Assembly: GCA_013289585.1 (NCBI GenBank)
Contig: JABCZR010000019.1
Location: 1-64,000 of the forward strand
Length of the DNA stretch: 64,000 nt
Direction of reading: 5' to 3'
From: Acidobacteriota bacterium
Lineage (GTDB): Bacteria; Acidobacteriota; Terriglobia; Acidiferrales; UBA7541
Part shown: positions 1 to 64,000 of the stretch, in pieces
Layout: each line of letters begins with the position of its first letter
Position numbering within the stretch: the first letter of the stretch is position 1
Program-made: the position numbers and the translations under genes
The notes under the pieces: generated by a model
Told to the model about the DNA's origin: nothing
The model's input: the letters and a program-made list of their open reading frames with translations, nothing else
Database searches by the model: none

Positions 1-827
1 AATTTCGCAATTACCGCCCCCAGATGCCCCGGCTCGCAATGCGTAATCGCCAGCTCCCCGCCAGTAATCGCCCCCGCCACCAAAAAAGTTCCCGCCTCGA
101 TCCTGTCCGGAATCACCATATGCTCCGTCCCGTGCAGTTCCTTCACGCCTCGAATCCGCAGCGTCGACGTCCCATCCCCGCAAATCTCCGCCCCCATTTT
201 CCTCAACATCACCACCAAATCCGTCACTTCCGGCTCCCGCGCCGCGTTCTCCAATACCGTCTCCCCCTCTGCCAGCGCCGCCGCCATCAAAATATTTTCC
301 GTCCCCGTCACCGTAATTTTCTCGAAATGAATCCGAGCGCCCTTCAACCGCCTGCCCTTGTGCCCATTCCCCCGCACCTTCGCCTCAATATATCCGTGCG
401 AAGTCGTGATCTCCGCTCCCATCTGCTCCAGCGCCTTCAAATGCAAATCGATCGGCCGCGCCCCAATCGCGCATCCGCCCGGCAACGACACTCGCGCCAC
501 TCCCTTCCGCGCCATCAGCGGCCCCAGCGTCAGGATCGACGCCCGCATCGTCTTCACCAGTTCATATGGCGCCTCCGTATGGTTCAAGCTCGGCGCCTGA
601 ATCACGTAATCGCTCGCCGGCACCTCTGCCACCGAAACCTTCGCGTCCATAAACGCCAACAGCTTGCTCATCGTGATCAGGTCGCGCACCTTCGGAATGT
701 TGTGCAGCGTCACCGGCTCCGCCGTCAGCAGCGCCGCCGCCATCACCGGAAGCGCCGAATTCTTCGCCCCGCTGATCGCCACCGTCCCCCGCAGCGCCTT
801 CCCGCCCTGAATCAGAAACTTATCCAT
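1..827 (-). CDS. murA: UDP-N-acetylglucosamine 1-carboxyvinyltransferase, C-terminus cut by window edge
   Basis: MurA transfers enolpyruvate from PEP to UDP-GlcNAc, the first committed cytoplasmic step of peptidoglycan synthesis. Reading from the ATG whose A is at 827, the protein starts [20 protein letters not shown] and continues with the substrate-binding KN pair ([15 protein letters not shown]). The loop [14 protein letters not shown] carries the catalytic Cys that is the fosfomycin target in this family. About 275 codons are present of a usual 420 or so, so the gene runs off the left edge. It lies upstream of nothing else visible on this strand except murQ, which is 174 bases behind it in the same direction. 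The gap between the two holds three dispersed repeats, so a shared transcript is possible but not shown. Family assignment is secure. Confidence 0.95.
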
Positions 828-877
828 TCCGCCTCTCGCCTCTCCCTCGTCCCAGAACCGCGGCCTTCCGCCGCCCA

Positions 878-911
878 TTTTGGAGTGCGGCAGCTTGCTG
901 CCGCTTTTCCG
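878..911 (+). repeat. Palindromic repeat, family A (copy 1)
   Basis: Core TTTTGGAGTGCGG, a short stem-loop (GCAGCTTGCTGC), then CCGCTTTTCCG. Five further copies lie at 3529-3563, 52949-52983, 53023-53060 (inverted), 59561-59593 (inverted) and 60815-60849 (inverted). The ends are conserved while the stem changes in a compensating way, as in REP-like elements. This copy lies between murA and murQ. Confidence 0.8.
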
Positions 912-940
912 TCATCTCCAGCCTTCTCCGCGTCGATTGT

Positions 941-965
941 GTACCGGCCAGGCTTTAGTCCGGCC
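941..965 (+). repeat. Palindromic repeat, family E (copy 1)
   Basis: GTACCGGCC, then a small stem around CTTTAG, then GGCC. It matches the pattern GTAGYGGCC..CTTYAG..GGCC seen at 9276-9300, 9372-9396, 26900-26923 (inverted), 26934-26957 and 60866-60889 (inverted). Variation across copies preserves the inner base pairing. Confidence 0.7.
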
Positions 966-976
966 CTTCTTACTCT

Positions 977-1020
977 TCTCTGTGACCTCTGCGTCTCTGC
1001 GTTAGGTTCTTTCCTTTAGC
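977..1020 (+). repeat. Pyrimidine-rich repeat, family B (copy 1)
   Basis: Contains CCTCTGCGTCTCTGCGTTAG followed by TTC/TTT-rich sequence. A second copy is at 3690-3740 just before murU. This copy overlaps the last codons and the stop codon of murQ on the opposite strand. Confidence 0.6.
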
Positions 1021-1910
1021 GCTTTCCGCAAATTCCCCTTTGCAATTCTCAATTTCTTTTTTGTCCCCGATGCGCTTGCTCCCTCCTTCAACATCACCAG
1101 CGCCACTCGCATATCGTGTCCCCCCGCCCGCAAAGCGTCTCCCGCCACGGACACACTCTTCCCGCTAGCCTCCGCCAGGATCCGCAGCGCTCGCCCTGCA
1201 AGCTTCTCATTCGTCAGCATCATGTCGATCATCAAGTTCTCATACACATGTCCCAGCCTCGCCATCACCGCTGTACTCAGCATGTTCAGCACCATCTTTT
1301 GCGACGTCCCCGCCTTCAACCGCGTCGACCCCGTCAGCACTTCCGGCCCCACCTCCGGCGCAATCATGATCTTCGCCAGCCGTCCCACCGGCACCCGCAA
1401 ATTCGACGTCACCGCCACCGTCGTCGCCCCGCGCTTCCGCGCAAACCGCAGCGCCCCCAGCACGTACGGCGTCGTCCCGCTCGCCGCAATTCCCACCACC
1501 ACGTCCTTCCGAGTCATTCGAATCGCCCGCAAATCCCGCTCCCCGTTCCGCTCCGAATCCTCCGCCCCTTCAACCGCTCGCGTAATCGCTCGCCTTCCTC
1601 CCGCAATCAACGCCCGCACCAGTTTCGGCGAAATCCCAAACGTCGGCGGACACTCCGCCGCATCCAGCACACCCATCCGCCCGCTCGATCCCGCCCCCAC
1701 ATAAATCAATCGCCCGCCCTTTCGAATCCGGGCGACAATCGCATCCACCGCCCGCGCAATCGCCGGAATCTCCCGCCCCACCGCCGCCGCCACGTTGCCA
1801 TCCTCGCGATTCATCAACCGCACAATCTCCAGCGCCGTCATTCGGTCGAGCTTCCTCGACGCCGCATTCCTTTGTTCCGTGTTCCTAAGTTCTCTAGTTC
1901 GAGAGGGCAT
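1002..1910 (-). CDS. murQ: N-acetylmuramic acid 6-phosphate etherase
   Basis: MurQ cleaves the lactyl ether of MurNAc-6-phosphate to give GlcNAc-6-phosphate and D-lactate, the key catabolic step in recycling of the muramyl sugar. The 302-residue protein shows the SIS fold: GGRLIYVGAGSSGRMGVLDA near the N-terminus, the family motif AECPPTFG, then GIAASGTTPYV and GSTRLKAGTSQKMVLNM. The ATG at 1910 (MPSRTRELRNTEQRN) is preferred; an in-frame upstream ATG at 1949 would add 13 residues unlike the family. A TATAAT sits directly upstream of the chosen start, so the message may be leaderless. The last codons and stop come from a dispersed repeat (977-1020). Neighbours amgK-like and murU-like genes belong to the same recycling theme. 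Confidence 0.93.
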   Translation of the reverse strand: MPSRTRELRNTEQRNAASRKLDRMTALEIVRLMNREDGNVAAAVGREIPAIARAVDAIVARIRKGGRLIYVGAGSSGRMGVLDAAECPPTFGISPKLVRALIAGGRRAITRAVEGAEDSERNGERDLRAIRMTRKDVVVGIAASGTTPYVLGALRFARKRGATTVAVTSNLRVPVGRLAKIMIAPEVGPEVLTGSTRLKAGTSQKMVLNMLSTAVMARLGHVYENLMIDMMLTNEKLAGRALRILAEASGKSVSVAGDALRAGGHDMRVALVMLKEGASASGTKKKLRIAKGNLRKALKERT

Positions 1911-1916
1911 CAAGGC

Positions 1917-1922
1917 ATTATA
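1917..1922 (-). promoter_or_regulatory. Possible -10 element for murQ
   Basis: On the minus strand TATAAT ends six bases before the ATG of murQ, the distance expected between a -10 box and a transcription start. Transcription would then begin at or next to the start codon. No good -35 hexamer is visible, so this is tentative. Confidence 0.35.
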
Positions 1923-2074
1923 CAGACCGCCGAAAATCTCACGCAGCACAGCGGATCCTGGCTGTGCGCTTCAGACACGTGCAACCGGCTTAGCAACACA
2001 CTCTCAACCGAGCGAATCTCTTTGTCAAAAATCAGTTATGTTAGGGAAGCTTCGAAACGGAATATCTGGAACCC

Positions 2075-3508
2075 ATGTCGATAGACGTTCTAAAAAAACT
2101 CTTCGAGCAGCACTTCCACGCGCCTCCATCGCGCGTTCAGCCGCTCCAGGGCGAGCTCGGCGGCTCCGGCCGCAAAATCATCCGCCTCTCCAACGAAAAA
2201 TCCACCGCCATCGGCATCCTCTACGGTGTGCGCGAAGAAAACGTCGCCTTCCTCGAATTCTCCAAGCATTTTCGCCGCCACGGTCTCCCCGTCCCCCAAA
2301 TCTACGCCGAAGACCTCTCCCACGGCGCCTATCTCCAGGAAGACCTCGGCGACACCACGCTCTTCGAATTCCTCTCCAAACATCGCACCGGCACGGACAT
2401 CGCCCCCGAAGTCGTCGAAGCCTATCGCAAAGTCGTCGCCGTCCTGCCGCGCTTCCAGATCGAAGCCGGCCTCGATCTGAACTACAAAGTCTGCTATCCC
2501 ATTTCCAGCTTCGATCGTCAGTCCATCGCCTGGGATTTGAACTATTTCAAATACTATTTTCTTCGCCTCGCCGGCATTCCCTTCAACGAGCAAGCCCTCG
2601 AAGACGATTTCAGCCGCCTCACCGATTTCCTCCTCAGCGCCCCGCGCGATTATTTCCTCTACCGCGACTTCCAGTCCCGCAACATCATGCTCCGCAACGG
2701 CGATCCTTTTTTTGTCGACTATCAAGGCGGCCGCAAAGGCGCTCTGCAATACGACATCGCCTCGCTCCTCTACGACGCCAAAGCCGACCTGCCCCCCGAA
2801 CTTCGCCAGCAACTTCTCGATCACTATCTCGACCGCCTCGCCGGTTTCATCCAGCTCGATCGCGAACCCTTCCTCCAGTATTACTACGCCTACGTTTTCG
2901 TCCGCATCATGCAAGCCCTCGGCGCTTACGGCTTCCGCGGCTTCTACGAACGCAAAGCCCATTTCCTCCAAAGTGTTCCCTACGCCCTGAAAAATCTTCG
3001 CTGGCTCCTCCACAACGTCCGCCTGCCCATCGAGCTGCCCACTCTCATGGCGGCGTTTCACAGCATGCTGGCCTCGGAAAAATTGCAGGCCCTCGCCGCG
3101 GAAACCGAAAACCTCGTCGTGCGCATTTTCAGCTTCTCTTTTCACCAATCCTTGCCCGCCGACGAAACCGGCAACGGCGGCGGCTTCGTCTTCGATGGCC
3201 GCAGCCTCCCCAACCCCGGCCGCGAAGAACAATTCAAATTTCTCACCGGCAAAGACGCCCCGGTCATCGAATATCTCCAGCAACAGGAAACCGTTCACCA
3301 GTTTTTCGCCAGCGTCCTCTCCCTCGTCGACGCCTGCATCACCACCTACCAATCCCGCCATTTCAAAAATCTAATGGTCTCCTTCGGTTGCACCGGCGGC
3401 CAGCACCGCTCCGTCTACCTCGCCGAACAACTAGCCAAGCGCCTCCGCCCGCGCCCCGGCCTCGAAGTTGTCCTCCGCCACCTCGAACTCGAGAAGCAGG
3501 GCAAATGA
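2075..3508 (+). CDS. AmgK-like amino-sugar kinase fused to a RapZ C-terminal domain
   Basis: Two-domain protein of 477 residues. Residues 1-330 are an aminoglycoside-phosphotransferase fold of the COG3178/AmgK type: catalytic loop YRDFQSRN (D198, N203; the usual His is Tyr196) and metal-binding VDYQGG (D215), followed by the AmgK-like stretch ALQYDIASLLYD. AmgK phosphorylates MurNAc or GlcNAc at C1. Residues 346-475 match the C-terminal domain of RapZ, with VSFGCTGGQHRSVYLAE; in E. coli that domain binds glucosamine-6-phosphate and the sRNA GlmZ. The N-terminal P-loop ATPase part of RapZ is absent. The next gene downstream encodes a MurU-type nucleotidyltransferase, the natural partner of AmgK. 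The function as a sugar-1-kinase is inferred from fold and neighbours; a regulatory role for the RapZ part is a hypothesis. Confidence 0.85.
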   Translation: MSIDVLKKLFEQHFHAPPSRVQPLQGELGGSGRKIIRLSNEKSTAIGILYGVREENVAFLEFSKHFRRHGLPVPQIYAEDLSHGAYLQEDLGDTTLFEFLSKHRTGTDIAPEVVEAYRKVVAVLPRFQIEAGLDLNYKVCYPISSFDRQSIAWDLNYFKYYFLRLAGIPFNEQALEDDFSRLTDFLLSAPRDYFLYRDFQSRNIMLRNGDPFFVDYQGGRKGALQYDIASLLYDAKADLPPELRQQLLDHYLDRLAGFIQLDREPFLQYYYAYVFVRIMQALGAYGFRGFYERKAHFLQSVPYALKNLRWLLHNVRLPIELPTLMAAFHSMLASEKLQALAAETENLVVRIFSFSFHQSLPADETGNGGGFVFDGRSLPNPGREEQFKFLTGKDAPVIEYLQQQETVHQFFASVLSLVDACITTYQSRHFKNLMVSFGCTGGQHRSVYLAEQLAKRLRPRPGLEVVLRHLELEKQGK

Positions 3509-3528
3509 GTTCCTCCGCCCATCGCCTT

Positions 3529-3563
3529 TTTTGGAGTGCGGGAGCAAAGCTCCCGCTTTTCCG
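3529..3563 (+). repeat. Palindromic repeat, family A (copy 2)
   Basis: TTTTGGAGTGCGGGAGC, loop, then GCTCCCGCTTTTCCG. Same ends as the copy at 878-911, with a GGGAGC/GCTCCC stem instead of GGCAGC/GCTGCC. It lies 21 bases after the amgK-like stop codon and could act as a processing or termination hairpin. Confidence 0.8.
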
Positions 3564-3689
3564 TCCTCCGACACGTCTGCAAACGACCTCGATTGCAATC
3601 GCGTCGCATTTCCGTAATCTACCCACATCTCTATTCTCCGTGCTCTCGATGCCCCCCGTGTTCTCTGTCTTAATTCTTTCTTTGTCCCG

Positions 3690-3740
3690 TTTTCCTCTGC
3701 GTCTCTGCAACCTCTGCGTTAGTTCCTTTTCTTCGCTTTT
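3690..3740 (+). repeat. Pyrimidine-rich repeat, family B (copy 2)
   Basis: Contains CCTCTGCGTCTCTGC and CCTCTGCGTTAGTTCC, matching 977-1020. It ends about 12 bases before the murU-like start codon, so it forms part of that leader. Confidence 0.6.
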
Positions 3741-3752
3741 TCCGGCGCTCCC

Positions 3753-4577
3753 ATGAAAGCCATGATTCTAGCCGCCGGCCTCGGCACCCGCCTCAAACCC
3801 CTCACCGACTCCCGCCCCAAAGCCCTCGTTGAAATCAACAACCGCACCCTCCTCGAAATCACCCTCACCCGCCTCCGCGCCTTCGGCATCACCGAAGTCA
3901 TCATCAACGTCCACCACTTCGCCGATCAAATCGTCGCCTACCTGCGCTCCAAAAATTATTTCAACCTGCGCATCGAAGTCTCCCGCGAAGACGACCTCCT
4001 CCTCGACACCGGCGGCGGCCTGAAAAAAGCCTCCTGGTTTTTCCTCGAAGATCCAAAAAGTCTCGACGAGCCCTTCCTCCTCCACAACGTCGACGTCCTC
4101 AGCACCATCGACTTCACTCGCATGCTCCAATTCCACGAAGACCATCACACCCTCGCCACCCTCGCCGTCCAATCCCGCCCCTCCGGGCGCCAACTCCTCT
4201 TCGACGACCATCTCCAACTCCACGCCCGCGCCGCGAGCCCAGCCCAAATAGCAGAAGCTAGTCATTCCGAGCGCAGCGCGCATTCTGCGCTTCGGACGAA
4301 TTTGCGGAGCGAGGAATCCGCTTCTTCCGTATCCCAGCCCGAGCCCCTCCAACCCCTCGCCTTCTCCGGCATCCACCTCATCTCCCCCCGCCTCCTCCCC
4401 CTCCTCACCGAAACCGGCCCCTTCTCCATCATCGATTCCTACCTTCGACTCGCCGCCCAAGGCCAAAAAATCCTCGCCTTCCGCTCCGACCAATACTACT
4501 GGCGCGACCTCGGCCGCCCCGCCGACCTCACCCAAGCCGCCCTCGACCTGGAAAGCGGGTTGCGTGCCGAAGACTGA
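3753..4577 (+). CDS. murU: MurU-type sugar-1-phosphate nucleotidyltransferase
   Basis: Nucleotidyltransferase of the RmlA/GlmU-like fold, 274 residues. The signature is AAGLGTRLKPLTDSRPKAL (residues 7-25), followed by the metal-binding HNVDVLS and the sugar-site GGGLKKA. In Pseudomonas MurU makes UDP-MurNAc from MurNAc-1-phosphate, bypassing de novo synthesis; placement directly behind an AmgK-like kinase argues for that role here. A 60-base dispersed repeat (4261-4320) is inserted in frame, adding about 20 residues (170-189) just before the conserved AFSGIHLISPRLLPLL strand. The frame is kept, so the protein may still fold with an enlarged loop. A mannose-1-phosphate guanylyltransferase-like activity is the alternative reading. 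Confidence 0.82.
   Translation: MKAMILAAGLGTRLKPLTDSRPKALVEINNRTLLEITLTRLRAFGITEVIINVHHFADQIVAYLRSKNYFNLRIEVSREDDLLLDTGGGLKKASWFFLEDPKSLDEPFLLHNVDVLSTIDFTRMLQFHEDHHTLATLAVQSRPSGRQLLFDDHLQLHARAASPAQIAEASHSERSAHSALRTNLRSEESASSVSQPEPLQPLAFSGIHLISPRLLPLLTETGPFSIIDSYLRLAAQGQKILAFRSDQYYWRDLGRPADLTQAALDLESGLRAED
4261..4320 (+). repeat. Repeat of the GTCATTCCGAGCG...GAGGAATCC type inside murU
   Basis: Starts GTCATTCCGAGCGCAGCG and ends GCGGAGCGAGGAATCCG, with a short palindrome (GCGCATTCTGCGC) between. This element type is normally intergenic in many soil and sediment bacteria. At 60 bases it keeps the murU reading frame open. Confidence 0.7.
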
Positions 4578-4703
4578 CATCTCGTTTGACTCCCTAAGCC
4601 GCAATCCTTGCCAGTAATCGCGGCCTTGCGCTACCCTTCAGCACTCAATCCCAATATGGCGCGCGCAAACAAACTTCTGGACCAGATTCTAAGAGGCGAG
4701 TCG

Positions 4704-4913
4704 ATGCCTAGATACGAAATCATCATCTTTTGGAGTCAGGCCGACGAAGCCTTTATCGCCGAAGTCCTCGAACTCCCCGGCTGCGCCGCCGACGGAAAGA
4801 CCTACAAAGAAGCTCTCGCCAACGTGGAACTCATCGTTCAGGAATGGCTCGAAACCGCAAAAGAACTCGGCCGCCCCATCCCCGCTCCGCGCGGCCGCCT
4901 CGCCTTCGCTTAA
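4704..4913 (+). CDS. HicB-family antitoxin, apparently orphan
   Basis: Sixty-nine residues starting MPRYEIIIFWSQADEAFIAE, then VLELPGCAADGKTYKEAL, the partial RNase H-like fold of HicB antitoxins that normally neutralise the HicA mRNA interferase. The ATG at 4704 is preceded by AGAGGCGAG, a usable ribosome-binding site. Upstream in the same frame, from an ATG at 4656, is MARANKLLDQILRGES, which resembles the start of HicA-type toxins (KLLEKILRG...). No further toxin sequence follows, so the toxin seems to have been deleted down to its first 15 or so codons. Read as one ORF from 4656 the product would be 85 residues. No DNA-binding C-terminal domain is present. Confidence 0.7.
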   Translation: MPRYEIIIFWSQADEAFIAEVLELPGCAADGKTYKEALANVELIVQEWLETAKELGRPIPAPRGRLAFA

Positions 4914-5004
4914 CACGCCTTCTTACACCGCGTGCCCCACGTAGCGTTTTTCAACCTGGGAATTTTAACTTTTCAGGATCGAAGCGAGATCTTTACTCTT
5001 GTCC

Positions 5005-5060
5005 CTTTTCTAATTTCTTTTTTCTAATTTCTCTTTTCTAATTTCTCTTTTCTAATTTCA
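5005..5060 (+). repeat. Tandem TTTTCTAATTTCTC repeat
   Basis: Four near-identical units of about 14 bases (TTTTCTAATTTCTC) in direct tandem. The last one touches the stop codon of the minus-strand gene at 5058. The tract is AT-rich in an otherwise GC-rich region. Confidence 0.75.
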
Positions 5061-5411
5061 CGCCCTCTGTATGGATTGCTTTCCTGGCGCAAGCGCGATC
5101 AAGGTCACGCCAATGACGGCAAATAGCGCCACCCCCATCAGTTCTGTGTGTGCGATGTAATTACGCAATGCCTGCACCGCCATCAGTCCGGCATGCGCAA
5201 AGCTCGACCACGCCGTGAAAGCGATCAAGCTTCGATTCGCCGCGGGGTTGCGCGCCGCCAGCAGCAGGAAAATGCCGAGCATGACATAAAGGCAAAGCAT
5301 CATCGCCAGCGCCGGCTCTTGCCTCACAAACAGTAGCAAGGGATAAACCGCAGCCACAAAGAGCAATCCCACCACCACCAATACCACCTTCAGCGCCCGT
5401 TCTCCACGCAT
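5058..5411 (-). CDS. Small four-helix membrane protein of unknown function
   Basis: 117 residues with four hydrophobic segments: ALKVVLVVVGLLFVAAVYPLLL, ALAMMLCLYVMLGIFLLLAA, LIAFTAWSSFAHAGLMAVQAL and MGVALFAVIGVTLIAL. It starts MRGERALK from an ATG at 5411 preceded by GGAGGGCAGCG, a good ribosome-binding site (AGGAGGG). The layout resembles small DUF-type acidobacterial membrane proteins (DUF6632-like), but I cannot confirm the family. No operon partner is evident; the next gene is divergent. Confidence 0.65.
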   Translation of the reverse strand: MRGERALKVVLVVVGLLFVAAVYPLLLFVRQEPALAMMLCLYVMLGIFLLLAARNPAANRSLIAFTAWSSFAHAGLMAVQALRNYIAHTELMGVALFAVIGVTLIALAPGKQSIQRA

Positions 5412-5635
5412 CGCTGCCCTCCTGCTAATTCATGGTATAGGGAAAGACATACAGCATAGAGCCTTATAACACCCCCCGGTGCCAGACACGAGCCGCAGTT
5501 ACCCCGCAACCACAAACTGGTGCGAACTCGGCCTCGTCTACCCCCGCGACCGCAGCCTCCCGCGTTCGACTGTCCATCGCTCAAGTTCATCCAAGTCTTG
5601 ATGCACAGACCAAGGGCGAGGATAATCTCCCCGCA

Positions 5636-6259
5636 ATGAATCGTCTTGAATTCATTTCTTGCCTCGCGGCCAGTTCCGCTCTCTTGAGTGCCTGCAACTC
5701 TCCTTCCGTCACACAGCAGCCACAAATTGCAGAACACTACATTTCCGACGCGGCTTCCGTTGGATTCGACATCGAACCGCTCCCAAGCGGCGCTGCCGCT
5801 CAGCAATGGCTCGCCACCTACAGCTCCCAGGGCAAGACCGCGAAATTCCGAATCGAGCTCGGCGCGAGCAAGCCACTCAATGGCAAAGAATCGCTAGATT
5901 TCGATTTCGAGTCTGGGCAAGGCAAATTCATCGCCGAACCTGAATCGGACGCGAGCGTCTTATTAGCTGACCTCAAGAAAGCCCTCCAAGCCAAAAAGTT
6001 TCCGACCAAAGTTAAGAGGGCGAACATTCTGCCATTCGTCTTCGTGAGCTTCGGAAAGAACCAGTCACAATCGGTAGGCGGGGGGTTCAGCACCAAACCG
6101 GCCGGCAATTGGACCCCGATTAAAATCTTTATAGGCGATGAAGAACACGAGGGCCAGGTGTTTCTAAATCTCAATCCGGTTATCAAGAAGGGGCAATTCT
6201 CAATGAAAGACCCAGACTATGGGGACACCGTCCTTGCCCAACTTGCCCAGGTGCTATGA
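5636..6259 (+). CDS. Putative lipoprotein of unknown function
   Basis: 207 residues starting MNRLEFISCLAASSALLSAC; LSAC at 17-20 is a lipobox, so the mature protein should begin at a lipid-modified Cys20. The rest is soluble and rather charged, with no motif I recognise, ending in a segment (GDEEHEGQVFLNLNP) that looks like a beta-sandwich edge. It is the last plus-strand gene before the convergent HEPN-like gene. Confidence 0.6.
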   Translation: MNRLEFISCLAASSALLSACNSPSVTQQPQIAEHYISDAASVGFDIEPLPSGAAAQQWLATYSSQGKTAKFRIELGASKPLNGKESLDFDFESGQGKFIAEPESDASVLLADLKKALQAKKFPTKVKRANILPFVFVSFGKNQSQSVGGGFSTKPAGNWTPIKIFIGDEEHEGQVFLNLNPVIKKGQFSMKDPDYGDTVLAQLAQVL

Positions 6260-6468
6260 CACCTTCTATCTCTTTGGCCACAGGCGGGGGGCCGCGCCTT
6301 GGAACTGGGGAACAGGAATTCGGAGACATTAGACGCGACGTTTTCCGATAATCGTTTGACCAGACTCGTTTCACTCATAATGATGGGAGATCTCAGAGAA
6401 AGCGAAACTTCCCGTCTGTCCCGCTCCGCCAAGTCGCGTACACGGGGGGATACCTACGCGCCGGATCG

Positions 6469-7320
6469 TTAGAGCGAGCTGGGATTCGCGTTGCACCATT
6501 GCCTCAATGCCTCAACCCTCTCGAACGCCATTGGAAAAGCACTTAGTGCGAATCTTATTGAGTCGGCGGAAACGACAAAGTTCATCGGATGGATCGCGTC
6601 ATTTCGTTGCAGGCGGATATGGTCGAACAACGACAGAAGGTGACGAGTCGTTCCTCCCATTACATCAAATGGAATTATCTTCGTCGCGTGCCCATCAATC
6701 ACGACCTGTTCGACTCCCTTCAGCAGCGTCTCCAACTTCCTTGCGTTAATCTTCCTCTGCAGGGCCGTTTGTTTCGCCGGCTCTTTCAGAACTGGGACCA
6801 AGGAATCCGCTAGTAAGTAAATTGCTTTTTCTGACGCGGCTCCGATCATAACGGCGGATGCGAAGTACGTCCCGCGAATGTATGTGTTGAGAGCTTCCGA
6901 GACGTATTGGCGAACGACAACATCCGTCGTCGTCTCAAATTGCTTCATGTAGCCGTTGTAGTCCTCCGGAAGAGGTTCTACACTATTCGCCCAATCCTGA
7001 CCGCGTTGCGTAATTGTAATTTGGTTGTGAGATAGTAACGATGCAACGTTAGTAGGAGGCGGACGCAGGACGAAGCGATTATGCTCTAAATAGGCAAAGG
7101 CTTCGATTGCTGTGAGTTTCAAATCTGATGATGCTGCGTCGAAGTTGAAAGATGTACCTGTATAGCCTTGATGCGCTCCTCGCTTCTCGACGCCCTTGGT
7201 CCCGGCCCTATGAAGTACATCCCACAAACCCTCCATATAGCTGTCGAAGCTGAGGTTCCCGCGCCCGCGCAAAGATTCGCGCACATAGGGAAGAATCCAC
7301 GAGAGATCGTAGGCAGGCAT
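6469..7320 (-). CDS. HEPN-like protein of unknown function, start codon abutted by an IS
   Basis: 283 residues, soluble. Near the C-terminus the string LQRNDAIHPMNF gives R239-x4-H244, the RNase-type motif of HEPN domains (compare DUF4145-like proteins), preceded by a helix ASAVMIGAASEKAIYLLADS typical of that fold. Such proteins can be RNases in defence or toxin systems, but no partner is visible. The IS at 7322-8535 inserted with a CATT target duplication that contains the start codon, so the native leader now lies 1.2 kb away. In the original arrangement an in-frame TGA directly preceded this ATG, so this was the first available start. The IS end now provides GGGGAG eight bases upstream. 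The family call is tentative. Confidence 0.6.
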   Translation of the reverse strand: MPAYDLSWILPYVRESLRGRGNLSFDSYMEGLWDVLHRAGTKGVEKRGAHQGYTGTSFNFDAASSDLKLTAIEAFAYLEHNRFVLRPPPTNVASLLSHNQITITQRGQDWANSVEPLPEDYNGYMKQFETTTDVVVRQYVSEALNTYIRGTYFASAVMIGAASEKAIYLLADSLVPVLKEPAKQTALQRKINARKLETLLKGVEQVVIDGHATKIIPFDVMGGTTRHLLSLFDHIRLQRNDAIHPMNFVVSADSIRFALSAFPMAFERVEALRQWCNANPSSL

Positions 7321-7321
7321 T
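7318..7321. repeat. Target-site duplication CATT (left)
   Basis: CATT at 7318-7321 and again at 8536-8539 flank the insertion sequence exactly. The left copy includes the start codon (complement of CAT) of the minus-strand HEPN-like gene. Confidence 0.85.
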
Positions 7322-7389
7322 TGTAGTGCTCCCCGCTAAAACTGGACACCTCAGTTAGGTAAGATCAGGGCCTCCAAAGAGGAGGCAAC

Positions 7390-7677
7390 ATGGGCAGGAA
7401 ACCACGCGTAGATCGATCCCCGGAAGAGAAGTGGCAGATCGTGCAGGAAGGCATCAAGAGCGGGAACGTCTCTGAGACATGTCGGCGTCACGCGATCGCT
7501 CCGAATCTGTTCTATCGCTGGAAGGATGAAGCGGAACAGGGAGCGAAGGCAGCGCTTGGGGGGAGAAGCGCTGCCGCGGCGGAAACTGAGAAAGACCATC
7601 GCATCCGGCAGTTGGAACGAACGCTGGGGCGGAAGTCGCTGGAAATCGAAATCCTAAAAAACGTCGTGGGGGAGTGA
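7390..7677 (+). CDS. IS3-family transposase OrfA (helix-turn-helix)
   Basis: 95 residues: MGRKPRVDRSPEEKWQIVQE, a helix-turn-helix (GNVSETCRRHAIAPNLFYRW), then a leucine-zipper-like tail (IRQLERTLGRKSLEIEILK). OrfA binds the element ends and represses or guides transposition. The sequence A_AAA_AAC at 7656-7662 lies in the right phase for a -1 shift into orfB, which would give the OrfAB transposase. The ORF ends in GTGA overlapping the orfB start. Confidence 0.92.
   Translation: MGRKPRVDRSPEEKWQIVQEGIKSGNVSETCRRHAIAPNLFYRWKDEAEQGAKAALGGRSAAAAETEKDHRIRQLERTLGRKSLEIEILKNVVGE
7656..7662 (+). promoter_or_regulatory. Putative programmed -1 frameshift site A_AAA_AAC
   Basis: In the orfA frame the codons read CTA AAA AAC, giving the classical X_XXY_YYZ heptamer A_AAA_AAC. 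Slippage by -1 continues CCT AAA AAA CGT into the orfB frame, which is open through this point. Confidence 0.75.
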
Positions 7678-8516
7678 ACTGTGGTGCGGTTCACTCCCAG
7701 GCACGAGAGATGGTGACGCTGGCGATCAGCCGGTCGAGTCTGTATTACCGGAAGCGGCCGAGAGGCAGCCGGGCTGACCGGACCTACGATGAGCAGATCG
7801 TGATGGCGTGCGGGGAGAAGTTGGCGTACGGCTATCGGCGAGTGACGTGGTGGCTACAGCGGAAGAAAGGGCTACCCGTGAATCGCAAGCGAGTGTTACG
7901 AGTGATGCGAGAACGTGGGTTGCTGGTGCGCTCGCGTCGTCTGCGCGCACGACGGAAGAAAGACTGGGGCCGCGTGGAAGCAGCCGAGCCGAATCAGATC
8001 TGGCAGTCGGACATGACAAAGATCTGGGCAGGTCCTGCAGTGGGTTGGGCGTACTTGGTATGCGTGATCGACTGCTGTACGCGGGAGATCGTGGGGTGGA
8101 ATCTCTCGCATCGCTGTCGGACCGAAGACGCGCTCATAGCGGTGGAGCAGGCCGTGCTGGAACGGTTGCCCGAAGGTAGCCGCGAGGAAAACGTGACGCT
8201 GACGACGGATAACGGAACGCAGTTCACCTCCTCGCGCTTCCTGGAGACGTTGGGGCGGCTCGGCATCACCCATCGGCGGACGGCGTATCATCACCCGGAA
8301 GGCAACAGCTACATCGAACGATTCCATCGCAGCCTGAAAGAAGAAGAAGTCTGGACGGCGGAGTATCGAAGCTTGGAAGAAGCGCGAGCATCGATCGCTC
8401 GTTGGATCGAGGAGTACAATCACGACCGGCCTCACCGCGGAGTCGGAAATCGCACTCCGCACGAGGCCTTCTTGGCTTTCGCAGGTGTACTAAAAAATGA
8501 GGCCCTGACTGTCTAA
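7674..8516 (+). CDS. IS3-family transposase OrfB (DDE integrase core)
   Basis: 280 residues counted from the GTG at 7674. The N-terminal part has the HTH_21-like KLAYGYRRVTWWLQ; the catalytic core shows the DDE triad: QSDMTKIW (first Asp), TTDNGTQFTS (second Asp) and NSYIERFHRSLKEEE (Glu). It is probably made mainly as an OrfAB fusion by frameshifting. It ends 19 bases before the right inverted repeat tip. Confidence 0.93.
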   Translation: MNCGAVHSQAREMVTLAISRSSLYYRKRPRGSRADRTYDEQIVMACGEKLAYGYRRVTWWLQRKKGLPVNRKRVLRVMRERGLLVRSRRLRARRKKDWGRVEAAEPNQIWQSDMTKIWAGPAVGWAYLVCVIDCCTREIVGWNLSHRCRTEDALIAVEQAVLERLPEGSREENVTLTTDNGTQFTSSRFLETLGRLGITHRRTAYHHPEGNSYIERFHRSLKEEEVWTAEYRSLEEARASIARWIEEYNHDRPHRGVGNRTPHEAFLAFAGVLKNEALTV

Positions 8517-8586
8517 ATTAGCGGGGAGCACTACACATTCAGACATCTTAGCGAACGCTTAGCTATAAGCAAGAGCCCGCCGGGTG

Positions 8587-8613
8587 CCGCAGCCTTCGGT
8601 TTTAAGGCTGCGG
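8587..8613 (+). terminator. Rho-independent-like hairpin
   Basis: CCGCAGCCTT, a seven-base loop, then AAGGCTGCGG: a perfect 10-bp stem followed by GTTTTGACTTTTCTTTC. It lies just outside the right end of the IS. It could stop read-through from the element into the next gene. Confidence 0.6.
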
Positions 8614-8648
8614 GTTTTGACTTTTCTTTCTTCGCCTAGTTTTTTAAT

Positions 8649-8676
8649 TTGACTCGCATTACCCTCATGGTATAGT
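8649..8676 (+). promoter_or_regulatory. Sigma-70-type promoter for the 8823 gene
   Basis: TTGACT at 8649-8654, a 16-base spacer and TATAGT at 8671-8676. It would give a leader of roughly 140 bases ending in AAGGAGACTTCT before the ATG at 8823. Confidence 0.6.
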
Positions 8677-8822
8677 ATCTCTATTGACTACTGCGCCTCG
8701 GCCTTGCCGGGGCGTTTCTGTTTTCGGGCCATCTTTGTAGCGCCAGCATCTTCCTCCGGCCCATTTTCTATTTTCGCTTTTCCATTTTCGATCGTTTCAA
8801 TTCCAACTTTAAGGAGACTTCT

Positions 8823-9629
8823 ATGTCCTCACGCAATACCAAGGGCCACGCATCCCTGTGTCTATTCACTTTCTCCGATGGCCGCCGTTGCCGCACCCCC
8901 CGCACCGGCAACCATCCCCACTTCTGCTTCGACCACGCCCAAAAGGAAGCCCGCGCCCGCACTGCCGAAGCCATCGGCAAGGACCTGGCCTACTTCTTCT
9001 CCGGCGACTACCTCTCCGCCAACGATCTCAGCGCCGCTCTAGCCCGCATCATCCCCGCCGTCGTTCGCGGAGATATAAAACCCAAAACCGCCCGCACCGT
9101 CGCCTATCTGGCCCAAACCCTTCTCCAGTCCATCCGCCTCGCCCAGCACGAATACATCAACGCCTTCGGCACCAACGGCTGGCGCAACGCCATCTGCCAT
9201 TCCGTCAACGGCAACCACGACCACCTCTACCCACCCCAGCCTGCCCCTCAACCTCAACCCGCCCCGCCGTCCCCAGTAGTGGCCTGTCTTCAGACCGGTG
9301 CGGTTCAGTCCCCGCAATCCGCCCCCGCCCAGCCACCGCAACCCGCCGCACCAGCGGCCGTGTCTCTAAATGTAGCTGCCGGGCTTCAGCCCGGCCCGCA
9401 ACTCCAACCGGCCCCACCCAACCCTCAACCCGCGACACCGCCAATCTCCACCCCGCAACAGACCCCCACGCCCATCCCGGCGCAAACCTCTCCCACGGCC
9501 AACACCACCCCGCAACCCGCCCCGCCTCCTCCGCCCCCCGTCAAAAAATGGGACCCCTATGGAATTGACTTCCCATTAAACTGCCGCCTCCTAATTGACG
9601 GCAAACCCCGGGACGGAAAACCCCTTTAG
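8823..9629 (+). CDS. Proline-rich protein with N-terminal Cys/His motif, carrying embedded repeats
   Basis: 268 residues. The N-terminal ~130 residues are the conserved part: CLFTFSDGRRCRTPRTG then HFCFDHAQKE, a C-C-C-H arrangement that may bind zinc, followed by a helical segment. Residues ~140-250 are proline/alanine/glutamine-rich and probably disordered. Within that tail two family E palindromic repeats (9276-9300 and 9372-9396) are read in the same frame as VVACLQTG and VAAGLQPG. The stop codon TAG itself lies in the first unit of the composite repeat at 9624-9711. Start ATG has AAGGAGA five bases upstream and a good promoter. I do not recognise a function. Confidence 0.7.
   Translation: MSSRNTKGHASLCLFTFSDGRRCRTPRTGNHPHFCFDHAQKEARARTAEAIGKDLAYFFSGDYLSANDLSAALARIIPAVVRGDIKPKTARTVAYLAQTLLQSIRLAQHEYINAFGTNGWRNAICHSVNGNHDHLYPPQPAPQPQPAPPSPVVACLQTGAVQSPQSAPAQPPQPAAPAAVSLNVAAGLQPGPQLQPAPPNPQPATPPISTPQQTPTPIPAQTSPTANTTPQPAPPPPPPVKKWDPYGIDFPLNCRLLIDGKPRDGKPL
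9276..9300 (+). repeat. Palindromic repeat, family E (copy 2), inside a gene
   Basis: GTAGTGGCCTGTCTTCAG then ACCGGTG. It is read in frame as VVACLQTG within the proline-rich tail of the 8823 gene. Confidence 0.65.
9372..9396 (+). repeat. Palindromic repeat, family E (copy 3), inside a gene
   Basis: GTAGCTGCCGGGCTTCAG then CCCGGCC, with a GCCGGGCT/AGCCCGGC stem. It is read in the same frame as the copy 96 bases upstream, as VAAGLQPG. Confidence 0.7.
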
Positions 9630-9711
9630 AATCAACACTTACACACCATCCCATATCTTCTGATTCTAAAGCACTTACAAAAAACCTAAGTCTTTTAGAT
9701 GCAACACTTAC
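9624..9711 (+). repeat. Composite AACACTTAC repeat, family F (copy 1)
   Basis: Three related units: CTTTAGAATCAACACTTAC (9624-9642), TGATTCTAAAGCACTTAC (9661-9678) and TCTTTTAGATGCAACACTTAC without its first base (9692-9711). A structurally matching copy lies in the opposite orientation at 59377-59470. It supplies the stop codon of the preceding gene. Confidence 0.65.
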
Positions 9712-9775
9712 GAAAAAGGGGGGGCAGCCACCTAATCTAAGCTGATAACCTGCTCGAAACGAGGGTCAACGAATC

Positions 9776-9824
9776 TCACTGATCTTGATCATTGATCCCC
9801 GATCTCTGATCTCTGTTCTCTGTA
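9776..9824 (+). repeat. GATCTCTGATCTCTG-type repeat, family G (copy 1)
   Basis: GATCTCTGATCTCTG followed by TTCTCTG, preceded by degenerate TGATC units. An inverted counterpart lies at 32901-32925. Both sit immediately behind the 3' end of a gene. Confidence 0.5.
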
Positions 9825-9825
9825 T

Positions 9826-12774
9826 TTATTTCCCAAACGCCTGCATCACCGCATCATGCACCGCAGGCCGCACCTGCTGAATCTTGATATTCTCACGCGT
9901 CGGATGCACACGATTCGTCAGCAGCACCACAAACAGTTGCCGCTCCGGATCGATCCAGATCGACGTTCCGGTAAATCCTGTGTGGCCATAGCTGTGCGCC
10001 GAAAAATAGTGCCCGCTCGATCCGCCCTCGGTCGGCACCGCCCAGCCCAACGTGCGCGTCCCACCGGAAAGCTGCTGTGGAGTCGTGAATTGCGCAATCG
10101 TCGCGCGCCGCACGATTCTCTGGTGCGCGTAAACGCCGCCGTTCAGCAGCATCTGGCAGAACGCCGCCAAATCCGGCGCCGTGCTGAAAAGTCCCGCATG
10201 CCCGGATACGCCGCCAATCGCAAACGCATTTTCGTCGTGAACTTCGCCTTGCACCAGCCGGTGCCGCAGTTGGTTATCAATTTCCGTAGGCGCAATCGTC
10301 GGCCACAGTTTTTTCGGCGGCCGGTACATCGTGTCTTTCATTCCCAGCGGCGAAAAAATGTAGCTCTTCGCCAAATCATCCAGCGTCCGCCCCGTCAGCC
10401 GCTCGATGATTTCCGCCATCAAAATAATTCCCAGGTCCGAATAAATTTCCTTCGTCCCCGGCTCATACTCCAGCGGCTCCGCAAAAATTCTTCCGAGCGT
10501 GTCTTGTTTCCCCTTCGACGTTCGCCAATATTCTTTGAACGCCGGCAATCCCGAAGTGTGCGTCAGCAAATGCCGCACCGTCACCTTGCGCCGCCACTCC
10601 GCATTCGGTCCGCTCGCCCACTCCGGCAAATACCGCACCACCGGCGCATCCAGATCCAGCGGAACAGCAAAATCTCCTTCCGCCAGTTTTTCGGCCAGTG
10701 TCGTTGTGACCACAACTTTCGTCAGCGACGCAATGTCATAAATCGTGCTCGGATTTACGGCCGCTGCCTTCGCGTCGTAACTCAATTTTCCGAACGCGCG
10801 CACCGAAACTTTTCCGCGATAGCCCACTGCCAGCGTCGCACCGGGAAACGCTTTCTCCGCAATCGCTTTTTCAATCAAGTCGGATGCGGGTTGCAATTTC
10901 GCAACGTCGCCAGCATCCATCGGCTGCAGCGTCATCGGATTCGCCGGCAGCTCCATTCCGAATCCCGCTTTCAAATTCACGCCAGGAATCGTCACCGGCA
11001 ATTTCCCGCGCACCGGAATTTGCGCAAACAGCGCCCGCGCCACAGAAATTTGCGCCACGTCGCTGATCCCAAATACCGCCAGCCACGTTTCCGCCTGCGG
11101 AAATTTTTCAATCAAATAGGGGCTCCCGAATCCCACGGTAATTACCGGCTTGCCCGTCTTGTAAATTTGCTCAGCCAGTGCCGCCTGCTCCGCGGGAACA
11201 TCCACGTTTCCTTTGCGGTCGCTCACGCGCACAAACAGCGCGAGAATCGCTACATCGTAGGAATCGGGCGGCGGCAATTTCAGCGTGCCAGCGTTCACGA
11301 ATTTTGTGTCGGCGCGCAACGTGGTGACGGATTCGAATCGCGAACGCAACTCGCGTTCGAGATCTTCTCCGGGGTACGGTTCCGGATCCGCATAAAGCGC
11401 CAGAAGCAGCGCGCGCGACGGTTTTGTGCCATCGAGCGGCAAACGGTGGGACGTGTCGCGCAAAAGCGTGACGCCGCGATCCGAAATTTCCTGAGCTTCT
11501 TTTTGCCACGCGACGTTCCCGAATTTTTGATTGATGGCGTTGAGGTCCACGAGGCGATTCGAATGCAAGCCGAGGCGCGCTTTCGCTTGCAAGGTGCGGC
11601 GCACGGATGCGTCGAGGCGTTCTTTCGAAATGCGTCCGGACTTCACGGCGTCCTGGAGCGATTCGAATGCGGCATCCGGAACCGGCGGCATCAGCAGCGC
11701 GTCCGCGCCCGCCAGAACCGCGCGCACGGCGGCTTCGCCGGGAGCGTAACGCACGGTGATTCCGCCCATGTCCATGGCGTCGGTGACGACGAGGCCCTGG
11801 AATCCGAGTTCGTCGCGCAACAATCCCGTCAAAATATTGTGAGAGAGCGTGGCGGGCGTATTCGAATCGGGCTCGAGCGCGGGAATCGAAAGATGCCCAG
11901 TCATGACGCTGCCGGCGCCGGCAGCGATCGCCGCGCGAAAAGGAACCAGCTCCAAATTCTCAAGGCGATCGCGATCGGCGCGAATGACCGGCAAATCGAT
12001 GTGCGAATCGGCGGCGGTGTCGCCGTGTCCCGGAAAATGTTTTGCGGTTGCGAGGCCGCCATTTTCCTCGACGCCGCGAACAAACTGAGAAACAAATTCC
12101 GCCACGCGCTGCGGATCCTCGCCGAACGAGCGCGTGTTGATAATCGGATTTCCGGGATTGTTATTTACATCGGCGTCGGGCGCGTAAATCCACTGAATTC
12201 CGACGGCGCGGGCTTCGAGAGCGGTGATTTTGCCCATGGTGTAGGCATCTTTCGAATCGCCGCCCGCCGCGAGCGCCATGGCGGTGGGGAAGGAGGTGCC
12301 TTCATCGAGGCGCATGGCCGTGCCGCGTTCGAAGTCCGCGCCGATCAGCAGCGGCAATTTCGACTTGGCTTGGAGCTGGTTCGTCAACACGGCGGTCGGA
12401 TACGCCTGGCTCTTCACAATTCCCAGCGGCGACATATGCGTAATGTTGATGAATCCCCCGACGTGCAGATCGTTCACGTCGTGCATGATCTGCTGGTAAG
12501 CCGCGGCGTCCGTCGGTGTAAAGCTGCCATGGTAGGTGGTGAAAAGCAGCTGGCCGATTTTTTCATCGACGGTCATTTTGCGCATGGTGGATTCGACCCA
12601 GGCGCTGGCAGCGGGAGAAAGTTTTTTCGTGGAGCTTTTTGCGGCGGCCCGGGTTTCCGAGGTGATGGGCTTTTTGGCGGAGGCGCTGCGGTTTTGGCTG
12701 CGTGCGTTATGGTTCATAAGGAAAAGTATGGCGACGGAAATCAAGAGCAGAAAGCGGACGCGGCGTCCTTCCAT
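9826..12774 (-). CDS. Secreted beta-N-acetylglucosaminidase (GH3, NagZ-type) fused to a serine beta-lactamase-like hydrolase
   Basis: About 982 residues from the ATG at 12774 (MEGRRVRFLLLISVAILFL, a signal peptide); an upstream in-frame ATG at 12819 would add 15 residues. Residue numbers below count from 12819. Residues 75-420 are the GH3 catalytic domain with the NagZ-specific KHFPGHGDTAADSH (260-273), which supplies the His/Asp acid-base pair, and VVTDAMDMGG with nucleophile D347. Residues 445-625 are a GH3 C-terminal domain. Residues 640-990 are a penicillin-binding/beta-lactamase fold with SLTK (S698, K701), YSD (793) and HTG (946). In Bacillus subtilis NagZ, AmiE (a serine hydrolase amidase) and NamZ are separate neighbouring genes; here two are fused and NamZ is divergent next door. 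Predicted to strip GlcNAc and perhaps peptides from muropeptides outside the cytoplasm. Confidence 0.9.
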   Translation of the reverse strand: MEGRRVRFLLLISVAILFLMNHNARSQNRSASAKKPITSETRAAAKSSTKKLSPAASAWVESTMRKMTVDEKIGQLLFTTYHGSFTPTDAAAYQQIMHDVNDLHVGGFINITHMSPLGIVKSQAYPTAVLTNQLQAKSKLPLLIGADFERGTAMRLDEGTSFPTAMALAAGGDSKDAYTMGKITALEARAVGIQWIYAPDADVNNNPGNPIINTRSFGEDPQRVAEFVSQFVRGVEENGGLATAKHFPGHGDTAADSHIDLPVIRADRDRLENLELVPFRAAIAAGAGSVMTGHLSIPALEPDSNTPATLSHNILTGLLRDELGFQGLVVTDAMDMGGITVRYAPGEAAVRAVLAGADALLMPPVPDAAFESLQDAVKSGRISKERLDASVRRTLQAKARLGLHSNRLVDLNAINQKFGNVAWQKEAQEISDRGVTLLRDTSHRLPLDGTKPSRALLLALYADPEPYPGEDLERELRSRFESVTTLRADTKFVNAGTLKLPPPDSYDVAILALFVRVSDRKGNVDVPAEQAALAEQIYKTGKPVITVGFGSPYLIEKFPQAETWLAVFGISDVAQISVARALFAQIPVRGKLPVTIPGVNLKAGFGMELPANPMTLQPMDAGDVAKLQPASDLIEKAIAEKAFPGATLAVGYRGKVSVRAFGKLSYDAKAAAVNPSTIYDIASLTKVVVTTTLAEKLAEGDFAVPLDLDAPVVRYLPEWASGPNAEWRRKVTVRHLLTHTSGLPAFKEYWRTSKGKQDTLGRIFAEPLEYEPGTKEIYSDLGIILMAEIIERLTGRTLDDLAKSYIFSPLGMKDTMYRPPKKLWPTIAPTEIDNQLRHRLVQGEVHDENAFAIGGVSGHAGLFSTAPDLAAFCQMLLNGGVYAHQRIVRRATIAQFTTPQQLSGGTRTLGWAVPTEGGSSGHYFSAHSYGHTGFTGTSIWIDPERQLFVVLLTNRVHPTRENIKIQQVRPAVHDAVMQAFGK

Positions 12775-12902
12775 CGATTCGAATCCCCCGGAGGTCGCCC
12801 GCGGTCTGCATTTATACATAGCACACGCACATCATGCTCTCAACGCAGCCGGGGCCAGCGCGTTCCAGAATATCATTGTATGGTTGCCAAAGAGGGGGAC
12901 CG

Positions 12903-14147
12903 TTGACCGGACGCCAGGGCGCGCTTTCCATATTCGCAGGTTCCACGATTTGTCTGACAATTTTCCTGTACGCGGCGGCTCCTTTGCAGGCGTCCTCGAA
13001 ACACGCAAGCCACGCGGCGCGAGTGCAGACGGGCCTGGATGTTCTCGAAGCGCAAAAATTCGCGCCACTTCGCGGGAAACACATTGGGTTGATCACGAAT
13101 CACACGGGCGTGGACTCGCAGGGCCGCAGCACCGTTGACATTTTATCGCATGCTACGGGGGTACAGCTCGTCGCCCTTTTCAGCCCGGAACATGGTCTCG
13201 CCGGGAACAATGACGAAAAGTTTTCTTCCACCAAAGATCCGTCCACTGGGCTCCCAGTGCACAGTCTGTATGGTGAAACGCAGCGGCCGACGGACGAGAT
13301 GCTCACCGGGATTGATACGCTGGTCTTCGATGTTCAAGACGCGGGAGTGCGCTTCTACACGTACACGACGACGATGGCGTATTGCATGGAAGAAGCGGCG
13401 AAACGCAACATCGCGTTTTTAGTTCTCGACCGTCCTGATCCGATCGGCGGGGAAATCGTGGAAGGTCCGATGCTCGATCCCGACAAAACCAGTTTCACGG
13501 CGTATTTTCCACTGCCGGTGCGGTACGGACTGACGATTGGCGAGCTCGCGCAGCTTTTCAACGCAGAGAATCACATCGGCGCGGACCTTCATGTAATCGC
13601 CATGAAGAACTGGCATCGCAACTATTTTTTCGAGAGCACGGGGATCAAGTGGATTCCGCCATCGCCCAATTTGCGCACTACGAAGGGGGCCATCCTGTAT
13701 CCCGGAATTGAAATCCTGCAGAACGCGGGTGTCTCTGTTGGGCGAGGCACGCAGACGCCGTTCGAAGAGTTTGGCGCGCCGTGGCTGAACGGAGAGGAAG
13801 TCGCCGCCGCGCTGAACGAACGCCACCTTCCCGGCGTCCGTTTTTCAGCGCAACCTTTTATTCCTGTGGTTGGCCTTTACAGCGGGCAGCGCTGCGGCGG
13901 CGTGGCGATTCGTGTGACCGATCGCTTCACGGTGCGCTCCATGCGCGTGGGCCTGGAAATTGCGGCGCTGCTGCAAAAGCTTTACCCGAAACAGTTCGAC
14001 GCTGGGAAGCTTCTGTTGCTGCTGGGAAACGCCGATACCGTCCAGCAGCTGGCAGCGGGCGTAAGTCCGGAAAAGATCATCGCGAGCTGGGCACCGGCGC
14101 TGACGGCCTTTGACGCCGTGCGCCGCAAGTACTTCCTTTACAAATAG
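12903..14147 (+). CDS. namZ: Exo-beta-N-acetylmuramidase NamZ (DUF1343, GH171)
   Basis: NamZ removes MurNAc from the non-reducing end of peptidoglycan fragments, complementing NagZ. The TTG at 12903 is preferred: it follows AGAGGGGGACC and opens directly into LTGRQGALSIFAGSTICLTI, a signal peptide; the ATG at 12834 lacks a ribosome-binding site. The mature part shows the DUF1343 hallmarks: GLITNHTGVDSQGRST, FSPEHGLAG with the probable catalytic Glu (about residue 96), VFDVQDAGVRFYTYT, VLDRPDPIGG and GRGTQTPFEEFGAPW. Full length for the family. It is transcribed divergently from the NagZ fusion, leaving about 130 bases of shared control region. The product MurNAc would need import and a kinase, both candidates for which lie at 28.4-30.9 kb. 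Confidence 0.9.
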   Translation: MTGRQGALSIFAGSTICLTIFLYAAAPLQASSKHASHAARVQTGLDVLEAQKFAPLRGKHIGLITNHTGVDSQGRSTVDILSHATGVQLVALFSPEHGLAGNNDEKFSSTKDPSTGLPVHSLYGETQRPTDEMLTGIDTLVFDVQDAGVRFYTYTTTMAYCMEEAAKRNIAFLVLDRPDPIGGEIVEGPMLDPDKTSFTAYFPLPVRYGLTIGELAQLFNAENHIGADLHVIAMKNWHRNYFFESTGIKWIPPSPNLRTTKGAILYPGIEILQNAGVSVGRGTQTPFEEFGAPWLNGEEVAAALNERHLPGVRFSAQPFIPVVGLYSGQRCGGVAIRVTDRFTVRSMRVGLEIAALLQKLYPKQFDAGKLLLLLGNADTVQQLAAGVSPEKIIASWAPALTAFDAVRRKYFLYK

Positions 14148-14411
14148 AACTCTCTTCGATTCCTACTTTTGGTGCTCAGTAGGTGGAGAGCAGAATACGG
14201 GTACGGTCATTTGATTCGCCTTTTCGGGCCGGATCGTTGGCGAGTGAATCAGCTTCCGATTCGCGCGTTTGTCAGGGGTTACGCCATGACTTCTGAGTGG
14301 CCCGTCATCTAGCCACAATCGCGGATTGACCCAGACGAACCTCTAGCTGGCAACTCTAGAGCACTCGTCTCCTCTTCGCGAATCAAGTGCTTACTGTTCT
14401 TGCTGGCCCAG

Positions 14412-17303
14412 CTAGTTCAGCTTCGCGTATTCGGCTTTTGCTTGCTGCAGGACGGGGACGTCGGGGTCAGCATCTTTCCATAGCGCCAGAAAATCCTGAT
14501 ACGCTTCGCGCGCCTTCGCTGTGTCTCCTTGCAGCACATAGGCGCGAGCGAGGCCAAGCTGCGAAAGTGGATGAACCAGACTCTCGGGGAAAATTGTGCG
14601 GTGAGCCAGAACCTTCTGGAACTCCGCGGCCGCTTCGGCGCCTCGGCCCCACCGAAGGTAAGCCAAGCCACGCTGGTAGATCGGGCCGAGGGCATTCAAC
14701 TCCGTCGGCCGCGCAGGTTCGAGGTCTTCCACTGCTTTGGCTGGATCGCGCTCAATCATTGAGCGTAGCACCGGTATTCGCTGGTTCTGGATAAGGGTTC
14801 CCTGAGGGAACTCCTTGCTGAGAAGCGCGATGGTCTTTCGCACGGTGGCCGTGTCGCCAGCTTGAGCGAAAACAGTGGCCACAGGGTTTTGTGTATCAAT
14901 AGTCCCGTCGAGCGCGAGCGCCTCTTGCGCCAAGACCTTGGCCTCTTTAAGGTTACCAACCATTGCTTCCGCGTTCGCCGCTCCAGCCAGGTAGTTCGCC
15001 GCGCGCTGTGAGTTGCGTCGGCTCTTGGCTTCCCCCACCGCCTGCTGAACGAATCCACGTGCCTCGCGCAACTTGCCGTAGTAGATTGCCATTCCTGCGC
15101 GATCGAGAAACAACAATCCACTGCCCGGTCTACCTTTCGCCCATTCGAGGTTTCGCTGTACGGTGGCCATGTCGCCTTCGAGGAAAGCAATGTCGTTTTG
15201 GATATCTCGGAGTAGCACCGAATCCATGCCTGCGTCGAAAGCGGCGCAGGATTTGCTTGGCCTCATCCAGCCGGTTGTTGTCCACGAAAAATCCGGCTGT
15301 GTCGGCATAGTTCATCTGGGACGAAGGGTCCAACTCCAACGCCTTACGCGAAGCCTCGAGCGCCTTCTCATGCTTGCCGAGGGCGCTATAGACCGTGCCG
15401 ATATTGAGCTGGGGTATTGAGTCTCGAGGGTAGGACTTCATCCATAGCTCATAGGTCTCAATAATCTTTGGGAAATCTCTCAGCCTGCCGTAATAATGGG
15501 ACATGATGTAAAACCGTTCGTGCTCGGTTACGCGGTCGCTAAGTTCGTAGGCCTTGGTGTCGTACTGGATTGCCCTGCCGATCTCACCGGCGTTGACATA
15601 AAGAGTGCTGAGTCGGGCGTAGGCCAGGGCAAAGTTTGGGTCGAGCTCGACGGCATGCTGGTAAAACGGTATGGCTTCCTCGTCCCCTTTCTTGTCGCGA
15701 GTCTCTTCGCCTTCCGAGAACGCTTTCAGTGCCTCCAGTGAGTAGGTTGTGGCGTCTTCGAGTGGTTTGTCGAGCTTTTGGACGGAGGCCAACGATTCGC
15801 CCAATTTGCCGCGCATGCGCGACGCGGCCTTGCCGAGCGCCGCCAATACTTTTTCCTTGCTTTCCGCCTGTTCCTGATCCTCCGCGATCGTATCGCCGTT
15901 GACGGCGTTGATGGCATTCAGGGTAACTACATACTGAGTGCCGAGCTAAGCGATGTTGCCGACAAGCACGGCCTTGGAGGAGGTTCGCTGGGCGAGATCG
16001 CGCGCTAATTCAGTTGTAAGGCGTTCCTCTTGCGATCGGCCCATGAGCTTCAGAGTCGCACGCACTTTCTGTTCTGACACGACATTCAAGAAGGGTGACT
16101 GGCCGAGATCCACTTCAAGAGCTTGCTTCAGAGTGTGGTCGAATATCTGATCTCCGGTAGTGTTTCTGTAAGCACAATGGAATCTCGCTCGGTAAGGGCA
16201 TGGACTTTTGTGGAGCGCCAATAGAGAGTACCGGCCACAATGGCCACCAATAGGGCCACTCCAGGCAAAAAGAATTTCCAATTGCGCGCCATGGGATTCT
16301 TTATTTGCGCAGATGTCGTGGGAGCAGAGGCGGCAGTCGTGCCGATTGAGGTTCTGGCCCTCTCCGATGACGATGAAGGCGCGGGTAAGGCGGCAGCTTC
16401 CTCCGGCACACTGTGCTGCGCAGTGCGTCCGGAATCGGTGTCGCGCTTGAGGCGTTGCAAGTCTGCATGCAGGTCGGCGGCGTGCTGGTAGCGGAGGTTG
16501 CAGTCTTTCTCGAGGGCCTTGTTGATGATGTCCTCCACGCGGGCGGGCAAGTCTGGATTCAGACGCACGGGCGGCAGAGGAGCCTTGTGAAGAATGGAAT
16601 CGAACATGGCTGCGGACGTTTCTCCACGAAAGGGAAGCCTCCCGGTAGCCATCTCGTAAAGCACGATGCCGAAAGAGAAGAGAACGGTGCGTGGATCCAG
16701 ATCCTTGCCGAAGGCCTGCTCGGGGGACATGTAGGCAACGGTGCCAAGAGCAGCTCCCGGACTGGTAAGGTTCTCGTGAGTAGCCTCAAGGGTGGGCAGC
16801 GAAGCGTCGCGATGGGGCGGCGCGCCTTTGTCAATGGACTGCTTGGCCAGGCCGAAGTCGAGAACTTTGGCGTGGCCGCGTTTTGTAATGAAAATGTTGG
16901 CGGGCTTGATATCGCGGTGAATGATGCCTTCGGCGTGGGCGGCGTCCAGAGCGTCGGCGATTTCTATGCCCACGGAAATCAGAGTGTCCAATTCCATCGG
17001 CTTGCTTGAAACGATGTGCTTGAGGGTCGAGCCGTCGAGAAACTCCATGGCGATGAAACGCTTGCCGTCGTGCTCGCCGATTTCATAAATCGTGCAAATA
17101 TTGGGGTGGTTGAGGGCGGAAGCGGCGCGAGCTTCGCGGCGGAAGCGCTCGAGAGCATGCGGGTCGCGGACCAGATCATCGGGGAGGAACTTGAGTGCCA
17201 CAAAGCGGCCAAGCTCAGTGTCTTCCGCCTTGTAGACAACACCCATGCCGCCGCCACCGAGCTTCTCCAGGATGCGGTAGTGCGAGATGGTCTGGCCGAT
17301 CAT
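14412..17303 (-). pseudogene. Ser/Thr protein kinase with TPR region, inactivated by two frameshifts and a stop
   Basis: The ancestral product was about 960 residues. The kinase part reads from [20 protein letters not shown] at 17303: P-loop [11 protein letters not shown], catalytic [17 protein letters not shown], and a transmembrane helix ([19 protein letters not shown]). The frame then breaks near 16165: it ends in ...[18 protein letters not shown], while the next frame carries the expected [24 protein letters not shown] at 15949-15951 (VLVGNIA stop LGTQY) interrupts the following domain. A second shift near 15240 separates the two halves of the TPR array, which then runs to AEYAKLN at 14412. 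The pieces are otherwise well conserved, so decay is recent. The N-terminal 391-residue kinase fragment could still be made. Sequencing error is unlikely to explain all three lesions. Confidence 0.85.
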
Positions 17304-17561
17304 TGCAGGGAAACCGCTCTTGGCAAGGCATGTTAGGGTGTGCTGAAAGACAAGTCAACGTGGACGACGAACCAATTGACTACCGAATGGTCGGCAAGAC
17401 GGAAGCGGTGCGAATCGGGTTTCGAGAATAACTTCCGCATTGCCCGTTAATCGGGCAAATGGCTGAGGATATTGACGAAGATCGCTCCCGCGTCGTTAAA
17501 TAACCTTCCGTTGACGTTAGGAAAATAACGACTGCCATTAGCCCTATCTTGGAGGGAGGCC

Positions 17562-19616
17562 ATGAGACCGAAACGCACCCTTCCCATCATTCTCTCGGCT
17601 GTTCTTGCCATGATCGCACGGGGGTGGGCTGCCCAACAGACCGCAGCGCCTGGCAGCAACGTGCCCCCACTTCCATCCGATATTCCCGCAGACGCAAATC
17701 GTTCCTCGGTGCTGATGATGGGAACGCTCGCGGGTCAACAAGCGACCTGGAAAACGTCAGACGGACAACTCCACGTGTTTTTCCAGTTCAACGATCGCGG
17801 GCGCGGGCCGAAGACCACTACCGTCTTCATCCTGGGCAAGAATGGAAATCCAGTCTCCGAAGTGATTAAGGGAAATGACTATCTGAAAACGGACGTCGCT
17901 GAAGAATTTTCGCTGGATCGTGAAACAGCTCACTGGAAAAACAGGGCGGAGCAAGGTTCCAGGACCATGGACGGCAACACATTCTACGTTTCAATGAATG
18001 GTCCGCCCGAGGAGACTACGCTTCTCGTCTGCACAGCGCTGGCGAACGGGGGGAGAATCGCCTTGCTGCCCGAAGGAGAAGCGCAAGTCCGCCAAGTCTC
18101 GCAACTCGACCTCGAGGCGGCAGGCAAAAAGAAGCACGTGCAGCTTTACAGCGTGAGCGGCCTCCATTTCTTGCCGCAGTACATCTGGCTCGACGAAGCG
18201 CACGAATTCTTTGCCGCCGGGAATCGCTGGCTGACGGTCATTCGCGAGGGCTGGGAAGGCACTCAGGAAGCCTTACTAGCCACTCAAGAACGAGTTGCCG
18301 TGGCACGAAACGCCGAGCTCGCCCAAAAACTGGCTCATCGCTATGCCCAGGGCATCGTTTTCCAGCATGCGAACATTTTCGACGCGCACACCGCGAAGAT
18401 CGTATCCGACCAGACAGTGGTGATCGTGGGCAATCGCATCGCTAAGGTGGGCGCGAGCCACTCGGAAAATTCGCCCGCTGGCGCGCTGGTGATTGATGCA
18501 ACCGGGAAGACGCTCATCCCGGGCTTATGGGATATGCATGCCCATGTTGGCGACGGAGACGGCTTTCTGAACCTCGCGGCAGGAGTCACCACAGTCAGGG
18601 ATCTAGGAAACACCATCGATGAGCTCATGGCGCGCCGCAAACGCATTGAGGAAGGCGCCGAACTCGGCACGCGCATCATCCTCGCGGGAATCATTGATGG
18701 ACCCGGCCCCTACCAGGGACCGACTAAAGTGCTCGTGGCAAACGAGGCGGAAGCGCGGGCGGCGGTAGACAATTACGTCAAACTCGGCTATGAGCAGATC
18801 AAAATCTACAGCTCGGTCAAACCGGAACTCGTTCCTGCGATCATTGACGAAGCTCATAAGGCCGGACGGCGCGTCAGCGGGCATATTCCGGCCTACATGA
18901 CGGCGTCGGAGTGCGTGAAACTCGGCTACGACGAGATTCAACACGTAAACTTCCTAGTCCTTAATTTCTTCCCGGACGTCAAGGAAACTCAGACCCGCCT
19001 CCGAATAACCGAGCCGGCCAAACTCGCGGCTGGCTTGGATTTGGGTTCCAGTGAGGTGCAGGGTTTTATCCAATTGCTGAAGGACCATCACACAATCGTG
19101 GATCCAACGATGAGCATCTTTGAAGGCCAGTACACCGCCAAGCCCGGGGAGATTTCTCCCGGATACACGGCGGTCTTCAAGCGGCTCCCGGTACAAGTGC
19201 GACGCGGGATGCTGAATGGTGGTCTACAGGCGCCCCCGGGAATGGAAGCACGATATCGCGAGTCCTTTGCAAAGATGGTTGCTCTGGTGGGACTGCTCTA
19301 CAAAGCTGGAGTGCCAATCGAGGCGGGAACGGATTCACTCCCTGGCTTCGCCCTTCACCGTGAGCTTGAATTGGACACGCAAGCGGGGATCCCTGCGGCT
19401 GAAGTGCTCAAGCTGGCTACGCTGGGTGCCGCACGGATCATGAAGCACGATACCGAGCTGGGCTCACTTGCGCCTGGAAAGTTGGCGGATATGGTCTTGA
19501 TCGACGGCAATCCCGCGGCAACCATAAGCGATATTCGGAAACCGGTAGTCGTCGTCAAAGACGGTGTCCTGTATAGGCCCTCGGAGTTAAATACCGCGTT
19601 GGGAATTCAGCCGTAA
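17562..19616 (+). CDS. Secreted amidohydrolase-family protein
   Basis: 684 residues with an N-terminal signal (MRPKRTLPIILSAVLAMIAR). Residues 40-230 form an uncharacterised beta-rich region; residues ~265-670 are a metal-dependent amidohydrolase: IFDAHTAKIVSDQTVVIVGN, metal ligands in WDMHAHVG, IKIYSS (possible carbamylated Lys), SGHIPAYM and IQHVNF, and the catalytic Asp in EAGTDSLPG, then LGSLAPGKLADMVLIDGNP. This matches imidazolonepropionase- or prolidase-like secreted hydrolases common in Acidobacteria. The substrate cannot be told from sequence. The ATG follows GGAGGGAGGCC. The upstream 258 bases to the kinase pseudogene, which is divergent, hold nothing recognisable. Confidence 0.85.
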   Translation: MRPKRTLPIILSAVLAMIARGWAAQQTAAPGSNVPPLPSDIPADANRSSVLMMGTLAGQQATWKTSDGQLHVFFQFNDRGRGPKTTTVFILGKNGNPVSEVIKGNDYLKTDVAEEFSLDRETAHWKNRAEQGSRTMDGNTFYVSMNGPPEETTLLVCTALANGGRIALLPEGEAQVRQVSQLDLEAAGKKKHVQLYSVSGLHFLPQYIWLDEAHEFFAAGNRWLTVIREGWEGTQEALLATQERVAVARNAELAQKLAHRYAQGIVFQHANIFDAHTAKIVSDQTVVIVGNRIAKVGASHSENSPAGALVIDATGKTLIPGLWDMHAHVGDGDGFLNLAAGVTTVRDLGNTIDELMARRKRIEEGAELGTRIILAGIIDGPGPYQGPTKVLVANEAEARAAVDNYVKLGYEQIKIYSSVKPELVPAIIDEAHKAGRRVSGHIPAYMTASECVKLGYDEIQHVNFLVLNFFPDVKETQTRLRITEPAKLAAGLDLGSSEVQGFIQLLKDHHTIVDPTMSIFEGQYTAKPGEISPGYTAVFKRLPVQVRRGMLNGGLQAPPGMEARYRESFAKMVALVGLLYKAGVPIEAGTDSLPGFALHRELELDTQAGIPAAEVLKLATLGAARIMKHDTELGSLAPGKLADMVLIDGNPAATISDIRKPVVVVKDGVLYRPSELNTALGIQP

Positions 19617-20345
19617 GACCAGTCTTCAATCCAGGGCATCTTGCGGATTGCAAGATCTTGGCCGCCTGCGGTTTGTGTTACCTACGAATGGCCGGTGATA
19701 GACCGCAACGGGATCCTGGACGCCGCGTTTGACCGGCGCGATGCTTAGGAGTGCAGAGGGCATCGTTTGCGATTGAGCGTGAGGAAGGTTGGTGATCCGA
19801 GGAGATATCGGGCATCCGCCGACGGGCTTTCAGGGGCGTATCACAGCAGGCTTGGCTTAATTGGGAAAAACTGGCGCGGGCTGCCGGGTCCAGTTCGATG
19901 ATTTCCTTGCGGAATCAGGAAACGTGGAGGCGAAGGGAGGTCCGACCCAGTAGCCCGCAATGAGTGGATGTGCATATTGCATGCCAATCAAGAAGCACAA
20001 GCACAGGTTTCCAAAGCCGAGCTAACTCCAAGACGTGGTAGTAGATAGGGTCAGAACCGACGTCCGATCACTGCCGGCCTTCAGATTCAATCTTTCCAGC
20101 AGGGCAGGAGTCTACCAAGGTTGTGCAAATCTTTTTCGTATCGGCTTCCATTCCCTCGAATTCGTACTTTTCAGGTTACAGCGTTAGGCACGGAGTTTAG
20201 TAAGCCAGTGGAGGTCCACGTTCTCGACAGTTCGCATGAATTGTCGCGACTGGCATGTACCAAAGGGGGACGACCGTGGGAGTCCAAAGTCCCTGGCTGT
20301 AACCGAACCAGATGCTTAGCCGTCGAAAAATCAGAGGAACATGAG
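19617..20345. other. 729-base region without a convincing gene
   Basis: One short frame at 19665-19748 (PAVCVTYEWPVIDRNGILDA) resembles the ATYVIDRDG segment of AhpC/TlpA-type peroxiredoxins, without the rest of the protein. It may be a relic. The remainder has no long frame with coding character, no palindrome family member and no RNA gene I recognise. An in-frame extension of the next gene (from 20121) exists but lacks a ribosome-binding site. Confidence 0.4.
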
Positions 20346-21041
20346 ATGCGAGTTCCGCTCCTCGGGTTGTTGTTCACGTTGCTTGTGGTACCGCCAGTTC
20401 TTGCCCAGCAAAGCTCCCATCACACAATACCCAATTCCCTGAAAGGTTTTGACAAACAGTACAAGAACCTTTTCAAGGCATACGAGAAGGCAGACAACCC
20501 TTTCAAATCAAGCAAAAAGGAAAATGGGCAGGAGTTGATCGAGCAATTTCGTGCCTTCGCCATCCCAGAACATTGGTTCACAGATGTGTTTGGTCCGGAA
20601 CAGGGACCAAAGTTCGTCAAACAATATTCCGAACTGTTCAAGGGTTTTCACTTTTCCACCATCCATGAATTCCGCACCTTACTCGGTGAGGATACAGCCC
20701 AGGTTAATACAGAAGGGTTGAGAGCCGACCAAGTCAATCCGCTAAGGTCAACGCAGACTTCTCTTGTGCCTCTTCCCCGGGTGCAAGTCTTCCGAGTCCA
20801 GCATTTCACGGCACCACGTTCCATTATGTGTGCAGATTGCTCCGACACATACACCGGACGTTACTACAGTTTTTTCTATGTTGAATCCTTCATTTACATC
20901 GATGGTGCATTCCGGTTCGTCGGCAGCTGCGATTGTCCTTTCTGGAGCCCGTGTTCCACGAATGACCCGGTCCTCGAAGGCCAACTTGTCAAGCAGGTGC
21001 ATCCAGCCAATTCCAAGACTTCGAAAACCCGGCCGAACTAG
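20346..21041 (+). CDS. Secreted cysteine-containing protein of unknown function
   Basis: 231 residues from the ATG at 20346, which follows AGAGGAACATGAG and opens with the signal peptide MRVPLLGLLFTLLVVPPVLA ending AQQ. The ORF is open upstream to 20121, but that extension looks non-coding. The mature protein has a helical charged N-terminal half and a C-terminal half with CADCSDTYTG, GSCDCPFWSPC, possibly disulfide-linked or metal-binding. No family recognised; neighbours give no hint. Confidence 0.6.
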   Translation: MRVPLLGLLFTLLVVPPVLAQQSSHHTIPNSLKGFDKQYKNLFKAYEKADNPFKSSKKENGQELIEQFRAFAIPEHWFTDVFGPEQGPKFVKQYSELFKGFHFSTIHEFRTLLGEDTAQVNTEGLRADQVNPLRSTQTSLVPLPRVQVFRVQHFTAPRSIMCADCSDTYTGRYYSFFYVESFIYIDGAFRFVGSCDCPFWSPCSTNDPVLEGQLVKQVHPANSKTSKTRPN

Positions 21042-21152
21042 CAGGTGAATTGGTTCAAGGTTTGGATTCGCTGTGCCTAAACTTTCCGATAAGCGTGTGG
21101 AGCATGCAGCTTGGGAGGAGCCTGCCAAAACTATGGCAGGGAAAAACTAAAT

Positions 21153-21683
21153 CTATAGGCCGAACATGGAGTTGACCCCTGCGCGCGGGCCCTCGACAGA
21201 AGGCTCTCGGCGTTCAAGGGCGGGAAGAGGCGGCTGCTGGGCGACTGGCACTGGAGTCGCAGGCTGTTGGACGGTAGGCTGATCCATCGTGGGCATCGGA
21301 GCCGCAGCCGCAGCGCTGGGAGTTGCAACGGTCGGGATAGCAGTGGTTGGCGGAGCAGCGAGCTGCTGCAGATAGGCGAGATCGCGAGGCTCTTCGGTGC
21401 CCGGCTGAACGGCGGGGAAAGACAAATTCATTTGATGCTCCATTGCGCTGGCGATGCGGTGCAACTGCCAGATGAGCTTTTCAAGCTGTTTCGATTGGCC
21501 AACGTTTAATTTGCGGTCCCACAGAAAGCGAATGGACAACACCACGAGAATAGGGAGGCCGATGGCCAGTGTAGCGAGAACGATGTTGAGGAGCAGCGAG
21601 TCGAGCGGTGTGAGGGATTGGGTCAATGGCGCCTCCAAATGCAGGGCTGGAGGCAGAATACAGCAGCGCGGCGGTGGTGACAA
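21153..21683 (-). CDS. Single-pass membrane protein with proline/alanine-rich tail, unknown function
   Basis: 176 residues. Residues 20-52 contain one hydrophobic helix (LLNIVLATLAIGLPILVVLSI), followed by a charged helix (DRKLNVGQSKQLEKLIWQLH) and a low-complexity Pro/Ala/Gln tail. The composition of the tail is typical of extracytoplasmic or linker sequence. Start uncertain; nothing links it to the GH30 gene 63 bases upstream on the same strand except co-orientation. Confidence 0.5.
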   Translation of the reverse strand: MSPPPRCCILPPALHLEAPLTQSLTPLDSLLLNIVLATLAIGLPILVVLSIRFLWDRKLNVGQSKQLEKLIWQLHRIASAMEHQMNLSFPAVQPGTEEPRDLAYLQQLAAPPTTAIPTVATPSAAAAAPMPTMDQPTVQQPATPVPVAQQPPLPALERREPSVEGPRAGVNSMFGL

Positions 21684-21746
21684 TCGAGCAAGTGTTGCGT
21701 CGACCCATTGAGCCCGCCGCGTTTACCAGGCACGGCGAAGGAAAAT

Positions 21747-23264
21747 TCAGCTCCAACGCAGCGCAGTGATGGAATCCGCGGTCAGCCCTATTTTGGCGGT
21801 CTGGCCGGCGCACGCCACGGTCACCTCCTTCGCTTCACCTGGATTCGTCAGCACCAGCACCATCGAGCCGTCGGGATTCTTCGCCGCAATGTGAAACACG
21901 CGCGAAGTCGCGGCACTATACGGAATCCCCGCCCCAATTGCTAATGGTCCCGGCTGAACGACCAGCACCCCGTTCACTGCCGGTGCGTCGCCGTTGGAGT
22001 CGTGGGAAGCGACAATCACAGCGCCGCGGCGAATTGCCCGCGCAAACTGCACTAGCGCCCAATACAAGCCCGGCTGCGTGATTTCTTTCGTCACGGAATG
22101 AATCTGCACCAGCCCGCCACAATCGAAAGGACCGATGTTGGGCCGCCCGCGCTCATCCAGAGCCAGATTCCAAGTAGTGATGCTCTGCGGCCCGTTCGCC
22201 AGAATGCCGCTGAACGTCGCCCCCCACTTGCACCAGTTCGTCCAATAATCAGGGAACTTGTAGTCATCCCCGCCCTCGGTCCAATGCATTTCGACGTCCG
22301 GAAATTTCTGCTTCACGTTACCCATCATCTCCGGACTGCCCAGGTAGCCGTGCCAAGCCACGGTGTTGACGTATTGCTTGAAGCGGGGCCTGGACAGTTG
22401 ATCCAGGGCGCGGCCCCACAAATTATAGTTGTGGTCGAGCGTCCAGATCTTCGTGCCGCTTGCTTCGAGCAACGGGCCGAGCGCTACGACGAGGCGCTCT
22501 TCGTCCTCTTCCGGCCACGGACACGCCGGCATTCGCCCGCCCTGATCCGCATCGAGCTCGTTTTGAGTGGTGACGGCGCGCACAGTGACGCCCGCTGCCG
22601 CGTAGGCCTCCACGAATTTCTGCAGGTACCGCGCGTAGGAAGGAATATTTTCCGGGCGAATGTTTCCGCCCAACATCGAGTTGCTGTACTTCATCCATCC
22701 AGGAGGGCTCCACGGCGATCCGTACAAAAACAGATCCGGATTCGCGCCGAGCGCCGCGCGCAACGTCGGTAAAATGTAGTCGCGGTCGTGGTCGATGCTG
22801 AAGCGCTTCAACTCCGGATCGGCAGCACCGTCGTCGTAGCTGTAGGCGGCGGTGCTGTAATCGCTCGCGCCAATGGGAATGCGTCCCACGCTCAGCGCAT
22901 GCTGGTCCTGCCCGAACATCGTATGCAGGAGGTTCGCGCGATCGTTATCGCTCAGGCGCGAGAGCGTGAAACACGAAGCATCGGTAAACGCCGCGCCAAA
23001 TCCCAAGATCTTCTGCGCTGGTTTCGCCGGGTCCACCGTCACGTCCGCCGGCGCGGCCTTTTTCATTGTCTTGGTCCATGAAATCTCCGCCCCCGGTGCC
23101 AGGCGCTTCCCGCTCTTATCGGTAATTTCTGTCTGTGCGGGCTTCGCCGGCGCCTGGGCCTCATGCCCTTCGACTTTAGCGTTTGCCGGTACTCCTAACG
23201 CGGAAGCCGCCGCTGCACCGATTCCCAGCCCCGCATACTTCAAAACTTCTCGCCGTGTTGTCAC
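21747..23264 (-). CDS. GH30-family glycoside hydrolase (glucosylceramidase-like), exported
   Basis: 505 residues. The N-terminus MTTRREVLKYAGLGIGAAAA is Tat-like (RRExLK, a variant of SRRxFLK) followed by a hydrophobic stretch. The GH30 fold follows: LGFGAAFTDASCFTL, WSPPGWMKYSNSMLGG, acid/base Glu in TTQNELD (E236), nucleophile Glu in HWTEGG (E330), and TTWNLALDERGRPNIGPF. Characterised relatives hydrolyse glucosylceramide, beta-1,6-glucans or xylans. The C-terminal ~90 residues form the usual beta-sandwich side domain. Complete length for the family. Confidence 0.92.
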   Translation of the reverse strand: MTTRREVLKYAGLGIGAAAASALGVPANAKVEGHEAQAPAKPAQTEITDKSGKRLAPGAEISWTKTMKKAAPADVTVDPAKPAQKILGFGAAFTDASCFTLSRLSDNDRANLLHTMFGQDQHALSVGRIPIGASDYSTAAYSYDDGAADPELKRFSIDHDRDYILPTLRAALGANPDLFLYGSPWSPPGWMKYSNSMLGGNIRPENIPSYARYLQKFVEAYAAAGVTVRAVTTQNELDADQGGRMPACPWPEEDEERLVVALGPLLEASGTKIWTLDHNYNLWGRALDQLSRPRFKQYVNTVAWHGYLGSPEMMGNVKQKFPDVEMHWTEGGDDYKFPDYWTNWCKWGATFSGILANGPQSITTWNLALDERGRPNIGPFDCGGLVQIHSVTKEITQPGLYWALVQFARAIRRGAVIVASHDSNGDAPAVNGVLVVQPGPLAIGAGIPYSAATSRVFHIAAKNPDGSMVLVLTNPGEAKEVTVACAGQTAKIGLTADSITALRWS

Positions 23265-23588
23265 GCTCAGCTCCCTGCTATCCCTGAATCACTCACGCAG
23301 CTTCCAATCAAGGTAGTTTGTTTCGCCGGACAGCATACTGCAAAACGTATTGTCTGGGCACCCCGCCGTGTCTTGGCTTGTTTGAATGAATAAGCCGGAT
23401 TGCCGGACATTTCCGAAAAGAACGTCAATCAAGACTTGAGCTGAGTTAGCAAATTGGGCCGCCGTCCGGTTGGCCGAAAGTGCCTCTTGACGCCAGCGAT
23501 TGCCAATTCGCCTGATGGATGTACGATCATCTCTCAGGAGCTCGCCCAATGCGCTCCGTCGATTTCAGCTCTACACAGGAGGCACCGC

Positions 23589-24035
23589 ATGAATCTGCCT
23601 GATGCGCCGATTGCAAACGAAGGCTTCTTCGCCACGCACTTCCTCACCGTGAGGGACCAGGAAAAATCGAGGGATTTTTACGTCCGAATTCTTGGCGGGA
23701 AAGTGGTCAAGCCGGAAAATCCCTGCTACATCAAGCTGGCTAACAGCTGGATGATTCTCAATTCCGGCGGTGGCCCGACTCCCGACAAGCCAGAGGTTCT
23801 CCTCGAAACCCCTTCGGATCTCAACCGAGTGAATAGCTTCCTTAACTTACGCGTCGCGGACATCTGGGCCTGCTACAAAGAATGGGGCGACAAGGGAGCG
23901 GTCTTTCTCACTGAGCCGCTGGACAATCACGGCTGGGAATGGCGTTGTTACATGCGTGATCCCGACGGCTACCTCATCGAGGTCGGCCAATATACTCAAG
24001 CGTCGATCGACCGTTTCAAAAAGTACGCCAGTTGA
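23589..24035 (+). CDS. VOC (glyoxalase/bleomycin-resistance) family protein
   Basis: 148 residues from the ATG at 23589, six bases after AGGAGG, an ideal ribosome-binding site; the longer ORF from 23454 is rejected for that reason. The fold repeats are visible: HFLTVRDQEKSRDFYVRILG at the start, and WRCYMRDPDGYLIEVGQYT at the end, the Glu of which is a usual metal ligand, paired with the N-terminal His. The substrate is unknown; such proteins are dioxygenases, isomerases or resistance proteins. Confidence 0.88.
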   Translation: MNLPDAPIANEGFFATHFLTVRDQEKSRDFYVRILGGKVVKPENPCYIKLANSWMILNSGGGPTPDKPEVLLETPSDLNRVNSFLNLRVADIWACYKEWGDKGAVFLTEPLDNHGWEWRCYMRDPDGYLIEVGQYTQASIDRFKKYAS

Positions 24036-24144
24036 ATTGCGAGCTTTACCAGCCTCAGCAGTTCTTGCGATTTTCCGGGGCCTGGAAATGGTTCGGGGCG
24101 ATCATCCAGCATGAATGTCCGGAGCACATGCCCTGAAGCTTTGC

Positions 24145-24759
24145 TTAGTTGCCGTACCGTTCGAGGATCGGACGCACGCGCGCCTTTACTGACGCGTCCG
24201 TGAGCGACTCATAAAACCGCCGGATCTGCGGGACGAGCCTATATTCCGATCGATTCTGGACAATCGCGTTCAGCGCATGCTCGCGCGCATTGTCCGGCAT
24301 CCCCGGCGCGGATAGCGCATCGACATAGGCATCGACGGCCCGGGCATCGTGGATATTGGACAAGGCGTCTACAATCGCCGAGAAGGCCGCCGGATCCGCC
24401 TCCGTCCGAAGAGCGGCAATAAGCGCGTTAACGGCGCGTGGACCTTTTGCGTCCCCGAGCTTTTCGGCAGCGCTTATCCGTCTTAACGACGACGGTGAGC
24501 GTAGCGCTTCGATCTCGGCATCCGACTCTTGAATCGACAATGAACCAGGGTCAGCGATCCGGCGCTGAAACTCTTCGGATCTTTGGCGCTGCGCCGCGGC
24601 CGACTCCGCTTGGCTCTTGCGCTCGTATTCCTCTCGCGCGGCTTCCATCTGCCGCCGGCGTTCGGCCGGAACGCTTTCAATCGAGCAGCCAGTCTCCAGC
24701 AAGGCCAAGGTGACTCCCGCGATAAAGAAGAGGGACGTCAGGATTCGCTTCGTCGCCAT
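24145..24759 (-). CDS. Lipoprotein with HEAT-like repeats
   Basis: 204 residues from the ATG at 24759 (MATKRILTSLFFIAGVTLAL); ETGC is the lipobox. A charged coiled-coil-like stretch (RRRQMEAAREEYERKSQAES) follows, then two or three HEAT-like helical pairs (AAEKLGDAKGPRAVNALIAA, AIVDALSNIHDARAVDAYVD). GGAG lies about ten bases upstream of this start; the longer ORF from 24945 adds residues of no protein character. Probably a scaffold at the inner face of the outer membrane or the periplasmic face; function unknown. Confidence 0.7.
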   Translation of the reverse strand: MATKRILTSLFFIAGVTLALLETGCSIESVPAERRRQMEAAREEYERKSQAESAAAQRQRSEEFQRRIADPGSLSIQESDAEIEALRSPSSLRRISAAEKLGDAKGPRAVNALIAALRTEADPAAFSAIVDALSNIHDARAVDAYVDALSAPGMPDNAREHALNAIVQNRSEYRLVPQIRRFYESLTDASVKARVRPILERYGN

Positions 24760-25268
24760 TACAGGTTTTCTCCGGCGGAGAGCCCGCCCTCCGAGACAGA
24801 ATTCCGTTCCGACTCTGATTCTCCGGCACTTCGTTGATGGGAGCGTTGCACGACAGAGTAAGTGTGCCCTGTCGGTAAGGTCCAATCCGCAGGCCGCGTG
24901 ATCGGCTCTTTGAGTGAGCCGCATCGCTGTGCACGCCGCATACATCTCCGGTTCCTTCTTTTGCGGGAAACGGCGTTGCGGGAAATAGTGATCCCATCAC
25001 TGTATGAAGAGCGTAGGGCACAGCTGGGGAACAAATCGAGAGGATAGATTGGCAGCTAACCTGCGCCAACAGAAGAGCTTCGGGAGTGAGGAAAAATTGA
25101 CATTGCGATTACAGCGCAGGCTGTGACTTTGAAGCGAGCGGCGCGTCTCATAGGGTGTACGCGTATTGAGGATGATTGTTTAAACGATATCTGAAGCAGC
25201 CGAAACAAGGCACCGGCTCGGAATGCGGCGGTTATCGAAAACATTTCAAGCGTCACAAAGGAGAAATG
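24760..25268. other. 509-base divergent intergenic region
   Basis: Separates a minus-strand lipoprotein gene from a plus-strand secreted-protein gene. TTGACA at 25097-25102 resembles a -35 hexamer, but no matching -10 follows at 16-18 bases. No repeat family member, RNA gene or long coding frame is seen. Confidence 0.4.
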
Positions 25269-25697
25269 ATGAGAAAGCATTGCGTGCGAATTCTGAGTGC
25301 GTTTATTGGGTTGGCTGCGCTGGCGTTTACCGCCAAGGCCGAGCCCGTGGATCAAATCGTCGTCAACATCCCCTACGAGTTCGTCGCGGCGGGAAAGATA
25401 CTTCCAGCGGGGACTTACAGGGTCAACCGCATCAGTGATAACAACAAAAGAGGACTGTTGATTAGCAGCTTTGAAAACGGCGTCGCGGTTATGCTGTTCT
25501 CGAGCGAGGTCGCCGACAAAACGCGCCCCGAGCAGCCCAGCGTGACGTTCCAGCAAGTTGGGGACCAGCACCTTCTCAGCAAGATTCAAACAGCCGAGCA
25601 CGTGTTCACGATCCCCGTGTCTAAATCGACAGTTCTGGAAGCCGTTATGAAGAGTCATAGTGGTGCGTCCGGGTCGATGAGTTCGGGAAATAACTAA
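25269..25697 (+). CDS. Small secreted protein of an acidobacterial hypothetical family
   Basis: 142 residues starting MRKHCVRILSAFIGLAALAF, a signal peptide cleaved after AKAE or so. The mature part begins VDQIVVNIPYEFVAAGKILP then AGTYRVNRI, a pattern I associate with many small acidobacterial exported proteins of unknown role. Two ATGs lie in tandem (25266, 25269); AAAGGAGA is better spaced for the second. Predicted all-beta. No operon partner. Confidence 0.7.
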   Translation: MRKHCVRILSAFIGLAALAFTAKAEPVDQIVVNIPYEFVAAGKILPAGTYRVNRISDNNKRGLLISSFENGVAVMLFSSEVADKTRPEQPSVTFQQVGDQHLLSKIQTAEHVFTIPVSKSTVLEAVMKSHSGASGSMSSGNN

Positions 25698-25939
25698 GAG
25701 TTGTCTCGCAAGAGCGGTGAGAGCGGGCTCAGGCTTTAGCAAGTTCGATCAAGCCTGAGCCCGTCCTCATTTTCTTTTTCTCGGGCCGCGAGGGGTACGA
25801 TGAACTGATTGACCTGCCGGGAATGGTCTCGGGTGTTCCGAGGTGCTTCTCGCCTGGCCGCGAATTCGCCTTAGAGCATTCACTCTCTATCAGAAGTTCT
25901 CGCTCTCGTCAGTTTCACAATGTGGTACATTTCTCGACC

Positions 25940-26884
25940 ATGCGGATCGTTTCATTGCTGCCATCGGGTACGGAGATCCTGTTTGCGCTGGGATTGGACC
26001 GGGAAATCGTGGGGGTGAGCCACGAATGCGATTTTCCGCCGAATGCGCGGACGAGGACGGTGGTGATTCATTCGCGGCTGCCGCACGGTGCTACTCCGGC
26101 GGAGATTGACGCTCTTGTGCGGGAGTATGTGCACCGCGGGGAGAGTTTGTACGCGGTGGATGCCGAGGTGCTGGAGGCGCTGGCTCCGGACCTGATCGTG
26201 ACGCAGGACTTGTGCCATGTTTGCGCGGCTTCGCCCGATGACTTGACGACGGTGTTGATGCGGTTCGACCGGCGGCCGGAAGTGCTGTGCCTGAATCCGC
26301 TGGATTTGGGGGACGTTTGGCGCGACATTCTGTGGGTGGGGGAGGAAACCTATCGCGGGCCACAGGCGGAAGCATTGTTGAAGCAGATTGGGACGCGACT
26401 GGGCGAGTTGGAGAAACAATTGGATCCTGCAGCGGAGCGCCCGCGGGTCGCGTTTCTTGAGTGGCTGCAGCCGTTTTATGTTGGCGGGCACTGGGTGCCC
26501 GAAATGATTCACCGCGCCGGTGGGGAAGATGTTTTTGGCAGCGCGCGCACGCCGTCGTTTCGAATTGCCGTGGAAGATGTGATCGAAGCCGCGCCGGAGA
26601 TTTTGCTAATCGCGCCGTGCGGATATGGCGCCCAACAAGCGCGCGACGAATACAAGTCGATGTCATTCCCGGAGGAGTGGAACGCCATTCCCGCCGTTCG
26701 GAACGGCCGCGTGTACGCGCTGGAAGCCAACAGCTATTTTTCGCGTCCTGGGCCGCGTCTCATCACGGGAATCGAAGTCCTCGCCAAGCTTTTGCATCCG
26801 ACCATTGAAGTGTCGCGTGAAGCGGAAAACGCAATTCTCCCCATCGTTGCCGACTCACGCTTTTCCCGCGCTGCATTCAGTTAG
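25940..26884 (+). CDS. BtuF-like cobalamin/iron-complex binding protein without signal peptide
   Basis: 314 residues from the ATG at 25940: MRIVSLLPSGTEILFALGLD, GVSHECDFPPNARTRTVV, LAPDLIVTQDLCHVCAAS and YGAQQARDEYKSM, the fold of class III periplasmic binding proteins (COG0614). This subfamily lacks an export signal and is widespread in genomes without an adjacent BtuCD permease, as here; its real role may be cytoplasmic. The conserved Cys pair (LCHVC) is typical. The ORF is open from 25823 but the chosen start matches the family. Confidence 0.82.
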   Translation: MRIVSLLPSGTEILFALGLDREIVGVSHECDFPPNARTRTVVIHSRLPHGATPAEIDALVREYVHRGESLYAVDAEVLEALAPDLIVTQDLCHVCAASPDDLTTVLMRFDRRPEVLCLNPLDLGDVWRDILWVGEETYRGPQAEALLKQIGTRLGELEKQLDPAAERPRVAFLEWLQPFYVGGHWVPEMIHRAGGEDVFGSARTPSFRIAVEDVIEAAPEILLIAPCGYGAQQARDEYKSMSFPEEWNAIPAVRNGRVYALEANSYFSRPGPRLITGIEVLAKLLHPTIEVSREAENAILPIVADSRFSRAAFS

Positions 26885-26899
26885 AGCTCGATCAGGCAC

Positions 26900-26957
26900 G
26901 GCCGGCCTGAAGGCCGCCGCTACGGTCCGGAGCATAGCGGCCACCTTCAGGTGGGCC
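26900..26957. repeat. Head-to-head pair of family E palindromic repeats between convergent genes
   Basis: An inverted copy (GGCCGGCCTGAAGGCC then GCCGCTAC, 26900-26923) is followed by a direct copy (ATAGCGGCCACCTTCAG then GTGGGCC, 26934-26957). The pair sits in the 82-base gap between two convergent genes and could act as a bidirectional terminator. Confidence 0.7.
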
Positions 26958-26966
26958 CTTCTCGGA

Positions 26967-28373
26967 CTACGGTGACACGGGGCGCGACGACCAGTGCTTG
27001 TAGAAGGGAAGTCCTGCCAGGATTAAAAGCAGACCGATTGAGGAGCGGCCGGGGCGCTCGATCCAGATATTTATGGTGAGGGCGAGTGCGCCGGCGACGA
27101 AAAGGCCGGGGACCCAGGGATAACCCCAGCAGCGGTAGGGGCGGGGCAGATCTGGTTCGGTCTTGCGCATTCGAAAGAGAGCGACGACGGCGAAGGCATA
27201 GAAAATCCACGCAGCAAAAATAAAAAGATTGGTGAGCTCTTCAAAAGTTCCGGTGAGGGCCATCAGGCTGGCGAGAATGCCTTGGAAAATCAGGGAGCGC
27301 CCGGGAGTGCGGAATTTTGGATGGATGCCGTCAGCGATCTTGAAAAAGATTTTGTCGCGAGCCATGGCGTAGCCGACGCGTGCGCCGCTGAGCACCGAAG
27401 AATTCATCGAACCAAGCGCGGAAATGACCATGGCGAGAGTGATCCAGGCCGCAGCGGTGGGGCCGGCGATGTGCTCGACGACGTCGGAGGCGATGTGGCG
27501 GGAGGCGGCGACGGTTTCGAAGGGCAAGACTTTGAGGCAAGCGGCGCTGAAGAGAAGATAGACGACGGCGACGAAGCCGACTCCGCCGACCAGCGCGCGG
27601 GGAAAATTTTTCTGGGGATCCACCACTTCCGAACCGACCAGATTGAGGTCTTCCCAACCGTCATAGGCCCACAGCGCCGCGGCCAGAGCGGCGAGAAAGG
27701 CGCTGAAGATCGCTGCGCCGCCCATTCCGGCGGGAGGCCAGAAGGGATCGGGAGGGCGCGTTGCGGGTGCGGCGGAAAAAAACGCCACGCCGATGACAAT
27801 TGCGACAGACATGATTTTGATCGAGGTTAGAAAAACCTGGACAGCGCCACCCAGGCGCACGCCGAGGTAATTGATGCCGGTCATGATCAGCAGCCAGACG
27901 ACGGCGAGCGGCTGCGCCCAGGTGAAGACGAAATCGTAGGGTTTGATCCAGCCGGTGAGACCGGGGATGGCGATGTGAATAGTAAAGAGCGGAGCGGCGA
28001 TGACGGGAAGCAGAAAACTGAGGAAGCGCATCATGCCGGCGGAAATCGAAGCCAAGGAACTGGGACGGCCGACAATGGAATGCATCCAGCCGAAGAGAAA
28101 TCCGTAGACGGGGCCGAAGCCGCGGCGGAGATAGGCGTACTCGCCGCCGGCTTCAGGAATCATGGAGCCCAGTTCGGCGAAGGAGAACGCGCCGAAGATG
28201 GAAAGAATCGCGCCGATGATCCACGCGGCGAAAACCACCGAGACGCTGCGGCCTTCGCGGGCCATCTCGGCAGGCTTGAGGAAGATGCCGGTGCCGATCA
28301 TGGTGCCGACAACGATGGCGGCGGAAGCCCAGGCTCCGAGACCGCGGACGAGTTCGAGACGTTTTTCGGTCAT
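26967..28373 (-). CDS. APC-superfamily amino acid permease
   Basis: 468 residues, about 12 transmembrane helices. The first helix carries the APC signature (ASAAIVVGTMIGTGIFLKPA), with EAGGEYAYLRRGFGP in helix 2 and DGWEDLNLVGSEVVDPQKNF in the middle, resembling the LAT/AGT branch for neutral amino acids. It begins 18 bases after the stop of the sodium symporter, so the two are probably one transcription unit. Substrate not predictable. Confidence 0.88.
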   Translation of the reverse strand: MTEKRLELVRGLGAWASAAIVVGTMIGTGIFLKPAEMAREGRSVSVVFAAWIIGAILSIFGAFSFAELGSMIPEAGGEYAYLRRGFGPVYGFLFGWMHSIVGRPSSLASISAGMMRFLSFLLPVIAAPLFTIHIAIPGLTGWIKPYDFVFTWAQPLAVVWLLIMTGINYLGVRLGGAVQVFLTSIKIMSVAIVIGVAFFSAAPATRPPDPFWPPAGMGGAAIFSAFLAALAAALWAYDGWEDLNLVGSEVVDPQKNFPRALVGGVGFVAVVYLLFSAACLKVLPFETVAASRHIASDVVEHIAGPTAAAWITLAMVISALGSMNSSVLSGARVGYAMARDKIFFKIADGIHPKFRTPGRSLIFQGILASLMALTGTFEELTNLFIFAAWIFYAFAVVALFRMRKTEPDLPRPYRCWGYPWVPGLFVAGALALTINIWIERPGRSSIGLLLILAGLPFYKHWSSRPVSP

Positions 28374-28391
28374 TCATCCTCTACGGCGACG

Positions 28392-29831
28392 TTAAGGCGC
28401 CAGTTTGTCTTGCGGCGTGAGGCGACTGACCAATGCCCCGATCGCAAAGGTCACGCAGGCGCCAATCAGGAAATACCATGTAAACGCCACGTTCGTGAAA
28501 CGAAAAACGCACAAGACCGCTGCCAGTCCTGCGAACATGCCCGCGAGGGCGCCGCGCGCAGTGGCTCCGCGATCGAACGTGCCCAGCAGAAAGAGTCCCA
28601 ACAAGCTGCCATACGGAAGAGAAGCTACCGTAAGTCCCGTCTCGAGTAGCGGCCCCCATTTCACCAGACCGAAGCCCATCAATACCAATCCCCAAACCAG
28701 GGTCATGCGCCGCGAGAGACGCAAGAGATTTTGCGGATCCGTATTGCGGCCACGCAAGCGAGAAAAATCGAGGACGCTGGAAGCGGCGAGGGAATTCAGC
28801 GAGCCGCTGGCGTTGGACATGGCCACGGCCACGATGGAAGCAATCATCAATCCCGCCAGACCGATGGGCATTTCTCGCACGATAAAGAGAGGAAGAATGC
28901 GATCCGTGCGCTCGCCGGCGGCCAGCAGCGGGGTGTGTTGCGCGAATACGTAGAGAAAAACGCCGATCAACAGAAACATCGTGAACTGGATGAGCACGAT
29001 GACGCCGCTGGTGAGCAACGCGCGGCGGCTGTCGCCTTCGCTTTTTGCGGCGAGTAACCGCTGCACGATGATCTGGTCGGTGCCGTGAGTGGCCATGGTG
29101 AGAAACGCGCCGCCGATCAGGCCGGACCAGAAGGTGTACTTGGTGGCGAGGTTCCATGAGAAATCGAGGAGTTGCAATTTGTTCCCGGCAGCGGCCGCGA
29201 CTTGTGTGACTTCGCCCCAGCCGCCTGGGATGCGGTGGAGCAAAACGAAAAATGTCACCGCGCTTCCGGTCAAGTAAATCAACAGTTGTGTCACGTCGGT
29301 CCAGATAACGGCCTTCATGCCGCCTTCGAAGGTGTAGAGAACGGTGAGCGCGATTACGATGAGTACGGCGAGTTTTTCTGAAGTGCCGAGCACTACGCTG
29401 ACGACCAGGGCGATGGCGGAGACGCGCACGCCTTCGGCGATGGCGCGGGTGATAAGGAAAGTGCTGGCCGCGACGGCACGCATTTTTTCGCCAAAGCGGT
29501 TTTCGATCAGAGCGTAGGCGGTGAAAAATTCGCCGCGCAAATAGCCGGGAAGCAACAGCAAAACGATGAGCACCCGGCCAATCAAATACCCGAAGACCAA
29601 TTGAATGAATGTCAGATTGCCGCCGTAGGAGATGGCGGGAGTGCCGATGATGGTAAGCGTGGAAGTTTCCGTGGCGACGATGGAGAACGCCAGCGCCCAC
29701 CAGGGCGCGGTGCGTCCGCCCAGGAAATAGTCTTTCGCGTCCTGTTGCCCGCGGCGGAAATGTATTCCCAGCGCGGTGACGCCGAGGAGGTAAACAATGA
29801 CGATCGCCAGGTCGAGCGGATGAATGCGCAT
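28392..29831 (-). CDS. Sodium:solute symporter (SSS family), possible MurNAc/amino-sugar transporter
   Basis: 479 residues from the ATG at 29831 (MRIHPLDLAIVIVYLLGVTA); an upstream ATG at 29900 adds 23 polar residues and is not favoured. Twelve or more helices, with SSS features: RGQQDAKDYFLGGRTAPWWA, VATETSTLTIIGTPAISYGG (sodium-binding region) and EGGMKAVIWTDVTQLLIYL. It is divergent from a BadF-type kinase gene, with about 160 bases between. In Tannerella forsythia a transporter-kinase-etherase set (MurT-MurK-MurQ) handles MurNAc; by analogy this symporter could import MurNAc or GlcNAc. That is inference; sialic acid or sugars are alternatives. Confidence 0.85.
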   Translation of the reverse strand: MRIHPLDLAIVIVYLLGVTALGIHFRRGQQDAKDYFLGGRTAPWWALAFSIVATETSTLTIIGTPAISYGGNLTFIQLVFGYLIGRVLIVLLLLPGYLRGEFFTAYALIENRFGEKMRAVAASTFLITRAIAEGVRVSAIALVVSVVLGTSEKLAVLIVIALTVLYTFEGGMKAVIWTDVTQLLIYLTGSAVTFFVLLHRIPGGWGEVTQVAAAAGNKLQLLDFSWNLATKYTFWSGLIGGAFLTMATHGTDQIIVQRLLAAKSEGDSRRALLTSGVIVLIQFTMFLLIGVFLYVFAQHTPLLAAGERTDRILPLFIVREMPIGLAGLMIASIVAVAMSNASGSLNSLAASSVLDFSRLRGRNTDPQNLLRLSRRMTLVWGLVLMGFGLVKWGPLLETGLTVASLPYGSLLGLFLLGTFDRGATARGALAGMFAGLAAVLCVFRFTNVAFTWYFLIGACVTFAIGALVSRLTPQDKLAP

Positions 29832-29997
29832 CGAGTATGTTTGCCGCGGCGATTGTGGCACGCCGCGGAAAGTGGGTTGAGAATAGTGGGGGAGAGTCAA
29901 CGCGTCAAGGAATCGCTAAGTGGCGATGCGATGATTTCGCAACGCTCCGGTGGTGATGCGATTCCGCTTCACGCTTTTTCACGTATGCTTTGGCCAT

Positions 29998-30898
29998 GAA
30001 TTACGTTCTGGGATTCGACGGCGGCGGCACGAAGACGGAATGCGCTTTGATGGACGCCGCGGGAACGATTGTTGCGCGAAGTTTTTCCGGGCCGTCAAAT
30101 CCCTCGCGCGTGGGCGTGGAAGCGGCGACGCGGGAAATCCTGAAAGCGGCGGAAATTTGCCTGGCAGAAGCGGGGATTGCGCTGAATTCCGTGGTGGCGT
30201 TGGGCGCGGGATTGGCAGGGACGGGCAAGCCGGAGATGAAAGAAGGGATGAAGGCGTCGCTTACGGGAGTGTTTCCCGGCGTGGAGTTGAATCTTTTTAC
30301 GGATTTGGAAATGGCTTTAGCGGCTGCAGGCGATGGCCCGGTGATCGTGCTTGTCGCGGGTACAGGGTCGGCTGCAATCGCGCGAGACGCGCGAGGGGAA
30401 ATCTGGCGCACGGGAGGATACGGTCCATTGCACAGTGACGACGGCAGCGCCTACGATATCGGGAGCAGGGCCGTTTCAAAAGCGATGAAGGAGAAAGAGC
30501 AGCGGGGAACGGACTCGGCGCTGGGAAAAAGAATTCTAAAGCGGCTTGCGTTTGCGTCGTGGGCAGAGCTGAACGAGCGCGCCAATTTGCAGCCGGACAG
30601 CGTTTTTCCGCGCGTTTTTCCCGTAGTGGCCGCGGCGGCGGATGAGGGAGATGTGGAAGCGCGTGAGATTCTGGTGCATGCAGCGAACGCATTATCCTCC
30701 CTGGTGAGCGCGGTTGCGCAGCACGCGGGATATGGTCGTGAAGAGATTTTGATTGCGAAGACCGGAGGCACGTTGGGGCGGTCCGCATTTTTTGATACGC
30801 AACTAGACGCAGGGTTGTCGCGAGCCTTGCCGCACGCGCGAATTGGCGGGCTTCGAATGTCACTCGCGGAGGCGGCGGCACGAGCCGCAAAAAAGTGA
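29998..30898 (+). CDS. BadF/BcrA-type ATPase: N-acetylglucosamine/N-acetylmuramate kinase (NagK/MurK-like)
   Basis: About 300 residues, actin-like ASKHA fold: phosphate-1 motif YVLGFDGGGTKTECALMDAA, GLAGTGKPEM, adenosine motif VLVAGTGSAAIARD, and the GlcNAc-kinase-type GGYGPLHSDDGSAYDIGSRA. In Clostridium MurK proteins of this family phosphorylate both GlcNAc and MurNAc. MurNAc-6-phosphate would be the substrate of MurQ (1002-1910). The ATG at 29998 fits an M-N-Y-V start; the ORF also allows an alternate start at 29990. The next gene starts one base after its stop, so both are probably cotranscribed. Confidence 0.85.
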
Positions 30899-30899
30899 A

Positions 30900-31727
30900 A
30901 TGACGGAAGTCGCAAAAGATCGGGAACGCGCGCGCACTGCCACCGGCGAACAGCTTGCCGTGCTGCTTCATCATCCCGCTGCGGATGTGCTCCTTGCGCT
31001 GCTCGACAATCCGGCGCTGGATGAGGCCCAACTTTGCCTGCTGTTCGAACGCAAAAATCTACCCGCAGAAGTTCTCGAAGAGGTGGTGCGGCGCAAGCCC
31101 CTGTTGAAGAGCTACCGCGTGCGCCGCGCGCTGGCGTTTCATCCGCGCACGCCGCGGCTGGTGAGTTTGCGCCTCCTGCGCGATCTTTACCTGATGGATC
31201 TGGTTCAGATTGCGCTGTTGCCGGGAGTTTCCGCCGAATTGAAGCGCAACGCCGAGGAGCAACTGCTCGCGCGGCTGCCGCAACTTCCGCTTGGGCAAAA
31301 AATTACTCTGGCGCGGCGCGGGCCAGCGCGAATTGCAGGGGCCTTGCTCGCGGAAGGTCATGCGCAAATCATCAGCATCGTGCTTGATAATCCCTACATG
31401 ACCGAGGCGCAAATCCTGAAGGCGCTCTCAAGAGAAAAACTCTCTACTGCGGTGATTCCGGCGATTTCGCATCATCGAAAATGGTCCATCACCTACAATA
31501 TTCGGCTTGCGCTCGTCCGCCATCCCTCAGCTCCTCTTGCGACCGTGCTTGCGTACCTTCCCGAACTCACGGTCTCCGACGTCCGGGATCTTGCCGCGCC
31601 CGGGATTGTTACCGAAAGCTTGAGAAAGTATCTGCAAGCGGAAGTGCAGCGGCGCACGCGCGCGATTAAGAAAGGCGAGAGCAGCCGAGAGAGCTCCGAT
31701 GCAGGATCGCCGCGGGAGCAAGACTAA
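30900..31727 (+). CDS. Helical-repeat protein of unknown function
   Basis: 275 residues. Built from repeated helical pairs with a recurring LLDNPALDEAQL / VLDNPYMTEAQILKAL / ALVRHPSAPLATVLAYL theme, similar to leucine-rich-variant or HEAT repeats (DUF2336-like). No signal peptide or membrane segment. The ATG lies one base past the TGA of the kinase gene (AAGTGAAATGA), so translation is coupled. This family is common in Acidobacteria; role unknown, possibly protein-protein interaction. Confidence 0.7.
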   Translation: MTEVAKDRERARTATGEQLAVLLHHPAADVLLALLDNPALDEAQLCLLFERKNLPAEVLEEVVRRKPLLKSYRVRRALAFHPRTPRLVSLRLLRDLYLMDLVQIALLPGVSAELKRNAEEQLLARLPQLPLGQKITLARRGPARIAGALLAEGHAQIISIVLDNPYMTEAQILKALSREKLSTAVIPAISHHRKWSITYNIRLALVRHPSAPLATVLAYLPELTVSDVRDLAAPGIVTESLRKYLQAEVQRRTRAIKKGESSRESSDAGSPREQD

Positions 31728-31928
31728 GAAATTGTTTCTCATTGTTCACTCTGTGAGCGCGACGGTTTAACTGCGCACGCGTCAAAGTTTGCATTGGCGG
31801 GAACAAAACATCCTCTACTGGCGTCGTATGAGATGTGGCGGGAGAAGAGGTATGCTTGGAACCGAGGAACGGCGATTTCGCCCTGGCGCCGAGGTACGTA
31901 ATCCCTGGCAGGGGGTTGCACCAGAATT

Positions 31929-32267
31929 ATGGGCAGTGGGGATCAGACGTCCCGGCGGCTGGAACGCCGATGGGCACCACGGTACACGTTCCGCGCGGAC
32001 CTCGAGATCGAATGGGGTTCCGCCGTCCTGCGCGCAAGCACGCGCGATATCAGCTCCAACGGAATGTTTATCGAGGCCATCGACCCACTGTGGATTGGCG
32101 CAGGTTTTACCGCGCGGTTGAATCTGGACCGTCCGCTGAAGATGGATTGTTCCGTGAAGCGCATCGAGCCTGGACGGGGGATGGGCGTTTCGGTCGCGCT
32201 GTCAGAATCGGAAAGCCAGAAACTGTATCAGGATCTTCTTTCATCGCTCTCCCACACCGGAACTTGA
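31929..32267 (+). CDS. PilZ-domain protein
   Basis: 112 residues, single PilZ domain: RRLERRWAPRYTFRADLEIE gives the RxxxR arginines, and TRDISSNGMFIEA matches the (D/N)xSxxG motif, together the c-di-GMP binding signature. A C-terminal helix (SESESQKLYQDLLSSL) follows. Stand-alone PilZ proteins act as c-di-GMP receptors; a second one lies at 37406 and a diguanylate cyclase gene at 35540. Confidence 0.85.
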   Translation: MGSGDQTSRRLERRWAPRYTFRADLEIEWGSAVLRASTRDISSNGMFIEAIDPLWIGAGFTARLNLDRPLKMDCSVKRIEPGRGMGVSVALSESESQKLYQDLLSSLSHTGT

Positions 32268-32288
32268 AGGCGTTTTATACTAAGGCCG

Positions 32289-32882
32289 ATGACACGCTGC
32301 CTTGATTGCGGATCCACGCGAACGGCGGATCAGTGTTCCGCTTGCGGTCTGACGTCGGCGGCCGCGGAGGTGATGTTTCGCCGGCGATTCCTCAAGCGCA
32401 CGGCGGTTTTTCTAGCAGGGTCGCTGGCGTTTCCCTACATCAGTCAAATCTATCCGCCGCTCGATCTGGACTTGATGCTGGTATTCTTCGGAGTCATTTT
32501 TTTTGTAGCGCTGGCCATTGCCGTGGTGCTGGACCGCCGCGCGAGGAATCGCCAGGACCTGGAAGTGCTGAAGCGCATCTATTCGGGATTTATTCCGCTG
32601 CCGTTGATTCTCGCGGCCACTATTTTCATCAATGGAAAGCTGGATTCGAGAAAGAATGTGACGTACCACGCGACGACGATAGAAGGGCGGTACAACATGC
32701 CGGGAGTTGTGCGCGGAACGCGCCGGCTGTTTGTACGTTCGTGGCGCGAAGGGCAAAAGTACGAGCGTCTGGCCGTGGATCCTGACGACTACGATCGGTT
32801 TCACGCGGGAGATTCCATGGTTGTTGCGGTCGAGCCGGGGGCGTTGGGAATTCCGTGGTATTACGGGGTGTATCGGCACTGA
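32289..32882 (+). CDS. Membrane protein with N-terminal zinc ribbon
   Basis: 197 residues. Starts MTRCLDCGSTRTADQCSACG, a CxxC...CxxC zinc-ribbon, followed by three hydrophobic segments (TAVFLAGSLAFPYISQIYP, LMLVFFGVIFFVALAIAVVL, FIPLPLILAATIFING) and a C-terminal beta-rich domain (GTRRLFVRSWREGQKYERLA). It begins 21 bases behind the PilZ gene and is likely cotranscribed. Function unknown. Confidence 0.65.
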   Translation: MTRCLDCGSTRTADQCSACGLTSAAAEVMFRRRFLKRTAVFLAGSLAFPYISQIYPPLDLDLMLVFFGVIFFVALAIAVVLDRRARNRQDLEVLKRIYSGFIPLPLILAATIFINGKLDSRKNVTYHATTIEGRYNMPGVVRGTRRLFVRSWREGQKYERLAVDPDDYDRFHAGDSMVVAVEPGALGIPWYYGVYRH

Positions 32883-32900
32883 AGCTGAAAGAAGAAAAAT

Positions 32901-32925
32901 AGTGATCAGAGATCAGAGAACAGAC
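32901..32925 (-). repeat. GATCTCTGATCTCTG-type repeat, family G (copy 2)
   Basis: On the minus strand TTCTCTGATCTCTGATCAC, matching 9776-9824. It lies 18 bases after the stop of the zinc-ribbon membrane protein. Confidence 0.5.
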
Positions 32926-32954
32926 AAGAGTTACGCCGGACCGCCAGCAGCCTA

Positions 32955-33395
32955 TCAATAGGCGGGTTTGCCGTCGGGCTTCAGGGGGATCTGGAGTTCT
33001 AGGATGTGGCCGCCCTTGCCGAGGCGGAAGGTCACGCGTTCCATCTGTCCGACGTTGCGCTCCTTCCATTCGGAGACATCCAAGGGCTGGGCGGGAATGT
33101 CGGAGGTGGACCATTCCACGTCATCCCCGTGCTGTATTACCGTTTGCGGATCGACTTCGTAGACTTCTTCCTCTTTCATGTCAACGAACAGGTAGCGCTT
33201 CCACAGGTGGACAAGAAGCAGGCCCTTCTTCTCCGTGTGATAGATGTTCCAGGATTTCGGGGCCTCGTCATTGAACTTCACGATGGCGAAGACCACGGAT
33301 TTCCAAACGGTTCTTTCACCCGCACGGGAACCGGCGCTTATTCCGAGAGCCAGCAGGAGTATCCCCACGACGGGAATGAAACGAAGAAATTTCAT
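32955..33395 (-). CDS. Small exported protein of unknown function
   Basis: 146 residues from the ATG at 33395: signal peptide MKFLRFIPVVGILLLALGIS, then a compact beta-rich domain (SWNIYHTEKKGLLLVHLWKR, TFRLGKGGHILELQIPLKP). The ORF is open to 33665, but the extension has no protein character. It may occupy the envelope; no partner is evident. Confidence 0.6.
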   Translation of the reverse strand: MKFLRFIPVVGILLLALGISAGSRAGERTVWKSVVFAIVKFNDEAPKSWNIYHTEKKGLLLVHLWKRYLFVDMKEEEVYEVDPQTVIQHGDDVEWSTSDIPAQPLDVSEWKERNVGQMERVTFRLGKGGHILELQIPLKPDGKPAY

Positions 33396-33514
33396 CTTTT
33401 GAGTCGCCCAGAACTTTCCACGGCACGAGTCCTCGTGCGAAGGCGATGAGTTGAGTGTACGGAAGCCGCCGGAGAAAGTCGACGCAAGAGGAGGAGCGAG
33501 TGCGAAATCGATGA

Positions 33515-33634
33515 CTAAGGCTTCGGAGCAGGAGGCTTGTAAACAGGGTGCGTCACAGTTTGCGTGACCACGTGCTTGGGTAGTTTTTTCTTGGGCTTTT
33601 TGACTTCGCGTCGGCGTGCATCTTTGTTTCCCAT
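33515..33634 (-). CDS. Small basic protein, 39 residues
   Basis: A short frame: MGNKDARRREVKKPKKKLP, then KHVVTQTVTHPVYKPPAPKP. It is very Lys/Pro-rich, with an ordered charge pattern that does not look random, and similar tiny proteins occur in Acidobacteria. There is no strong ribosome-binding site. It sits behind the gene at 32955-33395 on the same strand, 119 bases upstream of its start. Confidence 0.5.
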   Translation of the reverse strand: MGNKDARRREVKKPKKKLPKHVVTQTVTHPVYKPPAPKP

Positions 33635-33956
33635 GAACAATATTTTGCCATAGGTCGTCGAGCATAGCCAGCAGCTATCAAGTTGATTTCGACTTATTGC
33701 CGGAGATTCTTAAGAAGCGAAGCGAGGTTCGAAGTGGAATGTGATTTGTGTGGAAGGAAGGCGCAGATGGAGCGCGAAAGGTGTCCCGATTGATACAGAT
33801 GCTTGTCTGCGCCAGTCTTTATAATGCCACAGACGGGAAAACGCGCGAGCTAAGGGCAACCCAGTGAACGCGGACGAGCGCCGAACGAAGATGTCCCTGG
33901 CCCCACGCGTTGCGCACCCTGCGTTGTAAGAACTTCCACTGATTTTGAAAAGAGCG
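33635..33956. other. 322-base intergenic region
   Basis: Between the small basic protein gene and the AsmA-like gene. No repeat, hairpin or coding frame that I can support is present. Confidence 0.4.
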
Positions 33957-35312
33957 ATGGCCATCCGCCGCAAAACCGGTCTAATCGCAGTTGGAATCGC
34001 CGCAGCGTTCCTGCTCCTACTGATTTTCGTCCTGCCCGCGCTTCTGCGCGTGGATCACTACCGGCCCGAGGTGATTTCCTATCTGCAGGAGAAAACGGGG
34101 AAGCAAATCGAAATCGGGCGGCTGTCGCTCACGCTATTTCCCGTCTCGATTCACATTCAGGATTTCGGGGTAAAGAATCCCGCGCTTTTTCCGAAAGGCT
34201 ACATCATAAAAGTGGCTCGGATCGACGCGGAACTTGATGTTGGAGGGCTGCTGCACCGGCAGGTAAACATCAAATCATTGGTGCTCGAAGATCCGGTCAT
34301 GAATCTGACCTCCGATCCCGATGGCCCGTGGAATTTCGAAAATCCACAGGCAAAGAATTCAATGAGCAGCGTACCGCTTGGAGTGATTTCAAAGGTGCAG
34401 GTCAATCGCGGGCAGCTGATCGCCTCGAACCTTCTGCCATCCGACGCGGCGGGCCCGGTGTTCTTTGAAGCTCACGACGTTTACTGTGAAATGGAGCAGG
34501 TGAACCTGACCGGAATTATCACTCCGGGTTCCTCGACGGCGGATGGACATGGCACCGTGAAGGCGGGGCTTCTGCGTTTCGGATCCGTCGAAGTAAGAAA
34601 CCTAAACTCCAAGTTGCGACTGGAAGCGAAGCGCGCATTTTTCACCGAGGTCAAAGCAGCAATGTACGGCGGGAGCGCGACAGGAGAACTGTCCTTTGAC
34701 TTGTCTGGGAAAAATCCAAGTTTCAAAACCGACGCTCGATTGACCGGTATTAATCTCGCCCAGCTTCTGGCGGCTTTCCCGAATGGGGGCGGAAGGATGA
34801 CCGGGAAGATGGAAGGGAGCGTAAATTTATCGGGAGTCATCGGACATACGGACCGCCCGCTGGCGCAGATTCACGGGGTGGGGCATGTGACGGTGCGCAA
34901 TGGGCAGGTTCCAAGCCTGAAGCTCAACGCGAATTTGATGAAGATGGCGCACTTCAACGATCTCGGGCCGGCCAAGAATGATCCTTCCTCGTTCAACTTA
35001 ATCACCACGGATCTTGAGCTGACCAATCAGCGGATTTCCAGCAAGGTCATCGACATTGACGGCTACGGAGTCGATGTGGACGGCTCAGGGAGCGTCAGCC
35101 TGACCGGATCGGACGAGCTGGACTACCACGGGCTGGCGGAGATAACCACCAAGGAGAGTTTTTTCACCAACACCATGGCGCGGTTTTCCGGAGCCACGCT
35201 CAAAGACGGCAAGCTGCAGTTTCCCTTTCGAATCGGCGGAACGATCGATAACCCGGTATTCACCAAGGGGAAGAACGAGAAGGATGTGGACGCCGCGTCA
35301 AAGCCGCACTGA
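33957..35312 (+). CDS. AsmA-family envelope protein
   Basis: 451 residues from the ATG at 33957. N-terminal transmembrane anchor (TGLIAVGIAAAFLLLLIFVL), then the AsmA pattern VISYLQEKTGKQIEIGRLSL and SIHIQDFGVKNP at the start, and a C-terminal AsmA_2-like part (GKMEGSVNLSGVIG, VDVDGSGSVSLTGSDELDYH, LKDGKLQFPFRIGGTIDNPV). AsmA-like proteins span or line the periplasm and are implicated in lipid transport or outer-membrane assembly. An alternative TTG start at 33945 adds four residues. Confidence 0.85.
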   Translation: MAIRRKTGLIAVGIAAAFLLLLIFVLPALLRVDHYRPEVISYLQEKTGKQIEIGRLSLTLFPVSIHIQDFGVKNPALFPKGYIIKVARIDAELDVGGLLHRQVNIKSLVLEDPVMNLTSDPDGPWNFENPQAKNSMSSVPLGVISKVQVNRGQLIASNLLPSDAAGPVFFEAHDVYCEMEQVNLTGIITPGSSTADGHGTVKAGLLRFGSVEVRNLNSKLRLEAKRAFFTEVKAAMYGGSATGELSFDLSGKNPSFKTDARLTGINLAQLLAAFPNGGGRMTGKMEGSVNLSGVIGHTDRPLAQIHGVGHVTVRNGQVPSLKLNANLMKMAHFNDLGPAKNDPSSFNLITTDLELTNQRISSKVIDIDGYGVDVDGSGSVSLTGSDELDYHGLAEITTKESFFTNTMARFSGATLKDGKLQFPFRIGGTIDNPVFTKGKNEKDVDAASKPH

Positions 35313-35539
35313 ACAGGAGCATGAGGAAGTGTATGTGCGTCGCGGTGGCGGGCAAGTGGTTCAAATCGGAACAGTCAAAAGTCCTCTGGCTCTAAATACC
35401 AAGTTAGTACTACATGTGCACTTCTGAACAGAAATAGAAAACCCTCATCGCTATTCTCTCAACGAGTTAACTCCGACTAATCCCGTGGAGCAGTTGGCGC
35501 GGAAGGGAACTACTCCCCGGGATTAAGTCCAAGCCGGAA

Positions 35540-36899
35540 ATGTCTACCAGATCCGAACCCACCTCCGATCCAGCGACGCAGGTTTCTGCGTCGAATGCAC
35601 CCGAGCGCCGGCAAAATCTGGTGCGAATCCTTTTTGTAAATCGTTGCCTGGGGGATGTCGAGCGCTGCCTGCAAGAGCTCAAGCGGTTGCGATTTACGGT
35701 CAGCTCGGATGTGGTGTTGACACCAGAGCAGTTCGTCGAACGGCTCCGCGTGGACGTTTACGACACCATCGTGGCGGAGTATCCCAGCCCAAACTGGCAT
35801 GAAACGCAAGCGCTGGACATCCTGCACGAGATGAGGAAAGACATTCCGCTGGTCTTTTTGGCACACGGATTGAAGCGGGAAACTGCAGCAGAGTTTATTT
35901 TAAAAGGCGCGGCCGATTGCATTGAACTGGATAGCATTGGCCACCTGCCCGTGGCGGTTCACCGAGCTCTGGAAGAGAAGACGCTGCGCAATCAGCGAGA
36001 ACGAGCAGAAAAAGAGTTACGGCGGTCAGAGGCGCGCTATCGTGCGCTGGCAGGAAATCTAAGCTTCGGGATTTGCCGCTGCAGCCGCGAAGGAAGATTT
36101 CTGGAAGTGAATGAGGCCATGATGAGAATGCTCGGGTATGAGTCCAAGGAAGAACTGCTGGCGAAAAACCTGATGGAAGATATTATTCAAGACCCTGCGC
36201 GCAGAAGCAAAATTGCTGGGTCAATCAAGCGTAATTGTACCTGTGGATCCGGTCGAGATCGAATGGAAACGCAAGGACCATGTGGTGCTGAAGGTGCGGT
36301 TGAGCGGTCGAGAAGTGCAAGGCGAGCCGAGCGATTTGGGCGCCTATGAGGTGATTGCAGAGAACATCACCCAGCAGCGAGAGCTGGAGGATCATCTGCG
36401 GCGGCAGGCGGCCAGCGATCCGCTAACAGGACTTGCAAATTATCGCCACCTGGTGGACGTGATCGATTCGGAGATCAAACGAAGCAAGCGCACCAACCGG
36501 GAGTTTGCGTTGCTGTTCTTTGACGTGGACGGATTGAAACAGATCAACGACCGGCACGGACACATGGTAGGAAGCCAGGCGCTTTGCCGGCTCGCGGATG
36601 TTCTGTCTTCCTGCTGCCGGGACATTGACACGTCCGCGCGGTTCGGCGGCGACGAATTTGCATTGGTCTTGCCGGAAACGGATGCGGCGGCGGCCAATCG
36701 CGTGGCGCAGCGCATTTGCGAAAACTTCGCCAATGACGGCAAGGGGCCAAAGGTATCCGTAAGTTTCGGTGTGTCGGTCTATCCGGAGAACGGCGACTCG
36801 ATTGAAAGCCTGCTGTGTGAAGCGGATTCCGGGCTGTATTCGAGGAAACTGCAAAGACTGCTGCCTGCTAGGTCCCAGCCCGCTGTCACGGGGCAGTAA
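35540..36899 (+). pseudogene. Receiver-PAS-GGDEF diguanylate cyclase, single frameshift
   Basis: The first frame (35540 on) encodes a receiver-like domain (VRILFVNRCLGDVERCLQEL ... VFLAHGLKRETAAEFILKGA) and the start of a PAS domain (RMLGYESKEELLAKNLMED). At the AAAA run 36209-36212 the frame shifts; removing one A restores ...SKLLGQSSVIVPVDPVEIEW, continuing to a full GGDEF domain with RFGGDEFALVLPETD near the C-terminus. The receiver site where Asp is expected reads VAEYPSPNW, so phosphorylation looks unlikely. As sequenced, the sensory and catalytic halves are separate; the second part has an in-frame TTG at 36213 but no convincing ribosome-binding site. A sequencing error in the A-run is a real alternative. 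Confidence 0.75.
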
Positions 36900-37045
36900 T
36901 TAGTTGGCGCAGTTCCATGAAGTTCCCGTCCGTTGTGGTTTGCTAAAAGCGTTGTATGCCGCAGGAATAGGGAGGAATGAAACTTACTTCTATTTCTGTA
37001 CCAAATTGAACGGAATGTCTTGAGGTTCGATGCCACCATGGGGTT
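36900..37045. other. Intergenic, nothing recognised
   Basis: Together with 37202-37405 this makes up about 500 bases around one possible small ORF. No repeat family member or RNA gene is visible. Confidence 0.3.
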
Positions 37046-37201
37046 ATGCGTAAAAAGAAAGCCACGCTGGAAACGGGGCGGGCTACATTGGCCCGTGTCA
37101 GGAAAGAGATGGCCAGGCCGCGGGTGGCCAAGTCCGCGCGTCGTCCTGCCCGCGTGGGGAAGCGGCAAGAGCCTCACCTGGGCGGCAGAGAGGTTGTCTA
37201 A
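37046..37201 (+). CDS. Possible small basic protein, 51 residues
   Basis: MRKKKATLETGRATLARVRK, then EMARPRVAKSARRPARVGKR and a short tail. It is strongly Arg/Lys/Ala-rich, like nucleic-acid-binding tails. The ribosome-binding site is weak and overlapping frames are also open, so this is a candidate only. Confidence 0.3.
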   Translation: MRKKKATLETGRATLARVRKEMARPRVAKSARRPARVGKRQEPHLGGREVV

Positions 37202-37405
37202 GCTATTGCATTGAAAAAGGATAGTGTCAGAAATGCGCTCGTAATCTGGAGTTGAGGTCCTTTGTAGGCCTACCCGCGAATAAGTTTTTCCCGCCGATTT
37301 TTTCTGAAACGTTCAACCCCCAATTGACACTATGCTGATGTCACCCTTGCATTGTTTGAGCAGCGCGGTTAAGACCCCCCAGGCCAGACCGCACGGAGAC
37401 CCGCC

Positions 37406-37780
37406 TTGTCCCAGAGCAGTTCCCCTTCGCGTAGATTGTCCACGCGTGTCGCGGCGCCGGAGGACGTGTGGGTCTACTGGCAATGCAACGGACGTGAGGA
37501 CGTTTCGCACGTTCGGGACATGAGTCTGGGCGGGCTGTTCCTTGAGACGGAAAAGCCCAAAGCTCCCGGTATAACAGCCAAACTTCATTTTCTTGTGAAA
37601 GAGGGACAGATCAGGGCTGATACGGTGGTGCGATATTCCGTACCCGGTGTTGGGCTGGGATTAAAATTCCTGGCCGTGAGCGAGCAAGACCGGCCGCAGC
37701 TGGCGGCGCTCCTAACGCGGCTGCGAGGTTTGTCACATTCCTTAGCACGCGCGATGCGTTCAGAGGCAAGACCTTCCTAG
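37406..37780 (+). CDS. PilZ-domain protein
   Basis: 124 residues from a TTG at 37406 with GGAG nine bases upstream. PilZ motif: SRRLSTRVAAPEDVWVYW (arginines) and VRDMSLGGLFLETEKP (DxSxxG), followed by VVRYSVPGVGLGLKFL. Second stand-alone PilZ protein in the window, 0.5 kb behind the GGDEF gene, consistent with a local c-di-GMP output. Confidence 0.82.
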   Translation: MSQSSSPSRRLSTRVAAPEDVWVYWQCNGREDVSHVRDMSLGGLFLETEKPKAPGITAKLHFLVKEGQIRADTVVRYSVPGVGLGLKFLAVSEQDRPQLAALLTRLRGLSHSLARAMRSEARPS

Positions 37781-38073
37781 CGCCTCGTCGGTTGCGGAGA
37801 CCAAAGTTCGGGAGTCATGAGTTCCACGGCTTCCTTGGAGCGGCGTACGGGAACGAATTCGAAGTCCACGAGGTCGCGCCAGTGGGCAGCCCACTGGTCC
37901 AGCAGTTTTGCGTCACCGCAGTCCATTAATTGAAAACAGCGATCGAAATTCGTTTCCACCCAACTCTCCACGTAGACGAGACCTTCCGGCGCCATTCTTC
38001 CGCGTTCGCGGAAGCGGCGATAGACCGCTTTGGCATCGCGATTTTTGAAGTGTTCGATGACCATATAGAGCAT
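37777..38073 (-). CDS. DUF3303-like small protein
   Basis: 98 residues from the ATG at 38073: MLYMVIEHFKNRDAKAVYRR, VYVESWVETNFDRCFQLMDC and FVPVRRSKEAVE. This is the ferredoxin-like fold of DUF3303. The ORF remains open upstream to 38823, but that region is the antisense of a real acetyltransferase gene. It overlaps the PilZ stop by four bases, tail to tail. Confidence 0.75.
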   Translation of the reverse strand: MLYMVIEHFKNRDAKAVYRRFRERGRMAPEGLVYVESWVETNFDRCFQLMDCGDAKLLDQWAAHWRDLVDFEFVPVRRSKEAVELMTPELWSPQPTRR

Positions 38074-38226
38074 GCCGGTGCGCCTCCTCGGGAGTGCGGG
38101 ATCACTGTGAGAAGCACCAAACATACCAGAGCGAAGCCCGCGATTCGTTCGAAAGACGAAAGAACGCGGAGAGCGGTAGAATTCGAACACAAGCAGACAG
38201 CTTCTTTGGTCTGGAGCCAAAGAATT

Positions 38227-38811
38227 ATGGAGAGAAAAATTCTGCTCCGCCTTGCGGTACCTTCGGATATTCCGGTGCTGCGCGCACTGATCGACGCTTC
38301 GGTGCGCGGTTTGCAGGCGGAGGACTATTCGGGGGCGCAGATCGAGGGAGCGCTGAAAACCGTGTTCGGAGTGGATAGCCAGCTGATCGCGGACGGAACG
38401 TATATCGTGGCGGAAGCCCCGCTTGATGGAGTCGAGCGCCCAGACGGGAAGGATTCGAAAACAAAAGCAGTAATAGTAGGCTGCGGCGGCTGGAGCAAGC
38501 GCAAAACATTGTATGGCAGCGACCACTGGACGGGGAGAGAAGACGAACTTCTGGACCCGCGCTGCGACGCGGCAAAAATTCGCGCGTTCTTCATTCATCC
38601 GAAATGGGCGCGGCGCGGCATCGGCAGCATGATTCTGGAGGCTTGCGAAGCCGCGGCAAAGGCAGCGGGGTTTACGCGTTACGAGATGGGCGCGACGCTG
38701 ACAGGGGCAAAGCTCTTCGGCGTCAAAGGGTACGTCGCGGTAAGACGCATCGAGATTCCACTGGTGAACGGCGAGCGACTTCCCGTCATCCACATGGAAA
38801 AGCGGGTGTAG
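38227..38811 (+). CDS. GNAT-family N-acetyltransferase
   Basis: 194 residues from the ATG at 38227. GNAT features: LRLAVPSDIPVLRALIDASV (strand/helix 1), IRAFFIHPKWARRGIGSMIL, the acetyl-CoA pyrophosphate loop with RRGIGS, and CEAAAKAAGFTRYEMGATLT. Substrate unknown. The longer frame from 37930 is antisense to the DUF3303-like gene and is not used. Confidence 0.85.
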   Translation: MERKILLRLAVPSDIPVLRALIDASVRGLQAEDYSGAQIEGALKTVFGVDSQLIADGTYIVAEAPLDGVERPDGKDSKTKAVIVGCGGWSKRKTLYGSDHWTGREDELLDPRCDAAKIRAFFIHPKWARRGIGSMILEACEAAAKAAGFTRYEMGATLTGAKLFGVKGYVAVRRIEIPLVNGERLPVIHMEKRV

Positions 38812-38873
38812 GCATTGCCCCAACCTGGGATTTGGCGGCCCGATTCACCTCAATTTCATTTATTCATCGAATT

Positions 38874-41234
38874 TCAGTGCCAAGGGATGGGGACTTCGAG
38901 TTCCCATTCGCGGCCCATGTTGTTGTCGGTGATCAGCCGTTCGCGACCGTAGTGCGCGCGCAAAGAGTCCGTACCTTCCAGGCCAAACTGCGCGGGCGGA
39001 AGGTTGATGCTGTTGGCGAATTGATAGTACGCGGCGAGGGTATGTTGAGCGACGGGATCGGCGGGATCGAAAAGGTACTTATTGTCGATCTTGTATTGGC
39101 GGAGAGTCTCGATCCACCGGGAAGTGGCGACTTCCAGGGGTGAATCACTGACAGCCATAAAATTGATGACGCGGATGCCGTAGCGAAAAACGTGCAGAGC
39201 GGTGGCAATGGCGTCGGCGGACTCCGTGGTATTGAAGTAGTAGACGCCGCCGGGATTCAGGTGAGTGCGAGCCATGGTGAAATATTCGACGGAGAGAAGG
39301 CCGGAGCCATGATCGCGCCAGAAATAAGTGTTATTGGAGATGATCACGTCATAGCGGGCCTGGGGATGGGCGATCAGCCAACGGCGGCCATCGTCAATGT
39401 AAATGTGAACTTTCGGATTCTGGAGGAACGAACTTACGACGGGATATTGCGGGATGAGTTTAAGATAACCGGGGTTTATTTCTACAACGTCGAGGGATTC
39501 GACCTGGGGATGATTGGCAAAAACCTGTCCCCAGGAGCCGGAAGCGAGCCCAATCATGAGGATGCGCTTGGGAGCCGGATGTATGGCGCTGAGAATCAGA
39601 GGACGAATGATGAGATTCGAATCATGGCTGGGATCGATGCGGAAGTAACCGTCGTAAACGCCGCCGCTAAAAACGGCGTCCGCTTTGGTAACGCAAACTA
39701 CCCCGTTCCGGTTTTCCACGGTACGAGCGAAACCGGTGGTCGCATCCATGCGGTTTCCAAAGGTTAGTTTTTCATAGAGCGAGTCAAAGCTCAGGGATGC
39801 AATCGGAACGGCGATGAGCGCCGCCACGAAAAGCGCGGTCGCCCACGCCGGAGGAAATCGGGAGCCCTGCCGGCCGAGAAAAAGAACCGTGCCCCCGGTC
39901 AGCACCGTCAAGAGACCAAGCTGCAAGGAGATTTGGCGCAGCCCGAAATACTGCATGAGAACGAATCCGATCCCCAGGCTCCCCAAGACGGAACCGAGAA
40001 TATTCGAGACGTAGATCAGGCTGACGCCGCCGCCGGCCTTTTCATCCGCGGAAACGGAGAGCTGGCACAAGAGTGGGAGCACGGAACCCAGCATTCCCGC
40101 GGTGAGAAAGAAAACTGGCGCGGGAGTGAGGAACGGCAGGTTGTGAATTCTTGCTGCGGCGACCAGGGCCGGCAGGTGTGCGGAGACTGCTCCGGCCAGA
40201 ACCATGAGGACGCCGATGAGGCGCGCAACGGTTTGGGGATTCGAATTGTGCGTCAGCTTTTCGGAAAGAAAAGATCCTGCAGCGACGCCGGCGAGAAAGG
40301 TTGCGAGCAAAAGCGCAAAGGCCGGGGCGCGATCCGCGGAGGCCACGGCGAAAACGCGGAACCAGGCGATCTCCAGTCCGAGAGCGATGAAACCCGAGAG
40401 TCCAGCGAGGAGCATGGCCAGGGGAAGCTTGATGGGAGAATCGCCGCGGATGGCGAGTTGTGGCGCGGGTACGGCAGCGCCCCATGTAGTTCCAGGGCGT
40501 CGTCCATAGAGGTAGGCCACGGCGCCTACCAGAGTGTTGAGGCACGCGGCAATCGAAACCGAGCCGGCTTGGCCAAATTCGCGAAGCAAATAGACGGCGC
40601 AAAGGTAGCAGGCGATGGCGGAGCCTAGCGTATTCACGAAATACAGTTGAGAAACCGAGGCGCCCACTCGGCCAGACCGGCGGACAAGATGCTCGACGAG
40701 GATCGGAAGCGTCGCGCCCATCAGCACGGTGGGCAACAGCAAGAGCCCGAAGCTGAAGATGATAACGGATACCAGATTCCCGCCCGCCGTGTATGCGGCA
40801 GCCCAGCGAAAAATGTGGAGAGAAGAGAGGCCAAAAACGGCGATGCCCAGCTCCGCCAGGCCAAAAATCAAAATCCCGTTGCGAGGAAAGCGCGCCGAGA
40901 GCCAGCCGCCGGCAAGACTGCCGAGTCCCAGGCCAAGCATGAAAGCACTCACGACCACCGCCACGGACTCTGCATTCACCCCGTAGATGGAAAATAAGAC
41001 GCGCTGCCAGACGACCTGATAGATCAACGCGGGCATTCCGGAGCACAAGAACAGCGCACTGAGGAGAAGGTTCTCCCACTTCTGTTCGCTGCGATCAAAA
41101 TAGAAGGCAGCGGCGAGAAAAAGAAACACGTCGAACAGCAGCAGGAGCAAAACCGGTCCGAGGATCATGATTCTCCCGAGAAAGAGCAGGGCCATGATGC
41201 GAGCCCTGAACAGTATGGCTTCATACGAGCGCAA
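38874..41234 (-). CDS. Polytopic membrane protein with spermidine-synthase-like methyltransferase-fold domain
   Basis: 786 residues. The first ~510 are hydrophobic, about 14 helices with MFS-like stretches (GMPALIYQVVWQRVLFSIYG; SAFMLGLGLGSLAGGWLSAR; VLMGATLPILVEHLVRRSG). Residues ~530-760 resemble spermidine/spermine synthase: RILMIGLASGSWGQVFANHP, VESLDVVEINPGYLKLIPQY, VHIYIDDGRRWL and YDVIISNNTYFW. The last motif differs from the SpeE catalytic D(S/T)xD, so polyamine synthesis is doubtful. Membrane-fused versions are common in Acidobacteria, usually without a known substrate. Confidence 0.85.
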   Translation of the reverse strand: MRSYEAILFRARIMALLFLGRIMILGPVLLLLLFDVFLFLAAAFYFDRSEQKWENLLLSALFLCSGMPALIYQVVWQRVLFSIYGVNAESVAVVVSAFMLGLGLGSLAGGWLSARFPRNGILIFGLAELGIAVFGLSSLHIFRWAAAYTAGGNLVSVIIFSFGLLLLPTVLMGATLPILVEHLVRRSGRVGASVSQLYFVNTLGSAIACYLCAVYLLREFGQAGSVSIAACLNTLVGAVAYLYGRRPGTTWGAAVPAPQLAIRGDSPIKLPLAMLLAGLSGFIALGLEIAWFRVFAVASADRAPAFALLLATFLAGVAAGSFLSEKLTHNSNPQTVARLIGVLMVLAGAVSAHLPALVAAARIHNLPFLTPAPVFFLTAGMLGSVLPLLCQLSVSADEKAGGGVSLIYVSNILGSVLGSLGIGFVLMQYFGLRQISLQLGLLTVLTGGTVLFLGRQGSRFPPAWATALFVAALIAVPIASLSFDSLYEKLTFGNRMDATTGFARTVENRNGVVCVTKADAVFSGGVYDGYFRIDPSHDSNLIIRPLILSAIHPAPKRILMIGLASGSWGQVFANHPQVESLDVVEINPGYLKLIPQYPVVSSFLQNPKVHIYIDDGRRWLIAHPQARYDVIISNNTYFWRDHGSGLLSVEYFTMARTHLNPGGVYYFNTTESADAIATALHVFRYGIRVINFMAVSDSPLEVATSRWIETLRQYKIDNKYLFDPADPVAQHTLAAYYQFANSINLPPAQFGLEGTDSLRAHYGRERLITDNNMGREWELEVPIPWH

Positions 41235-41402
41235 GGGGCTGTGGAATACGGCAAGGCTTGTCGAATGATTTATTGCCGTTGGGGCAAGGCTCAGAAAAAC
41301 AGAACTGCTGGAGGCCTCCGGTGGGCAAAAGCGTTCAAAAATGTTTCGAGAAACTTGCCTGATTCGGACACACGTAGGCCGGGGCAGGTATAATGCCGGG
41401 CG

Positions 41403-42245
41403 ATGAATCCAGTGGTGAGTTTTTTTCGGCGGTTATATGGCACTTTGGCGCGCGTATTTCCGCGCTGCGGCATGATTTCACAGGCGATAGCCTTCAACCT
41501 GTTTCTGGCGTTCTTCCCGACACTGCTGGTAGTGGTGGCGCTGGCGACGAGCCGGATCGGCGGAAAGACGAGCCTGCTGGATCTGATCACGGATCTGACG
41601 CAGTTTCTCCCGCCGGGCAGCCAGACGATCGTTTCTGAATTTCTGGTGAAACGCGGGCCGGAGGCGTGGAAGATCGCGGCGGTGGGCTGGGCGGGGATGC
41701 TGCTTGCCGGTTCGCAGGTGATGAAGCTGGTGATGGAAGGCATTCACATCATCTATGGGGACAAGGAAAAGATCGGTTTTCTGCATCGCCAAATCCGAGG
41801 CCTGATGCTCCTGCTGGTGACCATCGCGCCGCTGCTGGGAGCGGCGATTATCGGCGTCCTTGGCAGGCCGATTCGCCGGTGGTTAGCTCATGAATTCGGC
41901 CAACAGACATTGCCCCAAAGCTGGTGGACGATCTTTTTTCCGGTGGCGGCCATTGTGCTGGCGATGATGGCGCTGACGGTGATTTATCGAGTGGCGCGGC
42001 CGGGGGAAGACAGCCTGAGAAACGTGCTCCCGGGCGCTACAGTAGCGACGCTGCTTTGGTGGCTGGTGAACGTGTTTTTCGGAATCTATGTGCGGCGCGT
42101 GCCGTACAATGTCGTGTACGGCGGGCTGGCAGCGGTGATCGGCTTGATCATCTGGATGCAAATCTCCGCGATGATTATTTTTCTTGGCGCGGGGTGGAAT
42201 GCGGAGCTGGCGGAGAGCCGAAGGGCAGCGCGGACAAATGGATGA
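41403..42245 (+). CDS. YihY/BrkB-family membrane protein
   Basis: 280 residues, six or so helices, with the family pattern ISQAIAFNLFLAFFPTLLVV at the start and PGATVATLLWWLVNVFFGIYV, VYGGLAAVIGLIIWMQISAM at the end. Once annotated as ribonuclease BN, the family is now considered a membrane protein of unknown role. The following small gene starts inside its stop codon region (ATGGATGA), so they are coupled. Confidence 0.88.
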   Translation: MNPVVSFFRRLYGTLARVFPRCGMISQAIAFNLFLAFFPTLLVVVALATSRIGGKTSLLDLITDLTQFLPPGSQTIVSEFLVKRGPEAWKIAAVGWAGMLLAGSQVMKLVMEGIHIIYGDKEKIGFLHRQIRGLMLLLVTIAPLLGAAIIGVLGRPIRRWLAHEFGQQTLPQSWWTIFFPVAAIVLAMMALTVIYRVARPGEDSLRNVLPGATVATLLWWLVNVFFGIYVRRVPYNVVYGGLAAVIGLIIWMQISAMIIFLGAGWNAELAESRRAARTNG

Positions 42246-42489
42246 ACTGGTCGTGCGTGTGGAATGTTACGCGGGGTACAAAGGGGATGAGCGTCCCCTG
42301 CGCGTGCACCTTGGTACCAACGCCCTGGAAGTCGTGAACGTCGAGGATCGCTGGTATTCGCCGGGCGCAACTTATTTCCGCATCGCGGTGGAGGGCGGCG
42401 ACCGCTACGTTTTGCGCCACGAAGAAGCCCAGGATGTCTGGAGCCTGAGCGCATTCCGCGCGGAAACCAGGCAAGCCCGCACACGTTGA
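42238..42489 (+). CDS. Small conserved protein coupled to the YihY gene
   Basis: 83 residues from the ATG at 42238, overlapping the previous stop by eight bases. MDELVVRVECYAGYKGDERP, then RVHLGTNALEVVNVEDRWYS and a beta-strand tail. Predicted small beta-rich protein; no function known to me. Similar ORFs occur in related genomes as short hypothetical proteins. Confidence 0.65.
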   Translation: MDELVVRVECYAGYKGDERPLRVHLGTNALEVVNVEDRWYSPGATYFRIAVEGGDRYVLRHEEAQDVWSLSAFRAETRQARTR

Positions 42490-42545
42490 CACGCCGCTCC
42501 ATTGGAACTAGATTGAGTCAAAGCTGACGGAGTGGAGGATTAACT

Positions 42546-44330
42546 GTGGCAGAACCACTCGGTCGGGCTCCATCGTCTCTATTGAAAGTTCTCCATTTCG
42601 TTCTTGCCAGCGGCATTTATTTCCTGCTCTCGCTTTCGCCAGCGCGAGCGCAATCGCAGCCCGTGCCTCCGCAAGGTTCTCCCTTGCCGTCAACGCCTAG
42701 CGAACAAAAGCCGCAGGCCAAAGCCGCCAGCGACGAAATCGTTTCGCACGATTCCCCAGCAGCGTTCAAAGTGCGCGTCAATTTTGTCCTGGTGCGCGTG
42801 GTGGTAAGGGATGTGAAGGGGAAAGCGGTTGCGAATCTTAAAAAAGAAGATTTTCAACTTGCGGACAACCGGAAATTACAGATCATTTCCAGTTTCGCGG
42901 TCGAAACGCCGGCTTCGCACGTGCCTACGGTCAAGGTAGAGGCGGAGAAGGATGCCACCGAAGTGACGCCGGTAAAAACGTCGGAACTTCCTCAACGGTT
43001 CGTCACTCTATACTTCGACGACCTGCATCTTTCCACCTCGGACCTGATGCAATCCCGACTGGCGGCTACAAAACTGCTTGGTGCCATGGGAACGGGGGAT
43101 AGGCTCGCCATATTCACCACCTCCGGGCAGGTGCAGCTGGAATTCACGGCGGACCGCGACAAACTGCAAGAAGCCCTCGAGAGAATTTTCCCGCACCCGC
43201 TCACTTCCAGCCCAACCATGGATTGTCCGCCGATGTCGTACTACGAGGCATACCAGATTCTCGAAGCGAACGACCCCACCGCATTGCAAGTGGCGACCCT
43301 CGACGCTCAGCGCTGCGTGGGAAACATGCCCGGAGCGGCGCAGAGCCTGGTGCAGATGGCCGCGCAGCGCGAGCTGACGACGGGCGATTCCGCGGTGCAG
43401 TTTGCGTTTCAGAATCTGCAAGCGCTGATTCGCAGAATGAGTGCGCTTCCCGGGCAGCGCGTCATTGTGATGATGTCGCCGGGATTCTTCGTGACTCCTT
43501 CGATGCGCGAATCCAGCGAACTGATCGATCGGGCGACGAAGGCGAATATCGTCATCAACACGATTGATGCGCGCGGCTTGTATGTTTCCTCGGTCTACGA
43601 CGTCGCCAATCGTACCCCGCCGGGCAATCTGAAGACGGCTTTCACCATGGCGGAGGAAGCAGCGCAGGATGATGTTCTGGCGGAACTTGCGGATGGGACC
43701 GGCGGAGTTTTCTTTCACAACCGCAATGACATTGATAAGGGATTGCTACAAGCCGCAGCGGAGCCTGAAGTTTCCTACGTGCTGGGATTTACGCCGCAAA
43801 ATCTAAAGCTGGATGGGAAGTATCACCATCTGAAAGTAACGTTCACGGACAAGCAGAAATGGACGCTGCAGGCGCGGCACGGATACTTCGCGCCGAAGGG
43901 CAGCGCTGATCCTGAAGCGGCGGCAAAAGAAGAGATTCAGCAGGCGGTTTTCTCGCAGGATGAAATGCACGAGCTGCCTATCGAATGCCAGACGCAATTT
44001 TTCAAGAACGGAAACGGCGTGCGGTTGACGGTTGTAGCGCACATCGAGACCCAGGGTCTGAGATTCCGGAAGGCCGAGGAACGCAACAACGACAAATTGA
44101 CGGTGGCCACGGTGGTATTCGATGAAAATGGGAACCTTCTCACGGGACTGGAGAAGATTCTTGTGTTGCGTTTGAAGGATGCAACACTCGAGCGCGTGAA
44201 CAAGACGGGCATCAGCGTCAAATCGAGCTTTGATCTGCAGCCCGGAACATTCCTGGTTCGCATCGTGGTGCGGGATTCGGAAGGAACGCAGATGGCGGCG
44301 ATGAATCGCGGGGTAGTGATCCCGTATTGA
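42546..44330 (+). CDS. VWFA-related secreted protein 1
   Basis: 594 residues from a GTG preceded by GGAGTGGAGGATTAACT. Signal peptide (VLHFVLASGIYFLLSLSPARA), then a Pro-rich linker. The body matches the acidobacterial VWFA-related family (TIGR03436): VRVNFVLVRVVVRDVKGKAV, NLKKEDFQLADNRKLQIISS, a degenerate metal site in YFDDLHLSTSDLM, RVIVMMSPGFFVTPSM, and INTIDARGLYVSSVYD. A Cys pair frames an insert (DCPPMSYYEAYQ ... RCVGN). The C-terminal ~200 residues form a beta-rich tail (VSYVLGFTPQNLKLDGKYHH). First of four tandem paralogs; shares a 19-base leader with the second. Function unknown. Confidence 0.9.
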   Translation: MAEPLGRAPSSLLKVLHFVLASGIYFLLSLSPARAQSQPVPPQGSPLPSTPSEQKPQAKAASDEIVSHDSPAAFKVRVNFVLVRVVVRDVKGKAVANLKKEDFQLADNRKLQIISSFAVETPASHVPTVKVEAEKDATEVTPVKTSELPQRFVTLYFDDLHLSTSDLMQSRLAATKLLGAMGTGDRLAIFTTSGQVQLEFTADRDKLQEALERIFPHPLTSSPTMDCPPMSYYEAYQILEANDPTALQVATLDAQRCVGNMPGAAQSLVQMAAQRELTTGDSAVQFAFQNLQALIRRMSALPGQRVIVMMSPGFFVTPSMRESSELIDRATKANIVINTIDARGLYVSSVYDVANRTPPGNLKTAFTMAEEAAQDDVLAELADGTGGVFFHNRNDIDKGLLQAAAEPEVSYVLGFTPQNLKLDGKYHHLKVTFTDKQKWTLQARHGYFAPKGSADPEAAAKEEIQQAVFSQDEMHELPIECQTQFFKNGNGVRLTVVAHIETQGLRFRKAEERNNDKLTVATVVFDENGNLLTGLEKILVLRLKDATLERVNKTGISVKSSFDLQPGTFLVRIVVRDSEGTQMAAMNRGVVIPY

Positions 44331-44467
44331 GACTCGCGGTGCGCTAAGCGATCTGCTCCCCCTTGCGCGCGCGCCGCGACTTAACAAGATAATGCTGACG
44401 AACCGCATTGACATACTCCCCGCATCTGCCTAGATTTGCGGAAGCCTGACGGAGTGGAGGATTAGCA

Positions 44468-46243
44468 GTGGAAAGACCGCTCAGTCGGATGCTCACAGCT
44501 CTTCTCCGGATCCTCGGACTATTTCTTTTGACCGGAATTCCATTGGTTTTGTTGGCGCAGACGCCAGACCTGACGCCGGTGATTCCTCCGCCCACGCCGC
44601 CGCCGAGTAAACAGAAAGTGGATGCGCCAGTGAGTATTGGGAAAGATGAGATAACGGCGCACGAGGCCCCGGTTACGCTTCAGGTGCGCGTCAATGTGGT
44701 TCTGGTTCGCGTGGTGGTGCGCGATTCCAAAGGCAAAGCGGTCACCAACCTGAAAAAGGAAGATTTTCAGCTGGCGGACAACCGCAAGCTGCAAACGATT
44801 TCCAGCTTCGTCGTGGAGGCACCGGGTTCGCAAGTCACGGAGGTAGCGATCCATTCGAATGAAACGGAACCAGTCGCAGGGACGGCCAGGACAGTACAGC
44901 TACCGCAAAGATTCATGGCACTTTTCTTTGATGATCGCCATCTGCAAGCTTTGGATGTGCAGACTTCCCAACGGGCGGCCCGGAATCTGTTTGCGAAGTT
45001 ACAGCCGACGGACCGGGTCGCGATTCTCACCACCTCCGGCCAGGTACAACTGGATTTCACAGCGGATCGCAAGCAACTGGAAGAAACGCTGCAACGTATC
45101 GGCCCTCGCAGCCTTTCCGCTCCCTCGGGAACCGATTGCCCGCCGATGTCGTTTTACGAAGCGTATATGTTTGTGGAAGCGCGGGATCCGCAAGCCATGC
45201 AACTCGGCACCATGGATGCCATTGCCTGCGGAATCACTCCGCAGATGGCGCCCATCGTGGCGGAGATGGCCGCAAAAAGGGAGTTGACCGTCGGGGAATC
45301 GGAGGTGGAGTCTTCATTCGCAAACTTGGGATCGCTGATCCGAAGAATGAGTGGGCTGCCCGGCCAACGCTCGATCGTGATGATGTCACCCGGCTTTTTC
45401 ATGACCCCTTCGACCCGGGAATCGAGCGAGATGATCGATCGTGCGACGCGCGCCAATATTGTGATCAATACGATTGATGCGCGTGGCTTGTATGTCTCTT
45501 CCTTCCTCGATGCCTCAAATCATATGGCCAATCCCAGCCCGCTTCGTCAGTCCTTCATGACGCAGGAGGAGCGGGCGCAGGATGATGTTCTGGGGGAACT
45601 GGCGGACGGCACGGGGGGGCTTTTTATTCACAATCGAAACGATATCGATCAAGGGCTGCTGGAAGCCGCGGCCGATCCAGAAGTGGCTTACATTCTGGGA
45701 TTCGCGCCGCAAAATTTGAAGCCCGACGGGAAGTATCATCATCTGAAAGTTACCCTGACCAACAAGGAAAAATATACGCTGCAAGCGCGGCACGGTTATT
45801 TTGCACCGGCGAAATTATCGAAACCCGAGGCTGCAGCGAATGAAGAGATTCGGGCAGCGCTCTACTCGCATGAAGAACTTCGCGATCTGCCGATCGGCTG
45901 TGAAACGCATCTTTCCAAGGACGGGGATGAAACGCACCTCACCGTGTCGGCCCAAATCGATTTTCGCGGGTTGAAGTTCCGGAAGGCGGAGGACCGCAAT
46001 TTCGACAGCTTGACCGTGGCAACAGTGGTGTTTGACGACAACGGGAACCTGGTGACCGGGATGCAGAGGGCGTTCGACCTGAAGCTGAAGGACGCGACTC
46101 TGGAGCGGCTCAAGCAGACGGGAATCAGCGTAAACTCGGACTTTGCGATGAAGCCGGGAACCTACATCGTGCGGCTGGTGGTGCGAGCGTCCGAGGGCGA
46201 ACAAATGGCAGCCTTAAACCGCGGGGTAGAGATTCCCCGGTGA
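44468..46243 (+). CDS. VWFA-related secreted protein 2
   Basis: 591 residues from a GTG. Very close to the first paralog: same signal-peptide layout, VRVNVVLVRVVVRDSKGKAV, NLKKEDFQLADNRKLQTISS, FFDDRHLQALDVQ, DCPPMSFYEAYMF insert with a second Cys (AIACGI), SIVMMSPGFFMTPST and GLYVSSFLDASN. The leader repeats CTGACGGAGTGGAGGATTA exactly, marking a recent duplication that included control sequence. Secreted; role unknown. Confidence 0.9.
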   Translation: MERPLSRMLTALLRILGLFLLTGIPLVLLAQTPDLTPVIPPPTPPPSKQKVDAPVSIGKDEITAHEAPVTLQVRVNVVLVRVVVRDSKGKAVTNLKKEDFQLADNRKLQTISSFVVEAPGSQVTEVAIHSNETEPVAGTARTVQLPQRFMALFFDDRHLQALDVQTSQRAARNLFAKLQPTDRVAILTTSGQVQLDFTADRKQLEETLQRIGPRSLSAPSGTDCPPMSFYEAYMFVEARDPQAMQLGTMDAIACGITPQMAPIVAEMAAKRELTVGESEVESSFANLGSLIRRMSGLPGQRSIVMMSPGFFMTPSTRESSEMIDRATRANIVINTIDARGLYVSSFLDASNHMANPSPLRQSFMTQEERAQDDVLGELADGTGGLFIHNRNDIDQGLLEAAADPEVAYILGFAPQNLKPDGKYHHLKVTLTNKEKYTLQARHGYFAPAKLSKPEAAANEEIRAALYSHEELRDLPIGCETHLSKDGDETHLTVSAQIDFRGLKFRKAEDRNFDSLTVATVVFDDNGNLVTGMQRAFDLKLKDATLERLKQTGISVNSDFAMKPGTYIVRLVVRASEGEQMAALNRGVEIPR

Positions 46244-46381
46244 GGAGCACCCCGTTCGAATGGGCTGCGTTGACATAAAAATTAGGGTGAGCGTATAGTC
46301 AAAACACCAGTCTGCATCTGGGCATCCAGGGTGGATCGTTCCTCGCGAGCACTCGAGGATGCAGGTTTCAGAAGGGCAGGG

Positions 46382-48211
46382 ATGTTTTACCCAAGGCGAT
46401 TCCCGGTAGTCAGGCACCTCACCGTTATTGTTCTCTTTTGCTATTTCTTGATTTCAGGGACGCGCGCCCCGGCGCAGACCCCTGCGACGGCTACACCCAC
46501 GCAAGATGCTCCTGCGAAGGCCGATTCGACGGTGAAGCCGGAGCCCGCTCCAGCCCCCAGCGACAAGCAAGAGGTATCGAGTCACGACGCGCCGACTACC
46601 TTCAAGGTGCGGGTTAACCTTGTGCTAGTGCGCGTGGTGGTCCGCGATGCCCAGGGTAAAGTTGTCAGCAACTTGAAAAAAGAAGACTTCCAGCTGTTTG
46701 ATACCCGGAAGACGCAGACGATTTCGTCCTTCAGCATGGAGACTCCGGAAATGGCCACGGCTTCGGTGCTGGCGTCGCCGTCAACGGGTGCTGGATATTC
46801 GTCGAGTAACGATGCCATTGGGGGGAAGGCCACGGTCTTGCCTCGGCGATTCGTTTCCATGGTTTTCGACGACGTGCACCTCTCGATGGAAGACACGACG
46901 TTCGTGCGCGACTCGGCGACACGGCTGTTCGGTGCGCTGGCGGCAAGCGACCGCGTTTCCATCAATACCACCTCCGGGCAGGTCACGCAGGAGTTCACGG
47001 ATGATCAGGAATTGCTGAAGAGGGCACTGCTGGGAATCGTTCCGCGCCCGCTGGGAGCCGAAGGATTTCATGATTGCCCGGACTTGAGTTATTACCAGGC
47101 AGACTTGATTGTGAACAAGAATGACTCACAGGCGCTGGCCGTGGCGACGGAAGATGCCGTGCAGTGTGCCTTTAATGGGAATGAGCAGATGGCCTCCCTG
47201 GCGCAAAACATGGCGACGGTTGCGGCGCAACGAGCCGTCATTGCAGGAGACAATGAGACGCAGTTTGCCTACCGGCATATAGAGGATGTTGCACGGCGTC
47301 TGGCAGGCATGCCCGGCCAACGCGTGTTGGTATTCGTCTCTCCTGGTTTTCTTCAGACCACGATTCAATCCGAAGCATCCGAGATGGTGGACCGTGCGAC
47401 ACGGGCGAACATCGTGATTAACACCATTGATGCGCGCGGACTCTATGCCTCGGATGTGATGGGAGATATCGCCAGTCCCCCGCAGGACAGCTTCAGGACC
47501 ACGGGGTACAAGGGTTCCTACCGCGTGGCCCAGCAGATGGCGCAGGAGGATGTTCTCGCACAATTGGCCGATGGAACCGGCGGCAGATTTTTTCACAATC
47601 GCAATGACGTGGATGAAGCCATGCGGGAAGCTGCTGCGGCGCCGGCCGTCTCCTACCTGCTGGGATTTTCTCCGCAGAACCTGAAGATTGATGGGCGCTA
47701 CCACACGTTGAAAGTCACGCTGACCAGCAAAGCGAAATACAATATTCAGGCCCGGCACGGGTATTACGCGCCGAAGTCCATCAGCGATCCCGCGGAGGCC
47801 ACAAAAGAAGAGATGCGCGAAGCGCTGTTTTCACAGGAGGAGATCCGCGACCTGCCGGTGGACCTGCAAACGCAATTTTTCAGAAAAGATGACACGGAAG
47901 CGCGGCTTTCGGTTTTGACGCGATTGGATGTGAAGGGAATGCACTTCCGCAAAGCGGAAGGACGCAACAACGACAACTTGACGATTTTTACCGGCATTTT
48001 CGACGAGAATGGAAACTTTGTGACCGGCGGCGAGAAAACGGTGCAGATGAGATTGCTGGACACGACGTATGAGAAGCTGAGCCAGTCGGGCCTCACGGTG
48101 AAATCGAGTTTTGACGTGAAGCCCGGAACGTACATGGTGCGGTTGGTGGTGCGCGATTCCGAAGGCGCTCAGATGGCGGCCCGGAATGGAGCGGTAGTTA
48201 TTCCTTACTAA
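46382..48211 (+). CDS. VWFA-related secreted protein 3
   Basis: About 609 residues from the ATG at 46382, which follows AAGGGCAGGG; an upstream GTG at 46331 is possible. Signal peptide MFYPRRFPVVRHLTVIVLFC. Same domain order as the first two (VRVNLVLVRVVVRDAQGKVV, FDDVHLSMEDTTF, DCPDLSYYQADLIV insert with later Cys, VLVFVSPGFLQTTIQ, NTIDARGLYASDVM), ending SEGAQMAARNGAVVIPY. More diverged than copies 1 and 2, and it lacks their shared leader. Confidence 0.9.
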   Translation: MFYPRRFPVVRHLTVIVLFCYFLISGTRAPAQTPATATPTQDAPAKADSTVKPEPAPAPSDKQEVSSHDAPTTFKVRVNLVLVRVVVRDAQGKVVSNLKKEDFQLFDTRKTQTISSFSMETPEMATASVLASPSTGAGYSSSNDAIGGKATVLPRRFVSMVFDDVHLSMEDTTFVRDSATRLFGALAASDRVSINTTSGQVTQEFTDDQELLKRALLGIVPRPLGAEGFHDCPDLSYYQADLIVNKNDSQALAVATEDAVQCAFNGNEQMASLAQNMATVAAQRAVIAGDNETQFAYRHIEDVARRLAGMPGQRVLVFVSPGFLQTTIQSEASEMVDRATRANIVINTIDARGLYASDVMGDIASPPQDSFRTTGYKGSYRVAQQMAQEDVLAQLADGTGGRFFHNRNDVDEAMREAAAAPAVSYLLGFSPQNLKIDGRYHTLKVTLTSKAKYNIQARHGYYAPKSISDPAEATKEEMREALFSQEEIRDLPVDLQTQFFRKDDTEARLSVLTRLDVKGMHFRKAEGRNNDNLTIFTGIFDENGNFVTGGEKTVQMRLLDTTYEKLSQSGLTVKSSFDVKPGTYMVRLVVRDSEGAQMAARNGAVVIPY

Positions 48212-48248
48212 TGCGAATCAGGCCGAGCGCGAAACGTTGGAGGAACAA

Positions 48249-50666
48249 ATGAGTACACCGAAGAATTGCGGATGGGCAAAGCGATGGGCCGCAGGATTGG
48301 CGGCTGTTCTGATTTGGATTCTTCCATCCTCCTTGATGGCGCAGGGGCAACCCGCACCGGCGCCGCCGCCTCCACAGACGGCCCAGCCGGCGGAGCCGCA
48401 GTCTGGTGTAATGATCAAGAAGGAAGTGAAGCTGGTCCTTGTCGACGCGGTGGTGACGGACAAGAAGGGAGGGTACGTCCGCGACTTGACGCAGAGTGAC
48501 TTCAAGGTTTTCGAGGACAACAAGGAACAGCAAGTCTCGACGTTTTCCACCGGCGCGGATACTGCCACGCAGGCCAATGGCCAGCGGCGCTACCTGATTC
48601 TCTTTTTTGATAATTCCACAATGGCGGCGCCGGATCAGATCCAGGCGCGTGGCGCGGCGAAGAAGTTCATCGAAGCTAATGCGGGGCCCGATCGCCTGAT
48701 GGCGGTGGTCGATTTCGGAGGCTCGCTGCGTATCGTGCAGAATTTTACGGCTAACGCGGATTTGCTGCAGGCGGCGGTCGCCGGAATAAAAAATTCGTCG
48801 GTGGATCCAAACGCGCCGGCGCCGGGTGGCCCGGTCACCGTGGCGTCGACTGGCTTGGGAACCACCGGATTGTCTTCGCTCGGCAATGCGGAAGCGGATT
48901 TTGGCGCGCGCACCATGTTGCTCGCGATTCGAAGCCTGGCGAAAAATCTGCGGAGCGTGCCCGGACGGAAAATGGTAGTGCTGTTTTCCGGCGGCTTTCC
49001 GCTGACAAATGAAAACCAATCGGAACTGACGGCAACCATCGACGCGTGCAACAAGGCGAACGTGGCAGTGTATGCGCTGGACGCAAGGGGCCTTGTGGCC
49101 GCCGCTCCGGGAGGCAGCGCGATGAAGCACGCTCCCGTGGGTAAGATGCGCGCAGCTTCAGGTCGGACGACTACAACCAATCCCGCGGCCCGTCCACGAG
49201 TCCTGTTGGCTGCCTACCCGAGTCTGATGCCTGACCCACAGCGGCCTGGTGGAGGAGGCGGTGGTACCGGTGGCGGTGGAGGGACTGGTGGTGGGGGCGG
49301 TGGCCATCCTGGTGGGGGAACCGGAGGCGGTACTGGTGGGGGCACAGGCGGTGGTACCGGTGGCGGCGGTAAGGGTGGAACGGGTGGAGGAGGGACTGGC
49401 GGAGGCACGGGTGGAGGCGGCAAGGGTGGCACCGGCACTGGCGGTGGCACACGTGGCGGCGGGACCGTGGGCAACTCGAATTACAATAACTCTCCTTATA
49501 ACCAGCCGCGGACGATTGTGCCGCCATTTCCACCGTCGGCTTCGACCAATCAGCAGATCCTCGCCGCGCTGGCGGAAGGAACGGGTGGCTTCACGATCTT
49601 TAACACCAACGATCTTCTGGGAGGGCTGCAACGTATCGGGCGCGAGCAGAATGAGTTTTACATCCTTGGATATGCGCCGAGCGATACGCCGGAAGGGAGT
49701 TGCCATACTCTGAAAGTGAAATTGAATCGCGGTGGACTGAATGTCCGCTCGCGGAGCGGATATTGCAACACGAAGGCGACCAACATCCTCGAAGGCAAGC
49801 CTTTGGAGAAGCAGCTCGAATCGCACGCTACGGGTTCGCAGGCCGGATCAATCCAAGGGGCGCTCCAGGTGCCCTATTTCTACACCGCGCCGAATACCGC
49901 GCGCGTGAATCTGGCGATGGAGATTCCGTCGAATACGTTGCAGTTCAACAAAGACAAAGGAAAGTATCACGCGAATTTGAATGTACTGGGCATCGCCTAC
50001 CGGCCCGATGGAACGGTCGGAGCGCGATTCAGCGATACCGTCAACCTGGATCTCGAAAAGGACGATCTGAAAGAGTTCACGAAAACACCTTATCATTACG
50101 AAAATCAATTTGACGCCGCTCCCGGAACTTACAAGCTGACCGTGGTTTTGAGTGCCGGAAGCGATGCGTTCGGCAAATTCGAAACTCCATTAGTCATTGA
50201 CGCGTACGACGGAAAGCATTTCAATCTCAGCGGTCTGGCGCTGACAAACTCCATGCAGAAGCTCAGCGAAATCCCCACGGGTCTGGATTCCGTGTTGCTC
50301 GAAGATCGCACACCTCTGGTGGTGAAGGGCATGCAGATCGTTCCGTCCGGAACCAATCGCTTCAAACATACGGATGCAGTCGTGGTTTATACGGAGATTT
50401 ATGAGCCACTATTGACCTCGGCAGATCCCCCACACGTCGGGATGGCGTACACGATTTTCGAACGCGACAGCAACAAGAAACTGTTCTTCACCGGTGTTCA
50501 GACTGGTGATGAATTCGTCCAGAAGGGCAACCCGGTGATCCCCATCGGACTGAAGGTGAAGGTGGACGATCTGAAGCCGGGATCCTACCGGCTTGTAATG
50601 CAGGCCGTCGATAGCGCCAAGAACCAGGCGCCCAGCCGAATGGTGGATTTCGACATAACCGAATAA
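48249..50666 (+). CDS. VWFA-related secreted protein 4, with glycine/threonine repeat linker
   Basis: 806 residues from the ATG at 48249 behind GGAGGAACAA. Signal peptide ends MAQGQPA. VWFA-related domain: VMIKKEVKLVLVDAVVTDKK, FFDNSTMAAPDQIQARG, PGRKMVVLFSGGFPLTNENQ and YALDARGLVAAAPG. It lacks the two-Cys insert of the other three. A Gly/Thr repeat of about 75 residues (49243-49475) follows; then an outer beta-rich domain (NEFYILGYAPSDTPEGSCHT) and a long C-terminal extension of ~250 residues not found in its neighbours. Probably an extracellular or outer-surface protein. Confidence 0.9.
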   Translation: MSTPKNCGWAKRWAAGLAAVLIWILPSSLMAQGQPAPAPPPPQTAQPAEPQSGVMIKKEVKLVLVDAVVTDKKGGYVRDLTQSDFKVFEDNKEQQVSTFSTGADTATQANGQRRYLILFFDNSTMAAPDQIQARGAAKKFIEANAGPDRLMAVVDFGGSLRIVQNFTANADLLQAAVAGIKNSSVDPNAPAPGGPVTVASTGLGTTGLSSLGNAEADFGARTMLLAIRSLAKNLRSVPGRKMVVLFSGGFPLTNENQSELTATIDACNKANVAVYALDARGLVAAAPGGSAMKHAPVGKMRAASGRTTTTNPAARPRVLLAAYPSLMPDPQRPGGGGGGTGGGGGTGGGGGGHPGGGTGGGTGGGTGGGTGGGGKGGTGGGGTGGGTGGGGKGGTGTGGGTRGGGTVGNSNYNNSPYNQPRTIVPPFPPSASTNQQILAALAEGTGGFTIFNTNDLLGGLQRIGREQNEFYILGYAPSDTPEGSCHTLKVKLNRGGLNVRSRSGYCNTKATNILEGKPLEKQLESHATGSQAGSIQGALQVPYFYTAPNTARVNLAMEIPSNTLQFNKDKGKYHANLNVLGIAYRPDGTVGARFSDTVNLDLEKDDLKEFTKTPYHYENQFDAAPGTYKLTVVLSAGSDAFGKFETPLVIDAYDGKHFNLSGLALTNSMQKLSEIPTGLDSVLLEDRTPLVVKGMQIVPSGTNRFKHTDAVVVYTEIYEPLLTSADPPHVGMAYTIFERDSNKKLFFTGVQTGDEFVQKGNPVIPIGLKVKVDDLKPGSYRLVMQAVDSAKNQAPSRMVDFDITE
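49243..49475 (+). repeat. GGT/GGTGGGGG-type coding repeat
   Basis: Imperfect runs of GGT, GGC and GGA codons with interspersed ACT/ACC encode Gly with Thr every few residues. It is a low-complexity linker of about 75 residues, prone to copy-number change. Confidence 0.85.
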
Positions 50667-50920
50667 GCCGCCTGGCAAAAGTTAGAAAATGTTCCGGACC
50701 TCCGGATGGGATCAGCGTTGGCGGTCCGGTCCGAAGATTTTTGCGGGAGTGCTGGCCGCGGAACGCTTGCCGAATTCGTGTAAGTCCTTTCCCTCCTGTA
50801 CGTTCGGCCATGGGTACGATTCGACACGGCCTCTGGACTTCCGCAACTTCTTCGCCGGGCGAGGGTTATTCTAGAAGTGGCTGGTAGCTCGCCCAAGAAT
50901 CCAATCGGCAGGAGAGTGTT

Positions 50921-52948
50921 ATGAGGTTGCAAGGCCGACCCGTCCCGCCATTTTTGTTCAAGATCCCGAAAATTTCCGCAACACCGAAATCGTTCCTTGC
51001 GGCGATTCTTTCTTTCTCCTGCGTTTTCTCTTTGGGGATGGATGTTTCAGCGATGGCGGCGGATCCCGCGAGCGCCAAAGATAAGAAGCCAAAACAGGAC
51101 TCTTCGCTAAAAGGATTGCCGATCACCGAGCTGAGCGCCGATGAAGCCATTTTCCACGCGCTCAATCGCCTGGCGTATGGACCGCGCCCTGGCGACGTGG
51201 AACGCGTCAAGCAGATGGGACTGGCGAAGTGGATCGACGAGCAACTGAATCCCGGCGCCATTGATGACAAGGCTCTGGAAGCGCGATTGGAAAACTATCC
51301 AACGCTTAGAATGTCCAGCGCGAAATTGCTGGACGAGTATCCGCAGCCGAAGCAGGCGGAAAAGCAGGAGCAAAAGCGGGCTGTGGCCGTCGTAGAGCCG
51401 GAACAGCGCCGCGCGGATGCGGCGGCGCAGACGGTGGCGCGCGATATGCAACCCGGGCAGGGTTCGAGCGAACCACAAGATTCCTCGCAGCAAGCCGCTC
51501 AGAGTGCGCCATCCAAGCAGGAAATGAGCGATGCGCCGGCTCCGATGAAACAGGATCAGCCGCGTGGCAATGCCGCGGCTAACGGCGGAGGGAAGCGGGA
51601 CGTTCTTGGCGGAGGCGACCCCAACAATGTGCCGCGCGCGATCGCGGATGACAGCAAAAGGCCGCAGCGCGTGGTGGCCGAACTGTCGATGGCCAAAGTA
51701 ACCCGCGCGATTTACAGCGAGCGGCAACTCCAGCAGGTGATGGATGATTTCTGGTTCAACCACTTCAATGTGTTTGCGGGGAAGGGCGACGACAAGTGGC
51801 TGCTCACGGTATACGAGCGCGACGTCATCCAGCCGCACAGCTTCGGGAAATTCAAGGATCTTCTGACGGCCACGTCCAAGAGCCCGGCGATGCTTTTCTA
51901 CCTGGACAACTATCTGAGCGCCGATCCGCGCGCCGCACAACGGGCGGCGGCCGAGCGAGCCTCTCGGCAGCAGGCGCGGCGCGGCGGATTTGGCGGCCCG
52001 CGGCCGTCGAATCCACAGCAAAACGGGCAGAAGAAGGAACGCGGACTGAATGAAAATTATGGCCGGGAGTTAATGGAGCTGCACACGCTGGGTGTCGACG
52101 GCGGCTACACGCAGAAAGACGTCACGGAAGTGGCGCGCTGCTTTACGGGCTGGACCATCGATAAGCCGCGGCAGTCGGCTACTTTCAAATTTGACGAGCG
52201 GCTGCATGATCCTGATCCCAAAGTTGTGATGGGGAAAAAGATTCATGCCGGCGGGATGAAAGATGGCGAGCAGGTCATCGATTTGCTCGCGCATCATCCG
52301 AACACTGCGAAATTCATTTCGACGAAACTTGCGCGGCGATTTGTTTCGGATAATCCGCCGCCGGCACTGGTGACCCGCATGGCGCAGTCTTTCCAATCGA
52401 GCGATGGCGACATCCGCGTGGTGATGAAGACCATGATCTGGTCGCCGGAGTTCTGGTCGCGCGAGACTTACCGCGCGAAGATCAAGACGCCATACGAACT
52501 GGTGGTTTCCGCGGCGCGCGCCATGGGCACGGACGTGGACACGCCGATGCCGCTGGTGCAGTGGGTCGGGCGAATCGGCGAGCCGCTCTATCAATGCCAG
52601 CCGCCGACAGGCTATGCGGATAAAGCGGAAGCCTGGGTCAACACCGGCGCACTCCTCAACCGGCTGAACTATTCGCTGGCGCTGGCGGGAAACAAGATGC
52701 GAGGCGCGCGCACCGATGTGGCTTCGCTCATGGGGTTGGATGCCTCGACGGATCCGAAGGCGGCGCTGGATCGTGCCGTACAAGTATTTCTGGGCGGCCA
52801 AGCGGGACCGACGACGGTAGAGACGCTCGAGAAGCAGCTTGAAAATCCCCAGGTAGTGCAGGCGAAGCTCGATGATCCGAGAAAGCAAGTGGATCTTGGA
52901 GTGGTCGCCGGGCTGGTGCTTGGAGCGCCGGAATTTCAACGCAGGTAG
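50921..52948 (+). CDS. DUF1800-family exported protein
   Basis: 675 residues, GGAGAGTGTT before the ATG. Hydrophobic export segment (FLAAILSFSCVFSLGMDVSA). DUF1800 hallmarks: AIFHALNRLAYGPRPGDVER at the start, VMDDFWFNHFNVFAGKGDD, NYGRELMELHTLGVDGGYTQ, EVARCFTGWTI and KFISTKLARRFVSDNPP. A Gln/Ala-rich insert (about 140-225) is unusual. DUF1800 proteins are typically encoded next to a DUF1501 protein, as here, and both are exported; the biochemical role is unknown. The stop codon abuts a family A repeat. Confidence 0.92.
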   Translation: MRLQGRPVPPFLFKIPKISATPKSFLAAILSFSCVFSLGMDVSAMAADPASAKDKKPKQDSSLKGLPITELSADEAIFHALNRLAYGPRPGDVERVKQMGLAKWIDEQLNPGAIDDKALEARLENYPTLRMSSAKLLDEYPQPKQAEKQEQKRAVAVVEPEQRRADAAAQTVARDMQPGQGSSEPQDSSQQAAQSAPSKQEMSDAPAPMKQDQPRGNAAANGGGKRDVLGGGDPNNVPRAIADDSKRPQRVVAELSMAKVTRAIYSERQLQQVMDDFWFNHFNVFAGKGDDKWLLTVYERDVIQPHSFGKFKDLLTATSKSPAMLFYLDNYLSADPRAAQRAAAERASRQQARRGGFGGPRPSNPQQNGQKKERGLNENYGRELMELHTLGVDGGYTQKDVTEVARCFTGWTIDKPRQSATFKFDERLHDPDPKVVMGKKIHAGGMKDGEQVIDLLAHHPNTAKFISTKLARRFVSDNPPPALVTRMAQSFQSSDGDIRVVMKTMIWSPEFWSRETYRAKIKTPYELVVSAARAMGTDVDTPMPLVQWVGRIGEPLYQCQPPTGYADKAEAWVNTGALLNRLNYSLALAGNKMRGARTDVASLMGLDASTDPKAALDRAVQVFLGGQAGPTTVETLEKQLENPQVVQAKLDDPRKQVDLGVVAGLVLGAPEFQRR

Positions 52949-53060
52949 TTTGGAGTGCGGGAGCAGAGCTCCCGCTTTTCCGGCGGCTCGGACGTGCAGT
53001 GGTGCAACGAGCCAGTGTAGCCGGAAGAAAAGCGGCGGCGAACCGCCGCACTCCAAAGGG
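52949..53060. repeat. Inverted pair of family A palindromes (MITE/BIME-like unit)
   Basis: A direct copy (52949-52983) and an inverted copy (53023-53060) give a 112-base unit with TTTGGAGTGCGG at one end and CCGCACTCCAAA near the other; inner GCCGGAAGAAAAG also mirrors CTTTTCCGGC. It fills the gap between the DUF1800 and DUF1501 genes. Confidence 0.75.
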
Positions 53061-53078
53061 CAGTGAAGCGAGGTAGCG

Positions 53079-54371
53079 ATGAGTTACAAATGTTGCGAAG
53101 GCGTGCGAGGCCTCAAATTCTCGCGGCGATATTTCCTGAAGCAAGGCGGCGTGGCGATGGTGGGCCTGAGCGCGATGCCGGCGTTCCTGCAGCGCGCGGT
53201 AGCGGCGACTCCCATGCCGAACAAGAAGCAGCTCGTGGTGCTCTTCCAGCGCGGAGCGGCGGATGGATTGAATATCGTGGTGCCCTTCGGCGAGCCGAAT
53301 TATTACCGCCTGCGTCCTTCGATTGCCATTCCGCAGCCAAAACGCGGTGGCGGAGACGCCGCGATCGATCTCGATGGATTTTTTGGTTTGCATCCGAGCC
53401 TTGCGCCGCTAGAGCCGCTGTTTCACAAGAACCAGCTCGCGATTGTGCACGCGGCAGGCTCGCCGGACCCCACGCGTTCGCATTTCGATGCGCAGGACTT
53501 CATGGAATCCGGGACGCCGGGATTGAAATCCACCGAGGACGGCTGGCTGAATCGCACGCTGGAAACCGTTCCAGAGGAAAATGCTTCGCCGTTCCGGGCC
53601 GTGGCGATGGGCCCGAATCTTCCGCGCATGCTGCATGGGAGCGCTCCAGCTATTGCCCTGCCGGATCTGAAACAGTTCAAGGTGATGTCGCAATCTCCCG
53701 GCATGGGGCAAGTGGTCGAAGGCGGATTCGAAGCGATGTATGCGCAGTCGGTGGATCACGCGCTGCATGGCACAGGAACAGAGACGTTTGAAGCGATTGA
53801 CCTGCTGCGCAAAGCCGACCCGTCAAAATATCAGCCGGAAAACGGCGCGCAATATCCAACGAGCCGGCTGGGGCAGAGCTTGCAACAAATTGGGCAACTG
53901 CTCAAGTCCAACATCGGTGTGGAAGTTTTGTTCGTTGATTGCGGCGGCTGGGACAACCACGTCAACGAAGGCGGTGTGCAGGGACAGCTTTCGAATTTGT
54001 TGAAGGATCTCGGCCAGGGCCTCGCGGCGTTTCACCAGGATATGGGAAGCCGCATGCAGGAGATCGTGGTTGTGACGATGAGCGAGTTCGGCCGCACCGC
54101 GAAAGAAAACGGCAACCGAGGCACGGATCACGGCCACGCGAATTGCATGTTCCTAATGGGCGGCGACGTGAAGGGCGGCCAGATCTACGGCCGGTGGCCC
54201 GGACTGAACGATCACCAGCTCAACGAAGGACGCGACCTCACGCTCACCACGGATTTTCGCTCCGTCGTCGGCGAAGTTCTCACCAGGCACATCGGCGTGA
54301 AAGATCTTTCGACGGTTTTCCCTAGCTTCGACAACAATCCCAGAAAGTTCACCGGGTTGATCAGGTCTTAG
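53079..54371 (+). CDS. DUF1501-family Tat-exported protein
   Basis: 430 residues. Tat-type signal: LKFSRRYFLKQGGVAMVGLS. DUF1501 features: LVVLFQRGAADGLNIVVPFG, AGSPDPTRSHFDAQDFMESG, EVLFVDCGGWDNHVNEGG, VVTMSEFGRTAKENGNRGTD and HGHANCMFLMGG, an alkaline-phosphatase-like metal-binding layout. Full length. It is 130 bases behind the DUF1800 gene. Overlaps the convergent metalloprotease-like gene by 11 bases at the stop codons. Confidence 0.92.
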   Translation: MSYKCCEGVRGLKFSRRYFLKQGGVAMVGLSAMPAFLQRAVAATPMPNKKQLVVLFQRGAADGLNIVVPFGEPNYYRLRPSIAIPQPKRGGGDAAIDLDGFFGLHPSLAPLEPLFHKNQLAIVHAAGSPDPTRSHFDAQDFMESGTPGLKSTEDGWLNRTLETVPEENASPFRAVAMGPNLPRMLHGSAPAIALPDLKQFKVMSQSPGMGQVVEGGFEAMYAQSVDHALHGTGTETFEAIDLLRKADPSKYQPENGAQYPTSRLGQSLQQIGQLLKSNIGVEVLFVDCGGWDNHVNEGGVQGQLSNLLKDLGQGLAAFHQDMGSRMQEIVVVTMSEFGRTAKENGNRGTDHGHANCMFLMGGDVKGGQIYGRWPGLNDHQLNEGRDLTLTTDFRSVVGEVLTRHIGVKDLSTVFPSFDNNPRKFTGLIRS

Positions 54372-54933
54372 CTCGAATACTCCGGTATTTTCCGGCGATT
54401 CCTTTTCCCAGATCGAAGAGCAAAGAGAGCGGTACGATTAAGGGGATGAGGTACCAGTAGCGGCTTCGCAGATATCTGGTCGAGAGTCTCTTGCTCCATT
54501 TGTCCGCCACGTTCTCGCGTCCCTCGTACTCGGGACGGTGGAGCCGGTGAATGTGGTGTCCCAACTCGTGAAAGAGAAGTTCGGAGAAATCCAGGTCTCT
54601 CACAATTCCTACCCGCAACCAAGAACGTCCGAATCGCTTCTCGAAGTTATCGACGAGAATTGTGATTCGGGCCGGTTCACCCTTCCATGCGTGACTGTAA
54701 TATCCTCGGGCCTCTCCTAGCGTTACCCGGCGGTCGCGACCTCGTGTTCTGCGTTCTCGCTCCTGACGGCTCAGGGCCGCCACGTTTGTCAGCACGATTG
54801 AGTTCAGCCCGTGCAGAAATTGAGGCGGAACGACCCGCAACATCCGGCGCACTATCTTGGCTGCGTCAAAGGGTGGGTTGTAGCCATGGAAGGCCTCAAT
54901 GATTTGAGGCTTCGGTGGAGTCTCTTCGCTCAT
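54361..54933 (-). CDS. Membrane-anchored HExxH metalloprotease-like protein
   Basis: 190 residues. Zinc motif FHELGHHIHRLHRPEY (H122, E123, H126) followed by ENVADKW, a plausible third-ligand region like that of gluzincins of the ImmA/SprT type. A single hydrophobic helix near the C-terminus (YWYLIPLIVPLSLLFDL) anchors it. Peptidase activity is a prediction from the motif. Its 3' end is convergent with the DUF1501 gene. Confidence 0.7.
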   Translation of the reverse strand: MSEETPPKPQIIEAFHGYNPPFDAAKIVRRMLRVVPPQFLHGLNSIVLTNVAALSRQERERRTRGRDRRVTLGEARGYYSHAWKGEPARITILVDNFEKRFGRSWLRVGIVRDLDFSELLFHELGHHIHRLHRPEYEGRENVADKWSKRLSTRYLRSRYWYLIPLIVPLSLLFDLGKGIAGKYRSIRAKT

Positions 54934-54986
54934 CGCGTCCCACGACTAGAGCATCCAAGTTGTGGCAGGCTCGGTTGCACTTCCGG

Positions 54987-57449
<2,463 letters not shown>

Positions 57450-58023
57450 TCACGTTCCTCCATCAATCATCCATTCGCCGGGCAAGTGCTTCCCGGCAGA
57501 AGCGTTTTCGGCACACTTTTTCGACTAAGCGCCCCTGGGGGCGACCACTGCGCAAAATGTTCTCATTCCATCGGGAAGAGGCCGCCGCGCGCCGGTCTGA
57601 GATTACCTCAAAACTCGTCGATAACGCACCCTTGGCACCGTGCGCAGAGGCTGATACAAGACGCAGATTTATAACATTTTAAGGATGGCGGGTCAAACCG
57701 CCTCTTATGGTAAGCGCCGAGTGCCCTTATCGCGTTCGATACGGCAGAGATACGATTTCACCAACCGGTGATAACATGCCAGAATCAGCGGAGGCGGAGC
57801 CATCCAAGCCAGCCGGGAGACCATGAGTACCAAGTCCATGATGGAAGCGACGCCGAACGCTGACGCCTTCCATCCCCTTTTGGAGAGAGCTTGCCAGCGG
57901 CGGTGCGTCTGCAGGTGCAAACGCCGACTTGAAGGAGCATCTCATTAACCACGAGCGGACGATGATTTTGAGCGCGACGATGCCGCCGTGTCGGGCGCGG
58001 AGTATCGCGAAAGCCGGGCGCGC
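57450..58023. other. 574-base region with a bioF relic at its right end
   Basis: The left part has no recognisable gene. From about 57880 to 58027 a plus-strand frame reads ASAGANADLKEHLINHERTM then ILSATMPP, similar to the BioF stretch (DLxxYLINRARSFIFSTALPPA). Its TGA at 58025-58027 overlaps the bioD ATG (ATGA). The rest of bioF is missing. Confidence 0.5.
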
Positions 58024-58659
58024 ATGAGGCACCATTTCTTCATTACAGGGACGGACACGGGTGTTGGAAAAACGACGCTGTCAGCGCTGCTGTGCGCCGC
58101 ATTGGATGCCGTTTACTGGAAACCGATTCAAACGGGTACGCTGGAAGGCTCGGACCGCGTGACGGTGATGCGGCTTGCAGGAATCGGAACCGATCGAACG
58201 CTGGATGAAGTGTACAAATTTGTTCCTCCGGTTTCGCCGGACCTGGCAGCGCGCTGGGCGGGAGTGGAAATCGACCTGGGGCGAATTAACATGCCCACCA
58301 GCTTGATCAATGACTGGCTGATCGTTGAAGGCACGGGCGGCGTGCTGGTGCCCATCAACCAGAAGCAGTTCATGCTGGACATGATGGTTAAATTTAAATT
58401 GCCGGTGATTGTTGCGGCGCGAAGCGGACTGGGTACTGTGAATCACACCATGCTTACGCTGGCCGCGCTGCACGCCGCGGAATTGCCTATTCATGGCGTG
58501 GTGCTGATCGGCGATCAAAACCGGGAAAACCGCGAGACCATCGAGCGGTTTGGCCACGTCCGCGTCATCGGCGAAATTCCCAAGCTGCCAAACCTGCACC
58601 GTACCGCGCTGATGCAAGTATTCATGAATCATTTCGACCGCGCCGCCTTTTCGCAGTAG
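58024..58659 (+). CDS. bioD: Dethiobiotin synthetase
   Basis: 211 residues from the ATG at 58024. Closes the ureido ring of biotin using ATP and CO2. Walker A: FITGTDTGVGKTTLSALL; substrate-binding YWKPIQTGTLEGSD; VEGTGGVLVPIN holds the second phosphate-contact region, and VIVAARSGLGTVNHTMLTL follows. Full length. No bioA, bioB or intact bioF lies in the window; only a fragment of bioF overlaps its start codon, so an operon seems to have been eroded. Confidence 0.9.
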   Translation: MRHHFFITGTDTGVGKTTLSALLCAALDAVYWKPIQTGTLEGSDRVTVMRLAGIGTDRTLDEVYKFVPPVSPDLAARWAGVEIDLGRINMPTSLINDWLIVEGTGGVLVPINQKQFMLDMMVKFKLPVIVAARSGLGTVNHTMLTLAALHAAELPIHGVVLIGDQNRENRETIERFGHVRVIGEIPKLPNLHRTALMQVFMNHFDRAAFSQ

Positions 58660-58741
58660 CGGCGCCCGCGGCGCCCCTCGGCTTCGTCATGATCAATGCA
58701 GTTCCGTATAAGTTGTGCCGCACTGCCTGGAGGAATTGCCT

Positions 58742-59347
58742 GTGCCATCGAGTTTGGGTGGATGGAAGCAGAAGATCGTAGCGTTTGCGGGCGGCTTAGG
58801 AGCGCCAGGACTTTTTCTTATTTCCTTCCTCGATTCTTCCGTGCTGACGTTTCCGGTGATTAACGATCTGCTTTTGATTGAATTGTCCATGGAACATCCT
58901 GCGCGTATGCCGCTTTACGCGTTCATGGCGGCGCTAGGTTCGGTGCTCGGATGCGTGCTGCTCTTTTTTATTGCGGAAAAGGGCGGGGAAGCGCTCTTTC
59001 ACAAGCACGCGGGGAAACGAGCGCAGGCCATCCACAACTGGGTGGTGCACAACGGATTCGGGGGCATGCTGATTGCTGCCCTGCTGCCGCCGCCAACGCC
59101 GTTCAAGGTATTCGTGGTGGCCGCAGGGGTGTTTGAAGTCCCGTTGATCAGTTTTACGTCAGCGATCGCGCTGGCGCGGCTGGTGCGTTACTTTGGCATC
59201 GGGTACCTGGCGATCCGTTATGGAGCGGATGCGCTGCCTTACCTGGTCAGACACAAATGGCAGGTGACTGCGGTGGTGATTGGACTGGCGGCGGTGAGTT
59301 ACTTGCTGTCGAGATTGATCCTACGACATGAACCCAAGCAAGAGTAG
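58742..59347 (+). CDS. VTT/DedA-family membrane protein (SNARE-associated fold)
   Basis: 201 residues from a GTG at 58742, behind GGAGGAATTGCCT; the ORF extends to 58715 in the track frame, without a ribosome-binding site. Family pattern: GLGAPGLFLISFLDSSVLTF, GGMLIAALLPPPTPFKVFVV, and ALARLVRYFGIGYLAIRYG. Several helices plus the re-entrant GxxxP region. DedA-type proteins are lipid scramblases or affect membrane homeostasis; here a YqaA-like variant. Confidence 0.85.
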   Translation: MPSSLGGWKQKIVAFAGGLGAPGLFLISFLDSSVLTFPVINDLLLIELSMEHPARMPLYAFMAALGSVLGCVLLFFIAEKGGEALFHKHAGKRAQAIHNWVVHNGFGGMLIAALLPPPTPFKVFVVAAGVFEVPLISFTSAIALARLVRYFGIGYLAIRYGADALPYLVRHKWQVTAVVIGLAAVSYLLSRLILRHEPKQE

Positions 59348-59376
59348 GGGGGTTGGGGGGGAGCCCCTGAATTCTT

Positions 59377-59470
59377 GTAAGTGTTGATTATAAAGGAGTT
59401 AAATATACTGTAAGTCTTTTGTATTCAACACTTACGGGCGTTTTGCAAGTGTTGAATATAAAGGACTTGC
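59377..59470 (-). repeat. Composite AACACTTAC repeat, family F (copy 2)
   Basis: Inverted relative to 9624-9711. On the plus strand three units: GTAAGTGTTGATTATAAAGG (59377-59396), the middle unit 59410-59435 (GTAAGTCTTTTG then TATTCAACACTTAC) and 59445-59470 (GCAAGTGTTGAATATAAAGG then ACTTGC). The last two can pair as a long hairpin. Confidence 0.65.
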
Positions 59471-59560
59471 GAGGCGCTTGGAAGCTGGCGCCAAACCCAT
59501 CCCGTGGTGCAGATAATGAGCCGGAATAGCGTTCTGGGGATGAGGTGAGTTGGGCGGTGG

Positions 59561-59593
59561 GAAGAAAAGCGGGAGCAAGCTCGCGCACTCCAC
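59561..59593 (-). repeat. Palindromic repeat, family A (copy 5)
   Basis: Plus strand reads GAAGAAAAGCGGGAGC, AAGCTCGCGCACTCCACA: an inverted, slightly decayed copy. It lies in the 330-base gap behind the VTT gene, which otherwise holds only the family F repeat. Confidence 0.7.
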
Positions 59594-59677
59594 AGTTCTT
59601 CCTAATTGGAATTTTAGAACTGGAAGAAAACTTGTCAAGGGTGATGTTGCGAGCGAACGCGGGGGCCGAGACGCGCT

Positions 59678-60679
59678 TCAATGGGGCATGCGGGAAAAGG
59701 GGTCCCAGGTCAGCTGCTGGGAGAGAATTTTGCCGGAGGGGTCGGTGATTATTAGGGCCTCGACGCGCGAGCCAGAAGGGGGAATGTAGTCGCGGAGGAG
59801 GACCTGAAAACCCTCGGGCGTTTTTTCGACGGTGGCTCTGGGAAAGCGAGCGACCTGAAGGAAGCGCTGGGCGACTGCTGAATTTCGAGCGGCATCGAGG
59901 GCAGGAGAAGATTCCGGCTTGTAGGAAGTGATCGCGGAGTCGGCATCGAAGCGGGCACCGGGGCCAACTTCGACTTCTACATCGTGAATGGCGCTTTCGG
60001 TTTCGACAATGCCATGCCAGCGGAAGGGCGAACCGGATTCAGGAAAGGCGGCCACTCGCCGGGGCTGTTCGCCGCGGTAGGCGCGAGATTCCAGCGTGGA
60101 CATTGCGCTCGAGTGCATCGCAAAGCGAACAGCAAAATAGAGAACTAATGCGGCGAGGGCTATGGACGCGCCCGTTCTTCCCCGCGGTCCTTTTGATTTT
60201 GCTCCAATTTCATCGGTGACCAGACCGCTGAACATAGGGAGAAAGATTCCCGCGAGAAGAATGGCAATGATCCACAGATCGAGATGAGCTACCCAGTCCA
60301 GAACAAACCGGCGAGTGGAAAAGGGCCACAGGAGTTCGACGCCCGCGCTTTGACAAGTATCCATGAGGAGATGGAGGACGGCGGCCGCGAGCGCGGGCTT
60401 GAAAACGGTGAGAAACGGAATTTGTTTTTCGGGTGAACGGCGATTTGCGATGAGAAATGGAAGAGTGACGAGGAGAGCGATCAAGAACGCCGCGAAGAGG
60501 GAATGACAGTAGGTGCGACGCCAGTTGAGGAAAGCGGAAGGGCCAAAGTACGCGCTCAGGCTGTCGAGATCAGCGAGGGTGCCGGCGAACAGAATCGCCA
60601 GCGTTATCGGGAGCGCGACTCGCGGGAACGCCGACCGCTTCAGGGCGTAGGAGGTCAGGCCATGAGTCAGGGGATCCAC
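59678..60679 (-). CDS. YdjM-like membrane-bound metal-dependent hydrolase
   Basis: About 333 residues from a GTG at 60679 (the first residue being written as Met; VDPLTHGLTSYALKRSAFPR). HGL near the start and HSLFAAFLIALLVTLP, HLLMDTCQSAGVELLWPFS in the middle carry the conserved His/Asp of this family, inside about six helices. The C-terminal ~130 residues are soluble. The longer frame to 60862 is rejected: its extra residues ([10 protein letters not shown]) are the translation of a family A repeat. Confidence 0.75.
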   Translation of the reverse strand: MDPLTHGLTSYALKRSAFPRVALPITLAILFAGTLADLDSLSAYFGPSAFLNWRRTYCHSLFAAFLIALLVTLPFLIANRRSPEKQIPFLTVFKPALAAAVLHLLMDTCQSAGVELLWPFSTRRFVLDWVAHLDLWIIAILLAGIFLPMFSGLVTDEIGAKSKGPRGRTGASIALAALVLYFAVRFAMHSSAMSTLESRAYRGEQPRRVAAFPESGSPFRWHGIVETESAIHDVEVEVGPGARFDADSAITSYKPESSPALDAARNSAVAQRFLQVARFPRATVEKTPEGFQVLLRDYIPPSGSRVEALIITDPSGKILSQQLTWDPFSRMPH

Positions 60680-60814
60680 GGGTAGAGTTATCTCATGAAA
60701 AGAGTTCTTACAGAGTAGTTGGACGTGCCGGGCGAGAGAGTGCGGCGGAGCAAGCACACGGGGGTAGGAGCTTGGCGAACGGATTGGTTTGCTCAACGGT
60801 GCAGATGGGGAGGT

Positions 60815-60849
60815 CGGAAAAGCGGCAGCTAGCTGCCGCACTCCAAAAA
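60815..60849 (-). repeat. Palindromic repeat, family A (copy 6)
   Basis: Plus strand reads CGGAAAAGCGGCAGCT, then AGCTGCCGCACTCCAAAAA. Perfect ends, six-base stem. Translated in the minus frame it gives [10 protein letters not shown], the same peptide as copy 1 yields in its own frame. Confidence 0.8.
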
Positions 60850-60865
60850 GGGGTGATACCAAAGA

Positions 60866-60885
60866 ACCGGTCTAAAGACCGGCCA

Positions 60886-60889
<4 letters not shown>
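60866..60889 (-). repeat. Palindromic repeat, family E (copy 6)
   Basis: Plus strand ACCGGTCTAAAGACC then GGCCACTAC; reversed it reads GTAGTGGCCGGTCTTTAG then ACCGGT, the family E pattern. It touches the 3' end of the lipid kinase gene. Confidence 0.7.
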
Positions 60890-63940
<3,051 letters not shown>

Positions 63941-63949
63941 GCGGAGAAT

Positions 63950-64000
63950 CTAGTCAGAATCTTTTTCGTCCTTCTTCGGTTCCAACAGGCGGGACAACGT
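63950..64000 (-). CDS. C-terminal tail of an unidentified gene, cut by window edge
   Basis: Seventeen codons reading TLSRLLEPKKDEKDSD then TAG, convergent with ligA. A charged tail with no stop before the edge. Too short to assign. Confidence 0.3.
   Translation of the reverse strand, partial: TLSRLLEPKKDEKDSD

Follow-up and report, generated by a model that had tools for sequence, protein, structure and literature searches.

RapZ is known from Escherichia coli and, as YvcJ, from Bacillus subtilis, while AmgK is the anomeric MurNAc/GlcNAc kinase of Pseudomonas and Caulobacter. In the GlmS/GlmY/GlmZ/RapZ system of E. coli, the RapZ domain exerts its effect by way of small RNAs and a two-component system. 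When isolated, this C-terminal domain binds glucosamine-6-phosphate with a KD of 10 nM (PMC7073468), and it has been proposed to be re-purposed from a sugar-phosphate enzyme (PMC5737377). In muramic acid recycling, AnmK yields MurNAc-6P, which is either degraded by MurQ or recycled to UDP-MurNAc by MupP, AmgK and MurU, thereby bypassing MurA (PMC5371407, PMC13046382).

Here we describe a gene, found in a 64,000-nucleotide stretch of DNA from a soil acidobacterium (the window), that joins an AmgK-like kinase to a RapZ C-terminal domain. The protein shares with AmgK the APH fold, the catalytic residues and the pairing with MurU, and differs from it by the added C-terminal domain and by a gene order in which the kinase precedes MurU. 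With the E. coli system it would share the sensor domain and the metabolic pool, that of glucosamine-6-phosphate, although its domain is attached to the enzyme itself.

Architecture and distribution of the fusion

The gene and its kinase motifs are located as follows.

2075..3508, + strand: fusion gene of 477 aa in a single unbroken frame, AmgK-like kinase and RapZ C-terminal domain
2075..3091, + strand: kinase half with APH fold, residues 1-339 (PF01636 and structure match to 3csv)
2660..2683, + strand: catalytic loop YRDFQSRN, residues 196-203, with D198 and N203 (motif conservation)
2717..2740, + strand: metal-binding motif DYQGGRKG, residues 215-222, with D215 (invariant residues, both phyla)
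3110..3496, + strand: RapZ C-terminal domain, residues 346-474 (PF22740 and match to 5o5s)

Pfam assigns residues 56-252 to the APH family PF01636 (E 5.8e-13, 49.6 bits, cut-off 23.2) and residues 348-472 to the RapZ C-terminal domain PF22740 (E 7.3e-33, 113.8 bits, cut-off 27), and both families are present in 48/48 aligned orthologs. By sequence, the nearest solved structures are E. coli RapZ (5o5o, 5o5s) for residues 324-475 and the APH structure 3csv for residues 12-307. An AlphaFold2 model of the fusion was built from 48 orthologs (mean pLDDT 84.8); its residues 346-474 superimpose on the E. coli RapZ C-terminal domain 5o5s with a Z of 20.1 and an rmsd of 1.5 Å over 123 residues (40% identity), and its residues 1-342 on 3csv with a Z of 24.2 at 3.1 Å over 300 residues. 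The NCBIfam RapZ model PRK05416 aligned through its C-terminal half alone (positions 146-276 of 278, to residues 335-470), with a score of 110 bits, below the cut-off of 244. The P-loop ATPase half of RapZ is thus absent, residues 1-342 matching an APH kinase instead.

The fusion of kinase and RapZ domain is therefore real, as Pfam, the solved-structure searches and the AlphaFold model concur. It had been proposed in the first-pass annotation, made from the letters alone, with coordinates that are exact to the base and with the ATPase half correctly noted as missing; residues 346-475, whose placement in another family would have refuted the proposal, fall in PF22740 and adopt the RapZ C-terminal fold. 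Chance or mis-assembly was ruled out by the same layout in 80 acidobacterial orthologs and in Bacteroidales homologs.

The kinase half has an AmgK-type APH fold in which the catalytic Asp and Asn and the metal Asp are all present. The loop YRDFQSRN is found in 80/81 acidobacterial fusions, D198 and N203 are invariant in all 81 and in both phyla, and D215, Q217, G218, G219, R220 and G222 are invariant across Acidobacteriota and Bacteroidota. The fusion motifs read YRDF and DxQGGRKG, whereas those of AmgK read HRD(F/Y/L) and mostly DFQDARxG. AmgK is the best NCBIfam family for this kinase despite a score far below the cut-off: NF045698 aligns to residues 58-313 (E 9e-17), and the fusion reaches 61.3 of 500 bits and 46.8 of 550 bits for the equivalog models NF045698 and NF045759, respectively. 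The stand-alone acidobacterial kinases tested also score below these cut-offs. The fusion is thus classed neither as AmgK, by the NCBIfam equivalog test, nor, its ATPase half being absent, as RapZ. It is probably a MurNAc/GlcNAc 1-kinase, and most likely works like AmgK with an added sensor.

A scan of bacterial genomes gave 194 relatives, of which the best 80 are all full fusions with 74-87% identity, nearly all from Acidobacteriota. Among 297 genomes sampled from the phylum, six carry the fusion, all in the window's own class; in most genomes of the other acidobacterial classes, an AmgK-like kinase (about 26-35% identity) stands alone and RapZ is encoded separately. Full-length homologs with 37-43% identity occur in Bacteroides finegoldii, Parabacteroides distasonis, Phocaeicola massiliensis and a Prevotella, and no PF22740 match was found in the control genome Bacteroides ihuae. 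Viral contigs scanned with the fusion profile gave no relative, and full-length matches in a collection labelled as phages are unannotated gut scaffolds, which we read as bacterial chromosome.

The stand-alone acidobacterial AmgK-like kinases (L123-L146), whose kinase is 28-35% identical, have a MurU-like gene nearby in 20/24 cases. Unlike the fusion they have no RapZ domain, and any RapZ that accompanies them has a gene of its own. The two closest to the fusion kinase (L123, L124) belong to an acidobacterial family in which no RapZ domain was found, and directly adjoin a DUF4922-SpoIID protein (L156:7044-9482; L157:7039-9747, - strand).

Pocket and ancestry of the RapZ-type domain

In E. coli RapZ, sulphate or malonate is gripped by the side chains of H190, H252 and R253 and by the backbone of T248 and G249 (PMC5737377). 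We compared the corresponding residues in 85 fusions, of which 80 are acidobacterial and 5 of Bacteroidota type, and in 31 canonical acidobacterial RapZs. Three segments stand out.

3170..3184, + strand: GNGGG insertion, residues 366-370, present in fusions and absent from aligned canonical RapZs
3212..3223, + strand: NPGR, residues 380-383, replacing NP-H190-W191 of E. coli RapZ (alignment)
3389..3412, + strand: CTGGQHRS, residues 439-446, equivalents of RapZ C247, T248, G249, H252 and R253 (alignment; pocket per PMC5737377, PMC9841335)

Four of the five pocket positions (T248, G249, H252, R253) are retained in 85/85 fusions, and the fifth, H190, is G in every one of them, against H/Y in the 31 canonical RapZs. 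At the adjacent W191 position all 85 have R or K, where the canonical proteins have F/Y. The C, T, G, H, R and S of the CTGG-HRS cradle are invariant throughout the fusions, as are R184 and the residues of the dimer strand, F181 and D182; the fusions also lack the basic tail of RapZ. With H190 replaced by G in every fusion, the ligand may differ from that of E. coli RapZ, or be absent. Altogether, the residue pattern fits a dimeric phosphate-binding domain whose sugar-side pocket has changed and whose RNA surface is weakened. Glucosamine-6-phosphate itself, which the first-pass annotation had put forward, is a rather doubtful candidate ligand.

Phylogenetic trees separate the fused RapZ domains, as a single clade, from every canonical RapZ domain (support 100/99), and the fused kinases likewise group in a single clade (100/98); the rooting is uncertain because some branches are long. 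A recent fusion with the genome's own RapZ was ruled out, the domain of the latter being only about one third identical and placed in the other clade. In one genome (G305), the kinase (L161:2407-3453; G305:C70:69906-70952) stops at about residue 348, without a RapZ domain, and the kinase stop codon and the MurU ATG overlap (GCATGAAG; overlap ATGA). A second genome of the same genus, G330, has the same kinase end and has kept MurU, on a contig fragment. The G305 kinase is nested in the fusion clade, and both the Bacteroidota fusions and a divergent group of acidobacterial fusions (49-52% identical) fall outside it; the RapZ domain was thus lost secondarily, with kinase and MurU retained. That a kinase can be maintained without the domain argues for a regulatory or structural accessory and against a part of the active site; the accessory is probably regulatory.

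The structural option would make the RapZ domain a mere dimerisation or stability module, with neither ligand binding nor control of the kinase. This would agree with the invariance of the positions that correspond to F181 and D182 of the E. coli dimer, with the loss of H190 and with the genus that manages without the domain, but an invariant CTGG-HRS cradle in 85/85 fusions is beyond what a dimer module needs, and the conservation of GNGGG and NPG(R/K) in fusions of both phyla points to a specific pocket. We therefore regard such a module as unlikely, and the RapZ-type domain as a fairly probable ligand-binding regulatory domain.

The MurU partner and a predicted role in salvage

The fusion lies between genes of peptidoglycan metabolism.

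3..878, - strand: MurA, cut by the contig start (PRK09369, 357 bits, cut-off 297)
1002..1949, - strand: MurQ, N-acetylmuramic acid 6-phosphate etherase, divergent upstream neighbour (TIGR00274, 369 bits, cut-off 302)
3538..3556, + strand: terminator-like hairpin with 8 bp stem, 3-base loop and TTTT, in the gap from the fusion to the MurU-like gene
3753..4577, + strand: MurU-like sugar-1-phosphate uridylyltransferase (top NCBIfam family MurU, 118.8 bits, cut-off 250)

All four genes, the kinase included, share one locus, in which the pair of kinase and MurU points away from MurA and MurQ. The position of the kinase beside MurU, already recognised in the first reading of the sequence, holds in two phyla: a MurU-like gene is directly downstream in 84/85 fusion loci, in most cases with an overlap or within 100 bp. 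A kinase of the fusion clade is present in 40/151 genomes of the window's class (a hand count from result tables) and is adjoined by a MurU-like gene in 40/40; outside these genomes the class sample holds one further strong MurU match, that of G330. When a second conserved neighbour was sought over the 85 fusion loci, none was found to be as constant, MurQ being present in 16/85 and MurA in 14/85. In the window, the gap between the fusion and the MurU-like gene is 245 bp and contains the hairpin; most relatives have the two genes coupled. The hairpin is weak evidence because the number found equals the shuffled expectation. The MurU-like gene of the window may have its own promoter.

Besides the locus, the genome encodes AnmK. 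Since AnmK is present and MurQ adjoins the fusion, MurNAc-6P is produced and can also be drawn off by a competing catabolic route. A protein search of the genome gave the fusion as its sole AmgK-like kinase, the other match being a normal RapZ.

The pair could also act on another sugar, such as heptose or plain GlcNAc, with another nucleotide sugar made by the partner and the domain still a phosphosugar sensor. Kinase and partner both score below the AmgK and MurU equivalog cut-offs, N-acetylhexosamine 1-kinase is among the structure matches of the AlphaFold2 model, and mannose-1-phosphate guanylyltransferases rank close behind MurU among the solved relatives of the partner. However, neither protein matches any family better than AmgK or MurU, respectively, the nearest solved relative of the partner is Pseudomonas putida MurU (4y7t) in both phyla, and MurQ and MurA are neighbours in the window's group, with AnmK in the genome. 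A different sugar is thus quite improbable.

We favour a role in muramic acid salvage. The kinase half would phosphorylate MurNAc, and perhaps also GlcNAc, at C1, and the MurU-like partner would convert the sugar-1-phosphate to UDP-MurNAc, bypassing MurA. The RapZ-type domain would dimerise the enzyme, and its CTGG-HR cradle may bind a phosphorylated amino sugar of the same pathway, the occupancy of which would alter kinase activity in one direction or the other. Salvage would then follow the amino-sugar pool with no RNA step, and a kinase reading amino-sugar phosphates could balance salvage against de novo synthesis or breakdown. For this proposal as a whole, a salvage kinase with a MurU partner regulated by a phosphosugar-binding RapZ-type domain, we consider the chances to be about even. 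More speculatively, and with little confidence, the pocket, with G at the H190 position and an invariant R/K beside it, might be re-tuned to the bulkier MurNAc-6-phosphate or GlcNAc-6-phosphate, making the kinase a valve at the branch point between MurU and MurQ. Such a valve would set the share of recovered muramic acid that goes back to UDP-MurNAc through MurU or to breakdown through MurQ, and would represent direct control of an enzyme by a domain known only from RNA regulation.

Some minor features were noted around the partner gene. The MurU-like protein has an insertion of about 40 residues (around residues 157-200; window 4225-4335) that is missing from most relatives. Segments 3615-3750 and 4225-4335 were considered as dispersed repeats and rejected, each having one copy in the genome. 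A short ORF after the MurU-like gene (window 4608-4913) has a weak, sub-threshold match to HicB-like/UPF0150 antitoxins, and an IS3-family transposase pair (orfA and orfB, window 7390-8516) occurs downstream, about 3 kb from the MurU-like gene.

RNA surface, relation to RapZ and naming

In RapZ, GlmZ is contacted by K170, R184, K194, R196, R211, R238 and K251 (PMC9841335). R184 is common to the fusions, as stated above, and positions 194 and 196 are mostly basic in them, but the R238 position is F in 85/85 fusions, against K/R in 31/31 canonical acidobacterial RapZs. The R211 position is mostly Q, D or E, and that of K170 mostly H in the acidobacterial fusions. The domain has a mean net charge of +2.9 in acidobacterial fusions and a net charge between -3 and 0 in those of Bacteroidota, compared with a mean of +5.1 in canonical acidobacterial RapZs. 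RNA binding by the fusion domain is therefore unlikely on residue grounds. That the domain acts as in RapZ, in an RNA-binding moonlighting enzyme that regulates a transcript such as glmS or murA, would be in line with RNA binding by the E. coli C-terminal domain alone (PMC5737377, PMC7073468), with the basic positions and mildly basic acidobacterial domains and with an RNase E/G in the genome, yet it is made very improbable by the changes at R238 and K170, by the neutral to acidic Bacteroidales domains, by the canonical RapZ present as well, and by an Rfam search of the first 12 kb of the window, in which no RNA family was found near the locus. An action independent of any sRNA, as the first-pass annotation had suggested, is plausible in view of the invariant F and of the charge of the Bacteroidales domains.

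The canonical RapZ of the window's genome is retained on another contig (C7), and the fusion does not replace it because both are present; replacement of RapZ by the fusion in Acidobacteriota was ruled out on this basis. The other fusion genomes of the phylum sample also show a second RapZ-domain match.

Two Bacteroidales fusions (L113:8001-9431, L114:8001-9431) bear the RefSeq name 'RNase adapter RapZ' though they have no ATPase half, and the next gene after both is a 'nucleotidyltransferase family protein' that is MurU-like. This name is likely misleading. The fusion is thus a new domain architecture made from known parts, already in databases under a misleading name. In our literature search no paper was found joining RapZ with AmgK or MurU, in agreement with the earlier statement that no experimental description was known; many subscription papers lie outside this search, and an earlier description there is possible.

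The architecture suggests that a recycling enzyme carries a sugar sensor of its own, and since the domain sits on a salvage enzyme that has a natural domain-less relative, control of an enzyme by ligand only becomes directly testable. Moreover, what RefSeq calls 'RNase adapter RapZ' in gut Bacteroides and Parabacteroides is probably a salvage kinase, a point that bears on peptidoglycan recycling in Bacteroidota. AmgK has been described in silico as missing from Porphyromonas gingivalis (PMC7670621), and such a report of absence in Bacteroidota might overlook the fused form.

RapZ-type domains were also observed in records labelled as phage. Rhizobium phage RHph_TM16 encodes a 109-residue stand-alone RapZ C-terminal domain (QIG66788.1; L155:3001-3330), annotated only as 'ATPase domain-containing protein' and adjoined by sugar-nucleotide genes (epimerase, aminotransferase). 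In the Microcystis phage MaAM05 record (L154:2536-4895), a complete RapZ-like gene precedes a 'gluconeogenesis factor' gene, perhaps YvcK/GlmR; the record also has pxpA and panB and, though phage-labelled, is possibly bacterial DNA.

Follow-up and report, generated by a model that had tools for sequence, protein, structure and literature searches.

One open reading frame in a 64,000 nucleotide stretch of an Acidobacteriota bacterium genome (contig JABCZR010000019.1, positions 1 to 64,000 of the forward strand; hereafter the window) encodes a two-domain NagZ-type GH3 part and, in the same chain, a C-terminal PF00144 serine hydrolase. The fusion is probably (at roughly 0.7) exported and serves muropeptide salvage as a bifunctional exo-enzyme, in which the GH3 part would remove GlcNAc and a hydrolase of the YfeW/AmiE kind would remove the stem peptide. 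This role rests on the domains, catalytic residues, fold, hydrolase clade, gene context and co-occurrence. The original prediction placed a NagZ and a serine hydrolase in one polypeptide, divergent from NamZ. Both Pfam domains are indeed found in the 982-residue frame, and the divergent neighbour carries NamZ_N (PF07075) and NamZ_C (PF20732) at 279.1 and 143.9 bits, above the respective cut-offs of 26.9 and 25. The features of the locus are given in Table 1.

Table 1. Coordinates of the fusion gene, its domains and the associated genes in the window.
Feature	Coordinates	Strand	Basis or remark
NagZ-serine hydrolase fusion CDS	9826..12774	-	982 aa, stop codon within coordinates
N-terminal hydrophobic stretch, residues 1-27	12694..12774	-	putative signal peptide, called by eye
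GH3 N-terminal domain, residues 68-396	11587..12573	-	Pfam; D256/H258 dyad, D332 nucleophile
GH3 C-terminal domain, residues 502-598	10981..11271	-	Pfam, marginal; fold match to B. subtilis NagZ
PF00144 serine hydrolase domain, residues 632-962	9889..10881	-	Pfam and motifs
Intergenic stretch between divergent starts	12775..12833	.	59 bp between 12774 and 12834
NamZ (exo-beta-N-acetylmuramidase, GH171)	12834..14147	+	divergent from the fusion; start codon uncertain
MurQ, N-acetylmuramic acid 6-phosphate etherase	1002..1949	-	TIGR00274, 369.1 bits, cut-off 302
AmgK-like sugar kinase (APH family) fused to RapZ C-terminal domain	2075..3508	+	profile matches
MurU-like nucleotidyltransferase	3753..4577	+	best NCBIfam match MurU
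MurA, truncated by window edge	3..878	-	profile match

An upstream ATG at 12819 would extend the frame to 997 residues (9826..12819, minus strand), although 12774 is the likelier start because the alignments of many relatives begin at residue 1 of the shorter form. Residue numbers used here are those of the 982-residue form and are 15 less than numbers counted from 12819. The original prediction began the gene at 12774, yet counted its D347 and S698 from 12819; these are D332 and S683 here. The starts of the fusion and of NamZ are both uncertain. The hydrophobic N-terminus, judged by eye, suggests that the protein is probably exported, and no lipobox cysteine was noticed by eye within residues 1-27. 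An antisense frame of 1016 residues (9856..12906) gives no Pfam hit at an E-value threshold of 0.001. The AlphaFold2 model of the fusion has a mean pLDDT of 89.2 and a pTM of 0.84.

The Glyco_hydro_3 match scores 294.3 bits against a Pfam cut-off of 27, and the Glyco_hydro_3_C match scores 30.9 bits, slightly below its cut-off of 31. In the model, residues 52-611 superpose on the two-domain B. subtilis NagZ (Z 52.4, rmsd 2.5, 535 aligned), so that the second GH3 domain is predicted to fold like that of the Bacillus enzyme. This best structural match of the model was solved with GlcNAc-MurNAc. The NCBIfam beta-N-acetylhexosaminidase equivalog NF003740 misses its cut-off, with 146.1 against 207 bits. 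The catalytic residues of both enzymes had been said to be complete, and alignments bear this out (D332, D256/H258, S683, K686 and Y778). D332 corresponds to residue 318 of B. subtilis NagZ, the position altered in its mutant structures (alignment with 3bmx, 3lk6 and 6k5j), and the two proteins have a KHFPGHGDTxxDSH loop in common. Among 29 distinct aligned fusions (30 rows, with one fusion entered twice), D332, S683, K686 and Y778 are invariant, and D256 and H258 are conserved at 90% or above.

The gene context supports a role for the fusion in muropeptide breakdown and MurNAc salvage. Within the window, murQ is accompanied by genes for a kinase that misses the cut-offs of the AmgK models (61.3 against 500 and 46.8 against 550) and a nucleotidyltransferase that misses that of MurU (118.8 against 250 bits). 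A survey of fusions, as had been proposed, was made in the fetched loci of relatives, which are mostly Acidobacteriota, were chosen by similarity and hold 100 distinct fusions. Among the 91 with at least 1.2 kb of downstream sequence, murQ follows on the same strand in 56, with 300 bp or less between the matched stretches in 28, and does not in 35. Upstream, 84 fusions other than triple ones have at least 1.5 kb of sequence. Here a divergent gene for bare NamZ is found in 48 cases and one for a serine hydrolase-NamZ fusion in 13; NamZ is in tandem in seven and absent from the locus in 16. The association extends to other phyla and to unfused copies. For example, E. coli yfeW sits in murQ-murP-yfeW, and in Deinococcus taeanensis a member of the hydrolase clade adjoins anmK and murQ. 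In a Halanaerobiales locus, genes for an RpiR-type regulator, a MurQ-like SIS protein, NamZ, NagZ, the serine hydrolase and AnmK are found on one strand.

Across 396 acidobacterial genomes, 275 have both the hydrolase and NamZ, 19 the hydrolase only, 44 NamZ only and 58 neither, an odds ratio of 19 in a count that scored the five best candidates per genome. The hydrolase match is weaker than 1e-100 in 97 of the 294 hydrolase genomes, and some of these may therefore fall outside the clade. With 1e-100 as a strict limit the co-occurrence is weaker, at 184 with both, 13 with the hydrolase only, 135 with NamZ only and 64 with neither (odds ratio 6.7, p 6e-11), leaving 135 of 319 NamZ genomes lacking the hydrolase. 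Both statistics ignore kinship.

The PF00144 match of the C-terminal domain, under the Pfam name Beta-lactamase, scores 232.3 bits, and its motifs are S683-x-x-K686, Y778-S-D, GGVSGHAGLF and G-H931-T-G. It is probably a peptide-clipping enzyme, most likely an amidase. B. subtilis AmiE was not found in the collections searched, where plasmid searches gave instead a Priestia PBP4B and several operons, and no row named AmiE is among the Foldseek matches listed for the domain. It is conceivable, if unlikely, that the domain is a DD-carboxypeptidase or other peptidase that trims the stem peptide and leaves the MurNAc-L-Ala amide intact, the protein still acting on muropeptides. The best NCBIfam model is the PBP4B equivalog NF002968, but the score of 202.7 bits falls short of the cut-off of 385. 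E. coli YfeW, which belongs to the same clade and is 34% identical to the fused domain, is described in the available text of PMC5061867 as a low-affinity PBP, with a report of DD-carboxypeptidase activity cited. The same text, however, describes B. subtilis AmiE (YbbE), in the equivalent operon place, as a MurNAc-L-Ala amidase, and gives the Bacillus cluster as murQ, murR, murP, amiE, nagZ and ybbC, in agreement with the earlier statement that these are separate neighbouring genes in Bacillus. In addition, a supply of MurNAc to the neighbouring MurQ needs the whole peptide to be removed.

It is rather improbable that the domain is an esterase, acting for instance on O-acetylated sugars or another ester of the cell envelope and merely carried along with NagZ. 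The closest solved structures to its model are esterases and an acyltransferase, with EstG, EH7 and a family VIII carboxylesterase among the nearest folds (Z 37.5-39.3, 28% identity, EstG at 39.3), and the two nearest PDB sequences are also esterases. Reading the function off the fold was nevertheless set aside, as esterases head the list and leave amide versus ester undecided; the fold does not set the bond type in this superfamily of serine hydrolases. Against an esterase, clade members from E. coli and from several phyla are linked with murQ, NamZ or NagZ.

There is little likelihood that the GH3 part works in chitin utilisation, with an incidental link to the cell wall. A similar enzyme, RmNag3, cleaves chitobiose and chitopentaose according to the accessible text of PMC6987092, but the salvage genes of the window, the frequency of downstream murQ and the ligand of the top structural match all argue against this. 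A resistance-type beta-lactamase joined to a wall enzyme, with antibiotics as its target, is the least credible reading: the family name and the SxxK and Tyr motifs would fit, but the class C model NF033085 scores 64.3 bits against a cut-off of 415, HTG stands in the place of the KTG box that class C beta-lactamases carry, and the tree separates the domain from AmpC.

The preferred reading is stepwise salvage. The GH3 part would take the non-reducing GlcNAc off GlcNAc-MurNAc-peptide, after which the attached hydrolase would detach the stem peptide from MurNAc, most likely through cleavage of the MurNAc-L-alanine amide. The fusion may couple the removal of sugar and peptide, as had been suggested from the sequence. 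The divergently encoded NamZ would free MurNAc from chain ends, and the freed sugars would pass to MurQ and probably to the AmgK-like and MurU-like route of the same window. This order of steps is taken from studies of the NagZ, AmiE and NamZ enzymes of B. subtilis.

Among relatives the hydrolase is attached to NagZ, to NamZ or separately to both, or stands alone, and five distinct open frames are triple fusions of NagZ, hydrolase and NamZ. A quick tree of 104 rows separates 98 clade rows, including E. coli YfeW, from six outgroup rows (AmpC, AmpH and four other hydrolases) with an SH-aLRT of 98; the outgroup was picked partly by low score, and long branches lead to four of its rows, AmpC and AmpH among them, as well as to the Deinococcus and Halorussus rows. 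The NamZ-fused lineage has a support of 100 (26 rows, 20 fused and six alone), and the lineage of NagZ-fused and triple copies, with some stand-alone ones, has 82 (67 rows). A single hydrolase module hopping between NagZ and NamZ was rejected on this split, as the two lineages fit at least two separate fusions better than a moving module; the NamZ tree gives no clear direction of loss. The idea that NagZ-hydrolase fusions arose once for all phyla was also dropped, since 10 changes of this label are required on the tree and starred branches force seven or more of them. The hydrolase has lost catalytic residues in 6 of 101 long-tailed NagZ frames, and each such genome has an intact copy elsewhere.

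An even-odds proposal is that the hydrolase is the peptide-removing module of an exo-acting disassembly line for peptidoglycan, mounted on NagZ, NamZ or each, with one copy decaying while another remains. In some Acidobacteriota all three are joined, and such a chain, roughly 1,300 residues long or longer, could alone break down peptidoglycan fragments, starting at their non-reducing end. No account of a triple or NamZ-hydrolase fusion was found in a limited literature search, mainly of titles and the starts of abstracts (including the available parts of PMC6987092, PMC5061867 and the Tannerella papers PMC6721243 and PMC7670621). The natural series of NagZ-hydrolase, hydrolase-NamZ and triple fusions offers ready constructs for asking whether joining exo-enzymes may speed or order stepwise breakdown. 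The function of the YfeW/PBP4B family, which is called a PBP family, becomes directly testable.

The architecture itself was already known. Rhodothermus marinus RmNag3, published in 2020, has GH3 domains 1 and 2 and a C-terminal beta-lactamase-family domain, the same architecture as in the window fusion, with a predicted signal peptide and measured GlcNAcase activity (PMC6987092). Its authors already suggested peptidoglycan turnover and a parallel with B. subtilis NagZ and AmiE, and the accessible text reports no test of the hydrolase domain (PMC6987092). No glycoside hydrolase gene was found adjacent to that of RmNag3 (PMC6987092, accessible text), whereas the window fusion lies next to NamZ, and murQ and the AmgK/MurU-like genes belong to the same region. 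B. subtilis NagZ (YbbD; 3bmx, 4gyj) shares the two-domain GH3 fold, the catalytic Asp and the Asp-His loop, but is a separate protein with 31-32% identity to the fusion. AmiE, also a separate gene, is likened to the fused domain by operon place rather than by sequence comparison, as the partner of NagZ and of YbbC, which is NamZ. YfeW (PBP4B) shares the hydrolase clade and motifs and lies beside murQ and murP, but is unfused and termed a PBP. The NamZ of the window carries the two domains of GH171 alone, whereas that of many relatives bears a serine hydrolase. Gene context in many acidobacterial genomes now ties a half-characterised fusion architecture to MurNAc salvage, which suggests that many Acidobacteriota may use wall fragments.

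The long open frame at 9826-12774(-) named in the original prediction is real and encodes 982 residues, a NagZ-type GH3 part being followed by a C-terminal serine hydrolase of PF00144 (table); the NamZ gene expected as its opposite-strand neighbour is also there by Pfam. The catalytic residues proposed as D347 and S698 are present, becoming D332 and S683 with the chain start at 12774. In alignment, D332 falls on residue 318 of Bacillus subtilis NagZ, which is altered in that protein's mutant structures. An alignment of 30 rows, one of them duplicated, holds 29 distinct fusions, in which D332, S683, K686 and Y778 are invariant and D256/H258 are retained in at least 90%. The predicted structure of the whole chain has a mean pLDDT of 89.2 and a pTM of 0.84. 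In structural comparison the stretch 52-611 fits B. subtilis NagZ (535 residues aligned, rmsd 2.5, Z 52.4); the hits to 615-982 include EstG (Z 39.3, 28% identity) and further serine hydrolases. An antisense open frame of 1016 aa, 9856-12906(+), spans the fusion; no Pfam match was found in it and it is probably a by-product of composition.

Features of the window, the fusion protein and related loci
Feature	Position	Strand	Remark
MurA	3-878	-	truncated by window edge
MurQ	1002-1949	-	over equivalog cut-off, 369.1 vs 302
AmgK-like kinase and RapZ C-terminal domain in one protein	2075-3508	+	under AmgK model cut-offs
MurU-like gene	3753-4577	+	under MurU model cut-off
Transposase-type gene with integrase core	7674-8516		between MurU-like gene and fusion
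GH3 domain	fusion residues 68-396		Pfam
GH3 C-terminal domain	fusion residues 502-598		Pfam, slightly below cut-off
PF00144 domain	fusion residues 632-962		Pfam
Triple fusions, single open frame	L056:9887-13978, L057:9758-13927, L063:9761-14047, L208:1062-5663, L209:3641-8494
NagZ with damaged hydrolase tail	loci L130, L131, L137, L145, L159, L203
Genomes with damaged tail	G041, G042, G043, G052, G087, G338

The window constitutes a region of MurNAc salvage; an AnmK gene of the same genome lies outside it. The RapZ C-terminal domain of the AmgK-like protein could be a sensor attached to a salvage kinase. The gene order NamZ, fusion, MurU-like, AmgK-like, MurQ is repeated in many loci of the window's genus; in the family's other genera MurQ is usually directly behind the fusion. 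The loci were chosen by similarity and are mostly from Acidobacteriota, so the following shares are not population estimates. The fetched loci hold 100 distinct fusions, 91 of them with 1.2 kb or more of downstream sequence; murQ follows on the same strand in 56 of the 91 (within 300 bp between matched stretches in 28) and does not in 35. Upstream sequence of 1.5 kb or more is available for 84 non-triple fusions: the divergent neighbour is NamZ in 48 and a serine hydrolase-NamZ fusion in 13, NamZ is in tandem in seven, and none was seen in the locus in 16. One record titled Betaproteobacteria (L038, CAJCHZ010000006.1) holds a fusion 77% identical to that of the window, flanked by NamZ, MurU-like and AmgK-like genes in the manner of the window's genus, and is probably a mislabelled genome.

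A survey of fusions, suggested in the original prediction as a check, found them in several phyla. A contig scan confirmed 300 relatives, and the best 80 of these represent 79 distinct loci, 53 of which have NagZ and hydrolase in a single open frame, two loci with broken frames (L050 and L071) being left out. The record titles of the 53 include Acidobacteria, Thermoanaerobaculia, Bacteroidetes, a Chlorobiaceae bacterium, Rhodothermales, Neomarinimicrobiota, Gemmatimonadetes and Planctomycetota. In L050:9998-12901, a close relative, the fusion is broken across three frames through assembly error or decay.

The fused hydrolase groups with Escherichia coli YfeW. A quick tree built from 104 rows separates 98 clade members, including YfeW and a Priestia PBP4B, from AmpC, AmpH and four acidobacterial hydrolases with an SH-aLRT of 98. 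This is support rather than proof, since four of these six outgroup rows sit on long branches and low score was part of the basis for choosing the outgroup. With some exceptions, clade members have the motifs SxTK or SxSK, YSD, GG[VI][SA]GHAG-like and GH[TL]G. Within the clade, NamZ-fused copies form one group (support 100; 20 fused, six alone), and NagZ-fused, triple-fusion and some stand-alone copies form another (support 82). The window's genome has one hydrolase that reaches E 1e-45 or better against the clade profile and one NagZ of the fusion kind, the next GH3-part match being 29% identical.

Clade members are found near salvage genes elsewhere: yfeW in the order murQ-murP-yfeW, a Deinococcus taeanensis gene adjoining anmK and murQ, and a Halanaerobiales gene with an RpiR regulator, a MurQ-like SIS protein, NamZ, NagZ and AnmK. 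On a Halorussus limi plasmid (L150:4220-12786), genes for AnmK, an Amidase_2 protein, a clade hydrolase, NamZ and NagZ are clustered on one strand. Archaea of this group are not known to have peptidoglycan; it is possible that bacterial wall fragments are used.

For 396 sampled acidobacterial genomes, the hydrolase was counted where one of the five best candidates scored per genome matched the clade profile at E of 1e-65 or below. On this count 275 genomes have both hydrolase and NamZ, 19 have the hydrolase without NamZ, 44 have NamZ without the hydrolase and 58 have neither (odds ratio 19, Fisher p 2e-25, not corrected for kinship). Matches weaker than 1e-100 account for 97 of the 294 hydrolase genomes, and some of these may lie outside the clade. 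At 1e-100 or better the figures are 184, 13, 135 and 64 (odds ratio 6.7, p 6e-11, again without kinship correction).

The hydrolase is also joined to other partners. In several other genera of the window's family a hydrolase-NamZ fusion takes the place of the divergent NamZ, giving two hydrolase copies per locus; in a locus from another family (L227) NagZ is bare and the adjoining NamZ bears the hydrolase. Hydrolase-NamZ fusions are found on plasmids of Burkholderia savannae (L149:6729-9119) and Cupriavidus metallidurans (L154:4774-7116), both preceded by a polysaccharide deacetylase and a putative glycoside hydrolase. Four loci (L067, L210, L211, L212) have the fusion and NamZ in tandem, with 50-170 bp between matched stretches. 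In five distinct triple fusions NagZ, hydrolase and NamZ form one chain; these are 54-64% identical to one another over about 1,300 residues or more, and all retain the GH3 loop, the VTD nucleophile motif and the hydrolase SLTK. Three, L057 among them, come from the 396 genomes, scored for the two best candidates in each, and two from further named records. They lie in separate assemblies, so a joining artefact is unlikely.

The hydrolase Ser, Lys and Tyr are retained in 95 of 101 distinct NagZ frames with tails of at least 280 residues, and not in the other six. All six damaged-tail genomes have a second clade copy with intact motifs, and no damage occurs in the 37 frames counted next to a bare NamZ, which fits a task shared between the copies. 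Four of the six belong to other genera of the window's family and have a hydrolase-NamZ partner or its parts, so few independent events are represented; in G043 this partner is divided between two contigs.

The order of steps proposed here is drawn from what studies of B. subtilis NagZ, AmiE and NamZ are said to have found. In the favoured reading, the NagZ part would remove GlcNAc from the muropeptide end, and the fused hydrolase would afterwards release the stem peptide from MurNAc, this being the presumed bond. NamZ would take MurNAc off chain ends, and the freed sugars would enter the cell's metabolism via MurQ and perhaps via the AmgK/MurU-like genes. According to PMC5061867, AmiE and NagZ break down muropeptides one after the other outside the cell.

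Proteins of this kind are already known, since RmNag3 of Rhodothermus marinus shares the fusion's architecture; GlcNAcase activity has been measured for it, and its authors noted comparable proteins in further bacteria and suggested a link to peptidoglycan turnover (PMC6987092). NamZ-hydrolase fusions are already annotated, named after one domain (e.g. WP_059583925.1). A literature search, judged by titles and abstract openings, revealed no account of the triple fusion. That fusion, the salvage context and the occurrence of hydrolase fusions in two lineages are apparently new, at least to us.
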